35,328 bases of DNA from IMG/VR virus record IMGVR_UViG_3300042881_000679, positions 1 to 35,328 of that record. One strand, written 5' to 3'. Position numbers and translations under genes: made by a program. Shown here piece after piece: positions 1-35,328 of the stretch. Source of the DNA: a virus. Each line of letters starts with the position of its first letter. The first letter of the stretch is position 1. The notes beneath the pieces were generated by a model, which saw only the letters and a program-made list of their open reading frames with translations, was not told the origin of the DNA and did no database searches.

Positions 1-292
1 GCTCGGCTGAAACTGTCAGCGGAGCTAACTGCTGGCGCATCGGAACAAAGCTGGAAAGGATGTCGTTACCAATCGCGCTGTTGACGAATGAAGGCTTTAA
101 CTTCTCAATCGCTGTGTCAATCAACTGAACGTGCAGGTCGGCGGCTGTAGGCCAAGGCTTGACCTTGCGGCGTACACCAAAATAGCGGGCTTGGTAGAAC
201 AACCGCTGGCGGTTCTCCCAAGTCTCGCGCTGGTTAAGAGCCTCAATGATTCTCGTATAATATTCTGTTCTTGCTGTATCTTTAGCGTTCAT
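1..292 (-). CDS. Portal protein, N-terminal part (runs off the window)
   Basis: The first 97 codons of a gene that leaves the window at base 1. The portal forms the dodecameric ring at the unique capsid vertex through which DNA is packaged and ejected. What is seen: an N-terminal helix rich in Arg, Gln and Tyr, then a Lys-Pro-Trp-Pro-Thr-Ala-Ala-Asp segment followed by an Asp-Thr-Ala-Ile-Glu-Lys-Leu-Lys-Pro segment, which resembles the PWPGA(S/A)(D/N) region near the start of many podovirus and siphovirus portals. The ATG at 292 overlaps the stop of the upstream lipoprotein gene as ATGA. The C-terminal part is probably the open frame at 34919-35328. Identification rests on this motif and on gene order (TerL, lysis genes, portal), so it is good but not certain. 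Confidence 0.8.
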   Translation of the reverse strand, partial: MNAKDTARTEYYTRIIEALNQRETWENRQRLFYQARYFGVRRKVKPWPTAADLHVQLIDTAIEKLKPSFVNSAIGNDILSSFVPMRQQLAPLTVSAE

Positions 293-528
293 TTGTTGCG
301 CTCCACTTTAAGTTCGTATGAAAGATCGTTGACAGCATTCAAGGCTTTCCTCGCCCATTCGCGTGTGCCAGGTGTGCCTCTGCGAATCTCGTTATAGTTT
401 TGGTCTTTCATCAACTCTTCAACTATTCCTGTTGTGTGTGTCACTGGTGTTGTTGTTGCGCAACCACCAAGACTCATTACGCAGATCACGCTCAATAGCT
501 TCGCGATTCTTGCGCCAATCGGTTTCAA
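289..528 (-). CDS. Outer-membrane spanin-like lipoprotein (Rz1-like)
   Basis: A predicted lipoprotein of 79 residues if translation starts at the TTG at 528. It has a basic N-terminus (Met-Lys-Pro-Ile-Gly-Ala-Arg), a hydrophobic stretch (Leu-Leu-Ser-Val-Ile-Cys-Val-Met) and a lipobox SLGGC ending at Cys23. The mature part is about 57 residues. Rz1-type o-spanins are outer-membrane lipoproteins that join an inner-membrane partner to disrupt the outer membrane at lysis. The frame is open further upstream to 609, but a start there would put a long non-signal segment before the hydrophobic core. It overlaps the preceding Rz-like gene out of frame, the classic Rz/Rz1 arrangement, and its stop overlaps the portal ATG. 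The TTG start is inferred from the signal peptide, not from a clear ribosome site. Confidence 0.66.
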   Translation of the reverse strand: MKPIGARIAKLLSVICVMSLGGCATTTPVTHTTGIVEELMKDQNYNEIRRGTPGTREWARKALNAVNDLSYELKVERNK

Positions 529-607
529 GGTTTTGTGTTCGCTTTTCTTTCCAACCTGGAATGATGCGAAACACGGCTGCGATGATCTCAAGGATTGCAC
601 GCAGCAC
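419..607 (-). CDS. Inner-membrane spanin-like protein (Rz-like), short
   Basis: 62 codons beginning with GTG at 607. The first 17 residues are a hydrophobic helix (Leu-Glu-Ile-Ile-Ala-Ala-Val-Phe-Arg-Ile-Ile) and the rest is charged and probably helical (Lys-Arg-Thr-Gln-Asn-Leu-Glu onward), which fits an inner-membrane anchor with a periplasmic coil. It lies between a holin-like gene and a lipoprotein gene that overlaps its last third in another frame, the layout of i-spanin/o-spanin pairs. At 62 residues it is shorter than typical Rz proteins. No good Shine-Dalgarno sequence precedes the GTG, so translation may depend on the upstream holin gene, which stops 7 bases earlier. The family is inferred from topology and context only. 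Confidence 0.5.
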   Translation of the reverse strand: MLRAILEIIAAVFRIIPGWKEKRTQNLETDWRKNREAIERDLRNESWWLRNNNTSDTHNRNS

Positions 608-613
608 AAAAGA

Positions 614-784
614 TTATTTAATATTCAGTCCGACTGTCTTGAGGAAGTTTACGATCTTTTCCAAGAACGTATCGTCCGCTGGGGTCGGTGTGAGTTTTAC
701 AATGATGCGAGCTGCGAGAACGATGCCACCAACAGCGGCTACGATCTCTTGCCAATTTGAAGTAATCCAATTCCAGATATTCAT
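614..784 (-). CDS. Small holin-like membrane protein
   Basis: A 56-residue protein starting at ATG 784. One strongly hydrophobic segment spans about residues 14-28 (Ile-Val-Ala-Ala-Val-Gly-Gly-Ile-Val-Leu-Ala-Ala), followed by a Lys-Leu-Thr-Pro-Thr-Pro-Ala-Asp-Asp stretch and an amphipathic C-terminal helix. An AGGAGG site sits 9 bases before the start, inside the 3' end of TerL, which supports this frame over the overlapping alternative at 618-806. Small single-span proteins with this tail are common in phage lysis clusters. Position directly before the Rz/Rz1-like pair supports a holin role, that is, permeabilising the inner membrane at the end of infection. No experimental family was recognised, so the function is inferred. 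Confidence 0.65.
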   Translation of the reverse strand: MNIWNWITSNWQEIVAAVGGIVLAARIIVKLTPTPADDTFLEKIVNFLKTVGLNIK

Positions 785-789
785 AGTGT

Positions 790-2214
790 TTATCCTCCTG
801 GGTCAAATCCAGCCATGACAGGATCGTGGGATACCATCATTTCTTGAAGTGACTTCCAAGTTGGACGTTCTATCTGAAATGTCAAGTCAAGACCGACATT
901 TGTGCTACTGAGGCACAAGGCCAGCGCGTCAGCCCTATCGGGTGAGGCTATGCCTCTGGCACGCATTGAGTCCTTAGACTCCACGCCAAGCTTGCCCTTG
1001 CTGTTGGTGATTGTACGCCTGCAGGTCAACTGCGCTGTCAAGTCCTCATCCTCTGGCAATATGATCTCGGCATCCTCAATCTTCTTTGCCATCCCATACC
1101 ACATCTCAGCCGATCTATTGGTATAGGCGTTATTGTCGTATGCCGTAGCCCCAAAGTTCACGCGATTGACTACCCAGCCAGACTCAGCCAAGGCATCACA
1201 CATAACCATGCCCATACCGCCCGAATCAGCGTAGATGTTGTTTGCCTCCAGCCCAGCCTTCTTAAACTCGACTATAAACCTGCCTACGGCTGCCATCGTG
1301 TCTTTCTCGCGCCAAGCGATCATAGGTAGAATCTTGTTGCCGTCACTTATGCAGATCACGTTCTGATCGCCACCTGCTGCGAAGTCCACGCCTGCTATGC
1401 GTACACTTGGCTTGAATCTGGGTGGCGTGTTGTAGCAGTTCTGTAGCTGGGTAAGGCTGATAACCAAGCTTTCCAGCCCTATGTCAACAAACTCGCCGTA
1501 GATCATAGATCGGGTCAGAGGGTGCTTCTCGCCGTAACGCTGGACTACCTCATCAATCTGAGTCTGCGTGATGTGCGGACAATCAAACGCTGTAACTGCG
1601 TGCTTCTGCCACATATTGGCTTCCTTGGTAAACGCTCGATAGAACGCACCGCTAGTCCCGCCTGGGCTGGATGCGATTAGCAAGCGGGTTGGTTGACATC
1701 GGCTGATAGCCTCAAACAACGGGTCGGCTACGGTCTTGGCTTCGTCCACTACCATCAGCAATGGATGGTATTCGTGGTCCTCTGCGTGCCAGCCTTCAGC
1801 ACGCCCTGGGTCGGTCGCTGAGTAGCCTATAATGCGTGATGTGTTGCCGTTGGGGTGGAGGTAGCGGATCTCGCCAGATGTGACCTCCCAAGCACCACCA
1901 AGCTTGGCAATGTGATTGCGCAGGCTAGGCCAGAGTTGGCTTTCGACTTGGCGGAAAACGCCTGCCGTGGTTACAGCGATTGAGCGCGGGTAAACGAGCG
2001 CGTGCCATATCAAAATAGCCGAAATGACGGTGCTAGTCTTGCCAGAGCCGTTGGCTGCACGCAGGGCTACGCGACAGTCTCTAGGCTCTAAATCGCGTAA
2101 TACCTTGCGTTGCCAGTCATAAAGATTGATGCCCAATACATTAGATGCGAATGCAGAGGGTTTAGATAGGTCTTCCAGTATCTCTTCTTGACTGCGCTTG
2201 GGAGGCTTTGGCAT
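790..2214 (-). CDS. terL: Terminase large subunit (packaging ATPase and nuclease)
   Basis: A 474-residue DNA packaging motor. The N-terminal ATPase has Walker A Ala-Ala-Asn-Gly-Ser-Gly-Lys-Thr at residues 53-60 and Walker B Leu-Leu-Met-Val-Val-Asp-Glu at 152-158, with the catalytic Glu158. The C-terminal RNase H-like nuclease shows Gly-Val-Asp277, Tyr-Ala-Asp330 and Ser-Pro-Asp-Arg-Ala-Asp at 424-429, matching the usual acidic triad. Length is normal for the family. TerS lies 61 bases upstream and the lysis genes follow directly, the holin ribosome site lying within the last codons. The family is certain; the packaging strategy (cos, pac or direct repeats) cannot be told from the sequence. 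Confidence 0.97.
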   Translation of the reverse strand: MPKPPKRSQEEILEDLSKPSAFASNVLGINLYDWQRKVLRDLEPRDCRVALRAANGSGKTSTVISAILIWHALVYPRSIAVTTAGVFRQVESQLWPSLRNHIAKLGGAWEVTSGEIRYLHPNGNTSRIIGYSATDPGRAEGWHAEDHEYHPLLMVVDEAKTVADPLFEAISRCQPTRLLIASSPGGTSGAFYRAFTKEANMWQKHAVTAFDCPHITQTQIDEVVQRYGEKHPLTRSMIYGEFVDIGLESLVISLTQLQNCYNTPPRFKPSVRIAGVDFAAGGDQNVICISDGNKILPMIAWREKDTMAAVGRFIVEFKKAGLEANNIYADSGGMGMVMCDALAESGWVVNRVNFGATAYDNNAYTNRSAEMWYGMAKKIEDAEIILPEDEDLTAQLTCRRTITNSKGKLGVESKDSMRARGIASPDRADALALCLSSTNVGLDLTFQIERPTWKSLQEMMVSHDPVMAGFDPGG

Positions 2215-2275
2215 TGGTGATGTTTAAGACCTCTTTTTGTTTTGAGCCAGAATAATTTGGGGGGGTTTATGCGTA

Positions 2276-2965
2276 TTAAATGGGGGCTGGGGGATCGGCG
2301 GGTGGCGTGGTGGTGGGCGGATACTTGGCTAGGGATTCGGCTCTTGGCTTTCTTCGTCTCATTTGCTTGTGACGAAGCTTAGGAGTTTTTGCTTGTGTAT
2401 CTTGTTGTTGTTCAACAGAGTTGGTCTTGTTGATACAATACTTATTATTCGACAAATCATTTTCTGGTTTGGTAGCAACTGGTTGAATATCAATATAGTT
2501 ATGACTGCTTTCGATTTGTCGCTTTTCTGGAGTCGATGTGATTTTCTTTCTGCCCGCGATGCCCGCGAGTAGCTGCGCCAAGTTCCCGCTGATGCCGTGG
2601 GTGACATCCTGGCTAACTTGCAGTCTGGCAGAGGGTTGTGCATATCCGTACACTCGCTCGCTCATCCAAGCCTTTGCCTGCCAGCTTTTCTGTCCCGCCA
2701 ATTCTATGTCTCGCAGTAGGGAAAGCTCGTGCTTTTTTCTGGCGGACTCTACACGCCGAGCGAAATCTGGCTTACGGCTTGCCCAAGTTTTAATCGTGGA
2801 AGGATTGACCCCAACTAAAGCACCCGCCTTTTCTAAGGTAAATCCAGACCCGCACGCCGATATGATTTCCTCGGCCAATTCTTTAGTAAATATCTCACGC
2901 CCATTCTTAGCCTTTTCTGGCGCGGTGGAGTCCGCTGCTTCATCCATAAGTTTTACTTCTACCAC
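2276..2965 (-). CDS. terS: Terminase small subunit
   Basis: 229 residues from GTG 2965; an ATG at 2947 (residue 7) is an alternative start. Residues about 43-63 form a helix-turn-helix of the type used by TerS to bind the packaging site: Thr-Leu-Glu-Lys-Ala-Gly-Ala-Leu-Val-Gly-Val followed by Pro-Ser-Thr-Ile-Lys-Thr-Trp. A charged coiled segment follows (Asp-Phe-Ala-Arg-Arg-Val-Glu-Ser-Ala-Arg). The C-terminus is low-complexity, with a Lys/Arg cluster and a Pro/Thr-rich tail. TerS recruits the concatemer and regulates TerL. It is the first gene of the minus-strand virion block and diverges from the plus-strand small-gene block. The assignment rests on the HTH and on its place next to TerL. 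Confidence 0.87.
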   Translation of the reverse strand: MVEVKLMDEAADSTAPEKAKNGREIFTKELAEEIISACGSGFTLEKAGALVGVNPSTIKTWASRKPDFARRVESARKKHELSLLRDIELAGQKSWQAKAWMSERVYGYAQPSARLQVSQDVTHGISGNLAQLLAGIAGRKKITSTPEKRQIESSHNYIDIQPVATKPENDLSNNKYCINKTNSVEQQQDTQAKTPKLRHKQMRRRKPRAESLAKYPPTTTPPADPPAPI

Positions 2966-3086
2966 ACTTTGACTTAAATAAAAACTATTGACTGATCCAA
3001 GCGGATGGCATAAGTTGTCAATCGTCGAGGGAGAATCCTATCGGATTGCCCAAGGCATAAAAGAAAATAAGGAGACACAAAATAAA
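2966..3086. promoter_or_regulatory. Divergent intergenic region between terS and the plus-strand small genes
   Basis: These 121 bases must drive both the late (minus) block beginning with terS and the plus-strand small-gene block. Two copies of TTGACT occur on the plus strand at 2969-2974 and 2988-2993. A perfect TTGACA lies on the minus strand at 3021-3016, but no convincing TATAAT sits 16-18 bases downstream of it. On the plus strand, AAGGAG at 3069-3074 is the ribosome site of the first small gene. Promoter presence is inferred from the divergent layout; the exact elements are uncertain. Confidence 0.4.
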
Positions 3087-3311
3087 ATGAGCGCACTATA
3101 CGGAACAATCGAAGGAGCTAAAGGAATGGCGACACGCTGCGGGCATCGTGAGTTAGTGACTCACTCGGCCTGTTGGAATGGCGCAGTTAGAGTTGAGTTG
3201 CAACACGACAAGAAAACCAATTCAACATCGTATCGGGTTGAGTTAGTGCCTTGGCGTGGAGCTGGGGAAAATAAGTTACTTGCTGAGGGAGTAATGGAGA
3301 CTCTGAAATGA
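3087..3311 (+). CDS. Small hypothetical protein, first gene of the plus-strand block
   Basis: 74 residues from ATG 3087, preceded by AAGGAG 12 bases upstream. The frame is open back to a TTG at 2988, but that would place the start inside the promoter region, so the ATG is preferred. The protein contains Thr-Arg-Cys-Gly-His near the start and a predicted beta-rich middle (Ala-Val-Arg-Val-Glu-Leu and Tyr-Arg-Val-Glu-Leu-Val). Not recognised as a known family. It overlaps the next gene as ATGA and is probably expressed early, judging by its position opposite the late block; the function is unknown. Confidence 0.7.
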   Translation: MSALYGTIEGAKGMATRCGHRELVTHSACWNGAVRVELQHDKKTNSTSYRVELVPWRGAGENKLLAEGVMETLK

Positions 3312-3481
3312 CTTGGGGAATCTACAACACCAGCGGAAAACTACTAAAGAAGTTCTCCTCTTGTGCGTCTGCTCATCGCTGGCTGCTCCGAAACGATTTG
3401 GAGTGGAGTGGATGCGAGATTAGGACGCTGAGAGGTGAATGGATAATGAACCCGATGAGAAAGGAGGAGAATCAGAAATGA
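3308..3481 (+). CDS. Small hypothetical protein (57 aa)
   Basis: 57 residues starting at ATG 3308, which overlaps the previous stop as ATGA. It opens with Met-Thr-Trp-Gly-Ile-Tyr-Asn and holds a Ser-Ser-Cys-Ala-Ser-Ala-His-Arg-Trp-Leu-Leu segment, with basic residues spread over the chain. No family recognised. An AAAGGAGGAG stretch near its 3' end provides the ribosome site for the following gene, so the two are translated from one message. The coupled overlaps on both sides are the main evidence that it is real. Confidence 0.6.
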   Translation: MTWGIYNTSGKLLKKFSSCASAHRWLLRNDLEWSGCEIRTLRGEWIMNPMRKEENQK

Positions 3482-3576
3482 ACTCGACACCGCAAATCTA
3501 TGCTTTGGGGTTGCTACACGGAGGACTTTTGCTCGGTTTCGTCTGGCTAGTCTGGCCTAAGAATCGGCGCAAATAG
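3478..3576 (+). CDS. Tiny single-span membrane protein (32 aa)
   Basis: 32 residues from ATG 3478 (ATGA overlap with the preceding gene), with a strong AAGGAGGAG site about 9 bases upstream. Residues 8-26 are almost entirely hydrophobic (Ala-Leu-Gly-Leu-Leu, Leu-Leu-Leu-Gly-Phe-Val-Trp-Leu-Val-Trp) and are followed by Pro-Lys-Asn-Arg-Arg-Lys, so a single inner-membrane helix with a cytoplasmic basic tail is predicted. Function unknown; size and topology would suit a small holin-like or membrane-protein regulator, but nothing in the context decides this. Confidence 0.55.
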   Translation: MNSTPQIYALGLLHGGLLLGFVWLVWPKNRRK

Positions 3577-3622
3577 TCCCGCCTTGTCTTCTCCTTTAGC
3601 ACGGGAGAAGCAAAGGATGGAT

Positions 3623-3665
3623 TAAACCGCTAGGTTTACCCACTCCAAACGGCAGCGCAGTCATA
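3623..3665 (+). repeat. Hairpin plus 19-bp repeat, copy 1
   Basis: A perfect 6-bp hairpin TAAACC/GGTTTA with a GCTA loop (3623-3638), followed 8 bases later by AAACGGCAGCGCAGTCATA (3647-3665). The same 19 bases recur exactly at 4144-4162, and their first ten bases recur at 4584-4593. It lies in the 127-base gap between two small genes; a further CTTCTCC/GGAGAAG inverted repeat lies just upstream, around 3594-3610. Regulatory or RNA function is possible but unproven. Confidence 0.65.
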
Positions 3666-3703
3666 TTGATTGCGCGAATGAAAGAAAGAAAGAGGAATAG
3701 AAA

Positions 3704-3898
3704 ATGATTAAGACAAGAACAGGAGCGCAAAGATACAACGCAAGGATGAGTAGGCTATTCGAGGAAGCGGTGCGATTAAAGAAGCATTATGAATCCATAA
3801 CAGTAGTTATTGACGTTCGCGGCGGTGTTGCTGAAGTAGTTAGCAAGCCCCAAAATATAAACGTAGTAATAAGAGACTGGGACAACATCGGGGCGTAA
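3704..3898 (+). CDS. Small hypothetical protein (64 aa)
   Basis: 64 residues from ATG 3704, with a GAGGA site 8 bases upstream. The N-terminal half is helical and basic (Met-Ser-Arg-Leu-Phe-Glu-Glu-Ala-Val-Arg-Leu-Lys-Lys-His-Tyr). The C-terminal half alternates hydrophobic and polar residues (Thr-Val-Val-Ile-Asp-Val and Val-Ala-Glu-Val-Val), suggesting short beta strands. No family recognised. It follows the first copy of the 19-bp repeat by 38 bases, so that element may control it. Confidence 0.65.
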   Translation: MIKTRTGAQRYNARMSRLFEEAVRLKKHYESITVVIDVRGGVAEVVSKPQNINVVIRDWDNIGA

Positions 3899-3919
3899 TG
3901 GACAAGAAAGACAAACACC

Positions 3920-4096
3920 ATGACACACCCTAAGCAATTAGATGAAGCTGGAATTACTGAAAGTTATCTCCGAAAGATGGCCAAGAAGGAGGGCGTATCT
4001 TACAAAAGAGCGGTGCAGATAGCGATGGAGCAATGGGGAGAGTATTCCCTGAAGCTGATTAACAAGATGATGGCGGAGGAAATTAAGACAAGATAA
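3920..4096 (+). CDS. Small hypothetical helical protein (58 aa)
   Basis: 58 residues starting at ATG 3920, 21 bases after the previous stop. It is almost wholly helical and charged: Leu-Asp-Glu-Ala-Gly-Ile-Thr-Glu-Ser-Tyr-Leu-Arg-Lys-Met-Ala-Lys-Lys-Glu-Gly-Val, then a Met-Glu-Gln-Trp-Gly-Glu segment. The Glu-Gly-Val-Ser-Tyr-Lys-Arg-Ala-Val part loosely recalls a helix-turn-helix, but not enough to assign one. The minus-strand frame across the same bases (3938-4123) lacks coding character. No clear ribosome site. Confidence 0.6.
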   Translation: MTHPKQLDEAGITESYLRKMAKKEGVSYKRAVQIAMEQWGEYSLKLINKMMAEEIKTR

Positions 4097-4097
4097 C

Positions 4098-4162
4098 AAC
4101 CCTGCCAAGGGTTCAAACCCCAACGGCTTTCGCGCTTGCTAATAAACGGCAGCGCAGTCATA
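4098..4162 (+). repeat. Hairpin plus 19-bp repeat, copy 2
   Basis: A 6-bp hairpin AACCCT/AGGGTT with loop GCCA (4098-4113) starts 1 base after a stop codon, and the exact 19-bp repeat AAACGGCAGCGCAGTCATA follows at 4144-4162. The repeat's last bases run straight into an AAGGAG ribosome site for the gene at 4171. Copy 1 is 497 bases upstream. The GGGTTCAAACCC string here resembles a tRNA T-arm, but no tRNA surrounds it. Confidence 0.65.
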
Positions 4163-4170
4163 AGGAGAAT

Positions 4171-4377
4171 ATGAAAACTAAAAAAAGAATTAGCAAAAGA
4201 ATAAAAAGGATAGGATGCTTTGAATATGGTTATATCAGAAAGCCATCCGAAATGTTGGGAACGATGTACCCACACCGCCCGCATTGGTGGATTCAGCATC
4301 TTGGTAATGGATTGGATGCAATATATAAAACCAAGCGGGAATGTTTTGAGTGGATGAAATTATGGGATTTGAGATGA
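4171..4377 (+). CDS. Small basic hypothetical protein (68 aa)
   Basis: 68 residues from ATG 4171 with AAGGAG ending 3 bases upstream. The first 14 residues are very basic (Lys-Thr-Lys-Lys-Arg-Ile-Ser-Lys-Arg-Ile-Lys-Arg) and the rest is aromatic-rich, with His-Arg-Pro-His-Trp-Trp-Ile-Gln-His. The tail, Asp-Ala-Ile-Tyr-Lys-Thr-Lys-Arg-Glu-Cys-Phe-Glu-Trp, resembles short phage proteins that accompany nucleic-acid functions, but no family is recognised. It overlaps the next gene as ATGA. Confidence 0.65.
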   Translation: MKTKKRISKRIKRIGCFEYGYIRKPSEMLGTMYPHRPHWWIQHLGNGLDAIYKTKRECFEWMKLWDLR

Positions 4378-4547
4378 ACGAAGACGAAATTATAAAAGCC
4401 TACCTTTCGCGCCTAGGCAAGAAGGGCGGGAGCGTCAAGGGATCGTGCAAGGCTCGCAAGCTTTCGCGGGAGCATTACGCCAAGGTTGGAAAGTCTCAGC
4501 GGGAGCGTTGGGATAAGTTTCGGCGGGAGCGTCAAACGGAAGCGTAG
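4374..4547 (+). CDS. Small basic Gly-Gly/RW-motif protein (57 aa)
   Basis: 57 residues from ATG 4374; the frame is open to 4350, but the ATGA overlap with the previous stop favours 4374. It has a Leu-Gly-Lys-Lys-Gly-Gly-Ser-Val-Lys-Gly core, then Lys-Ala-Arg-Lys-Leu-Ser-Arg-Glu-His-Tyr and a Gln-Arg-Glu-Arg-Trp-Asp-Lys end. This is the pattern of small bacterial and phage proteins with GGK...SxE...RW repeats, which look like nucleic-acid-binding peptides. Four of the five GCGGGAGC repeats of this locus fall within the gene, partly in different reading frames. Last gene of the plus-strand block. Confidence 0.65.
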   Translation: MNEDEIIKAYLSRLGKKGGSVKGSCKARKLSREHYAKVGKSQRERWDKFRRERQTEA

Positions 4548-4562
4548 CCTTTCGCGGGAGCG
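4426..4562 (+). repeat. Five GCGGGAGCR repeats
   Basis: The nonamer GCGGGAGC(G/A) occurs at 4426-4434, 4466-4474, 4499-4507, 4523-4531 and 4554-4562, with start-to-start spacings of 40, 33, 24 and 31 bases. Copies 2 and 5 share a longer CTTTCGCGGGAGC block. Four copies overlap the 57-aa gene, but they are read there as both Gly-Gly-Ser and Arg-Glu, so the peptide alone does not explain them. The last copy is in the convergent intergenic region. Confidence 0.55.
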
Positions 4563-4593
4563 TTAGCCCTATAAGGGTGCTATAAACGGCAGC
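4548..4593. terminator. Convergent intergenic hairpin (possible bidirectional terminator) with partial repeat
   Basis: 46 bases between the last plus-strand small gene and the last gene of the minus-strand replication block. An imperfect hairpin, TAGCCCT-ATA-AGGG-T-GCTA at 4564-4582, lies in the middle. AAACGGCAGC at 4584-4593 matches the first ten bases of the 19-bp repeat and abuts the minus-strand stop codon. The position suggests a shared terminator, but no U-tract follows on either strand, so intrinsic termination is uncertain. Confidence 0.35.
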
Positions 4594-4758
4594 CTAGCGA
4601 CCAATACGGCAACAGCAGGCTCGGTTTCCTAGCTCCTCAACCTTGAATTTGACCACTGGAAGGTCTCGGGCATCACATTTTGATTCAAAACGCCTAGAAA
4701 CAGGCTTTCTGCTCGATTCTGATAGGTTGTGGCGTGTTTTTTTGGCTACCTTTGCCAT
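4594..4758 (-). CDS. Small basic Cys-containing hypothetical protein (54 aa)
   Basis: 54 residues from ATG 4758, beginning 1 base after the stop of the preceding gene (TAATATGG). It is basic at the start (Met-Ala-Lys-Val-Ala-Lys-Lys-Thr-Arg) and ends with Asn-Arg-Ala-Cys-Cys-Cys-Arg-Ile-Gly-Arg; with Cys28 this gives four cysteines that could bind metal. Not recognised. It is the last gene of the long minus-strand block and ends at the partial 19-bp repeat. Confidence 0.55.
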   Translation of the reverse strand: MAKVAKKTRHNLSESSRKPVSRRFESKCDARDLPVVKFKVEELGNRACCCRIGR

Positions 4759-4759
4759 A

Positions 4760-4999
4760 TTACCAGTTTTTGCATGACCACGCGCGAGCTGTTAGCTTGC
4801 TGGGAGGGTTGCTGTCACACTTGTGCCTAGCTCTAAAGCTACGCCTACGCTCTGGATTGCTCTTCTTAATGGTCATCTTTGGGTCGCCGTAGCGGATAAC
4901 CTTGCTTTGCCCATCCTTACACGCTCGGACTACAAATTTACGCGCCTCTCCAGGTGTACGCCTAGGGCTATTACAAGGCAGTTCTCTAGGATTCATCAT
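4760..4999 (-). CDS. Conserved small phage protein with RRRSFRARHxCD...WSC..W motif
   Basis: 79 residues from ATG 4999 (a second ATG follows directly), with a GAGGT site just upstream. The order of motifs is diagnostic of a small protein found in many marine and freshwater phages, including T4-like cyanophages: a Lys-Val-Ile-Arg-Tyr-Gly-Asp-Pro-Lys-Met segment, then Arg-Arg-Arg-Ser-Phe-Arg-Ala-Arg-His-Lys-Cys-Asp, then Ala-Arg-Ala-Trp-Ser-Cys-Lys-Asn-Trp at the end. Its biochemical role is not known to me; Cys and His suggest a small metal-binding or structural fold. In relatives it often sits near head genes, while here it closes the replication block. It overlaps the upstream gene by 14 bases. 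Confidence 0.8.
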   Translation of the reverse strand: MMNPRELPCNSPRRTPGEARKFVVRACKDGQSKVIRYGDPKMTIKKSNPERRRSFRARHKCDSNPPSKLTARAWSCKNW

Positions 5000-5273
5000 C
5001 TACCTCATCGGTATCCCAAACCTCAGGGCAAGCATCGTGGAGCGATTGGAGTGCCTTCTGGTGGCTTTCAAAGAATCCCGATAGCCTCTTAACCTGCTCT
5101 GTAAGGCTATTCCACTGCACTTCAAAGACCTCATAGGAGCAGTTGGCATTCATATCGTCTACCAATTGGCCTAGCAAGCGTAGCACGCCATGCAACTGTG
5201 CATTCTCACGTTGAAGCAGGGCAATGAACTTGTGCGCTACCTTCAACTGCTCTCTATCGTGATTCAAACCCAC
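4986..5273 (-). CDS. Small coiled-coil hypothetical protein (95 aa)
   Basis: 95 residues read from GTG 5273, which overlaps the end of the preceding 47-aa gene by 20 bases. The N-terminal half is a probable coiled coil (Leu-Lys-Val-Ala-His-Lys-Phe-Ile-Ala-Leu-Leu-Gln-Arg-Glu-Asn-Ala) and the tail is acidic (Asp-Thr-Asp-Glu-Val-Asp-Asp-Glu-Ser). The start is uncertain: the GTG has no well-placed ribosome site, and a TTG about 8 codons later is possible. Not recognised. The tail codons supply the ribosome site of the next gene, so the two are linked. Confidence 0.65.
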   Translation of the reverse strand: MGLNHDREQLKVAHKFIALLQRENAQLHGVLRLLGQLVDDMNANCSYEVFEVQWNSLTEQVKRLSGFFESHQKALQSLHDACPEVWDTDEVDDES

Positions 5274-5397
5274 CCTTCTTGGCTTTCATCATGCGCCACA
5301 CCTTGGGGCTGATGGTGCTTTTAGATTTAGGACGGCTAGTGCCAGCCTTACGTCTGGCGTTAATGTTGGCGTATAGACCTGGCTTTGAGTTTTTCAT
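5254..5397 (-). CDS. Conserved tiny basic phage protein with GLYANI motif
   Basis: 47 residues from ATG 5397. It begins Met-Lys-Asn-Ser-Lys-Pro-Gly-Leu-Tyr-Ala-Asn-Ile-Asn-Ala-Arg-Arg-Lys-Ala-Gly and ends in a Lys-rich tail. The Pro-Gly-Leu-Tyr-Ala-Asn-Ile start and overall basic composition match a tiny protein seen in very many phages, usually close to structural or replication genes, whose function is unknown. It is the first gene after the inverted-repeat region, and a candidate promoter ends 7 bases before its ATG. Overlaps the next gene by 20 bases. Confidence 0.75.
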   Translation of the reverse strand: MKNSKPGLYANINARRKAGTSRPKSKSTISPKVWRMMKAKKGGFESR

Positions 5398-5641
5398 TTC
5401 ACGATTGTACCACACCCACCACCTGATAACCAACTTCGTTCCTTGGCAGGTGTGAAGGTGTGCGAGCCAGCCCAGCCCAGCCAGCCTTGTTTGTTCATTT
5501 AGGAGAACGCTACGGAAATAGCGTAGCGTAGTAGGGACAGGACGGACTAAGGAGTCCTGTTCCTACTTTTCCTTCGCGAATTATTCCTTATATATATAAG
5601 GAGTCTGGTAGCTCAAGAGATGATAGTGTTTTGAAAGTGGA
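5398..5641. other. Inverted-repeat-rich non-coding region, candidate replication origin
   Basis: The largest gap in the window, 244 bases, directly after the helicase gene. It contains a 13-bp inverted repeat, GTAGGGACAGGAC/GTCCTGTTCCTAC (5531-5543 and 5554-5566, one G-T wobble, 10-base loop), a perfect 18-bp palindrome TCCTTATATATATAAGGA (5585-5602), a hairpin ACGCTA/TAGCGT (5507-5524), AAGGAGTC twice (5549-5556 and 5598-5605) and a GCCAGCCC-type tandem run (5465-5485). An origin beside the primase and helicase genes is plausible from this structure; it could equally be a set of terminators. TTTT follows the long inverted repeat only on the plus strand. Confidence 0.45.
5404..5433 (-). promoter_or_regulatory. 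Candidate sigma70-like promoter with extended -10
   Basis: On the minus strand, TTGGTT (5433-5428) is followed after 18 bases by TACAAT (5409-5404) preceded by TG-G, forming an extended -10. The predicted start of transcription would be near 5397, the first base of the ATG of the 47-aa gene, so a message from here would be nearly leaderless. The -35 box matches the consensus only partly. Confidence 0.35.
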
Positions 5642-6655
5642 TTAGAAAGTGGTCTGATTGGCTATATACAAGCCACTGTCAGACAATATCTTATTAGCTT
5701 TATGGAGGCGTTTAAGATAGCGATAAAAGGTACTTTCCGATACTTCCAGCTTTTCAATGATATGGCGGCATAAATCGCCCGCCTGCCACTGCTTGCTACC
5801 CATCTCAGTTAAGAACCTTTTATCGTCAACCGCCTTGTGTGCGCCTGGCTTCTTTAGCTTATCTGGATTGAGCGCAAAGTTGGCTTGGAACAGCGGGTAA
5901 TGCCACTGAACGACAAAGCTATCTACTGGCGGGAAGTTACGCAATGTGATGTCACAAGTGTAAGTCTTCTCATCCTCCTCGTGGGCAGTCAGAACGACCA
6001 ACGTATCTGGATTACGGGCGAACACGCCCGACCCACTGAAGCGGTCAATCGACTCCGCGCCCGACTTGTTACCCTTGCTGAAGTGGTGTGAGAGGATGAT
6101 CGAAAGATTGTGGCGGGTCGCTAGGTACTCAAATTCGTTCATCAAACTTGACATATCGCCCGCGCTGTTCTCATCTCTCTCACCCATCAGCATATAGTTT
6201 GGGTCGAGGATGATAGCTTGGTAGCCCTTACCTTCAATCTGCTTCTCGATCATAGGACGGATGAGAGTCAAGTCGGCAGCGTGGCCTCGGAGCGTCCACA
6301 CATCAAAGTCATCGGCCTTGTCTTCCAGCCCTTTGGCTTTGATAACATCGGCCAAACGATTGCGGAACGACCACTCTTGGATCTCAAAGTTAATGAACAA
6401 CACCCGCGACATCTTGCACTGTTGCCCCCACCAAGGCACGCCAGCGTGTAACGAAAGGGCTAGGTCAATTAGACTCCAACTCTTAAACGCCTTGCTTCCA
6501 CCACCCAGCAACATCTTCCCACCTCTATGCAGCATTCCCTCAATTAACGTCTCTGGTGCGGGTAAGTCTTCCTTAACAAGTTGTGCATAAGATTTGATCG
6601 GCGGCCACTCGTCCGTCTTCGGTTTGATACCAAGTGCTACTGCTGGCTCTATCAT
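5642..6655 (-). CDS. Replicative helicase-like RecA-fold ATPase (RepA/AAA_25 type) with C-terminal winged helix
   Basis: 337 residues from ATG 6655, preceded by a perfect AGGAGG 4 bases upstream and overlapping the primase stop as ATGA; the longer frame to 6676 is rejected on that basis. Walker A is Gly-Gly-Gly-Ser-Lys-Ala-Phe-Lys-Ser at 51-59, a conserved acid is Glu91 (Phe-Ile-Asn-Phe-Glu), Walker B is Ala-Ile-Ile-Leu-Asp151 and a sensor-like Ile-Leu-Ser-His-His lies at 187-191. This is the layout of hexameric RepA-like helicases of plasmids and phages. Residues from about 280 to the end look like a winged helix that could bind origin DNA. With the primase just upstream it forms the replication module; no DNA polymerase was found. 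Confidence 0.88.
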   Translation of the reverse strand: MIEPAVALGIKPKTDEWPPIKSYAQLVKEDLPAPETLIEGMLHRGGKMLLGGGSKAFKSWSLIDLALSLHAGVPWWGQQCKMSRVLFINFEIQEWSFRNRLADVIKAKGLEDKADDFDVWTLRGHAADLTLIRPMIEKQIEGKGYQAIILDPNYMLMGERDENSAGDMSSLMNEFEYLATRHNLSIILSHHFSKGNKSGAESIDRFSGSGVFARNPDTLVVLTAHEEDEKTYTCDITLRNFPPVDSFVVQWHYPLFQANFALNPDKLKKPGAHKAVDDKRFLTEMGSKQWQAGDLCRHIIEKLEVSESTFYRYLKRLHKANKILSDSGLYIANQTTF

Positions 6656-7584
6656 TTTCCTCCTTTGCAAAACCATAATAGGCTTTGCATTTTGTCTTCT
6701 CTCTTTGCCCCAGGAATCCTAACGGGTTGACTGGGTTTGAATGTTGCAGGGTCGCAGCCCAACGGAATAAGAAAAGCTTTTAATTGATCCACCCATTCGT
6801 TCTTTGGTGGCATCTCAAACCAACCATGCAAGCTCTTCCCGCCAGTATCCACGACAGCGTGTAGTTTCATGCTGAATAAATCGCGCATCAGTTGGAACAC
6901 CGCGCCCATCTCTGGCTTGGTGAGTACATCCGACTCGACAACTAAGAACACCCTATGCTCAACCGTATCGTTGGATCGGCTGACTGTACCCTGCTTGTAG
7001 CTCGCGCCAGTTGTGTACTGCCCAATCGGTTCATCCAGCTTCTTCCACTCGTAAGCGATGCGGAAGTTCTGTGGATGCTTACCGCTGTCTGTGACGTTGC
7101 CTATCCAGATATTGTCAAGAGCGTTGAACAGCGACAGGAACAACTGATAGTCCTGTGCTGGATCGCCAAGCTGGGTTGGGCTTTCCTCGTACATATCCGC
7201 TGGGTCCCAATTGTAGTGAGTCAAGTATCTTTGCTTGTTCGACTCGGCAATTGTCTTAATCCTATCCAGCACCTCTGAGTGCGGGTCTTTCTTGATGACC
7301 AGCTTGGGTACGGCTGTGCCACCCGACATAATGTTTACTGGCTTGTAGAGAACATCGCTGGATATAGCTCGGCGAAGCTTACGGTTAGCCTCATCACGAT
7401 ACGGCGTGCAGGAGGTATGCCAGCAGAATATAGTCGGCGCGCCATCTACGAACACCGTTGTATCTCTGATGCGGGTGTGGCTGGTATGCGCAGCCTCACC
7501 TGGGCATTTGCACAGCCCGTGATTCTCGGACTGCCAATCGACTTGGCCTACGATCTCTTCAGCTTGCCGTTGTGCGGTTGTCAT
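6652..7584 (-). CDS. Primase of archaeo-eukaryotic type with N-terminal zinc finger
   Basis: 310 residues from ATG 7584 (ATGA overlap with the gene before). An N-terminal zinc-finger-like cluster has Cys25, Cys27, His33/His36, Cys54, His56 and Cys59. The C-terminal half carries the three marks of the archaeo-eukaryotic primase fold: Val-Val-Glu217-Ser-Asp219, then Asp-Thr-Gly-Gly-Lys-Ser-Leu-His253-Gly-Trp, then Val-Arg289-Ile-Pro-Gly-Ala-Lys-Arg. The first acid of the metal pair is Glu rather than Asp. Such proteins make primers and, in some plasmids and phages, also extend DNA. It is coupled to the helicase downstream. Family assignment is by motif; whether it is a primase only or a primase-polymerase is open. 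Confidence 0.83.
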   Translation of the reverse strand: MTTAQRQAEEIVGQVDWQSENHGLCKCPGEAAHTSHTRIRDTTVFVDGAPTIFCWHTSCTPYRDEANRKLRRAISSDVLYKPVNIMSGGTAVPKLVIKKDPHSEVLDRIKTIAESNKQRYLTHYNWDPADMYEESPTQLGDPAQDYQLFLSLFNALDNIWIGNVTDSGKHPQNFRIAYEWKKLDEPIGQYTTGASYKQGTVSRSNDTVEHRVFLVVESDVLTKPEMGAVFQLMRDLFSMKLHAVVDTGGKSLHGWFEMPPKNEWVDQLKAFLIPLGCDPATFKPSQPVRIPGAKREDKMQSLLWFCKGGK

Positions 7585-8333
7585 CCGTCATAACACCCGC
7601 AAGGCACTTCGTCTGGCAGGTCCTCAAATAATTTCATTTGGCTTGCATCTGATCTGATTAAGTCTTCCCACTTCCAGTTGCGACCAAGACCAACCACAGT
7701 TTTAAGGTGAGCATTGTTTTCCATTGCTATTGCTCTTTCTGCCAGAGCAGGGTGGTTCTTGGCAAGATCAAGAACTTCGTGCTTCTTCATTGCTGGACAA
7801 TAAAAGCACGATGACTTGGCTGGCTTGAATCCAGCCTCTGCCACAACCTCAACGCACTTCTTTCTACCCCAACCCCAACGCACTAGCGGGTACTCATAGA
7901 TGTACTTCTTGTCCTCTGGTATTTTCCCTCGGTGATGCTCGCCAGCGTCATACCCAATCAGCTTCAAGCATTTTCCACCAGCCTTCCAGCAATCCTTGGC
8001 TGGTTGCCAGTTGTTGACGAACTTATCCTGGGGCTGGATCTTATACTTCTGCGAGCAACCTTTAAAGCCATAGGCCAGACTTGGCAGCATATTCTGGCGC
8101 AAGCAATTCTCTTCGAGAGTTTCCTTGGCGTACTTCACGGTAACCACTTCTGGCATATCGTGCTTAACCAACCAATCAGAAAATATCTTAACAAACTCAT
8201 AAGTCTGTGGTAGCTCGCCACCAGTATCAGCAAACAAAATGAGGTCTGGAATGACCCCGCGCTTCTGCATTTCAATCAGCATCGCTGCTGAATTTGTCCC
8301 TCCTCCGAATGATATGATTAAAGGAGTTTTCAT
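7581..8333 (-). CDS. PAPS-reductase-like ATP pyrophosphatase, substrate unknown
   Basis: 250 residues from ATG 8333. The N-terminal PP-loop is Ser-Phe-Gly-Gly-Gly-Thr-Asn-Ser-Ala-Ala (8-17), followed by Phe-Ala-Asp36-Thr-Gly-Gly-Glu. Further conserved elements are Gly-Cys93-Ser-Gln-Lys, Gly-Tyr-Asp-Ala-Gly-Glu-His-His-Arg (127-135), Trp-Gly-Trp-Gly-Arg-Lys-Lys-Cys160 and Ser-Ser-Cys176-Phe-Tyr-Cys179-Pro. The family activates a substrate with ATP, as in sulfate reduction, tRNA thiolation or DNA phosphorothioation (DndC). The four cysteines could hold an iron-sulfur cluster. It is much shorter than DndC. Similar stand-alone proteins occur in many phages without a known role. It sits between a nuclease-like gene and the primase, both coupled by ATGA overlaps. 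Confidence 0.85.
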   Translation of the reverse strand: MKTPLIISFGGGTNSAAMLIEMQKRGVIPDLILFADTGGELPQTYEFVKIFSDWLVKHDMPEVVTVKYAKETLEENCLRQNMLPSLAYGFKGCSQKYKIQPQDKFVNNWQPAKDCWKAGGKCLKLIGYDAGEHHRGKIPEDKKYIYEYPLVRWGWGRKKCVEVVAEAGFKPAKSSCFYCPAMKKHEVLDLAKNHPALAERAIAMENNAHLKTVVGLGRNWKWEDLIRSDASQMKLFEDLPDEVPCGCYDG

Positions 8334-8342
8334 AGAAATTCA
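8330..8342. repeat. 13-bp direct repeat, copy at the stop of the nuclease-like gene
   Basis: TCATAGAAATTCA on the plus strand, holding the stop of the PD-(D/E)XK-like gene and the ATG of the PAPS-reductase-like gene. The identical 13 bases lie exactly 500 bases away at 8830-8842. Confidence 0.8.
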
Positions 8343-8833
8343 GTTGGGATCTTGGTGTATTCGGTATAATCATGGATGCAAGCTTTACTTATTGAAACCC
8401 TTGATTGAGTTCCAAACTTATCGAAGGGAACAATCAATTTGAATGCAACACCCAAGTCTTGATTAAGCCCAACAAGAAACCAGTAATCAGATGGAAACGT
8501 ATCTGGATCGGACGTTGCCTTGAATCCGTAGCAATTTTGTTTGGATGAGAACGTGGCAGTCTTTATGTGGAATCCTCTAAATGTTCCATCATTCATTGCG
8601 ACTATCCGATCTATCTTTGTGTGCGGATTGATTGACCTCCACGCATTCAGCCCATTGCTGATTGCCCATATATCAAACTGCAACTCGCCTATCTCGCCAA
8701 CTTTGTGCGAGTAGTGCATAGCATCAATTGACAATGCTGTCGTGCTTAATGTTTCTGTTTCGGCTGCAAAGCCAAACAGATACTGTTCTGGCTCTTCAGC
8801 CAATCCACTAAACATCTTTATCTCTTTACTCAT
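8330..8833 (-). CDS. PD-(D/E)XK nuclease-like protein
   Basis: 167 residues from ATG 8833. Residues 42-95 resemble the small PD-(D/E)XK endonuclease-like family: Gly-Glu-Ile-Gly-Glu50-Leu at the start of a helix, a Gly-Leu-Asn-Ala-Trp-Arg strand, Ile-Asp75-Arg-Ile-Val, and Phe-His-Ile90-Lys91-Thr in place of the usual (E/Q)xK. The second half, with Tyr-Trp-Phe-Leu-Val-Gly and Ile-Val-Pro-Phe-Asp-Lys, also fits that fold. The replacement of the E/Q by His-Ile means catalysis is not assured. The stop overlaps the PAPS-reductase-like ATG, and exact 13-bp direct repeats coincide with its start and stop, so it looks like a cassette gene. Confidence 0.6.
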   Translation of the reverse strand: MSKEIKMFSGLAEEPEQYLFGFAAETETLSTTALSIDAMHYSHKVGEIGELQFDIWAISNGLNAWRSINPHTKIDRIVAMNDGTFRGFHIKTATFSSKQNCYGFKATSDPDTFPSDYWFLVGLNQDLGVAFKLIVPFDKFGTQSRVSISKACIHDYTEYTKIPTEFL

Positions 8834-8842
8834 AGAAATTCA
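8830..8842. repeat. 13-bp direct repeat, copy at the start of the nuclease-like gene
   Basis: Second copy of TCATAGAAATTCA, covering the ATG of the PD-(D/E)XK-like gene and the TGA of the short frame upstream. Flanking bases differ from the first copy on both sides, so the match is limited to these 13 bases. Confidence 0.8.
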
Positions 8843-8910
8843 AACTGGCTCTGATTCAAGGGGTAGACACACTGAGGAAACGCCCGATGCAAGATCTCCT
8901 TGCATACCAC
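8830..8910 (-). CDS. Possible 26-aa ORF, or readable extension of the GT9-like gene
   Basis: After the TAA of the GT9-like gene the same frame stays open for 30 more codons (8922-8833) before a TGA that overlaps the next ATG. A GTG at 8910 could start a 26-residue peptide containing Cys-Lys-Glu-Ile-Leu-His-Arg-Ala-Phe-Pro-Gln-Cys. No ribosome site is seen. Its end, Gln-Phe-Glu-Phe-Leu, matches the Glu-Phe-Leu end of the neighbouring 167-aa protein because of the 13-bp repeat. It may be a real small gene, a remnant of a longer one, or a chance frame. Confidence 0.3.
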   Translation of the reverse strand: MVCKEILHRAFPQCVYPLNQSQFEFL

Positions 8911-8922
8911 AACGCCAGTTAG

Positions 8923-10029
8923 TTATTTGCTTTCTAGTTCTATTGCCTTTCTGGATGCCTCAACAATATCCTGCGCTGTAATATTCCGCAGGGCGTTACA
9001 CCAGTATTGCGTCTTGGGTGTTTTGTTACTCGCATCCTTGCACTTAGCCTGCGGCAAGCCAGCGTGCGGACGGCAAGGTGCGTGTGGGCAGGTATCGGGT
9101 TTGAATATCGACACGTTCTTACTATAGTAGGTCATGCGATCCGCTGGGTCATACGAACCCCACAGCGACACACACGGCGTATCCAATCCAGCAGCCATGT
9201 GATTGACTGAGCTATCTGGAGCAACAACAAAGTCAGCCCCACTGATAATCGGGAACAGCGAGCGCACAGCCTTGGTGCAGTTGAATAGGTCAATCACTCG
9301 CGGATGATCCACCTTAAAGTTGTTTGAGTTATCCAGCCCAATAATAACAGCGTGATGTTTGGGGTAAGCCTCAAGCAACGCCAAGACCGCTTCCTGCCCC
9401 ATTGTCGGCGGGTAGGTGCGGGTAGGACCGCTAGACGAAACATGGTAAGCAAAGAACGGACTAGGCAACGGCCACTTGCCCATCGCCTTTAGTTCATCGT
9501 GGTCTGGCTCGATGAGATGCAGAACTGGCTTACAATACTTAGCCATACTCTTCTCATCCCAAACACCCATCCACTCATAGATCCTCTGGTAGCAGTTGCC
9601 AGGACCAGTGCCTAGCTTTGTGTTGCCTACCTGTCCGCTAAACAGATCGTCCGTGACCAAGTGCGCATCAAAACTTTCCCATGCTTCAAGCGATGCAGGC
9701 AACGGCCACAGCTTTGCACCCAGCCCAGCGTAGAGAGGCAGGTTGCGAGCAGGAGCGTAAACTTCCACAACCCCACCCGACTCTTGCACCAAGTAATTGA
9801 CGAAGGCAGTAGCGATGATCGCGTCACCGATTGCACCAGCGCGGTAAACGGCTGTTGCCCCACCAGCAGCTCGGCCTTTGTAGTAAGGCTTGATCTTGTG
9901 TGGGCAAGGGATTGAATCGTCCCAGGTTGGTCCAGTTAGCTCATCGGGCAACACATAGGTAGTGCGTGGATAGAGCATATTGTCATCAACTTTGTGAATT
10001 GCGTTTGTGTTATTTGTCCATAGTTTCAT
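8923..10029 (-). CDS. Glycosyltransferase, GT9 (ADP-heptose transferase)-like
   Basis: 368 residues from ATG 10029 (ATGA overlap). A GT-B fold of the heptosyltransferase group is indicated by Gly-Ala-Ile-Gly-Asp-Ala-Ile-Ile-Ala at 65-73 and, in the C-terminal domain, Ala-Asp-Phe-Val-Val-Ala-Pro-Asp-Ser-Ser-Val-Asn-His-Met-Ala-Ala-Gly at 265-281 followed by Ser-Leu-Trp-Gly-Ser-Tyr-Asp-Pro. GT9 enzymes add heptose to lipopolysaccharide core, but phage members may act on other targets. The last 60 residues hold Cys314, Cys319, Cys330 and Cys344, a possible metal site also seen in phage relatives. About 50 N-terminal residues precede the fold. Together with the GT8-like gene and oxygenase in the same operon it suggests glycan or nucleic-acid decoration. 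Confidence 0.85.
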   Translation of the reverse strand: MKLWTNNTNAIHKVDDNMLYPRTTYVLPDELTGPTWDDSIPCPHKIKPYYKGRAAGGATAVYRAGAIGDAIIATAFVNYLVQESGGVVEVYAPARNLPLYAGLGAKLWPLPASLEAWESFDAHLVTDDLFSGQVGNTKLGTGPGNCYQRIYEWMGVWDEKSMAKYCKPVLHLIEPDHDELKAMGKWPLPSPFFAYHVSSSGPTRTYPPTMGQEAVLALLEAYPKHHAVIIGLDNSNNFKVDHPRVIDLFNCTKAVRSLFPIISGADFVVAPDSSVNHMAAGLDTPCVSLWGSYDPADRMTYYSKNVSIFKPDTCPHAPCRPHAGLPQAKCKDASNKTPKTQYWCNALRNITAQDIVEASRKAIELESK

Positions 10030-10301
10030 TTGGCCTGCCTTTCTATTTTGTGCATGAAGATCGGAGTCTGCTCACCTACATAAGCTCCTGCAATATTAAA
10101 ATCAAAGTATTCCAAGGCCTCATCGTATTCCATCCCGTCCTTCATACATATCTTGACAATCTTATCAGTATCGTAAATCGCGCATAGACTACCGCCAAAC
10201 GAATTGCCAACGCCTACAATCGCGTCATCGAATCCGTCAGCGAACATAATCGTTTCCGCCTCTTCGCCGTACTCATCCACAATTTGATCGCGTATGCTCA
10301 T
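10026..10301 (-). CDS. Conserved phage hypothetical protein (FADGFDDAI motif)
   Basis: 91 residues from ATG 10301. The pattern Met-Phe-Ala-Asp-Gly-Phe-Asp-Asp-Ala-Ile-Val-Gly-Val, then Ala-Ile-Tyr-Asp-Thr-Asp-Lys-Ile, then Glu-Ala-Leu-Glu-Tyr-Phe-Asp-Phe-Asn-Ile-Ala-Gly-Ala-Tyr-Val-Gly-Glu-Gln-Thr-Pro is that of a small acidic protein very widely found in tailed phages. No function is known to me. It is cytoplasmic, with no signal or membrane segment, and is coupled on both sides by ATGA overlaps. Confidence 0.8.
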   Translation of the reverse strand: MSIRDQIVDEYGEEAETIMFADGFDDAIVGVGNSFGGSLCAIYDTDKIVKICMKDGMEYDEALEYFDFNIAGAYVGEQTPIFMHKIERQAK

Positions 10302-10477
10302 TCTTCACCCACCACTTCCTTGCAGACTAGGCTGGCCGCATCCACCATCGTGATGATCTGGATCATATCCACCGAGCGTCCGTGAGTAGCGCGGTTACGC
10401 TCCAAGACAAGCTTCTCCCTGGCAATGGCAAGCATGTCCCTTGCCCACTTCAATCTGTTCTTGGCCTCTACATTCAT
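10298..10477 (-). CDS. Small helical hypothetical protein (59 aa)
   Basis: 59 residues from ATG 10477, overlapping the stop of the gene before and the start of the gene after, both as ATGA. It is helical: Leu-Lys-Trp-Ala-Arg-Asp-Met-Leu-Ala-Ile-Ala-Arg-Glu-Lys-Leu-Val-Leu-Glu, then Thr-His-Gly-Arg-Ser-Val-Asp-Met, and ends Glu-Val-Val-Gly-Glu-Glu. Not recognised. Confidence rests on perfect coupling and sensible composition. Confidence 0.62.
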   Translation of the reverse strand: MNVEAKNRLKWARDMLAIAREKLVLERNRATHGRSVDMIQIITMVDAASLVCKEVVGEE

Positions 10478-11100
10478 TGTGCATCCCTTTCTTTAATGTC
10501 ATAATAAAACGAATCCGTATCCTCCGTCACCCACTTGTCACTCTGATTCTCTACGCTTGGCAGGTCAGTATCAACCCGAAACTGCTTTAGGTTATCTGGC
10601 AACTTCTTGGTAACCCAATTCGAGTCACGCCAGAAGATTCTGTTGTTTGGCATACAAAGTAAGTAGCCATCGTCACCTGCGAAGACGTGGCCGCACTTGT
10701 AATCTGACGGCTCATCGCTGTACGGATTGTTAAACCAATCCACAGTAAACAAGTATGTACCCCATACCTTAGTCGCATCCCGTAGCAGTATCTGCGCGCG
10801 GTGGTAGGCCAAGAAGCTGTACTCAGTCACAGTCACGTTCTCGCTGAAGCAATCCCAAAGCTGTTTGTAGTTGAATGGGATGTCGGCCTCTGGCTCGTGA
10901 GTGTAAATCTCCGATAGCGGTACTCGACTCCGCAGCATTCCAGAGTCAGTCATAACGTGGAAGGTTAGGATTGCCCCAGCGCAAGACTGCAAGGCAAACA
11001 CATAGACGTTGTAAAACTCCTTGTCCTCCTCGTTCTTGGTGAAAAACGACTTCCTCACCATAGCCTTGAAGCTTGGTATGTTCTCGTTGAGCGTTGCCAT
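10474..11100 (-). CDS. Hypothetical protein (208 aa)
   Basis: 208 residues from ATG 11100, which shares one base with the stop of the oxygenase gene (TAATG); the longer open frame to 11199 would run through that gene and is rejected. It is soluble and aromatic-rich, with Phe-Leu-Ala-Tyr-His-Arg-Ala-Gln-Ile-Leu-Leu-Arg-Asp in the middle and Tyr-Lys-Cys-Gly-His-Val-Phe-Ala-Gly-Asp-Asp-Gly-Tyr-Leu-Leu-Cys-Met-Pro further on. The Cys and His are suggestive of a metal site, but no family is recognised. Its coupling to the oxygenase suggests a partner or substrate-related role; this is inference. Confidence 0.72.
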   Translation of the reverse strand: MATLNENIPSFKAMVRKSFFTKNEEDKEFYNVYVFALQSCAGAILTFHVMTDSGMLRSRVPLSEIYTHEPEADIPFNYKQLWDCFSENVTVTEYSFLAYHRAQILLRDATKVWGTYLFTVDWFNNPYSDEPSDYKCGHVFAGDDGYLLCMPNNRIFWRDSNWVTKKLPDNLKQFRVDTDLPSVENQSDKWVTEDTDSFYYDIKERDAQ

Positions 11101-11666
11101 TATCGCCAGGCAGGTCCAGTGAACCAAGCCACCAACACCCAGCGTGTACCCCAGATAGGCGCACGCGCACGATGCTCTAGGTAGGATGGAAACCAGCAAC
11201 CTGCTCCTTGCTCGCGGACGAACTGAGCGTTCTCCATATCAGCCTTAACCTGCAACCCTCCTCCGATATACTCCTCTGGCGCGGATAGGTTCACCACCGC
11301 CGTCAGCTTTCGATCAGATCCAGTATAGGTATCGAAGTGCCACTTGAATCTCTGGAACGGAGTGTATCGCAGTATCTGCAACTGTTGGATGCCCTGGATG
11401 TCGAATCGCCATTGCTCGGCATTGATGCCTTCCGTAATCTCGCGCATGATATTATAGATCCAGTTGTAATGCTTGGCGTAAGGTATCCAGCACGACGAGC
11501 AAGTTCGCGTACGTGATATCGTACGTGTCACCCCATCCTTCGACAGCACTGGCGCACGCTTCATCCCGATCACTTCCGCATCCTGGCGCAGCATCTCACA
11601 CTGCGTCTTGGTTAGGACGTACCTATCTACTGAAGCGGTTAATACCTTCTGCCTGAACTCAGTCAT
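11100..11666 (-). CDS. 2-oxoglutarate/Fe(II)-dependent oxygenase, PKHD/prolyl-hydroxylase-like
   Basis: 188 residues from ATG 11666 (ATGA overlap). The double-stranded beta-helix signature is clear: Trp-His110-Phe-Asp112 for the first iron ligands, Glu-His165-Arg for the third, and Ile-Trp-Gly-Thr-Arg175-Trp for the 2-oxoglutarate carboxylate. Between them lie Leu-Thr-Ala-Val-Val-Asn-Leu-Ser and Gly-Gly-Gly-Leu-Gln. These enzymes hydroxylate proteins, small molecules or modified bases with oxygen and 2-oxoglutarate. PKHD-type proteins are common in aquatic phages, with target usually unknown. A Cys56-Ser-Ser-Cys59 pair near the N-terminus is extra. It is flanked by an RHH-like gene and a coupled unknown gene. 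Confidence 0.87.
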   Translation of the reverse strand: MTEFRQKVLTASVDRYVLTKTQCEMLRQDAEVIGMKRAPVLSKDGVTRTISRTRTCSSCWIPYAKHYNWIYNIMREITEGINAEQWRFDIQGIQQLQILRYTPFQRFKWHFDTYTGSDRKLTAVVNLSAPEEYIGGGLQVKADMENAQFVREQGAGCWFPSYLEHRARAPIWGTRWVLVAWFTGPAWR

Positions 11667-11866
11667 TTTACTTCCTCAATCACTTCCATCAAAGCCTTAT
11701 TCAGCGCATACTCAAAGCACGCCTTCTTGTCTTTGACAATATGCTGGCGGCCAGCCTCTGCCATAGCTTCGTACAGATCGTCGTCAACATTGACTGTAAT
11801 CTTGACTGCATCGTACTCCTCAACCTTTAGAAGTTTGATATGCTTTCCAGTTTTTCTTTTCCTCAT
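11663..11866 (-). CDS. Small ribbon-helix-helix-like protein (67 aa)
   Basis: 67 residues from ATG 11866 (ATGA overlap). A basic N-terminus (Arg-Lys-Arg-Lys-Thr-Gly-Lys-His) is followed by a beta strand, Val-Lys-Ile-Thr-Val-Asn-Val, an Asp-Asp-Asp-Leu-Tyr-Glu-Ala-Met helix and a second helix, Ala-Cys-Phe-Glu-Tyr-Ala-Leu-Asn-Lys-Ala-Leu. Strand-helix-helix with this size is the RHH DNA-binding fold, so a transcription regulator is plausible. The fold is inferred from pattern, and no operator was located. Confidence 0.5.
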   Translation of the reverse strand: MRKRKTGKHIKLLKVEEYDAVKITVNVDDDLYEAMAEAGRQHIVKDKKACFEYALNKALMEVIEEVK

Positions 11867-12009
11867 AAGTCCAATTCCTTTCTTATGTAGTCAATCAATT
11901 TTAAGATGATGTACAACGCACAGTAGATTGCCGACAAAGTCAGCGAACTGTAAAGCACAAACCAACCGATTACCCAAACAACTCCAGCCAGATCAAGTAG
12001 GCAGAACAT
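11863..12009 (-). CDS. Small membrane protein (48 aa)
   Basis: 48 residues from ATG 12009, with stop overlapping the next ATG. Residues 4-38 are nearly all hydrophobic (Leu-Asp-Leu-Ala-Gly-Val-Val-Trp-Val-Ile-Gly-Trp-Phe-Val-Leu-Tyr, then Leu-Thr-Leu-Ser-Ala-Ile-Tyr-Cys-Ala-Leu-Tyr-Ile-Ile-Leu), enough for one long or two short membrane spans, followed by a charged tail. Function unknown. It overlaps the end of the upstream gene by 17 bases. Confidence 0.55.
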   Translation of the reverse strand: MFCLLDLAGVVWVIGWFVLYSSLTLSAIYCALYIILKLIDYIRKELDL

Positions 12010-12313
12010 AGTCGTTTTCCCTTAGTTTCCGTAACAGCGTTCTATTGTCGATCTGTACCCCACTGGCTCTGCACCACCAGGAAACAACTCCAGTCTTAAA
12101 GTCACGCAACAGCTTCTGCACTTCGTGTGAGTTCTTGTACTCCAAGGCATCGTTGAGTGGAACGCCTTGGTGGCCCTTAACAATCTTCATGCCCTTAACC
12201 ATCCCTCGCTTGCGTAGCATCCGCAGGTCGCGGATAGCTTGGAGTGCAACCTCCCCAGCCAACTGCTGCACCCTATCATCGTAGTCACCGCGACATAGCT
12301 GGGTCGATCTCAA
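11993..12313 (-). CDS. Hypothetical basic protein (106 aa)
   Basis: 106 residues if started at the TTG at 12313, which overlaps the glycosyltransferase stop (TTGA); a GTG about 14 codons later is an alternative. It is basic, with Arg-Asp-Leu-Arg-Met-Leu-Arg-Lys-Arg-Gly-Met and Glu-Val-Gln-Lys-Leu-Leu-Arg-Asp-Phe, and has an aromatic Val-Val-Ser-Trp-Trp-Cys-Arg-Ala-Ser-Gly stretch. This composition would suit nucleic-acid binding, but no family is recognised. Confidence 0.6.
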   Translation of the reverse strand: MRSTQLCRGDYDDRVQQLAGEVALQAIRDLRMLRKRGMVKGMKIVKGHQGVPLNDALEYKNSHEVQKLLRDFKTGVVSWWCRASGVQIDNRTLLRKLRENDYVLPT

Positions 12314-12975
12314 CGGCCTAGCTCCACCAGCTTCGCTTCGTCAGCTTTGATCTGGTTAGATAACTTAACTAGATCATTTGACTGACCAGCGTAATGAATA
12401 ATCATCGCATCCTTGTAGCGGTCCAAGCCAAAGTGCGACTCAACGCTGGTCATACAATTGAAGGACGGGTCAAGCTCGGTTAGTGGGATGTTCCACAAGT
12501 GCGCCATCACGTTGAGCCAGGTCTGCTCGGCAAAGTGGTTAGGGTGCAGGCCAATGGGCGGCATTGATAGAACACCAACCGCCTTGGTATGGACTACGAA
12601 TACTCCAGTGTTGACATAGAACTTCGGCTCGATCACTCCGCCGAAAGCTCCCGCCAGCTTGACCATATCTGGCTTGCGATCCAGATAAGCTCCTTCGTCA
12701 AAGGCACAGAATACACCAGCATCATTGGATAGCTTCGGGCAATCGGCTGTAATCAAAACATCTGCGTCAACGAATGTCACTTGGTCGTAGCCCTTGGTTG
12801 CCATAATGTTTCCAATCGCAGACTTGGAGTATTGCGCAGGATGAGTAAGAGGCTTGTCGATTAGAATGAAGTCAGTGCTATGACGTTTGCAGTACGCCTC
12901 CATCCTCGGCCTAGTCAGATCAATAATCTTCTGCCAATCCTCACCGAACGATTGAGTTACTAATGCTTGTTTCAT
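12310..12975 (-). CDS. Glycosyltransferase, GT-A fold, GT8/GT34-like
   Basis: 221 residues from ATG 12975, chosen because it overlaps the stop of the small upstream gene (ATGA); the frame is open 5 codons further. The metal-binding Asp-x-Asp is Phe-Val-Asp70-Ala-Asp72-Val. Other family marks are Lys-Ser-Ala-Ile-Gly-Asn at 51-56, Tyr-Val-Asn122-Thr-Gly-Val-Phe-Val-Val, Glu150-Gln-Thr-Trp-Leu-Asn and Ile-Ile-His194-Tyr-Ala-Gly. It should transfer a sugar from a nucleotide-sugar donor; acceptor unknown. A second glycosyltransferase and a 2-oxoglutarate oxygenase follow in the same coupled operon. Confidence 0.83.
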   Translation of the reverse strand: MKQALVTQSFGEDWQKIIDLTRPRMEAYCKRHSTDFILIDKPLTHPAQYSKSAIGNIMATKGYDQVTFVDADVLITADCPKLSNDAGVFCAFDEGAYLDRKPDMVKLAGAFGGVIEPKFYVNTGVFVVHTKAVGVLSMPPIGLHPNHFAEQTWLNVMAHLWNIPLTELDPSFNCMTSVESHFGLDRYKDAMIIHYAGQSNDLVKLSNQIKADEAKLVELGR

Positions 12976-13127
12976 TTTACGTTCTTCCATATTTTTCCAT
13001 GCTCATCCAGCGCGGATGACCAGATCATCATCTTGTTGTAGATACTGTAGGCGTAGCCAAACCTCATCAGCGTGAGGCTAATCAGATCACCGATCTGATA
13101 ACATATCCAAGACAAGGCCAGCTTCAT
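12972..13127 (-). CDS. Small hydrophobic hypothetical protein (51 aa)
   Basis: 51 residues from ATG 13127 with ATGA overlaps at both ends. The first 30 residues are hydrophobic with aromatics (Met-Lys-Leu-Ala-Leu-Ser-Trp-Ile-Cys-Tyr-Gln-Ile-Gly-Asp-Leu-Ile-Ser-Leu) and a Lys-rich tail follows. It may associate with the membrane or with the glycosyltransferase encoded directly downstream. Not recognised. Confidence 0.55.
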   Translation of the reverse strand: MKLALSWICYQIGDLISLTLMRFGYAYSIYNKMMIWSSALDEHGKIWKNVK

Positions 13128-13300
13128 TCCCTAGGATACCTATTATTCCCATCGTGATCGCAAAACTTCTGGAACGATTTATCTGTTTCAGATTCATCGC
13201 TGTCGCTTGTTTTGTCTCCGTAGTTTGAGTAAAGCCAAGGGCGAGGCTTGCTGAAAAACTCATCCCAATCTTTGTCTATTTCTTCTTGTGTTTTGTTCAT
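13124..13300 (-). CDS. Small acidic hypothetical protein (58 aa)
   Basis: 58 residues from ATG 13300, overlapping both neighbours as ATGA. It has a Trp-Asp-Glu-Phe-Phe-Ser-Lys-Pro-Arg-Pro-Trp segment, a run of Asp, Ser and Glu (Ser-Asp-Ser-Asp-Glu-Ser-Glu-Thr-Asp) and a C-terminal Cys-Asp-His-Asp. Overall acidic and probably partly disordered. No family recognised. Confidence 0.55.
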   Translation of the reverse strand: MNKTQEEIDKDWDEFFSKPRPWLYSNYGDKTSDSDESETDKSFQKFCDHDGNNRYPRE

Positions 13301-13593
13301 AGTCTTGGTACTTCCTTTTTGATTTGTGCTAACACGAAGAGCGACCTTACCAACGCACGCTCAAGGTGGTCAATACTTGTTTCGCCGTTATTATCTGGAC
13401 AAGGCGAAGACTTGTGCAATTGCATCTGTGCTGTGGCTAGGTGACGAATCGCTCTGGCAATATGGTAATCGTGAGTCGGCCTATCCTTTACCAACCAATC
13501 GCCGTAGGCAGACTTATCCGAACCTTTACCCATAACGCGCCAGACTATTTCCTGCGCGGCAAGACCCATTTCTTGAATTGTTGGTGCAGTCAT
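13297..13593 (-). CDS. Hypothetical helical protein (98 aa)
   Basis: 98 residues from ATG 13593, with an AGGAGG site 8 bases upstream that lies inside the tiny preceding frame. It is helical: Gln-Glu-Met-Gly-Leu-Ala-Ala-Gln-Glu-Ile-Val at the start, His-Ile-Ala-Arg-Ala-Ile-Arg-His-Leu-Ala-Thr-Ala-Gln-Met in the middle and Leu-Glu-Arg-Ala-Leu-Val-Arg-Ser-Leu near the end. Not recognised. Good ribosome site and coupling support it as real. Confidence 0.7.
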   Translation of the reverse strand: MTAPTIQEMGLAAQEIVWRVMGKGSDKSAYGDWLVKDRPTHDYHIARAIRHLATAQMQLHKSSPCPDNNGETSIDHLERALVRSLFVLAQIKKEVPRL

Positions 13594-13661
13594 TTTGCAA
13601 GCCTCCTATAAAATTCGTCCAGTAATCCTTCTAGCCAAAGTACGTCTTGTGGGTCAATCAT
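13590..13661 (-). CDS. Possible 23-aa coupling peptide
   Basis: A 23-codon frame whose ATG (13661) overlaps the stop of the nuclease gene and whose TGA overlaps the next ATG, both as ATGA. It contains Val-Leu-Trp-Leu-Glu-Gly-Leu-Leu-Asp-Glu-Phe-Tyr. It may serve mainly to carry ribosomes to the next gene, whose AGGAGG it includes. Too short to be judged on composition. Confidence 0.4.
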   Translation of the reverse strand: MIDPQDVLWLEGLLDEFYRRLAK

Positions 13662-14476
13662 AATTTCATACCAGGAGGTGTGTAGCCTTTGACCCAAGCC
13701 CAGACTTTCTGCATTGCGCAGAAGGCAATGCCAGCTTGGTAGAGTTCGTCTTCGTCCCACACCTTCGTTGTCAGCTTGGTAGCATCATTTGATGCTAGGA
13801 CCACCGACACGCAGGCGCACTTAGGATTCTCGCTTGCGGCTCTGTATGCCCAAAGCTGGGCGCAATCTGTATCGTAGAATGGATCGTACTTTGGATTAAC
13901 CTTACGATTCTTTAGATCGATGATAGCGTCACCAATACCGCGTAGCTTAACGTAGGCATCACACCTTCCCGCATAGCCTGCGCCGACAAGACCCTTTTCG
14001 CACCAGTAGGTTTTCTCAATGTTTGCATCGGCCCACTTCTTAAATGTTTCAATGTACGGCTTGAGGACTTCATCCTTGGAAGGAGAACGTCCCAAGAGGA
14101 TGTTTTCCATTTCGGTGTGCATTTTCGTGCCGTGTTCAGCTGCCTTCGTTGTCGATTCTTTAGAGTCCTTAACCACTCTTCGAGCGTAGGTTTCGAGCGT
14201 TTCATCTGCCTCCTTCGGAAGTGTGAGCGAGGACATAATGGCCTGCTCAATCTTCCACGCCGTCAATTGCGGCTTATCCATAATGCCAAGCACGCTGGTT
14301 ACGGATGGGTATAACCCCATCTGGCGCGCATCGGCTACGGTTGTGTTTCTTTCTTTTCCGTTCTTGCCAATCACAACGTGGGCAGATTCACCCTCGGCTG
14401 TGTACCAATGTCCCGCCTGGTCAGTTGCGACCAGACGGGAATTAGTAGGCTCTTTCGCTGTGATTGTAAGAGCCAT
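13658..14476 (-). CDS. PD-(D/E)XK exonuclease, RecB/Cas4-like
   Basis: 272 residues from ATG 14476. The RecB-type nuclease motifs occur in order: Glu114-His115-Gly-Thr-Lys-Met-His120-Thr-Glu, Gly-Arg-Cys-Asp173-Ala-Tyr, Ile-Ile-Asp187-Leu-Lys189 and the helix Gln-Leu-Trp-Ala-Tyr at 207-211. Phage members act as 5'-3' exonucleases in recombination or DNA processing. An SSB-like gene lies 5 bases upstream and a resolvase-like gene before that, so this end of the operon looks like a DNA recombination/repair set. No annealing protein of the Beta/Erf type was recognised nearby. Confidence 0.85.
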   Translation of the reverse strand: MALTITAKEPTNSRLVATDQAGHWYTAEGESAHVVIGKNGKERNTTVADARQMGLYPSVTSVLGIMDKPQLTAWKIEQAIMSSLTLPKEADETLETYARRVVKDSKESTTKAAEHGTKMHTEMENILLGRSPSKDEVLKPYIETFKKWADANIEKTYWCEKGLVGAGYAGRCDAYVKLRGIGDAIIDLKNRKVNPKYDPFYDTDCAQLWAYRAASENPKCACVSVVLASNDATKLTTKVWDEDELYQAGIAFCAMQKVWAWVKGYTPPGMKL

Positions 14477-14481
14477 TTGAT

Positions 14482-15123
14482 TTAGAATGGCACTTGGTTG
14501 CCGTCTGCGTCCACCTCGACCTTAGTGGCCGTGGACTTGCCAGCAGCGGTAGCAAACTCCTTGGAGGCTCTGATCTTCTCCTGCAACCAATCGGGCATAT
14601 CGTTGAACTGACCAGCCTCACCCTGTTCGATCTCGTAGTACAACTGATCGTTAGTTGTGGTGGCTGGTGCTTTCATGCCCTTGGGGAGTTTGGATGCACC
14701 TGCGATGGCGCAATACTGCCGACCCTGCTGGCTGGTCTTGTGGATCAGCGTGAGCATGGCTGGCTTGCCAAGAAGGTTCTTCAAGCTGAATGCCTGGAGT
14801 TCCTTTGAGGTGAAGGTCTGACCGCGCCATTGTTCAAGAAGCTTGCGAAGGCTGGCTTTCTCGCCAAGGCTGCGGGTTTGTTCGATGGAAACGACCATCG
14901 GCTTTTGGACTGTGGTGCGTTTGCCATTCTCTTCGACCTCGAACTCATCGGTTTGATCGGGCAACTCAAAGGTCAATCGGACTTTTGGTGTCCACTTCTC
15001 TTGGTTGTCCCAATTGGTTTTCTGGTGGCCTAGATCGACTAGGCTGTAGAGAACGCCTACGGTTGCGCCTGCTTCAGGCAACTTGCGTTCCATCTTCTGC
15101 GATTCACTTATGGTTAGTGCCAT
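14482..15123 (-). CDS. Phage SSB-like single-stranded DNA-binding protein
   Basis: 213 residues from ATG 15123 with AAGGAG 8 bases upstream. The region Val-Gly-Val-Leu-Tyr-Ser-Leu-Val-Asp-Leu-Gly to Lys-Val-Arg-Leu-Thr-Phe-Glu-Leu-Pro and the later Leu-Leu-Gly-Lys-Pro-Ala-Met-Leu-Thr-Leu-Ile-His-Lys fit the OB-fold of a phage protein group usually annotated as SSB-like. The last residues, Val-Asp-Ala-Asp-Gly-Asn-Gln-Val-Pro-Phe, resemble the acidic Pro-Phe tip with which SSBs recruit partners. It lies with nuclease and resolvase genes. The family is assigned by pattern; DNA binding is inferred. Confidence 0.75.
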   Translation of the reverse strand: MALTISESQKMERKLPEAGATVGVLYSLVDLGHQKTNWDNQEKWTPKVRLTFELPDQTDEFEVEENGKRTTVQKPMVVSIEQTRSLGEKASLRKLLEQWRGQTFTSKELQAFSLKNLLGKPAMLTLIHKTSQQGRQYCAIAGASKLPKGMKAPATTTNDQLYYEIEQGEAGQFNDMPDWLQEKIRASKEFATAAGKSTATKVEVDADGNQVPF

Positions 15124-15140
15124 TGTAGTATCTCCTTTAT

Positions 15141-15587
15141 TTATTTGTTTGGGTTTATTGTTGTTGGGGTAAGTTCTTCAAAAGCTGGTGACTTAACGTA
15201 AAAGCCCTGCGCGATAGTTGCGGTCTTTGCATATTCGATGGTGACATTGGCTGGCGCGATCTGTCGAGCTAATTCGCACACGCTGTCGGCGGTTAGTATA
15301 ACTAGCCACTCTTTGCGTCCGTTACGGCGGAAGAATACTGCTGGGATTTTGCCCTTCGGACAATCACGCTTGGCCTGCGCCATCCAGTCTTCAGGCTTTA
15401 GTGCTTGGCAACGCTTGCCTTCGATGTGAAATGGAAAGTTCTCGCAGACTACATCCCCGCTACCGCCTTCTGGATTGCCTGCGTATTGGGCGGTCCTTCT
15501 GGCCTTCTGCCAACCCTGCTCACGCAGGTAGTTTGCTAATTCTCGCTCACCCGCTGCGCCTTTAGCCCGACTATTGATTTTGCCCAT
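15141..15587 (-). CDS. Holliday-junction-resolvase-like PD-(D/E)XK nuclease
   Basis: 148 residues from ATG 15587. It starts Arg-Ala-Lys-Gly-Ala-Ala-Gly-Glu14-Arg-Glu-Leu-Ala, then Gly-Gly-Ser-Gly-Asp45-Val-Val and Phe-His-Ile-Glu56-Gly-Lys58, the three catalytic positions of the archaeal Hjc/phage resolvase-like nuclease fold. A later Gln-Ala-Lys-Arg-Asp segment and Pro-Ala-Val-Phe-Phe-Arg-Arg match the family's helix and strand. Likely substrates are branched replication or recombination intermediates, which must be resolved before packaging. SSB-like and exonuclease genes follow. Confidence 0.82.
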   Translation of the reverse strand: MGKINSRAKGAAGERELANYLREQGWQKARRTAQYAGNPEGGSGDVVCENFPFHIEGKRCQALKPEDWMAQAKRDCPKGKIPAVFFRRNGRKEWLVILTADSVCELARQIAPANVTIEYAKTATIAQGFYVKSPAFEELTPTTINPNK

Positions 15588-15641
15588 TGGTTGGGTTTAG
15601 CTGTCAACCCACGCCAGTGTCGAGTTATATTTTAATCTATT

Positions 15642-15821
15642 TCAGTTCCGCCAAGTCTTATTAGCTTTGCTAATATCCTCATTAAATCGTCTAATCATTG
15701 CCATCATGGTCAGCTTCTCTACGATCTTCTTGTTCTTCTTCACCCAAGCCACAGCTTCATCGAAGGACTCCATGTCCTTTAACCCAGCCTCAAACTTAGC
15801 CCAAGCTTCTTTCTCGTTCAC
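15642..15821 (-). CDS. Small charged hypothetical protein (59 aa)
   Basis: 59 residues from the GTG at 15821, which overlaps the preceding stop as GTGA; the frame is open to a TTG at 15863, giving 73 residues, but that start would overlap the upstream gene by 46 bases. It is helical and charged (Lys-Glu-Ala-Trp-Ala-Lys-Phe-Glu-Ala-Gly-Leu-Lys-Asp, then Ala-Trp-Val-Lys-Lys-Asn-Lys-Lys). Not recognised. No strong ribosome site at either start. Confidence 0.6.
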   Translation of the reverse strand: MNEKEAWAKFEAGLKDMESFDEAVAWVKKNKKIVEKLTMMAMIRRFNEDISKANKTWRN

Positions 15822-16201
15822 AAGCTTTGGAATACACGCCAGTTCTGACCTGTCGAGGGGCAAAGCTTAGTTGTTATGCTTTTGCACTTGGCAATGGGCA
15901 ACAACCAGAATAGGTCATCGTTCATGCCCCAGCAGGCAACATAATCCACGCCACTGATTGCGCGCTTTGGAATGTTAAACCCATTGCCACTGCTGGTAGT
16001 GAAGCGGTACTTGGTTCGACCAGGCTCTATGGCTTGGGCGGTCTTAACCTGGATGCGGAAGAACTTATTATTCTTCTCTGCCACCACATCGTAGCCAGCA
16101 AAATCCTCGTAGGGCGTAAGCACGTTGTATCCGCAGCGAAGCAACGCACCAGTAACGCGAGCTACCCCAACTGCACCTACTTGGCGTGAAGATAATTTCA
16201 T
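15818..16201 (-). CDS. PDDEXK_5-like endonuclease-family protein
   Basis: 127 residues from ATG 16201, the first gene of the minus-strand replication block. It has Gly-Ala-Val-Gly-Val-Ala-Arg-Val in the first helix, Gly-Tyr-Asn-Val-Leu-Thr-Pro, Gly-Tyr-Asp38-Val-Val-Ala-Glu and Phe-Arg-Ile-Gln51-Val-Lys53-Thr-Ala, the pattern of a small PD-(D/E)XK group that carries QxK rather than ExK. The acid normally present in the first helix (GxxGE) is Val13 here. Such proteins may nick or trim DNA, or be regulatory relics. A second distant relative is at 8330-8833. Confidence 0.75.
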   Translation of the reverse strand: MKLSSRQVGAVGVARVTGALLRCGYNVLTPYEDFAGYDVVAEKNNKFFRIQVKTAQAIEPGRTKYRFTTSSGNGFNIPKRAISGVDYVACWGMNDDLFWLLPIAKCKSITTKLCPSTGQNWRVFQSL

Positions 16202-16239
16202 GCTTGACGGCTTTCGGTTTGTGCTAGAGACTTTTCACC
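16202..16239. promoter_or_regulatory. Divergent 38-bp gap between replication operon and secreted-protein gene
   Basis: Both start codons (16201 minus, 16240 plus) lack a Shine-Dalgarno match. On the plus strand TTGACG (16204-16209) and TAGAGA (16225-16230) are a poor promoter pair 15 bases apart. On the minus strand an extended -10, TGTTATCAT, lies at 16263-16255 inside the plus gene and could serve the replication operon. Opposing promoters must overlap here if both genes are transcribed from this gap. Confidence 0.35.
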
Positions 16240-16605
16240 ATGAAAGCAATAACAATGATAACACTGACGGCGATGCTGATGGCATCGGTGATGGCTGAAG
16301 ATGATGATGCTGACGCTGCTGATTTTGTGGGAGCAGTGCTAAAGCGCAACGGATTCTCATGTGGCCGTGGATGCGTAATATCAGAGGATGGTGGAATGGC
16401 TTATTCATCGTCATCTGGTAGGTCAATAATTTCAACTGATGGTTTTTATTATAAGTCTGGAAGTAGTGTTGTTGGAAAAGATGAAACATTCATATCGAAG
16501 TCTAAGAATTTCTTTTACGGAACTTCCACAACGATTAAGGCTGGTTCTGCCTATATGAATGAAGGCGCTGTTTGGGTTGAATCTCAAGAAGAGGATAATG
16601 ATTAA
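16240..16605 (+). CDS. Secreted acidic protein of unknown function (121 aa)
   Basis: The only plus-strand gene outside the 3-4.5 kb block. A signal peptide is clear: Met-Lys-Ala-Ile-Thr-Met-Ile-Thr-Leu-Thr-Ala-Met-Leu-Met-Ala-Ser-Val-Met-Ala, with likely cleavage before Glu20. The mature protein opens with an acidic run (Glu-Asp-Asp-Asp-Ala-Asp-Ala-Ala-Asp), then Cys41-Gly-Arg-Gly-Cys45, which may form a disulfide, and a Ser/Gly/Tyr-rich part with alternating hydrophobic residues (Ser-Ile-Ile-Ser-Thr-Asp-Gly-Phe-Tyr-Tyr) that looks like beta repeats. It ends Glu-Glu-Asp-Asn-Asp. Its stop TAA overlaps the muramidase gene's stop on the other strand. Not recognised; it would reach the periplasm or outside of a Gram-negative cell. 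Confidence 0.7.
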   Translation: MKAITMITLTAMLMASVMAEDDDADAADFVGAVLKRNGFSCGRGCVISEDGGMAYSSSSGRSIISTDGFYYKSGSSVVGKDETFISKSKNFFYGTSTTIKAGSAYMNEGAVWVESQEEDND

Positions 16606-17366
16606 GCTCCAAATAATGCGAGCCTATTTCGTATTCTGCTTTCGAGTCCACCAATAAACTTCTTTCTGGCTGGGTTGCGCTGAGCCATTCGGTATTCGTC
16701 CTCAAGCTGGGCTTGGCTGGCTGCACGCATTAACGCCTTTGGCTCAACCTGGTTGATCGCCTGCAATGTCTTCGGACCTAACCCTCCATCTACCGCTACT
16801 CTTTGCCCAAGCGTGTTCAATCCTTGCTGGATGTACTTCGTTGCACCGCCCATCCCTCGATTAAACGCGAGATCCTGTGCGAATGGCTGGACTTCTTGGG
16901 GGAGTTTAGAGACGAATGGGCTGGTGTACTCTTTGACGTATTGTGCCGCAGCCTGCGCTCTTTCTTGCGCTGGGAGCGATGAGATTCTTTTGAAGGCATC
17001 TGGATGATATTTGTCGTTAATACCAGCAATCTCAAAATTACCACCCATATCTCCTGCTGGCAATTTATAGACCTGCACGTTGCCTTGCTTGTCCTTCCTT
17101 GCCTCAAAATCAATCGTCTTTAACGCTGCTGTTTGTAGTGCATCTTGTTCTGGTTTTGTTTGCATAGCTTGTTGTTCCTCTATAAAGTCAAGTTCTGGTG
17201 CTTGCGTGGCTTGTGGCATTTGCTTGGCATATTCTCTAGCCTTCTCAATCGGAGCTATCCTTCTTATCTCCTCTGGTACTGGCTCGTATCCAGTTCCAGT
17301 AAGTTCTCTTGCCACCATATCGTTTCTCAAGGAAACATCCTTGGATGGGTTTACTGAAAACTTCAT
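16602..17366 (-). CDS. GH108-like muramidase with peptidoglycan-binding C-terminus
   Basis: 254 residues from ATG 17366 (ATGA overlap with the 1221-aa gene). Residues 1-80 are an extra N-terminal segment. Residues about 82-165 resemble the GH108 lysozyme domain, with Thr-Ile-Asp-Phe-Glu88-Ala at the position of the catalytic Glu and Asn-Asp-Lys-Tyr-His-Pro-Asp-Ala-Phe. Residues 166 to the end resemble its PG-binding partner: Phe-Asn-Arg-Gly-Met-Gly-Gly-Ala, Gln-Gly-Leu-Asn-Thr-Leu and Val-Asp-Gly-Gly-Leu-Gly-Pro-Lys-Thr. It should cleave the glycan strands. As last gene of the virion block, following the internal-virion genes, it may be a virion-carried enzyme for entry, the endolysin, or both. 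The usual EGG triplet is absent, so activity is likely but not assured. Confidence 0.74.
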   Translation of the reverse strand: MKFSVNPSKDVSLRNDMVARELTGTGYEPVPEEIRRIAPIEKAREYAKQMPQATQAPELDFIEEQQAMQTKPEQDALQTAALKTIDFEARKDKQGNVQVYKLPAGDMGGNFEIAGINDKYHPDAFKRISSLPAQERAQAAAQYVKEYTSPFVSKLPQEVQPFAQDLAFNRGMGGATKYIQQGLNTLGQRVAVDGGLGPKTLQAINQVEPKALMRAASQAQLEDEYRMAQRNPARKKFIGGLESRIRNRLALFGA

Positions 17367-20300
17367 TGTTTTTGGCCTTGCTTAATTCTTGACTCATTAC
17401 GAATCAAAAACTCTTTTCTTGCGTCACTGCCAACTTGAGAATACGCGCTCTTTAATGCCCTAACCTTATCCTCGCTACCAAGCCTCTTGAAGCCACTATC
17501 ACCAAGCAATGCTTCAGCAGCAGCGCGGTTGGCTCGGCCTCTTATCTTTGAGTATTTTTCATACAACTCTGGAGATAGCCTGTACTTTTCGTTGCCAATC
17601 ATAAATTGCTCTAAAGGCTTCGGTGGTATCACGTCTCCATTTTCAGTTTCCTTGAATAGCTTGTAAATTGCCAAGGTGGTTTTATCGTATGTTGCTTCTC
17701 TTGACTTGGTGAAATCAAAGAAGTTGTACATTACTGGATCAGCACCTTCTGGTGTCTGCGGTATTTCTCTTCCCCATATATCAATCTTTCTTGGTAAATC
17801 CTCTGCATAGCCAGGAATCTTTCTCTTGAGGACTTCGCCAAATAAATTAAGCGTTCTTTCTGTTGTATCTTCACCCTCAATATCCTTAATCTTTATTTTC
17901 TCTGGCAATGAATCGCTCATAGACCTTGACACAGCACTAAGCGTATTGGGGAAAACTATTGAAGATACTGTACCAAAGTAATTGGCAATCCACTTGTCCA
18001 TTCTATCCCTCTTTCCGTCAAGCATAGCCGAAAGAAGGCTGTTTGTTCCCTTCAGAAAGCTTTGGTTCATTGCAAATGACAAGGTTTCTGGAACAAGTGC
18101 AGTTAAAAACTCTGGACTTATAAAGTCACCCTTATCTGTTGCCTTGCTTGCTTCGTTCCAAGTTGCAAGCATCCCGCCAACAATACCCATTTTCTCAAGA
18201 TTCATAACACGATCACCAGGCTGGAGGTCTGTGGAATCACCTTCTGCAAATCTCTCAAGCGCGCTTAGGTTTATTGTTCGGGGAGGAAGTGTTTTGTATT
18301 GTATGTCCCTAGTCTTCTCAGAATCCTCTGCCGACCCGCCAATCACCCCAGCGTCCGACAATGTTTTTGCAACTGCCCCTATGGTTAGGCTTGTTAATGT
18401 TTTTCCTATTGCCATGTGTACGCCTCTAGCGTCCTTGGATTGCATTGCTGGTATTCCCTTTGTAACAAGCGCATAACCAGGAAGCGAATAATCAAGCATT
18501 TCATCGATCACATTTGCTGGTGTCTTTGCGTATGGGATAATTGTCTTCCCAAGAGTCCTCGCCAATCCAACCCTATTACCAAGGCCAAACATATTTGATA
18601 CGCTCAAGGCTGCTCTTGATAGCGGCGTGTCCTGCTGGAACACGGCTTCTGCTGCCTCTTGTTCTATTTTTCCTAAAGCTTCCGCTGATGGAAGTCTTGT
18701 TGCTACTGAAATTTCTTTTCCAATCTCTCTTTTGCCAATCGACTCAATTTGATTTCTAATGTCTTGTATTTTTGCTGAGTCAGTTGCTGTTGTTTTGGGT
18801 TTTGACAACAATTTTGAAAGCTCATTATTAAGAGAAGAAATCTTGGATACTCTTTGAAGTTGTGCGGATTCAGCCAAAAGCCTTGCTTGAGCCATTCTTC
18901 TGAATGGAGTATCTCCAAGCTGAAGTAGTCGCAACATTGTTTCTGGCGGAACGCCAAGCACCGTTTCGGCGGCCAGTCTAGCCCTATCAAGCCCAGCCTG
19001 CCCCAATCCTTTCCATCCGTTAAGAACTGGTTTAGCCAATCCAGATCCTGTCCAAAATTGTCTAAACGCTTGGGCTGGCTGGAATCCTCTTATTTTCTCT
19101 CCAGACAATAACCCTTCGGCACTGATACCTCTTTTTAACCCAGCCAATCCTTCTCCGCCTCCACGAACAAATGCTTTAACTGTTTCCCCAACTCTTCTTG
19201 CTCCAGCCAAAGATATTGGTGATGACACAGTTCTCTCTGCAACTGGAAGTCCAACTGATTTCTTGAACGCCCTTGCTACTTCTTGGCTTATAAACGCACC
19301 CTGTCTTCCCATCGCTCTGGGCAATGAGCTTACCGCATTACTCCAAAGATTTGTGACCAATGACAAGGGAGCAAGAAGATTGCCTTGTATAACAGTTGGC
19401 AATGTCTCTGCAAAAAACTTCTTTGGAACAAGTCTTGACTCAAAGTTCTGGAATCTAAATGCACTCTCAACAAATCTTTTCTCTGCCTGAATTGCTTTCT
19501 GTATGTCAACATCATCCAGCGTGTTTCTTGCTGTTTCAGCAAGAGTTTCATAAGTTGACCTAGTTCTGGCTTGTAGCTTAAAAAGATTTCTGGCTTCTAC
19601 AAGAAGAGGCTGAGTAAGGGTTCTTCCATTCTTATCAAGAAAAACGCTTAGTGTGGCAAGGTATCCATTTTGGGTTGCCGATGGGAGAGTCCTCATTGCT
19701 GCAACAGTTTGAGCAGCTTCTGTAGGTAGTTTTATTCTTGTCTTCGCAAGATCAATCAATGACTTAACATCATTCTGTTTTGATGCTCGGTTAATTAGCT
19801 CGGCATTGGCAACTACTTTTTGAGGAGCAGTTCCGCTTTCAAAAATTCCCCTTACAACGTCATCCGACTCGTTTGCCAAGGCATCTTGCAATGCCTTCTG
19901 ACCAAACTTTGCGTACTTTATATCCTCACTCTTTGCAAGCTGTTCACGCACCCCTCTGTCAAGAAATGGATCTTTCACCATCTTTACCCCAGCTTGTCTG
20001 TATCCAATTCCTTTTGGTGTTGCAGGCAATTCAATTGGCAATTCAACTGGAGCAACACCAGCTTTTCCAGCTACTTGCTCTGCCCTTGGAACAACAGCCT
20101 CAACTGCCTTCGGCAAGGCACCCTCAACCGCTGGAGCAACAGCAGGAGCAACAGCTTCAGCAACTTGAGTGGCTGGGCGAGTTAATGCGCCGCGAACTCC
20201 TTTAGCCAATCCAACCAACCCACCGCCAGTAGGCGTGAGAATAGATGCCGCCGTTGTGGTTATTGGATACTTCTCAACATCGCGCTGTAAGACTTCGCTG

Positions 20301-21028
20301 ATGCGAGCCATACGCTCTGGACCTAGCAAGGCCTTACCAGCGGCCTCTTGTCCCTTTTGGCCTGCAATAAATCCACCCACGCCAGCAATTGCTCCTGTTA
20401 CTAACTTGGGAACAATGCCACCAGGAGTAAGAGCAGCAGCAGTTTCAGCAGCCACAGCACCAGTAGTTGCAGGGATTACTTGGCTTGCAACAGTGCGTGC
20501 AATCGCACCTAGCCTGCTGGGTTCTTCTGGCTCAAGTTCAAAGGAGTCAACATTGCCATCCTTGTCAGCTTCGAAGCGCACTACCTTACCGTCCTTGTTT
20601 CTGCCAATAGCAAAGCCAACGCCCGTAGCTTTATCCGTTCCAGAGGATACTGTTTCTATGCCCAACCTCTGAGCTTCCTTTACGGCTGGTATTGCTGGTG
20701 TCTCAATAATGCCTTCAGCCAACGCTTGTGCTGTTGGCTTGTATCCTTCCGCTATCGTGCCATCTGGCCTTCGGATCGCTCCCATCGCATCCAAGGCTTT
20801 GCCAGCCTCAATGGATGCTTGCTGTGGAGTTGCTCCAGCCTGTAGCTGACGCTGTGTTTCTTGATCTAGTAAAGCCTTGCGTTCTGGCGAGATAACTTCT
20901 TCTGGCTTGCCGCCAGATGCAAGATATTCGGCTTTAGTTAAGTTTCCAGCTTCCTCTGGGGAAAGCGGAGCGAACTCTAAATCTTGTTCCTGCTCTGGAA
21001 CGAACTCAAGCTCTGGCTCTATAGCCAT
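17363..21028 (-). CDS. Large internal-virion-like protein (1221 aa)
   Basis: 1221 residues from ATG 21028, with GAGG upstream. The N-terminus is acidic and low-complexity. Residues about 172-224 are rich in Ala, Gly, Val and Ile and could insert into a membrane (Ala-Val-Ala-Ala-Glu-Thr-Ala-Ala-Ala and Gly-Ala-Ile-Ala-Gly-Val-Gly-Gly). A central helical region holds Gly-Asn-Leu-Leu-Ala-Pro-Leu-Ser-Leu-Val-Thr-Asn, a stretch seen in very large phage and mobile-element proteins. Size, place near the end of the tail block and hydrophobic segment recall podovirus ejection proteins that form a channel across the envelope. No catalytic domain was recognised. Function inferred from context. Confidence 0.7.
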   Translation of the reverse strand: MAIEPELEFVPEQEQDLEFAPLSPEEAGNLTKAEYLASGGKPEEVISPERKALLDQETQRQLQAGATPQQASIEAGKALDAMGAIRRPDGTIAEGYKPTAQALAEGIIETPAIPAVKEAQRLGIETVSSGTDKATGVGFAIGRNKDGKVVRFEADKDGNVDSFELEPEEPSRLGAIARTVASQVIPATTGAVAAETAAALTPGGIVPKLVTGAIAGVGGFIAGQKGQEAAGKALLGPERMARISEVLQRDVEKYPITTTAASILTPTGGGLVGLAKGVRGALTRPATQVAEAVAPAVAPAVEGALPKAVEAVVPRAEQVAGKAGVAPVELPIELPATPKGIGYRQAGVKMVKDPFLDRGVREQLAKSEDIKYAKFGQKALQDALANESDDVVRGIFESGTAPQKVVANAELINRASKQNDVKSLIDLAKTRIKLPTEAAQTVAAMRTLPSATQNGYLATLSVFLDKNGRTLTQPLLVEARNLFKLQARTRSTYETLAETARNTLDDVDIQKAIQAEKRFVESAFRFQNFESRLVPKKFFAETLPTVIQGNLLAPLSLVTNLWSNAVSSLPRAMGRQGAFISQEVARAFKKSVGLPVAERTVSSPISLAGARRVGETVKAFVRGGGEGLAGLKRGISAEGLLSGEKIRGFQPAQAFRQFWTGSGLAKPVLNGWKGLGQAGLDRARLAAETVLGVPPETMLRLLQLGDTPFRRMAQARLLAESAQLQRVSKISSLNNELSKLLSKPKTTATDSAKIQDIRNQIESIGKREIGKEISVATRLPSAEALGKIEQEAAEAVFQQDTPLSRAALSVSNMFGLGNRVGLARTLGKTIIPYAKTPANVIDEMLDYSLPGYALVTKGIPAMQSKDARGVHMAIGKTLTSLTIGAVAKTLSDAGVIGGSAEDSEKTRDIQYKTLPPRTINLSALERFAEGDSTDLQPGDRVMNLEKMGIVGGMLATWNEASKATDKGDFISPEFLTALVPETLSFAMNQSFLKGTNSLLSAMLDGKRDRMDKWIANYFGTVSSIVFPNTLSAVSRSMSDSLPEKIKIKDIEGEDTTERTLNLFGEVLKRKIPGYAEDLPRKIDIWGREIPQTPEGADPVMYNFFDFTKSREATYDKTTLAIYKLFKETENGDVIPPKPLEQFMIGNEKYRLSPELYEKYSKIRGRANRAAAEALLGDSGFKRLGSEDKVRALKSAYSQVGSDARKEFLIRNESRIKQGQKQ

Positions 21029-21031
21029 TGC

Positions 21032-21748
21032 TTACTGCCTCGCTTGCAGTCGTCCTGGCTTTCCGTTGATGTAGATAAGTTCTCCAGGCTTCACGCCTGC
21101 TGCCCTTGCTTCTTGAAGACTATTGAAATTCTTTGGTGTCTGTGATTGGGCTGGTTGCTGTTCTATTGTTGGTGCAGCAATAGCTGGCGCGCTTGGGGCT
21201 ATAGCTGTTGGTGCGCCTTCTGGAGTCTCGGTTTCCATTTGACCAGTTTGCCTGTTGAATCCAAGCTCTGCCATTCTTCCTTGAAGCACCCCACGTTCGG
21301 CCTCAAGTTCCTTCATTACATCGGATCTTTTCTTCATCCCTACAAGACCAAGACCAAGCTCCATTGCGCCAGTGCGTGTGTCGCCTTTTGCAATCTCAAG
21401 TTCTTGTTTAAGTCTTTCGGCAGAAAGCTTACGCAATCTGTCATTGATTGATTCCCTTTGAGCCTGAACCTCCTCGTTCTCCAATGATTGCTCATTCGTA
21501 ATCGTGCTACCAATCCCAGCGAGATAAGGAGCAAACGCTGGATCTTGGCTTAATGCAGGAAGATCCTTCAGCTTACCCTTGACCTTTAGCCCACCCTTTT
21601 CAAAGCTGAAGTCAACGTCTGGCTGTTCCTTGATTGCCATTGCACGCTCTTCCATTGCCTGCTTTCTCTGTGCTTCAGCTACTGCCTGCTTCTGAAGTTC
21701 ATCCTGCCGAAACATGTCCATCATTGCTGGTATATCTAATACTGCCAT
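21032..21748 (-). CDS. Internal-virion-like coiled-coil protein (238 aa)
   Basis: 238 residues from ATG 21748. The first 40 residues are a Gln/Glu/Ala-rich helix (Gln-Lys-Gln-Ala-Val-Ala-Glu-Ala-Gln-Arg-Lys-Gln), followed by a charged coil around residues 90-165 and a Pro/Ala/Thr-rich linker, ending in a short Asn-Ser-Leu-Gln-Glu-Ala-Arg-Ala-Ala-Gly-Val-Lys-Pro-Gly-Glu motif common at the ends of phage structural proteins. It lies between two other internal-virion candidates. No enzyme motif. Probably ejected or structural, by context. Confidence 0.65.
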   Translation of the reverse strand: MAVLDIPAMMDMFRQDELQKQAVAEAQRKQAMEERAMAIKEQPDVDFSFEKGGLKVKGKLKDLPALSQDPAFAPYLAGIGSTITNEQSLENEEVQAQRESINDRLRKLSAERLKQELEIAKGDTRTGAMELGLGLVGMKKRSDVMKELEAERGVLQGRMAELGFNRQTGQMETETPEGAPTAIAPSAPAIAAPTIEQQPAQSQTPKNFNSLQEARAAGVKPGELIYINGKPGRLQARQ

Positions 21749-21756
21749 AAATCTCC

Positions 21757-23571
21757 TTATATCTTGATTAGGTTGCTAAGACCAGTAGCAATCTGACCGA
21801 ATTGTTCGGCACCGCTAGATCCTCTTGCAATGCCACCAACCTGCGCGCCATACGTCTGTGCTGAATAATCCGCCAACGTATTGTAAATCCCAGCCGCATT
21901 CTGCGCACCAATGAATCCAGCGTTAGGATTGACGTAGGCATACGGATTGGCGGCTGAAGGTGTAGCTTGGAAGCCACCAGTAGTTTGAGGAGCGGAGGCT
22001 GCCAAGTAATTGTTTAGAATATTCTGCTGTTGTCCAAGACGCTGTGAGGCCAAGTTGTACATTGTTGGACCGCTTGCAATAAAGCCTTGAGCTGCGCCAA
22101 GGCGGGATTGAGTAAGGGCGTTACGCAAGCCAACGTCACGCGCAATTGCGTCTGACATACTTTGACCAGAAGCCAAGAATCCTTGGGCTGCACCAAGGCG
22201 AGCCTGGAGTCTTTGCTCACCAGCCAATCCAGTTGTGACTGCTTCCTCTACGGCTGGTGCTACACCAAAGATATTGCCTCTGGCAGTCTGTGCTGCCCTT
22301 GCAGCCTGCTGGTACTGCCTCTGCTCTTCCGCACCAAGCTGTGAGCCTAGCGCAACTTGACCAGCAATCCGTTGTTCAACATCACGCCTAAAGGCTTCTG
22401 TCTCTGGGCTGGTCGTTGCCTCAAGCGGAGTCTCGGCCATCGCTTGATACTGCTTGGCGAGACCGCGAACAGTCGCGCCAATCGTAGGATCAATGCTTTC
22501 AATTTGAGCAATAGTACGCTCTTCTGGTAGGCGCAGAGATTCCCTGACTTGCGACAAAACGGATGTGGCCTTCTCGCCACTGATTGGCTTATATCCTTCG
22601 TAAAGATTCTTGGCTTCAAGCGTGTCTTTTTGAGCCTGAGTAAGATCACTTTTTAATGCATCAATTGATTTCGCGGCCTCATCCTTACTTCTACCAGCAG
22701 GAAGATCGGCATATATTTTATTGGCTTGATCAAGTTGGCTTTGGAGATCGGTTACTGCCGCAGTTCCAATATCATAAAGACTTTTGTATTCATTCCTACT
22801 CTGTGTATTGATGTCGTTAAGAATTTGCTCGTCCGTTACCTGGACGTTTAGCCTTCCAGCAAGACCGCTTTTATTTACATCAAAGAAATTCTCGCCACGA
22901 AGAGCCTCTAGTCCTGTTGAAAGTTTTTTAGTTCCAGCAACAGCCGACCCTATGTTTACGCCAATATCGGCCAAACCAAGCCTTGTCAGAGACTCGCCAA
23001 GCTTGGGTGCTGTATTTGTGGCTGTTGATTCCAGCCTACGCAACGTGTCTTGCTCTGTAACAAGCCTGCCCCTAGCAGCTTCACGCTCCTTGCCAGACAA
23101 TCTAATCTTTGTTACGCCATCAACGTCTAGCCCTTTTGACCTATATTGCTGTATCTCTACATTCTTTCTTTGTTCATTGATTTGATCAATAAGATCAGTT
23201 CCTTCAGTAATATTTGCAATTACTTGTTTCGCATCAAGGCTTAAATTTTTTGAATCAAAATCACGAACAAGTCTTGCCGCATCTTTTAATGCCTGCTGAT
23301 CTTTCGCGTTTAGATTGGCTACACCAACCTGCTGTGCCTGAGATAAAATATTTGAATAATTTGTTACCGCCTTGGTGAAGCTGTCTGGCTTGGCCTCTCC
23401 TTTTGTTATTTTCGGAATTTCAAAAACAGCCTTGTCAGCCGCTGCCGTATCAAATACTTGTTTATTCCCAACCGTCTTTACATAAGTATTCTTTACGTCT
23501 GTTAATCCAGCCGCAGTATACTTGTCAATTAGAGTTTGATTCGGATCAACTACTGGTTTTTTGGCTGCCAT
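21757..23571 (-). CDS. Internal-virion-like protein, Gln/Ala-rich (604 aa)
   Basis: 604 residues from ATG 23571; the frame is open 11 codons further into the previous gene, but an AGGA site and the position 1 base after that gene's stop favour this ATG. It is helical and rich in Ala, Gln and Gly, with repeated Leu-Gly-Ala-Ala-Gln-Gly-Phe-(Leu/Ile)-Ala-Ser-Gly units near residues 475-525 and coiled-coil stretches. The C-terminus turns Gly/Tyr/Asn-rich. Similar proteins in podoviruses fill the space inside the portal and are ejected with the DNA. No catalytic motif is seen. Confidence 0.68.
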   Translation of the reverse strand: MAAKKPVVDPNQTLIDKYTAAGLTDVKNTYVKTVGNKQVFDTAAADKAVFEIPKITKGEAKPDSFTKAVTNYSNILSQAQQVGVANLNAKDQQALKDAARLVRDFDSKNLSLDAKQVIANITEGTDLIDQINEQRKNVEIQQYRSKGLDVDGVTKIRLSGKEREAARGRLVTEQDTLRRLESTATNTAPKLGESLTRLGLADIGVNIGSAVAGTKKLSTGLEALRGENFFDVNKSGLAGRLNVQVTDEQILNDINTQSRNEYKSLYDIGTAAVTDLQSQLDQANKIYADLPAGRSKDEAAKSIDALKSDLTQAQKDTLEAKNLYEGYKPISGEKATSVLSQVRESLRLPEERTIAQIESIDPTIGATVRGLAKQYQAMAETPLEATTSPETEAFRRDVEQRIAGQVALGSQLGAEEQRQYQQAARAAQTARGNIFGVAPAVEEAVTTGLAGEQRLQARLGAAQGFLASGQSMSDAIARDVGLRNALTQSRLGAAQGFIASGPTMYNLASQRLGQQQNILNNYLAASAPQTTGGFQATPSAANPYAYVNPNAGFIGAQNAAGIYNTLADYSAQTYGAQVGGIARGSSGAEQFGQIATGLSNLIKI

Positions 23572-23572
23572 A

Positions 23573-24034
23573 TTAAAATATTCCTGTCCTTGGAAGTCCG
23601 CCAAGATAATCGACTTGGTTTACGCCTTGGCTTTGTTGGACTTCTTTCGGAACTGCTCCCATCGGAGATTGACCATAAAGTCTTGCAAATTGTAGGGCTG
23701 CTTGTTGGCCTAAGCCACGCTGGGTTGCGTATGCTTCTGGAGCCATTTCAAATTGACGGCGCATAGCCTCTAGCGAACGCTGTGGGCCAAGCTCGCGCTC
23801 AACCTGCAGTCCAGCTTGGGCTGATTTTTGCAAATCTAATGCCGACATCTGGCGTTCAAGCTCACGCTGGCGAGGAGCATACTTCTCTCTAAGGCGTTGC
23901 TCTAGAGCCGCCACATCTGGCTGTTTCTGGATGTATGTCTCAAGCGAAGAACGATAGAAAAGATCGTTAGCCCTAGCCGCCTCAAGTGGGTTGGGAGGCG
24001 GAGGAGGTGCAGGAATAGAAGGACCGCCACCCAT
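23573..24034 (-). CDS. Internal-virion-like protein with poly-proline start (153 aa)
   Basis: 153 residues from ATG 24034, overlapping the preceding stop (TAATG). It opens Met-Gly-Gly-Gly-Pro-Ser-Ile-Pro-Ala-Pro-Pro-Pro-Pro-Pro-Pro-Asn-Pro, a pattern shared by small podovirus internal proteins, and continues as a charged coiled coil (Leu-Glu-Gln-Arg-Leu-Arg-Glu-Lys-Tyr, Gln-Arg-Glu-Leu-Glu-Arg-Gln). The role, comparable to T7 gp14-type proteins, is inferred only from size, place and composition. Confidence 0.62.
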   Translation of the reverse strand: MGGGPSIPAPPPPPNPLEAARANDLFYRSSLETYIQKQPDVAALEQRLREKYAPRQRELERQMSALDLQKSAQAGLQVERELGPQRSLEAMRRQFEMAPEAYATQRGLGQQAALQFARLYGQSPMGAVPKEVQQSQGVNQVDYLGGLPRTGIF

Positions 24035-24402
24035 TAGAGTAAAGCCTTTCGCATAAATGTCATATAGTCGTAATCCTTTGGTTTACCAGAACGATTGAAT
24101 GTGATCCGCTTGCGAGGACCAAAACGCTCCCAAAGGAGCAACAGCAAGCATCGTAAGGATTTAGCACCTTTTGATGAGATAGTCAAATCAACAAACACAT
24201 TCTCACCATCTTCGCTATGCACATAATGGTCAGCCTTTTGCCCATCCTTTATACACCTAGCCAAAGCCACCCCAGCTATGCCTTCCTCATCCCTAACAAT
24301 CCCGACCATGCCCTGCTTCTCAAACCAGCCAAACCACTCAGCTAGGTTAGGCCACATAGCCTCTGGAACGCCACTTTCCTCGATATACTCAATAGCGGTC
24401 AT
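24034..24402 (-). CDS. GNAT-like/acyltransferase-like small phage protein (122 aa)
   Basis: 122 residues from ATG 24402 (ATGA overlap with the hub gene). A beta-strand pair (Met-Val-Gly-Ile-Val-Arg and Ile-Ala-Gly-Val-Ala-Leu-Ala-Arg), an acidic Asp-His-Tyr-Val-His-Ser-Glu-Asp-Gly-Glu-Asn segment and a Leu-Arg-Cys-Leu-Leu-Leu-Leu-Leu-Trp-Glu-Arg helix followed by Arg-Ile-Thr-Phe-Asn-Arg fit the GNAT-like fold often found between tail hub and internal proteins of podoviruses. No clear acetyl-CoA loop is visible, so it may be structural. Moderate guess. Confidence 0.45.
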   Translation of the reverse strand: MTAIEYIEESGVPEAMWPNLAEWFGWFEKQGMVGIVRDEEGIAGVALARCIKDGQKADHYVHSEDGENVFVDLTISSKGAKSLRCLLLLLWERFGPRKRITFNRSGKPKDYDYMTFMRKALL

Positions 24403-26228
24403 ATATTCTTTTGCACCTCAATGGTGTCTGGATTGGCCGCAATCATAATTTGCTTAATGGAAAGCTTCTTACCTGGAGCTTCCATCTTAAACTTCATATT
24501 GCGCCACTTCTGATAAGACCTAAGACTATCAGCCCTAAAGTTGTAGGTCTGAGCCGAAAGCGTGGCTGGTAGCGTGAATGGCAAGGTTAATCCTCCTGGG
24601 GTCGATGTGTCTACGGCTGTTCCAATTGTTACATATTGAGAGTCTGTCTCCCGCTTCATGCCTATGGTGCAATTGGTGGCTGTGGAAAAATAAAACTCCA
24701 TCTCATAGTGCGACCCATACTTCTTTGAAATCCTGTCGTCAAAATCGTAAGCCTTGGTCACAACGTAGGACGCATAGGAAGTTCCGTAGTCCTTGAACTC
24801 GGTATTTCCATCGCCCTGCAAATCTGGATCGAGATAATCGTAAAGATGCCCAACCTGTCCTGTCGGACTGCCAATCGCAAGCTTTACGCAGTTTGTTGAG
24901 TACCCGCCAGAAAAATTTGTCTTGGTCATTGCTGATGCGGCTATAGACCACAATCCCTCAAATGAACCAAACAGCGTGTTGTAAACAAGCACATAATTGC
25001 AAGTGGTTGAGTTGTCCAGAGGAAGAGCCAGATAATACCTGTTGTTATGAAACGCTCCGTTTGCAGAACCAATATAGCTCCTATTGATTCTTGCTATCAC
25101 ATTCTTAACTGGCTCGCTAAGAGTTGGGCCTACCGTGTAAAAGTCATCGGCTGCTGACCTTACAACGCTCCTTATTCCGTCATTAGACAAGAACAACACA
25201 TCCTTGCTTGTAAAGATTGCAGACCTAGATGCCTGACAACCAATCTTGTCGTTAATCAGTCTTACAGTCCAGCCAGAAGCAGTTGTTGAGGTTGGGTCAA
25301 CAGTAACCAAGTAAATCTTGTTTGGCTTGAACACCAGCAATTCAAAGTCAAAGAATGGTTGGATGGCAATAATGTCCTCGCCGTCATTCCCACCGACAAC
25401 AATGCTGTTTGTCGATTTCCATATCTCAGCATCAAGGATGTCGGATGCGTAAAGCGTGTTGCGGTTTGCTCCAGTTCCTACGGCAAATAAGCGATTGGTA
25501 AACTGGCGAATGAGGCGAAGGCCAGAAGGCGATAGAGCAGAAACGCTGGCTGTTGCTGTTGCTGTAAAATGCCCACCACCAGAGGGAGGAGCAGCAATGG
25601 TAACTGTTGGCGCGGTTGTATAGCCCGATCCAGCAAAGGTAACTGTTACCGCAGATATTGTACCGCTGGTAACTGTGGCAGTCGCGCTAGCTGTTGTTCC
25701 GTAGGCTATGTTGGGTGCGCCTATTGTTACGGCTGGAGCAGTTGTATATCCCAATCCCTGGGTTGATACTGTTATCGAAAGAACACTTGTGCCTTGCCTA
25801 AATGCCGTTGTTCCATCCGTGAAATGAAGATTGCTTGCTCCATCGGTATAATAAAGCCTGTTATTAAACTGAGAAAAATCAACCTGTACAGCCCCGCTTG
25901 TTACAGTTCCAGAGGTTGTGGCAAAGCTTGTTGCGCTTGTTGATTTGAAAATTGATCCATTGCAAGCAACAACAATTTCCTCAATGTTTGGCGTGTCAAA
26001 GTAGTGCATACCTTGAATGCCCGATCCACTTGATACGTTTGCAGATACTTGCTCAATGCCTTGCCTAGTCTGGAGGATCCCAGACGGGCTAATCGTCATG
26101 TTGGAAATTTCGCTGGCTTGATTATTTGCAATTAGGCTTGGGGAAATTCCAGAAGCTTGCCCACCCTCAAAGCTGGTAGACCCAGCAATTGACAGTACAT
26201 CGTCTGTTGTGTCTATGTAGTAAGGCAT
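24399..26228 (-). CDS. Tail hub / tubular-protein-B-like structural protein (609 aa)
   Basis: 609 residues from ATG 26228. Beta-rich: early segments such as Ser-Asn-Met-Thr-Ile-Ser-Pro-Ser-Gly-Ile-Leu-Gln-Thr-Arg-Gln-Gly and Leu-Tyr-Tyr-Thr-Asp-Gly, then Asn-Arg-Leu-Phe-Ala-Val-Gly-Thr and Leu-Phe-Leu-Ser-Asn-Asp-Gly, are typical of the propeller-like hub protein of short tails (T7 gp12 and P22 gp10 class). An insertion at residues 157-214 carries two Gly-Tyr-Thr-Thr-Ala-Pro-x-Val-Thr-Ile-x-Ala-Pro repeats. It follows the adaptor gene, as expected. The C-terminal 150 residues are a separate beta domain. Part of the tail tube or hub. Confidence 0.75.
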   Translation of the reverse strand: MPYYIDTTDDVLSIAGSTSFEGGQASGISPSLIANNQASEISNMTISPSGILQTRQGIEQVSANVSSGSGIQGMHYFDTPNIEEIVVACNGSIFKSTSATSFATTSGTVTSGAVQVDFSQFNNRLYYTDGASNLHFTDGTTAFRQGTSVLSITVSTQGLGYTTAPAVTIGAPNIAYGTTASATATVTSGTISAVTVTFAGSGYTTAPTVTIAAPPSGGGHFTATATASVSALSPSGLRLIRQFTNRLFAVGTGANRNTLYASDILDAEIWKSTNSIVVGGNDGEDIIAIQPFFDFELLVFKPNKIYLVTVDPTSTTASGWTVRLINDKIGCQASRSAIFTSKDVLFLSNDGIRSVVRSAADDFYTVGPTLSEPVKNVIARINRSYIGSANGAFHNNRYYLALPLDNSTTCNYVLVYNTLFGSFEGLWSIAASAMTKTNFSGGYSTNCVKLAIGSPTGQVGHLYDYLDPDLQGDGNTEFKDYGTSYASYVVTKAYDFDDRISKKYGSHYEMEFYFSTATNCTIGMKRETDSQYVTIGTAVDTSTPGGLTLPFTLPATLSAQTYNFRADSLRSYQKWRNMKFKMEAPGKKLSIKQIMIAANPDTIEVQKNI

Positions 26229-26238
26229 AAAGCCTACT

Positions 26239-26937
26239 TTAAGCTGAGAACATTTCTTCTATGGTTAGCTCGCCAAGGCTTTGTGGGGTAATCTGTTTCA
26301 CGCCTCCAACCTGGCTCAACTCGTAGTTAGCCATAGCTGCAAGGTCAGAGTTTGCACCCTGCGTAATTACCTGCGCCTTGGTGTACTGCCGTTCACGCTC
26401 CAGTGCGTCTGCGTGAGTCAGAGCAAGAACCAAGTGATGAACGTGGGGCAAGCGAAGTTCGTCACCGAGGGCATCATTGGAAGGAGGAAAGTCAACGATG
26501 TAGTTTGTTCTGGTCAGGCACTTTAACTTTTCAATAACTCGCAATGGGATTGTTCCAGATGTGGCAAGCCTTGGATACAGGTCAAGTTGGGCAACGCCAC
26601 TGCTGTTACGGCCAGTAAAATGATATGTATCTGGATCGCCAGTGCGGTCATCGGACAGCAAGCCTGGGTCTTGGCTTACAATCGTTGCCAAGTCAATCGG
26701 GTCAACCTCGGCATCGTTGTAGGCCACCGAAAGAGGTGTCTCTACATTTGTACCAAGCGTGATTGTTCGGCTTGTTCCAACTGAATAGGTGGAGTTGGTT
26801 ACAGTCTCACGCCAAGGAGCAAAGTCCCACACTCGGCGGTAGGCCAAGCTTGCGGCTTTCTGCAAGAAGGTAAGCGTGTCAGCATCGGTCTTTCCGATCT
26901 TCTCGCCAGCGTACTGCGCGATCTCGGTTAGGGTCAT
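26239..26937 (-). CDS. Head-tail adaptor / tubular-protein-A-like (232 aa)
   Basis: 232 residues from ATG 26937 (ATGA overlap). Early helices (Ile-Ala-Gln-Tyr-Ala-Gly-Glu-Lys-Ile-Gly, Leu-Ala-Tyr-Arg-Arg-Val-Trp-Asp-Phe-Ala-Pro-Trp-Arg) and a late helical part (His-His-Leu-Val-Leu-Ala-Leu-Thr-His-Ala-Asp-Ala-Leu-Glu-Arg) flank a beta-rich middle, the layout of podovirus adaptor proteins (T7 gp11, P22 gp4 class) that bind under the portal and hold the tail. The Trp-Asp-Phe-Ala-Pro-Trp-Arg segment is typical. Followed by the hub gene. Confidence 0.75.
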   Translation of the reverse strand: MTLTEIAQYAGEKIGKTDADTLTFLQKAASLAYRRVWDFAPWRETVTNSTYSVGTSRTITLGTNVETPLSVAYNDAEVDPIDLATIVSQDPGLLSDDRTGDPDTYHFTGRNSSGVAQLDLYPRLATSGTIPLRVIEKLKCLTRTNYIVDFPPSNDALGDELRLPHVHHLVLALTHADALERERQYTKAQVITQGANSDLAAMANYELSQVGGVKQITPQSLGELTIEEMFSA

Positions 26938-27065
26938 TTAGCTGCGTCCTGAGCTTTTGCTTGTTCTTGAATTTTATTTATTGTCTCAAAAACAATTTCG
27001 TAGGGGTTCTTGCCAAGAGAGGCAAGAATTATGTTTATATCCTTGACTGTTAATTCAATATTCAT
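26934..27065 (-). CDS. Tiny conserved-type phage protein (43 aa)
   Basis: 43 residues from ATG 27065 with ATGA overlaps at both ends. It reads Met-Asn-Ile-Glu-Leu-Thr-Val-Lys-Asp-Ile-Asn-Ile-Ile-Leu-Ala-Ser-Leu-Gly-Lys-Asn-Pro-Tyr and then a helix rich in Gln and Ala. Small proteins of the form (L/T)V.D.N.IL..LG..PY...P.I.KIQ occur in many phages next to tail genes, and this fits that pattern. No function known. Confidence 0.6.
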   Translation of the reverse strand: MNIELTVKDINIILASLGKNPYEIVFETINKIQEQAKAQDAAK

Positions 27066-27238
27066 TCCGAAACCCCAAGCCAAGCCAGCCACTTGTTGTA
27101 ATCAGAAGTTGAGATTGCGTCATAATTAGGCTGCGGGTCGGATGAAGGATTCTTTATGTAATTATAAAAACAGGAATCGCTTTCCCATGTAAACTCATAA
27201 ACAATCTCCTGCTCCGTGTCTGAAATAATTGTCTTCAT
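27062..27238 (-). CDS. Small acidic hypothetical protein (58 aa)
   Basis: 58 residues from ATG 27238; the start overlaps the fibre gene's stop and the stop overlaps the next ATG, both as ATGA. Contains Ile-Val-Tyr-Glu-Phe-Thr-Trp-Glu-Ser-Asp-Ser-Cys-Phe-Tyr-Asn-Tyr and ends Asp-Tyr-Asn-Lys-Trp-Leu-Ala-Trp-Leu-Gly-Val. Aromatic and acidic; not recognised. A chaperone for the fibre made just upstream is conceivable, without direct support. Confidence 0.55.
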   Translation of the reverse strand: MKTIISDTEQEIVYEFTWESDSCFYNYIKNPSSDPQPNYDAISTSDYNKWLAWLGVSE

Positions 27239-28449
27239 GTTGCGTAGTATGGAATCTTTCGACTAGTTCCATTTATGGATACGGTCAGATATCCAGCATA
27301 GGTTGCTGGCTTTGAGAGGCCGCCAGTTCCAGCCGATGTTGCGGTAGTTGTATTGGAAAGCGTCACGTTTCCATGGACGTGAAGCGTGGATAAGGCTGTG
27401 GCGGTTCCGATTGAGCAATTCCCACTCGAATCAATGCGGAGGCGTTCTGTTCCGCTTGTACCAAATGCACTTGTATTAACTGCAAAATAACAACCAGTAG
27501 ACGTCGAGTCTCCAACAAGATAAACAGGAGCAGCGGTTGATGTTGAGTCTATCCATGATATAGACCTATTGGTACCGCTAGCAGATTGGAAGGCAAGCCC
27601 ACCTCCATCTATTGATAGTTTCCTAATCGGACTCGTAGTCCCAATCCCGACATTGCCTCCATTCTGGAGGGTCATAAGTGCTTCTCCACCTGCTCCTGAT
27701 ATTACTGCATCGGGAGTTGCTGATGCGCTTGCTGCTCCAAAATATACTGGTCCTCCTGTTGAGACGTACCTTGCACCAACTGCGTATTGCTCACTTGCCG
27801 CAGAAAAAGTAGACCTACCACCAACAACGTCGAGTTTTGTCGCAGGACTCGTAGTCCCAATCCCAACATTCCCACTCGAATTAATCCGCATTCCTTCAGT
27901 TCCGCCTTCACTAAACGCAATCGTATCAGCGGCTGGGAAAAAGATGCCAGTATTGGTATCGCCAGTAGGAACGATTGCTGGGGCTGCTGCCGTGCCTGTG
28001 CCTGTCGTGACAAGGGTTGTTGCGACTAGGGTTGGGATTGTGCCAGTAGTAATCGTTGCAGCAGTAGATGTGGTCGTTCCAAAAGTTCCAGTGTTTATCG
28101 TTCCAGTAGTAATCGTTGCAGAGGTACTATTCAACGTGGCAATCGTTCCGCTTGTGACGATCTGCGCTGTCGAGGTTGTCGTCCCTGTCGTAAGATTGTC
28201 AACCGTTCCTGACGTGCTGACAAGGGGGGCTTTCAAAAGGTTGGCAACTGTCATCCGCTTCAAATTATTAGAATCTGAAGCATCGCCAATGAGAAGCGTG
28301 TCGTTTACGCCTACCACAGTCTCAGCAGTACGATCTTGAATAAAGCCAGAGGTAGGCGTGGCGTTGGTAACTAGCGCGCCTAGTTTAGCTGCTGTTACGT
28401 CATTGGATACCCCGTCAACAAATGTAGTTCCTGCGGTAAATGAAGCCAT
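27235..28449 (-). CDS. Tail fibre/spike-like protein with GNVGIGTTSP repeats (404 aa)
   Basis: 404 residues from ATG 28449. The N-terminus resembles a particle-binding segment (Asp-Gly-Val-Ser-Asn-Asp-Val-Thr-Ala-Ala-Lys-Leu). Residues about 80-165 are a Thr/Ser/Ala/Ile low-complexity beta repeat. The middle has three turns of (R)I(N/D)SSGN(V/C)xIGT...K/TL.(V/I)xG, including two exact Gly-Asn-Val-Gly-Ile-Gly-Thr-Thr-Ser-Pro units, a sequence usual in trimeric fibre shafts. It ends Thr-Val-Ser-Ile-Asn-Gly-Thr-Ser-Arg-Lys-Ile-Pro-Tyr-Tyr. The S74 self-cleaving chaperone that often follows these repeats is missing. Likely receptor-contact protein. Confidence 0.75.
   Translation of the reverse strand: MASFTAGTTFVDGVSNDVTAAKLGALVTNATPTSGFIQDRTAETVVGVNDTLLIGDASDSNNLKRMTVANLLKAPLVSTSGTVDNLTTGTTTSTAQIVTSGTIATLNSTSATITTGTINTGTFGTTTSTAATITTGTIPTLVATTLVTTGTGTAAAPAIVPTGDTNTGIFFPAADTIAFSEGGTEGMRINSSGNVGIGTTSPATKLDVVGGRSTFSAASEQYAVGARYVSTGGPVYFGAASASATPDAVISGAGGEALMTLQNGGNVGIGTTSPIRKLSIDGGGLAFQSASGTNRSISWIDSTSTAAPVYLVGDSTSTGCYFAVNTSAFGTSGTERLRIDSSGNCSIGTATALSTLHVHGNVTLSNTTTATSAGTGGLSKPATYAGYLTVSINGTSRKIPYYAT
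27629..27864 (-). repeat. 20-bp repeat pair in the fibre gene
   Basis: GGACTCGTAGTCCCAATCCC occurs at 27629-27648 and 27845-27864 (plus strand). Both copies encode the Gly-Ile-Gly-Thr-Thr-Ser-Pro part of the shaft repeat. Identity at the DNA level indicates recent duplication or recombination between shaft units. Confidence 0.7.
28043..28121 (-). repeat. 60-bp-period repeat in the fibre gene
   Basis: CCAGTAGTAATCGTTGCAG is found at 28043-28061 and 28103-28121, 60 bases apart, with related, less exact units on both sides. It codes for the Thr-rich Ala-Thr-Ile-Thr-Thr-Gly-Thr repeats. Such tracts can expand and contract. Confidence 0.65.
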
Positions 28450-28460
28450 TGTTTAGTCTC

Positions 28461-28709
28461 CTAGTTAGAAAGGCGGTTTTTGAGGACATCCCAGGCCATT
28501 GAGCAAGCAAGCCCTATCAGCCCAGCTACAGCCAGAACCTTCGTCCGCAGGTGTTCCAGCGCACCTAATCTATTAGCAACATCCCCGTGGAAAGCAAGTG
28601 ACCTTTCGATCATTGAGATCAGCGTCATCTGGCGTTCCTCCATCCTGGCAAGTCGCTCTGATACGCTGGCAACCCTGTCTTTAAGGTCGTATACCTCATC
28701 AAGACTCAC
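28461..28709 (-). CDS. XhlA-like coiled-coil membrane protein (82 aa)
   Basis: 82 residues from GTG 28709, with GGAGG upstream; it overlaps the previous gene by 11 bases. A coiled coil (Leu-Lys-Asp-Arg-Val-Ala-Ser-Val-Ser-Glu-Arg-Leu-Ala-Arg-Met-Glu-Glu-Arg) is followed by a hydrophobic segment near the C-terminus (Val-Leu-Ala-Val-Ala-Gly-Leu-Ile-Gly-Leu-Ala-Cys). Coil plus C-terminal anchor is the topology of XhlA-type lysis-associated proteins. A second lysis-like role, or anchoring of a fibre-assembly factor, is possible. Confidence 0.55.
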   Translation of the reverse strand: MSLDEVYDLKDRVASVSERLARMEERQMTLISMIERSLAFHGDVANRLGALEHLRTKVLAVAGLIGLACSMAWDVLKNRLSN

Positions 28710-28977
28710 GACCTTTACCCTCCAAGTATCTTAGTGAAACTGCAAGATGGACAACGGCATCCACAACCTCGTCCCGATCTCGACCTTCCTCGACAATCCG
28801 CTTTATGCTTCTGTTGACAGACAGGAGATGCTTTACCTTGCCAATGTACTTCGTCTCCTTGACCATATTGTTGTTCTCCACGGCAAACTTTAACGCCTCC
28901 TTGAAACAGGCGTATTCCTGCCCCGTCATTAAGAAACGCAAACTCAAATTGGTCAGCCACATGGCGATGCGTTTCAT
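28699..28977 (-). CDS. Hypothetical helical protein (92 aa)
   Basis: 92 residues from ATG 28977 (ATGA overlap with the lipoprotein gene). Helical and basic: Met-Ala-Met-type start is absent; it begins Met-Lys-Arg-Ile-Ala-Met-Trp-Leu and continues with Cys-Phe-Lys-Glu-Ala-Leu-Lys-Phe-Ala-Val-Glu-Asn, ending Arg-Tyr-Leu-Glu-Gly-Lys-Gly-Arg-Glu-Ser. An Asp-Arg-Asp-Glu-Val-Val-Asp-Ala-Val-Val-His-Leu helix is near the end. No family recognised. The other overlapping frame (28715-28984) has no such organisation. Confidence 0.6.
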   Translation of the reverse strand: MKRIAMWLTNLSLRFLMTGQEYACFKEALKFAVENNNMVKETKYIGKVKHLLSVNRSIKRIVEEGRDRDEVVDAVVHLAVSLRYLEGKGRES

Positions 28978-29111
28978 TTGACATTACCAGAACTTACTGC
29001 TCCTGCATCGGCAGCAGCAGACATGTCCGAGTAGCGCGGGAGCGAATTATTATGATCTACTGGCCGTGGCGAGCAGGAGCAGAGCAAGAGGGTGATGAGG
29101 AGGAGTGGCAT
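28974..29111 (-). CDS. Small lipoprotein (45 aa)
   Basis: 45 residues from ATG 29111, whose A is the last base of the preceding stop (TAATG). It is Met-Pro-Leu-Leu-Leu-Ile-Thr-Leu-Leu-Leu-Cys-Ser-Cys-Ser-Pro-Arg-Pro, a hydrophobic signal with a lipobox (Leu-Leu-Cys or Leu-Cys-Ser-Cys) and a short mature part. A lipid-anchored peptide of this size resembles an o-spanin. The gene is followed by a helical protein and an XhlA-like membrane protein, so a second lysis-type cluster within the fibre genes is possible. The longer frame to 29195 is rejected because it overlaps the fibre-like gene. Confidence 0.6.
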   Translation of the reverse strand: MPLLLITLLLCSCSPRPVDHNNSLPRYSDMSAAADAGAVSSGNVK

Positions 29112-29881
29112 TATTGTACGTCTATTAAGTAATAGGTTGATTGTAAAATTGCTGAAGGGCTGGCTGTCGGTGCTACGCTCGCATTGTTTGAACATTGAAT
29201 TTCTGGGCCAAACCTATTTGTACTGGTGTCGTTGGTTGGCCCACCAGTAAGAGTTAAAAGAGGTGATTGCCCAATGTTAATGTTTGGATTTATAGATGAG
29301 TCTGCACCATAAAGATAAATGTTTCCAGCACCATCGGATTCTATAACAACACCAAAGAATCGGTTATCAGATGCGACAAGGCCAAAGCCATTTGTTAGCG
29401 TTGTGTAGGATGTCGGAGTTAAGTATGCTGAATCAAACCCAATTAACCTTGCTTGTATCACGCCAGATTGCAGGGCAAATTCAGCACCAAAACCCTTGAT
29501 TGTTAGTCCATTTGCGCCTGCTGCTGGTGCGTCAACTGAATTTCCAGTTCCACCAAATACAATTCTGATAACAGAATTTGTGCTGCCAATGTACATCATC
29601 CCGCCTATTGAGAATCTAATTCTCTTTGAGTAATCAATCTTCCCCGCGCTTGCCGTCATTAGTGCTGCGGTTGGGTCGAAATATCCAACTTTCGCTGTTC
29701 CCGCAGCAGCAGACCCAGCGTTTATGCTTAAATTAAATCCAAGAGTATTGCCACCAGTAGCAGTAGCTCCAACTCCAGCACTCTTAAAATAAGAACCAGC
29801 GTTACCAACACGAAAAGCCCTTGTTCTTCCAGTGGAAAAAAGAAAGTTATCTATGTTGCTAGGATTCTTAACGAGAGGCAT
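29111..29881 (-). CDS. Beta-rich fibre-like virion protein (256 aa)
   Basis: 256 residues from ATG 29881. Starts Met-Pro-Leu-Val-Lys-Asn-Pro-Ser-Asn-Ile-Asp-Asn-Phe and consists of alternating Gly/Ser/Thr and hydrophobic residues (Ile-Arg-Phe-Ser-Ile-Gly-Gly-Met-Met-Tyr-Ile-Gly-Ser-Thr, Val-Ile-Glu-Ser-Asp-Gly-Ala-Gly-Asn-Ile-Tyr-Leu-Tyr-Gly), as in jelly-roll receptor-binding domains. Between head genes and the repeat-bearing fibre. No exact family; likely an adhesin or decoration protein. Confidence 0.6.
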   Translation of the reverse strand: MPLVKNPSNIDNFLFSTGRTRAFRVGNAGSYFKSAGVGATATGGNTLGFNLSINAGSAAAGTAKVGYFDPTAALMTASAGKIDYSKRIRFSIGGMMYIGSTNSVIRIVFGGTGNSVDAPAAGANGLTIKGFGAEFALQSGVIQARLIGFDSAYLTPTSYTTLTNGFGLVASDNRFFGVVIESDGAGNIYLYGADSSINPNINIGQSPLLTLTGGPTNDTSTNRFGPEIQCSNNASVAPTASPSAILQSTYYLIDVQ

Positions 29882-29891
29882 GGCCTAGATC

Positions 29892-30308
29892 CTAGCTTAG
29901 TTGCGTCACTTCAGCCGTTCCAGCCGTTGCAAAGATTCCGCCAATCAATCCAGTGTAGTTGAATGGGACTTCGTAGTAGTCTCCAGCACTTAGTCTGACC
30001 GTGAAAACTGATGTGCTTGCTGTTCCAGTGCCTAGAAGAACGTGGAGGTTGCCTGGGCCAGAATTGAAGATTGTGCATCCCAGCCTGCCTGTACTTGCCG
30101 TTGCAATCGTGCCGTAGCTTGTGGAGGTGAAGTCAGTAGATCCAGTTCCTCCAGTTGTGGCGTTTGGTAGTCGAATGCCATCGGCAACGTCAGCTTGGAG
30201 CGTTGTAACCAATGCCTCTAGCTCTGTTAGATTAGCGTTAATCGATAAACCAGTTCCGCCAGAAAGCGGACCAAGGCTCTCAATAATCGTGTTCCACTGG
30301 CGGCCCAT
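29892..30308 (-). CDS. Beta-rich virion protein (138 aa)
   Basis: 138 residues from ATG 30308 with AAGGAG 7 bases upstream. N-terminal helix (Asn-Thr-Ile-Ile-Glu-Ser-Leu, Leu-Thr-Glu-Leu-Glu-Ala-Leu-Val-Thr-Thr-Leu), then strands such as Ser-Thr-Gly-Arg-Leu-Gly-Cys-Thr-Ile-Phe-Asn-Ser-Gly-Pro and Phe-Thr-Val-Arg-Leu-Ser-Ala-Gly-Asp-Tyr-Tyr-Glu-Val-Pro. The last part looks like a small decoration or fibre-tip fold. Not recognised more exactly. Confidence 0.6.
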   Translation of the reverse strand: MGRQWNTIIESLGPLSGGTGLSINANLTELEALVTTLQADVADGIRLPNATTGGTGSTDFTSTSYGTIATASTGRLGCTIFNSGPGNLHVLLGTGTASTSVFTVRLSAGDYYEVPFNYTGLIGGIFATAGTAEVTQLS

Positions 30309-30319
30309 TTTAGGACTCC

Positions 30320-30556
30320 TTAATCTTTGCGATTGTAGATTGCCATCGCACCGCCAGTTAACCGAACTTCGTCAATGTCACCGTAAACGGTCACACCAGC
30401 AGCGTAGGTTGCGGCGGTTGTAGCACCACTAATAACAAGGGTAGCTGTGGAAAGCGTAAGAGCAGTTACCGCATCGTAGCTTCCAGTATTCGTGGAAGCT
30501 GACGATGCAATAATTGTCCCACCATTACCAAGCGTAAGGCGAGATAAGAGTCGCAT
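30320..30556 (-). CDS. Small beta-rich hypothetical virion protein (78 aa)
   Basis: 78 residues from ATG 30556. Thr/Ala/Ser-rich, with Leu-Gly-Asn-Gly-Gly-Thr-Ile-Ile-Ala-Ser-Ser, Ala-Thr-Leu-Val-Ile-Ser-Gly-Ala-Thr-Thr and Val-Thr-Val-Tyr-Gly-Asp-Ile-Asp-Glu-Val-Arg-Leu. No good ribosome site. Composition like the neighbouring fibre-type proteins; role unknown. Confidence 0.55.
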   Translation of the reverse strand: MRLLSRLTLGNGGTIIASSASTNTGSYDAVTALTLSTATLVISGATTAATYAAGVTVYGDIDEVRLTGGAMAIYNRKD

Positions 30557-30560
30557 ACAA

Positions 30561-30755
30561 TTAGGTGTGCAATGCGATTCTGTAAGACGTACCGTTCAAG
30601 GTCACGTTCAAGGACGCAGGGGCTGTTGCAACTGTGTTAACAGTGCCACCGCTGGAGCTTGCCGTAAACTCAATTACGTTCTCAAAGGGCGTACTCACAA
30701 TTCTTACAGTTTTATTCTTAGCCTTGATCGGGCTGCGAAATAACTCATTTGACAT
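30561..30755 (-). CDS. Small beta-rich protein with fibre-end motif (64 aa)
   Basis: 64 residues from ATG 30755 with AAGGAG 9 bases upstream. It ends Leu-Asn-Val-Thr-Leu-Asn-Gly-Thr-Ser-Tyr-Arg-Ile-Ala-Leu-His-Thr, which echoes the C-terminus of the repeat fibre (Val-Ser-Ile-Asn-Gly-Thr-Ser-Arg-Lys-Ile-Pro-Tyr-Tyr). Probably a small virion component. No family recognised. Confidence 0.6.
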   Translation of the reverse strand: MSNELFRSPIKAKNKTVRIVSTPFENVIEFTASSSGGTVNTVATAPASLNVTLNGTSYRIALHT

Positions 30756-30756
30756 A

Positions 30757-31035
30757 TTATTTTCTCCTTAAAGCAACACGTTTGATACTATCTGGCGTGT
30801 ACTTACTTTTGAATCTACTGCCAAGCTTTTGTTCCTGGCGATAGTACCCCTTCATTAAGTTTGTTTGATTGACTCCCAGCGGGTTGTCGAGGGGTTCGCC
30901 AACCCCCACTAGGCTCAATCTTTGCGGGACGGTGAATCGTTTAAGGTAACGAGGGACAGAATCCCTTTCGGCCACAGCCTTTTCCAGTTCGACAACTTTC
31001 CCATTTCTGGTGTCCTCGTACTGGTAAACAGGCAT
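30757..31035 (-). CDS. FmdB-like small protein lacking cysteines (92 aa)
   Basis: 92 residues from ATG 31035, sharing one base with the previous stop (TAATG). The start Met-Pro-Val-Tyr-Gln-Tyr-Glu-Asp and the later Glu-Leu-Glu-Lys-Ala-Val-Ala-Glu-Arg-Asp-Ser-Val-Pro resemble the FmdB zinc-ribbon proteins, but the metal-binding cysteines are absent. The C-terminus is basic (Gly-Ser-Arg-Phe-Lys-Ser-Lys-Tyr). Phage relatives of this type occur next to capsid genes; a zinc-free structural derivative is likely. Confidence 0.55.
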   Translation of the reverse strand: MPVYQYEDTRNGKVVELEKAVAERDSVPRYLKRFTVPQRLSLVGVGEPLDNPLGVNQTNLMKGYYRQEQKLGSRFKSKYTPDSIKRVALRRK

Positions 31036-31379
31036 TAGCTATAGTTTTCCTTATCCGACTCCTCGGCCATCTTCATCATACGGTCTTCTTCGGACTCTTC
31101 GGGTACAGCGGATTCTTCTTCAGATGCTTCGGCCATAGCGTTGTTTACACGCACCATAGCCACACCACCTTCGATTTTCTCCACTACACCTTCCAATTCC
31201 ACCATGTCTCCAGCTTCTGGTGTGGCGTTTTCTTCGCCTTCACCTAGCTCGAACATAGAGATCGGCAATTTAACCAATCCTTCTTTCATAGCTGGTTTCT
31301 CCTTAGTGGAAGAGGCTGGGGAGGTTTTACCCTCCCCAGCTTTCCGAGGACCCATACCAATTACTAGCATGGTTCCCAT
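31035..31379 (-). CDS. Acidic hypothetical head-region protein (114 aa)
   Basis: 114 residues from ATG 31379; an ATG three codons on (31370) has a better purine-rich leader. A Gly/Lys/Pro-rich start precedes a compact central part (Leu-Val-Lys-Leu-Pro-Ile-Ser-Met-Phe, then Gly-Asp-Met-Val-Glu-Leu-Glu-Gly-Val-Val-Glu-Lys-Ile-Glu-Gly-Gly-Val-Ala-Met-Val-Arg) and a very acidic tail. The middle could be an OB- or SH3-like beta barrel. It lies directly after the capsid gene, so a decoration or assembly role is plausible. Confidence 0.6.
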   Translation of the reverse strand: MGTMLVIGMGPRKAGEGKTSPASSTKEKPAMKEGLVKLPISMFELGEGEENATPEAGDMVELEGVVEKIEGGVAMVRVNNAMAEASEEESAVPEESEEDRMMKMAEESDKENYS

Positions 31380-31386
31380 TTAATTA

Positions 31387-32415
31387 TTAGCTGTAGTTGG
31401 ACTTCGCAACGATGACTCGGAAGAACCGAGGATCGAGTTGCTTGGCCGCGTAGAACGTCTTGAAGGACGCAACAACGCGCTGTCCATAAGGATCGCTCTT
31501 ATCAGCAGCATCAAGGATCGTGACCTTCGGAGCGAAGGGCGAGCCAGAGGCGGCCAATGAGGACAAGCTAGGAACACCAAACGCGCCACCACCGAGGAGG
31601 ACGTTTGCATAACCAGTGTTAACACCAGTTGTTCCTACGCTGTTTTCAGCGATACCAGAGGCGGAGGTATTGAAGGTCTGGACGTTGGTCGAAGAGATGA
31701 CCGACACTCCAAACAATTTACCAGTCTCACCTTTGAAGATTTGGTCGGGAGCAGAGTAGCTCGAAACCTTCAACCAATCATCGTCCTGCTGTAGATCACG
31801 GATAACGGCAGGATGCGCGACAAGCGCGTAGCCGTCCTTGATCTTAGGAGCGCGGGCGATGAACAACGAAGTCGCACCATCGAGCAAGTCGGTGGCGGTC
31901 ATTGCGCTGTTAGCAACTGACGAGGTAGCCCAGGTCGTGCCGTTCGTTGTGTTTTGAGCATAACGAGCGTAGGACTTGACTGCTACACCAGTACCAGTGC
32001 TGGTCGAGGAATCCTGCACCAACGCGCGGTGACAGAGTGTGTCAGCGTGGAGGGCGGCATCTTCGCCGAGTTGTTTGGTGGCCTGCGCCAAGTGCGAGAA
32101 CAATTCGGTTGCGAGAACAACATCCGTTAGGATGATCTTGCTTCCGTACTGTACAAGCGTGGCTTCCACTGAGGACAACGTGAGATCACGCTCGTCACCA
32201 GAGGATGGGGTTGTTCCTTCCGACAAGGCGGAGATAGCAGTGATGCTAGGGTCGCCAAAGCGGAAAAACCTAATGGTTTTGTTTCCGCCAGTTTTGGTCG
32301 GGTAGGGGGCTTTCATTGCGAATTGCTCCATTTGGAGCAATGGGATTGCACGTTCCAATAACGCCTTCGAGAAGTACGTCTGGAACTGTGCGCTGACTGA
32401 ACCAGTAGTTACCAT
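31387..32415 (-). CDS. Major capsid protein, N4gp56 family
   Basis: 342 residues from ATG 32415. The N-terminal Phe-Ser-Lys-Ala-Leu-Leu-Glu-Arg-Ala-Ile-Pro-Leu-Leu-Gln-Met-Glu-Gln-Phe-Ala, then Gly-Gly-Asn-Lys-Thr-Ile-Arg-Phe-Phe-Arg-Phe, Leu-Ser-Glu-Gly-Thr-Thr-Pro, and Gln-Tyr-Gly-Ser-Lys-Ile-Ile-Leu-Thr-Asp-Val-Val are the usual marks of the N4gp56-type HK97-fold capsid family. Later Val-Ala-His-Pro-Ala-Val-Ile-Arg-Asp-Leu fits as well. It forms the shell lattice, and follows the scaffold gene. High confidence for the family. Confidence 0.92.
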   Translation of the reverse strand: MVTTGSVSAQFQTYFSKALLERAIPLLQMEQFAMKAPYPTKTGGNKTIRFFRFGDPSITAISALSEGTTPSSGDERDLTLSSVEATLVQYGSKIILTDVVLATELFSHLAQATKQLGEDAALHADTLCHRALVQDSSTSTGTGVAVKSYARYAQNTTNGTTWATSSVANSAMTATDLLDGATSLFIARAPKIKDGYALVAHPAVIRDLQQDDDWLKVSSYSAPDQIFKGETGKLFGVSVISSTNVQTFNTSASGIAENSVGTTGVNTGYANVLLGGGAFGVPSLSSLAASGSPFAPKVTILDAADKSDPYGQRVVASFKTFYAAKQLDPRFFRVIVAKSNYS

Positions 32416-32446
32416 ATAATTAAGTATCCTTGTTTGTTATGACTAC

Positions 32447-33406
32447 TCAACCTCTGTCAACTTCGCTTGCCATTTTCATCAATTCACGTTCTTGCTCATC
32501 GAGCGTTAGTTCGTGAAAAGCTTTAGTCTTGGCAGGACCTTTGGGTTGACCTGACGCTGGAGTAGTCGCTTTTCTGAGTTGAGAAAGTTCTTTCTCATAC
32601 TCTGCAACCTTTTTCGACAAATCGGAGGCGGACTCCGCTTTAAGCTTAACCTTTGCAATCCCAACCGCATCCTTGATCCCCGCTGGGTAATTACGCAGAA
32701 TAGCGTGGTTTTGCAACATTTCCGATACGGCTTTGTAGAGATTGCTGTTTGAGTCTTTAAGTTCTGGATTTGCTTCTACTTCCTCAAGCAAATTTTTATC
32801 CCAGGCAGACTTCATTTCAGTCTGCACCTTCTGCTCAAACGCCTTCTTATCCTCTACTTCAATCTCGCTGGCTTTGTTTTCAGCGAGTTTCGCAAGATCG
32901 TCACGGCCTTCATCACGGTAGCTTTTTGCCGCTTCCCTGTAATCTTCCGAGCTAAACTTGCGACTTCCTGTCTTTGTCTCGCCTTGAGGAGCTTCTGAAG
33001 TCTTCCTTGCCCTTTCAGCCTCGATCTGTTCGCGCTCTGCTTTGATTCTGGCTTTCTCGGCTCGGACATCTTCCCACTCCTTCTCAAGTCGTGACTTAGC
33101 CTTCTCGTAACGGGTAGGCTTCTTTTCGGAAGCCGACTCCGACTTGTCTTCTGAAGATTGCGTTGTTAAAGAACTTTTGGCTTCCTCGGATTTCTCCTTG
33201 GTCGCTGAAACCTCATCCGAGGCTTCTAGTTTTGTTTTTTCGGCTTCATCAGCAGGCGCGGGTGTCTGCTCGTTATCTCCGCTTGAATTTACCTCTGTTT
33301 CAGTTTCAACTTCTGGCTCATCCTTTGGGATTGTTTCCAATCCTGCATCGGCTGCCGCCGCAAGTTTCAACATATCCAGTTCAGTAACTTCCATTGAATC
33401 TGCCAT
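32447..33406 (-). CDS. Scaffold-like protein (319 aa)
   Basis: 319 residues from ATG 33406 with AAGGG upstream. Highly charged, Glu/Lys/Ser/Ala-rich: acidic disordered first third, a long helix (Ser-Arg-Leu-Glu-Lys-Glu-Trp-Glu-Asp-Val-Arg-Ala-Glu-Lys-Ala-Arg), then Lys-Lys-Val-Ala-Glu-Tyr-Glu-Lys-Glu-Leu-Ser-Gln-Leu-Arg and a basic Gly-Pro-Ala-Lys-Thr-Lys segment. Position just before the capsid gene and this composition are typical of the internal scaffold that guides procapsid assembly and then leaves. No protease gene was recognised. Confidence 0.8.
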   Translation of the reverse strand: MADSMEVTELDMLKLAAAADAGLETIPKDEPEVETETEVNSSGDNEQTPAPADEAEKTKLEASDEVSATKEKSEEAKSSLTTQSSEDKSESASEKKPTRYEKAKSRLEKEWEDVRAEKARIKAEREQIEAERARKTSEAPQGETKTGSRKFSSEDYREAAKSYRDEGRDDLAKLAENKASEIEVEDKKAFEQKVQTEMKSAWDKNLLEEVEANPELKDSNSNLYKAVSEMLQNHAILRNYPAGIKDAVGIAKVKLKAESASDLSKKVAEYEKELSQLRKATTPASGQPKGPAKTKAFHELTLDEQERELMKMASEVDRG

Positions 33407-33455
33407 TTTGACCCTTTCTTTACACTTTTCGGTAGGGAGTCATTCTACCTAAAGG

Positions 33456-33779
33456 TTAGTCGGCTACTGGTTCATCCGATCCATCCCCATAGCCTGGAAT
33501 GGCGGAGTTAAGTTTTTGGGATGCGAGCGATTCTAAGGTCGCAACACACCCACGAAATCCTTTAGCATAACCACAAGCGTCTGCAAGTGCCTCTGATTTC
33601 TTCATCACAGCAGAGCCATTCTGACGCAGGGTTAGGTTAAGTAAAATAAGACTAAGGCGTTTTCCAGTTGGGGTTGACAAGAATCCTGTCCACGCCTTCT
33701 CGTCCTCATCCTCCCATTGTGGTTCGTTTACCCATTCTTGATCGCGAATGAACGCCAATGCTGCTTTTAGTTTTCTCAT
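33456..33779 (-). CDS. Hypothetical protein between methyltransferase and scaffold (107 aa)
   Basis: 107 residues from ATG 33779, overlapping the methyltransferase stop as ATGA; the frame is open to a TTG at 33794. Contains a Trp-rich acidic segment (Gln-Glu-Trp-Val-Asn-Glu-Pro-Gln-Trp-Glu-Asp-Glu-Asp-Glu-Lys-Ala-Trp), Thr-Pro-Thr-Gly-Lys-Arg-Leu, and Cys-Gly-Tyr-Ala-Lys-Gly-Phe-Arg-Gly-Cys. Similar small proteins are found in the same place in other podoviruses, but no function is known to me. Confidence 0.62.
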   Translation of the reverse strand: MRKLKAALAFIRDQEWVNEPQWEDEDEKAWTGFLSTPTGKRLSLILLNLTLRQNGSAVMKKSEALADACGYAKGFRGCVATLESLASQKLNSAIPGYGDGSDEPVAD

Positions 33780-34306
33780 AGCTTTATTGCCCAAGAATCT
33801 CCTTGGAATAGCGTATAGTCCTTTTGTCCTATTTCCTCAAGTAAGGCCTTCTTGACTGACTGCCAACTCCAATCGTGACCAGCCATAATCCCACCTTCTT
33901 TAAGCTTTGGCCGCCAGCCTTTTAGGTCTGCAAGCACGCCTTCGTATCTGTGATCTCCGTCAATATAAACTAGGTCTAGCTCGCCATCCTTGAAGAATTC
34001 AAGTGCATCCAAACTTTTGCCTCTGCTATATAAAACATTCTTAAATGAAGATGCGCGCTCTTGGAATGCCTCAAAGACAAACTTCATGGGGCATTGCTGA
34101 CTCGCCCTATCGTTAATATCGTAGCCGTTTAGCCAAGGATCTACGGCAAGAACATCCTTAAAATACTTTGCAAGAACTACCGTTCCCTCGCCGCTGTAAG
34201 AACCAATCTCAACCGCCCTACCAGTTGCACCCTGTTCGTTCGCCCACTCACACAGCTTTGCCAAGCCCTCCGCTTGGAGGGCATCGCGCATTACTGGTAC
34301 TTTCAT
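33776..34306 (-). CDS. SAM-dependent methyltransferase (class I, Methyltransf_24-like)
   Basis: 176 residues from ATG 34306, overlapping the upstream stop by one base (TGATG). Motif I is Ala-Val-Glu33-Ile-Gly-Ser-Tyr-Ser-Gly-Glu-Gly, followed by Leu-Ala-Val-Asp56-Pro-Trp, Leu-Val-Tyr-Ile-Asp116-Gly-Asp118-His-Arg-Tyr-Glu and Gly-Gly-Ile-Met-Ala-Gly-His144-Asp145-Trp. This matches the O-methyltransferase-type group with metal-binding Asp/His, often active on sugars or small molecules. Its place in the head cluster, between a Q-rich protein and the scaffold, is unusual; it may have been picked up for surface-glycan modification. Confidence 0.85.
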   Translation of the reverse strand: MKVPVMRDALQAEGLAKLCEWANEQGATGRAVEIGSYSGEGTVVLAKYFKDVLAVDPWLNGYDINDRASQQCPMKFVFEAFQERASSFKNVLYSRGKSLDALEFFKDGELDLVYIDGDHRYEGVLADLKGWRPKLKEGGIMAGHDWSWQSVKKALLEEIGQKDYTLFQGDSWAIKL

Positions 34307-34917
34307 CAAGCAAATCTGGCAGATTGATTATTTCTTGTCGAGAAAGTTCTTGGTAGTTGTATTGCCTTGGGCTTTTGCGATCCCATACCAGCTACGGGCA
34401 TTGTTTGGTTGGGAGTTGTGGTTGATGCTGTTTGTGTAGCCTGCATACCAGGTTGCATATTAGCAAAATTATTCATCGCGCCTTGGTTCAGAGTGTTGCT
34501 GTTTTGCATTCCTTGCTGGAGAAAGTTTTGGTAGTTCTGCATTTGCTGTTGCTGGCCTTGTGGATTTTGATATTGAGATGCCATTGCACCCTGTTGGCCT
34601 TGCGGTGGCTGAATCGGCATTAAGGTTGGCATATTTGTATTTGGATCTACTGGCATATAGCCTGCCCTATTTGGATCTACTTGGACATATCCTGCCGTTG
34701 AATTTGTTGATTGTTGGCCTACATCATCTATTCGCGTATCAAATTGACCCGCTTTGGCGCGGGCTGTCATGTCTGCAAGCATCTGGTCATATCTCTGTTG
34801 CGCCATAGCTGCATCAAAATTAGGATTACGCACTAAATCAAACGGTGCTGGAGCGGGTTTTCGTCTTAGCATTGGCCTAGGCGTTTGTTTCGGTGCTGCT
34901 TTTCTTCTGATTGCCAT
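34306..34917 (-). CDS. Gln/Pro-rich virion-associated protein (203 aa)
   Basis: 203 residues from ATG 34917, one base after the portal stop. A basic N-terminus (Met-Ala-Ile-Arg-Arg-Lys-Ala-Ala-Pro-Lys) is followed by Gln/Asn/Met/Pro-rich low complexity, with two Val-Asp-Pro-Asn-Arg/Thr units near residues 78-94 and runs of Gln around residues 105-135. Probably disordered in solution; a head or portal-associated role is suggested by location only. Confidence 0.6.
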   Translation of the reverse strand: MAIRRKAAPKQTPRPMLRRKPAPAPFDLVRNPNFDAAMAQQRYDQMLADMTARAKAGQFDTRIDDVGQQSTNSTAGYVQVDPNRAGYMPVDPNTNMPTLMPIQPPQGQQGAMASQYQNPQGQQQQMQNYQNFLQQGMQNSNTLNQGAMNNFANMQPGMQATQTASTTTPNQTMPVAGMGSQKPKAIQLPRTFSTRNNQSARFA

Positions 34918-34918
34918 A

Positions 34919-35328
34919 TTAAATTACCTGTGGTTGGGGTTGCTGTTGCATTGCTTCTGGAGGCAATTGTTGCCCCTGTTGTTGCATCTGAGCCTTACCT
35001 GCATCACGAAGCTGTTTCTGGATAGCGCGGGATGTGTTGGGGTCGATCTGTTCCAACGCCTGCAAGTGCTGTTGTAAGTGCGCCATTAGAACTTGCATTG
35101 CGCTCTGATCGACCTGCTGTTGTCGCTGTTGAGCCGCTTGGTTAAACGCGAAGAGAACGGATATATGCGCTTTGTGATCGTCGCTAGGCTTGATTGCGAC
35201 GGGGAATCCAGTTGCAAGCATAGTCGCGATTTCAGTCGCTTGATCTTCAGCTTGATCGCCAGAGGCTGCGTTTGGATCTTGGAAGAGTCTGCGGACCAGC
35301 GAGGGATCGTCTTGTTCAAGCACTGACT
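34919..35328 (-). CDS. Portal protein, C-terminal part (enters from outside the window)
   Basis: An open frame that enters at the window edge (a GTG at 35323 is internal) and ends at a TAA covering 34921-34919. 136 codons, including Leu-Val-Arg-Arg-Leu-Phe-Gln-Asp-Pro, Asp-Asp-His-Lys-Ala-His-Ile-Ser-Val-Leu-Phe-Ala-Phe-Asn, and then a Gln-rich tail. The His-Ile-Ser-Val and Asp-Asp-His segments resemble the C-terminal part of podovirus portals. With the N-terminal piece at 1-292, it most likely belongs to one gene across the missing part of the genome. Confidence 0.72.
   Translation of the reverse strand, partial: SVLEQDDPSLVRRLFQDPNAASGDQAEDQATEIATMLATGFPVAIKPSDDHKAHISVLFAFNQAAQQRQQQVDQSAMQVLMAHLQQHLQALEQIDPNTSRAIQKQLRDAGKAQMQQQGQQLPPEAMQQQPQPQVI

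Follow-up and report, generated by a model that had tools for sequence, protein, structure and literature searches.

The 19-mer repeat and its adjoining stems in the small-gene block of this virus are fragments of a larger system. Within the window (35,328 bases, a complete IMG/VR virus record), the first copy of the repeat is the 3′ part of a structured intercistronic RNA of ~100 nt (3576-3675), which folds on the plus strand into hairpins P1, P2, and P3, has its start in register with the preceding gene's stop codon, and stands between exchangeable gene cassettes. One strand of this RNA has two conserved and mutually exclusive partners. It is quite possible, though short of probable, that the first copy is a member of a family of intercistronic RNA elements which work in cis as a two-state switch, its reader being the ribosome at the stop codon.

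The repeat copies lie in a block of small plus-strand genes (2988-4547), flanked on one side by the small terminase gene (2276-2965, minus strand) and on the other by minus-strand genes that include a primase/helicase. The 19-mer, AAACGGCAGCGCAGTCATA, has two exact copies, at 3647-3665 and 4144-4162, and no further site in the window at ≤3 mismatches; 0.02 copies were expected in shuffled sequences, and no shuffle reached two. There is also a ten-base partial copy, AAACGGCAGC, at 4584-4593 and a near copy, AACGGAAGC, at 4535-4543 within the 3′ end of the preceding gene. The two exact copies and the partial copy had been reported in the initial annotation and were all confirmed, as were its three hairpins, TAAACC/GGTTTA (3623-3628/3633-3638), AACCCT/AGGGTT (4098-4103/4108-4113), and TAGCCCT/AGGG..GCTA (4564-4570/4574-4582). 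However, its view that these three stems are one shape with a variable sequence did not survive comparison with relatives, where the stems are not homologous and fall into types A (copy 1), B (copy 2), and C (copy 3). A, B, and C are three different module types, and the linker is all that they share.

The type A element runs, in order, through the stop codon, P1, P2, the linker AAACGGCA, P3, and the ribosome-binding site, all on the plus strand. In the window, the upstream small gene (3439-3576, its product ending in LLLGFVWLVWPKNRRK) is the commonest gene before P1-P2 elements, and its TAG stop (3574-3576) supplies the first paired base of P1. P1, defined by RNAalifold and by pair counts over 54 copies, is a 47-nt hairpin with two internal loops (3576-3622) that separate the helices P1a (3576-3579/3619-3622), P1b (3582-3585/3613-3616), and P1c (3588-3595/3603-3610). 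It is followed by the P2 core hairpin TAAACC-GCTA-GGTTTA (3623-3638), which is the first stem of the initial annotation, and by CCACTCC (3640-3646), the 3′ side of an extension of P2 (P2x), which in relatives reads CAUCCU, UGACCU, UGGCCU, ACCU, or, in one of them (L137), CAAUCCU. The linker (3647-3654) is the most conserved stretch of type A, is unpaired in most models, and forms the seam where 3′ modules change. The remainder of the 19-mer is held by the P3 hairpin, GCGCAGTCA-TAT-TGATTGCGC (3655-3675), which some relatives have swapped whole for GCGCA-(GCGA, GUAA, GCAA, ACGA)-UGCGC, three of the four loops being GNRA. A purine-rich tail (3676-3703) then carries the ribosome-binding site of the downstream small cassette gene (3704-3898), for which no match was found in Pfam or PHROGs. 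The interval first singled out (3623-4593) omits P1, with which the conserved structure opens at 3576, and hence the greater part of that structure.

The fold was recovered from an alignment of 54 distinct type A copies made with MAFFT, structure not being used. RNAalifold, unprompted, returned P1 as three helices (4 + 4 + 8 pairs, with two internal loops) together with part of P3, and 14 of its 19 pairs showed double compensatory changes. In the named 24-pair structure, 97.6% of cells over the 54 copies were paired; double-change cells numbered 152, against 39.6 in shuffles and 10-43 with slid partners, and the covariation score was 0.414, against 0.098-0.174 for slid partners. P1 by itself (16 pairs) had 99.7% of cells paired and double changes in 13 pairs. 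Among the oppositions in P1 over all 111 elements that were found, 147 were G-U and none were A-C; therefore, the plus strand is the one that is folded. When each copy's own partner strand was compared with those of other copies, z values of −9.5 for P1c and −5.3 for P3 were obtained, and single type A copies fold 2.1-6.1 standard deviations below shuffles. Of the stems for which covariation had been suggested as a check, P2 of type A is the one kept with compensatory change. The first hairpin of type B found no support in the partner test. The earlier suggestion of a function in RNA is borne out by the folded plus strand, the covarying stems, and the recurrence of the repeat in relatives.

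The start of the element is fixed with respect to translation. Every one of the 111 elements has a stop codon between positions −8 and −2 relative to the first paired base, and in 97 of them it stands at −2 or −3; in the −2 register, pairing begins with the G of UAG. The frame before the stop is open for at least 30 codons in 106/111 elements, the background rate at equal offsets being 3.5%. The upstream genes comprise at least 14 families, one of which precedes 68/111 elements, and the register is kept within the same few bases for the 43 elements outside this commonest family. Termination with re-initiation had been put forward as a possible role. Termination finds no backing, as there is no T tract and, of five terminator-like sites, not one is a plus-strand site at P1, P2, or P3, and short-range re-initiation is unlikely because the next start codon lies 90-185 nt (median 122) beyond the stop.

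The exact 19-mer was found in six IMG/VR contigs, and a large-terminase search gave 80 relatives, out of 227, at 89-99% identity. Nearly all relatives whose small-gene block is covered carry two to seven copies of AAACGGHAGC on the plus strand of the block; three of them (L063, L073, and L077) have no such copy, yet the hairpins are present. Hence, the 19-mer and the stems do recur in relatives, which is the opposite of the outcome that the initial annotation had named as speaking against it. A search with TGATTGCGCGAATGAA added 59 new hits, of which 17 without the linker were counted as chance. A covariance model scored 104 bits at 3575-3683 of the window, and 111 P1-P2 elements were found in IMG/VR relatives. 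In 35 of the 111, the linker and P3 are missing, with AAACAGAAAAGAAAGGA in their place and an ending of the form CCUAACAAACAGAAAAGAAAGGACAC..AUG. The basic unit is therefore P1-P2, with the 19-mer in an optional 3′ module, so that the unit previously drawn, a conserved linker plus a variable stem, is replaced for type A by P1 and P2 after the stop codon, with linker and P3 optional.

No blastn relative of 2900-4800 was found among named phages in a distant search. The nearest named terminases are those of Akkermansia phages (37%), from which the element is absent by the covariance model, and a terminase search of bacterial genomes gave no relative. No Rfam 15 family matched at gathering score in the window or in 8 relatives, a permissive scan giving chance-level hits only, and a tRNA search found nothing. 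The element is thus a previously uncatalogued RNA family that is not in Rfam, and it belongs to freshwater viruses of bacteria; that the host is verrucomicrobial is only a guess.

The type B module in the window (4098-4162, plus strand) contains a GCC-AAGGGTTCAAACCCC-AACGGC hairpin, has the second 19-mer at its end, and forms a second hairpin in which GCGCTTGC (4132-4139) pairs with GCAGCGC (4149-4155) round the loop TAATAAACG. Its general form is GCC-AAGGGTTCAAACCC-..GGC, followed by the hairpin GCGCTTGCC-TATAAAC-GGCAGCGC with the linker in the loop; the type B hairpin ends in TTT(T), and the linker hairpin gave z −2.6 in the partner test. The AACCCT/AGGGTT stem is an alternative pairing that is present in few relatives. 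Type B mostly precedes one conserved gene with a KGG motif. In the window, it is followed by the gene MKTKKRISKR.. (4171-4377, plus strand), which in relatives comes after a type A module, and then by the conserved MNEDEIIKAYL..KKGG gene (4374-4547, plus strand), whose 3′ end carries the near copy at 4535-4543, read there as protein. Near copies of the form AAACGGWAGCGCAGGCA inside the coding sequence of this KGG gene also occur in relatives (for example, L013 at 2239 and L035 at 2611) and are read as QTVAQAQ or QTEAQA; their number differs from one relative to the next, as though the repeat had made its way into the protein. The stretch GGGTTCAAACCC (4104-4126; AAGTTCAACCCTT in the type B modules of some relatives) resembles a tRNA T-arm (G-TTCAANC-C). 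ARAGORN detected no tRNA, and the T-arm-like stem is short. The type C module, AGCGTTAGCCCTATAAGGGTGCTATAAACGGCAGCCTAGCG (4558-4599, plus strand), stands at the 3′ end of the block, includes the partial copy, and has the general form CCTATAAGGGTGCTATAAACGGCAGCCTAGCG; TAGCCCTATAAGGG units are found there, one to three in tandem depending on the relative (window, L016, L035, L052, and L070).

Other observations concern the remainder of the window. A tandem 30-base repeat, its two copies 86% alike, lies in coding sequence at 34638-34696. Diverged direct repeats (66 + 53 bases) lie within minus-strand genes at 27418-27933 and 28037-28149, which likely encode a repetitive tail or fibre protein. Matches to PAPS reductase (7581-8333), a ferredoxin-like protein (10474-11199), 2OG-Fe(II) oxygenase (11100-11666), and glycosyltransferase family 9 (8923-10029), all on the minus strand, mark four possible auxiliary metabolic genes.

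The two states concern the switch strand, AGGATGG in the window (3614-3620, plus strand) and AGG(AUG/UCA/UAA/UGA/CCA) in general, which is the 3′ strand of P1 and can pair either with the 5′ strand of P1 (state I, as the 3′ side of P1b/P1a) or with the strand after P2 (state II, as the 5′ side of P2x). In tests of own against other partners, P1a gave z −3.6 (2/5000) and P2x gave z −8.8 (0/5000); both exclusive pairings therefore covary. The statistical weight is limited, as the switch strands form about six classes and related copies are not independent. The feature expected of an attenuator, two exclusive conserved pairings of one strand, is thus found in P1a/P1b versus P2x. Unconstrained minimum-energy folds had P1a/b in 56 elements and P2x in 41, and for the element in the window the minimum-energy fold has P2x and the centroid has P1a. 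The P2x state costs 0.1-9.1 kcal/mol relative to P1 (median 3.7). When the stop codon and the 12 nt after it were held open during folding, P2x formed in 107/107 elements, with P1c intact. The predicted access of the next ribosome-binding site rose from 0.64 to 0.86 with the stop region covered, the gain exceeding 0.1 in 84/102 elements. Sequestration of the ribosome-binding site was considered as the mechanism but not adopted, since its pairing with the released post-P2 strand or with the P1 5′ strand showed no covariation (z +1.2 and +2.4, own partners being worse than others). In these models, the predicted pairing of the site may be generic purine-pyrimidine pairing.

The elements join many different genes. 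We counted 43 downstream gene families and 74 different neighbour pairs, and 11 families were found on both sides. The type of the 3′ module is constant in 42 of the 43 downstream families, and the commonest upstream family precedes both types. Between P1 and the switch strand there was no reassortment (0 four-combination sets), whereas P1-P2 and the 3′ module have reassorted (14 and 43 four-combination sets); therefore, the exchange point is the conserved stretch after P2. A cassette thus consists of a 3′ module, a gene, its stop codon, and P1-P2. The phage genes at hand for recombination are an exonuclease and a RusA resolvase, and no integrase was found among the 27 window proteins scanned, which makes homologous recombination the likely route of cassette exchange.

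In the switch that we propose, each element opens at the stop codon that ends one small gene and leads into the ribosome-binding site of the next. At a stop codon without a ribosome, the 5′ strand (the stop and about 12 nt) would pair with AGG(AUG..)GAU and complete P1. A terminating ribosome would cover the 5′ strand, P1c would stay, and the freed AGG(AUG..) would pair with the post-P2 strand to form P2x. The fold state would then tie the expression, translation, or stability of the downstream cassette gene to the translation of the upstream gene, and the linker, AAACGGCA(GC), would be the joint for cassette exchange by homologous recombination, at which genes are swapped and every joint stays regulated. 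The wider reading, in which this is a reusable RNA switch at cassette joints that reads upstream termination, with the linker as recombination joint and any inserted small gene coupled to the ribosome, is speculative, and we incline to doubt it.

An element for RNA processing or stability, in which P1 would cut or protect each cistron, serving as a cleavage site of RNase III type or as a 3′-end block, and P2x would be incidental, is also possible but somewhat unlikely. It would suit a long irregular hairpin with internal loops right after stop codons, with strong covariation, no T tract, and a place between nearly every small gene. In the early region of T7, the RNase III sites are likewise irregular intercistronic hairpins between small early genes, with variable sequence and a kept structure; to our knowledge, they have neither an alternative pairing nor a strict stop-codon register. 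However, neither the exact register nor the second covarying partner of one strand is needed for a cleavage site, and P1c is only 8 bp. The reassortment of module types, which travel with the downstream gene, and the near copies even within coding sequence would fit a recombination seam or selfish repeat, a short homology spread by aiding cassette exchange and having no function in RNA; this reading is improbable, as compensatory changes and G-U oppositions without A-C keep the pairing while destroying sequence identity.

Quite improbable, too, is a recognition site for a phage RNA-binding protein or an antitermination complex (put/nut-like), with the linker as single-stranded contact and the stems as scaffold. 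The linker is indeed the most conserved stretch and is common to the structurally different modules A, B, and C, but it is missing in 35/111 elements, where AAACAGAAAAGAAAGGA stands instead, and the copies at the coding end of the KGG gene have other bases at that place. Ordinary intrinsic terminators and promoters between genes are very improbable. They would account for hairpins between genes and for the TTT(T) that ends the type B hairpin, but no plus-strand site at P1, P2, or P3 has the G+C-rich stem and T run of an intrinsic terminator, a search for sigma70-type promoters in 2900-4800 found none, and the TATAAA-like bases are not conserved in type A.

The PeSL elements of T4-type phages are reportedly stem-loop regulatory cassettes between small exchangeable genes that serve as recombination joints, and they are said to carry an early promoter and a terminator-like stem-loop. 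The elements described here share with them the intergenic stem-loop cassette and gene exchange (43 downstream families, the 3′ module moving with the gene) but have neither a sigma70-like promoter nor a terminator at P1-P3. PeSL elements are the subject of Arbiol et al. 2010, as far as its citation in PMC4177764 indicates. Closest in arrangement, and in arrangement only, are the SAS/ESAS of cluster K mycobacteriophages, where many small non-structural genes have a short conserved asymmetric repeat before their translation starts, an imperfect inverted repeat lies upstream of about half of the SAS, and the function is unknown (PMC3203893). There, the SAS is a 13-bp GGGATAGGAGCCC at the ribosome-binding site, and the ESAS repeats have a conserved consensus sequence (PMC3203893). 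Here, inverted repeats (P1/P2) likewise lie ahead of small genes, but the repeat is AAACGGCAGCGCAG and precedes a purine-rich ribosome-binding site that is distinct from it, and the hairpins covary, start at the preceding stop codon, and offer two exclusive folds. In translational coupling by RNA unfolding and in ribosome-read attenuators, the occupancy of a strand decides the structure that affects the next gene (PMC12548453). Ribosome-read RNA structures in general are already well known; the difference here is that the proposed sensor would be the ribosome as it terminates at the stop codon, and that the same element recurs wherever dozens of unrelated genes are joined. An integron attC site was rejected, since P1 starts with GTYYY and ends with RRAY, which is the opposite polarity to RYYYAAC/GTTRRRY, and varies. 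In a limited literature search, we found no description of a reusable, stop-codon-registered, ribosome-read RNA at cassette joints.

Phage genomes contain islands of small genes that change fast, many of which are thought to counter host defences, and how new genes plug into such islands and yet stay properly expressed is poorly understood. In the island described here, the joints are marked by a covarying RNA that is in register with stop codons and shows the points of exchange, and the element can serve to locate cassette genes in metagenomes and to set their boundaries. The idea of an intercistronic switch that senses termination becomes directly testable with reporters. If it is true, any small gene inserted at the locus would fall under the same ribosome-coupled control.
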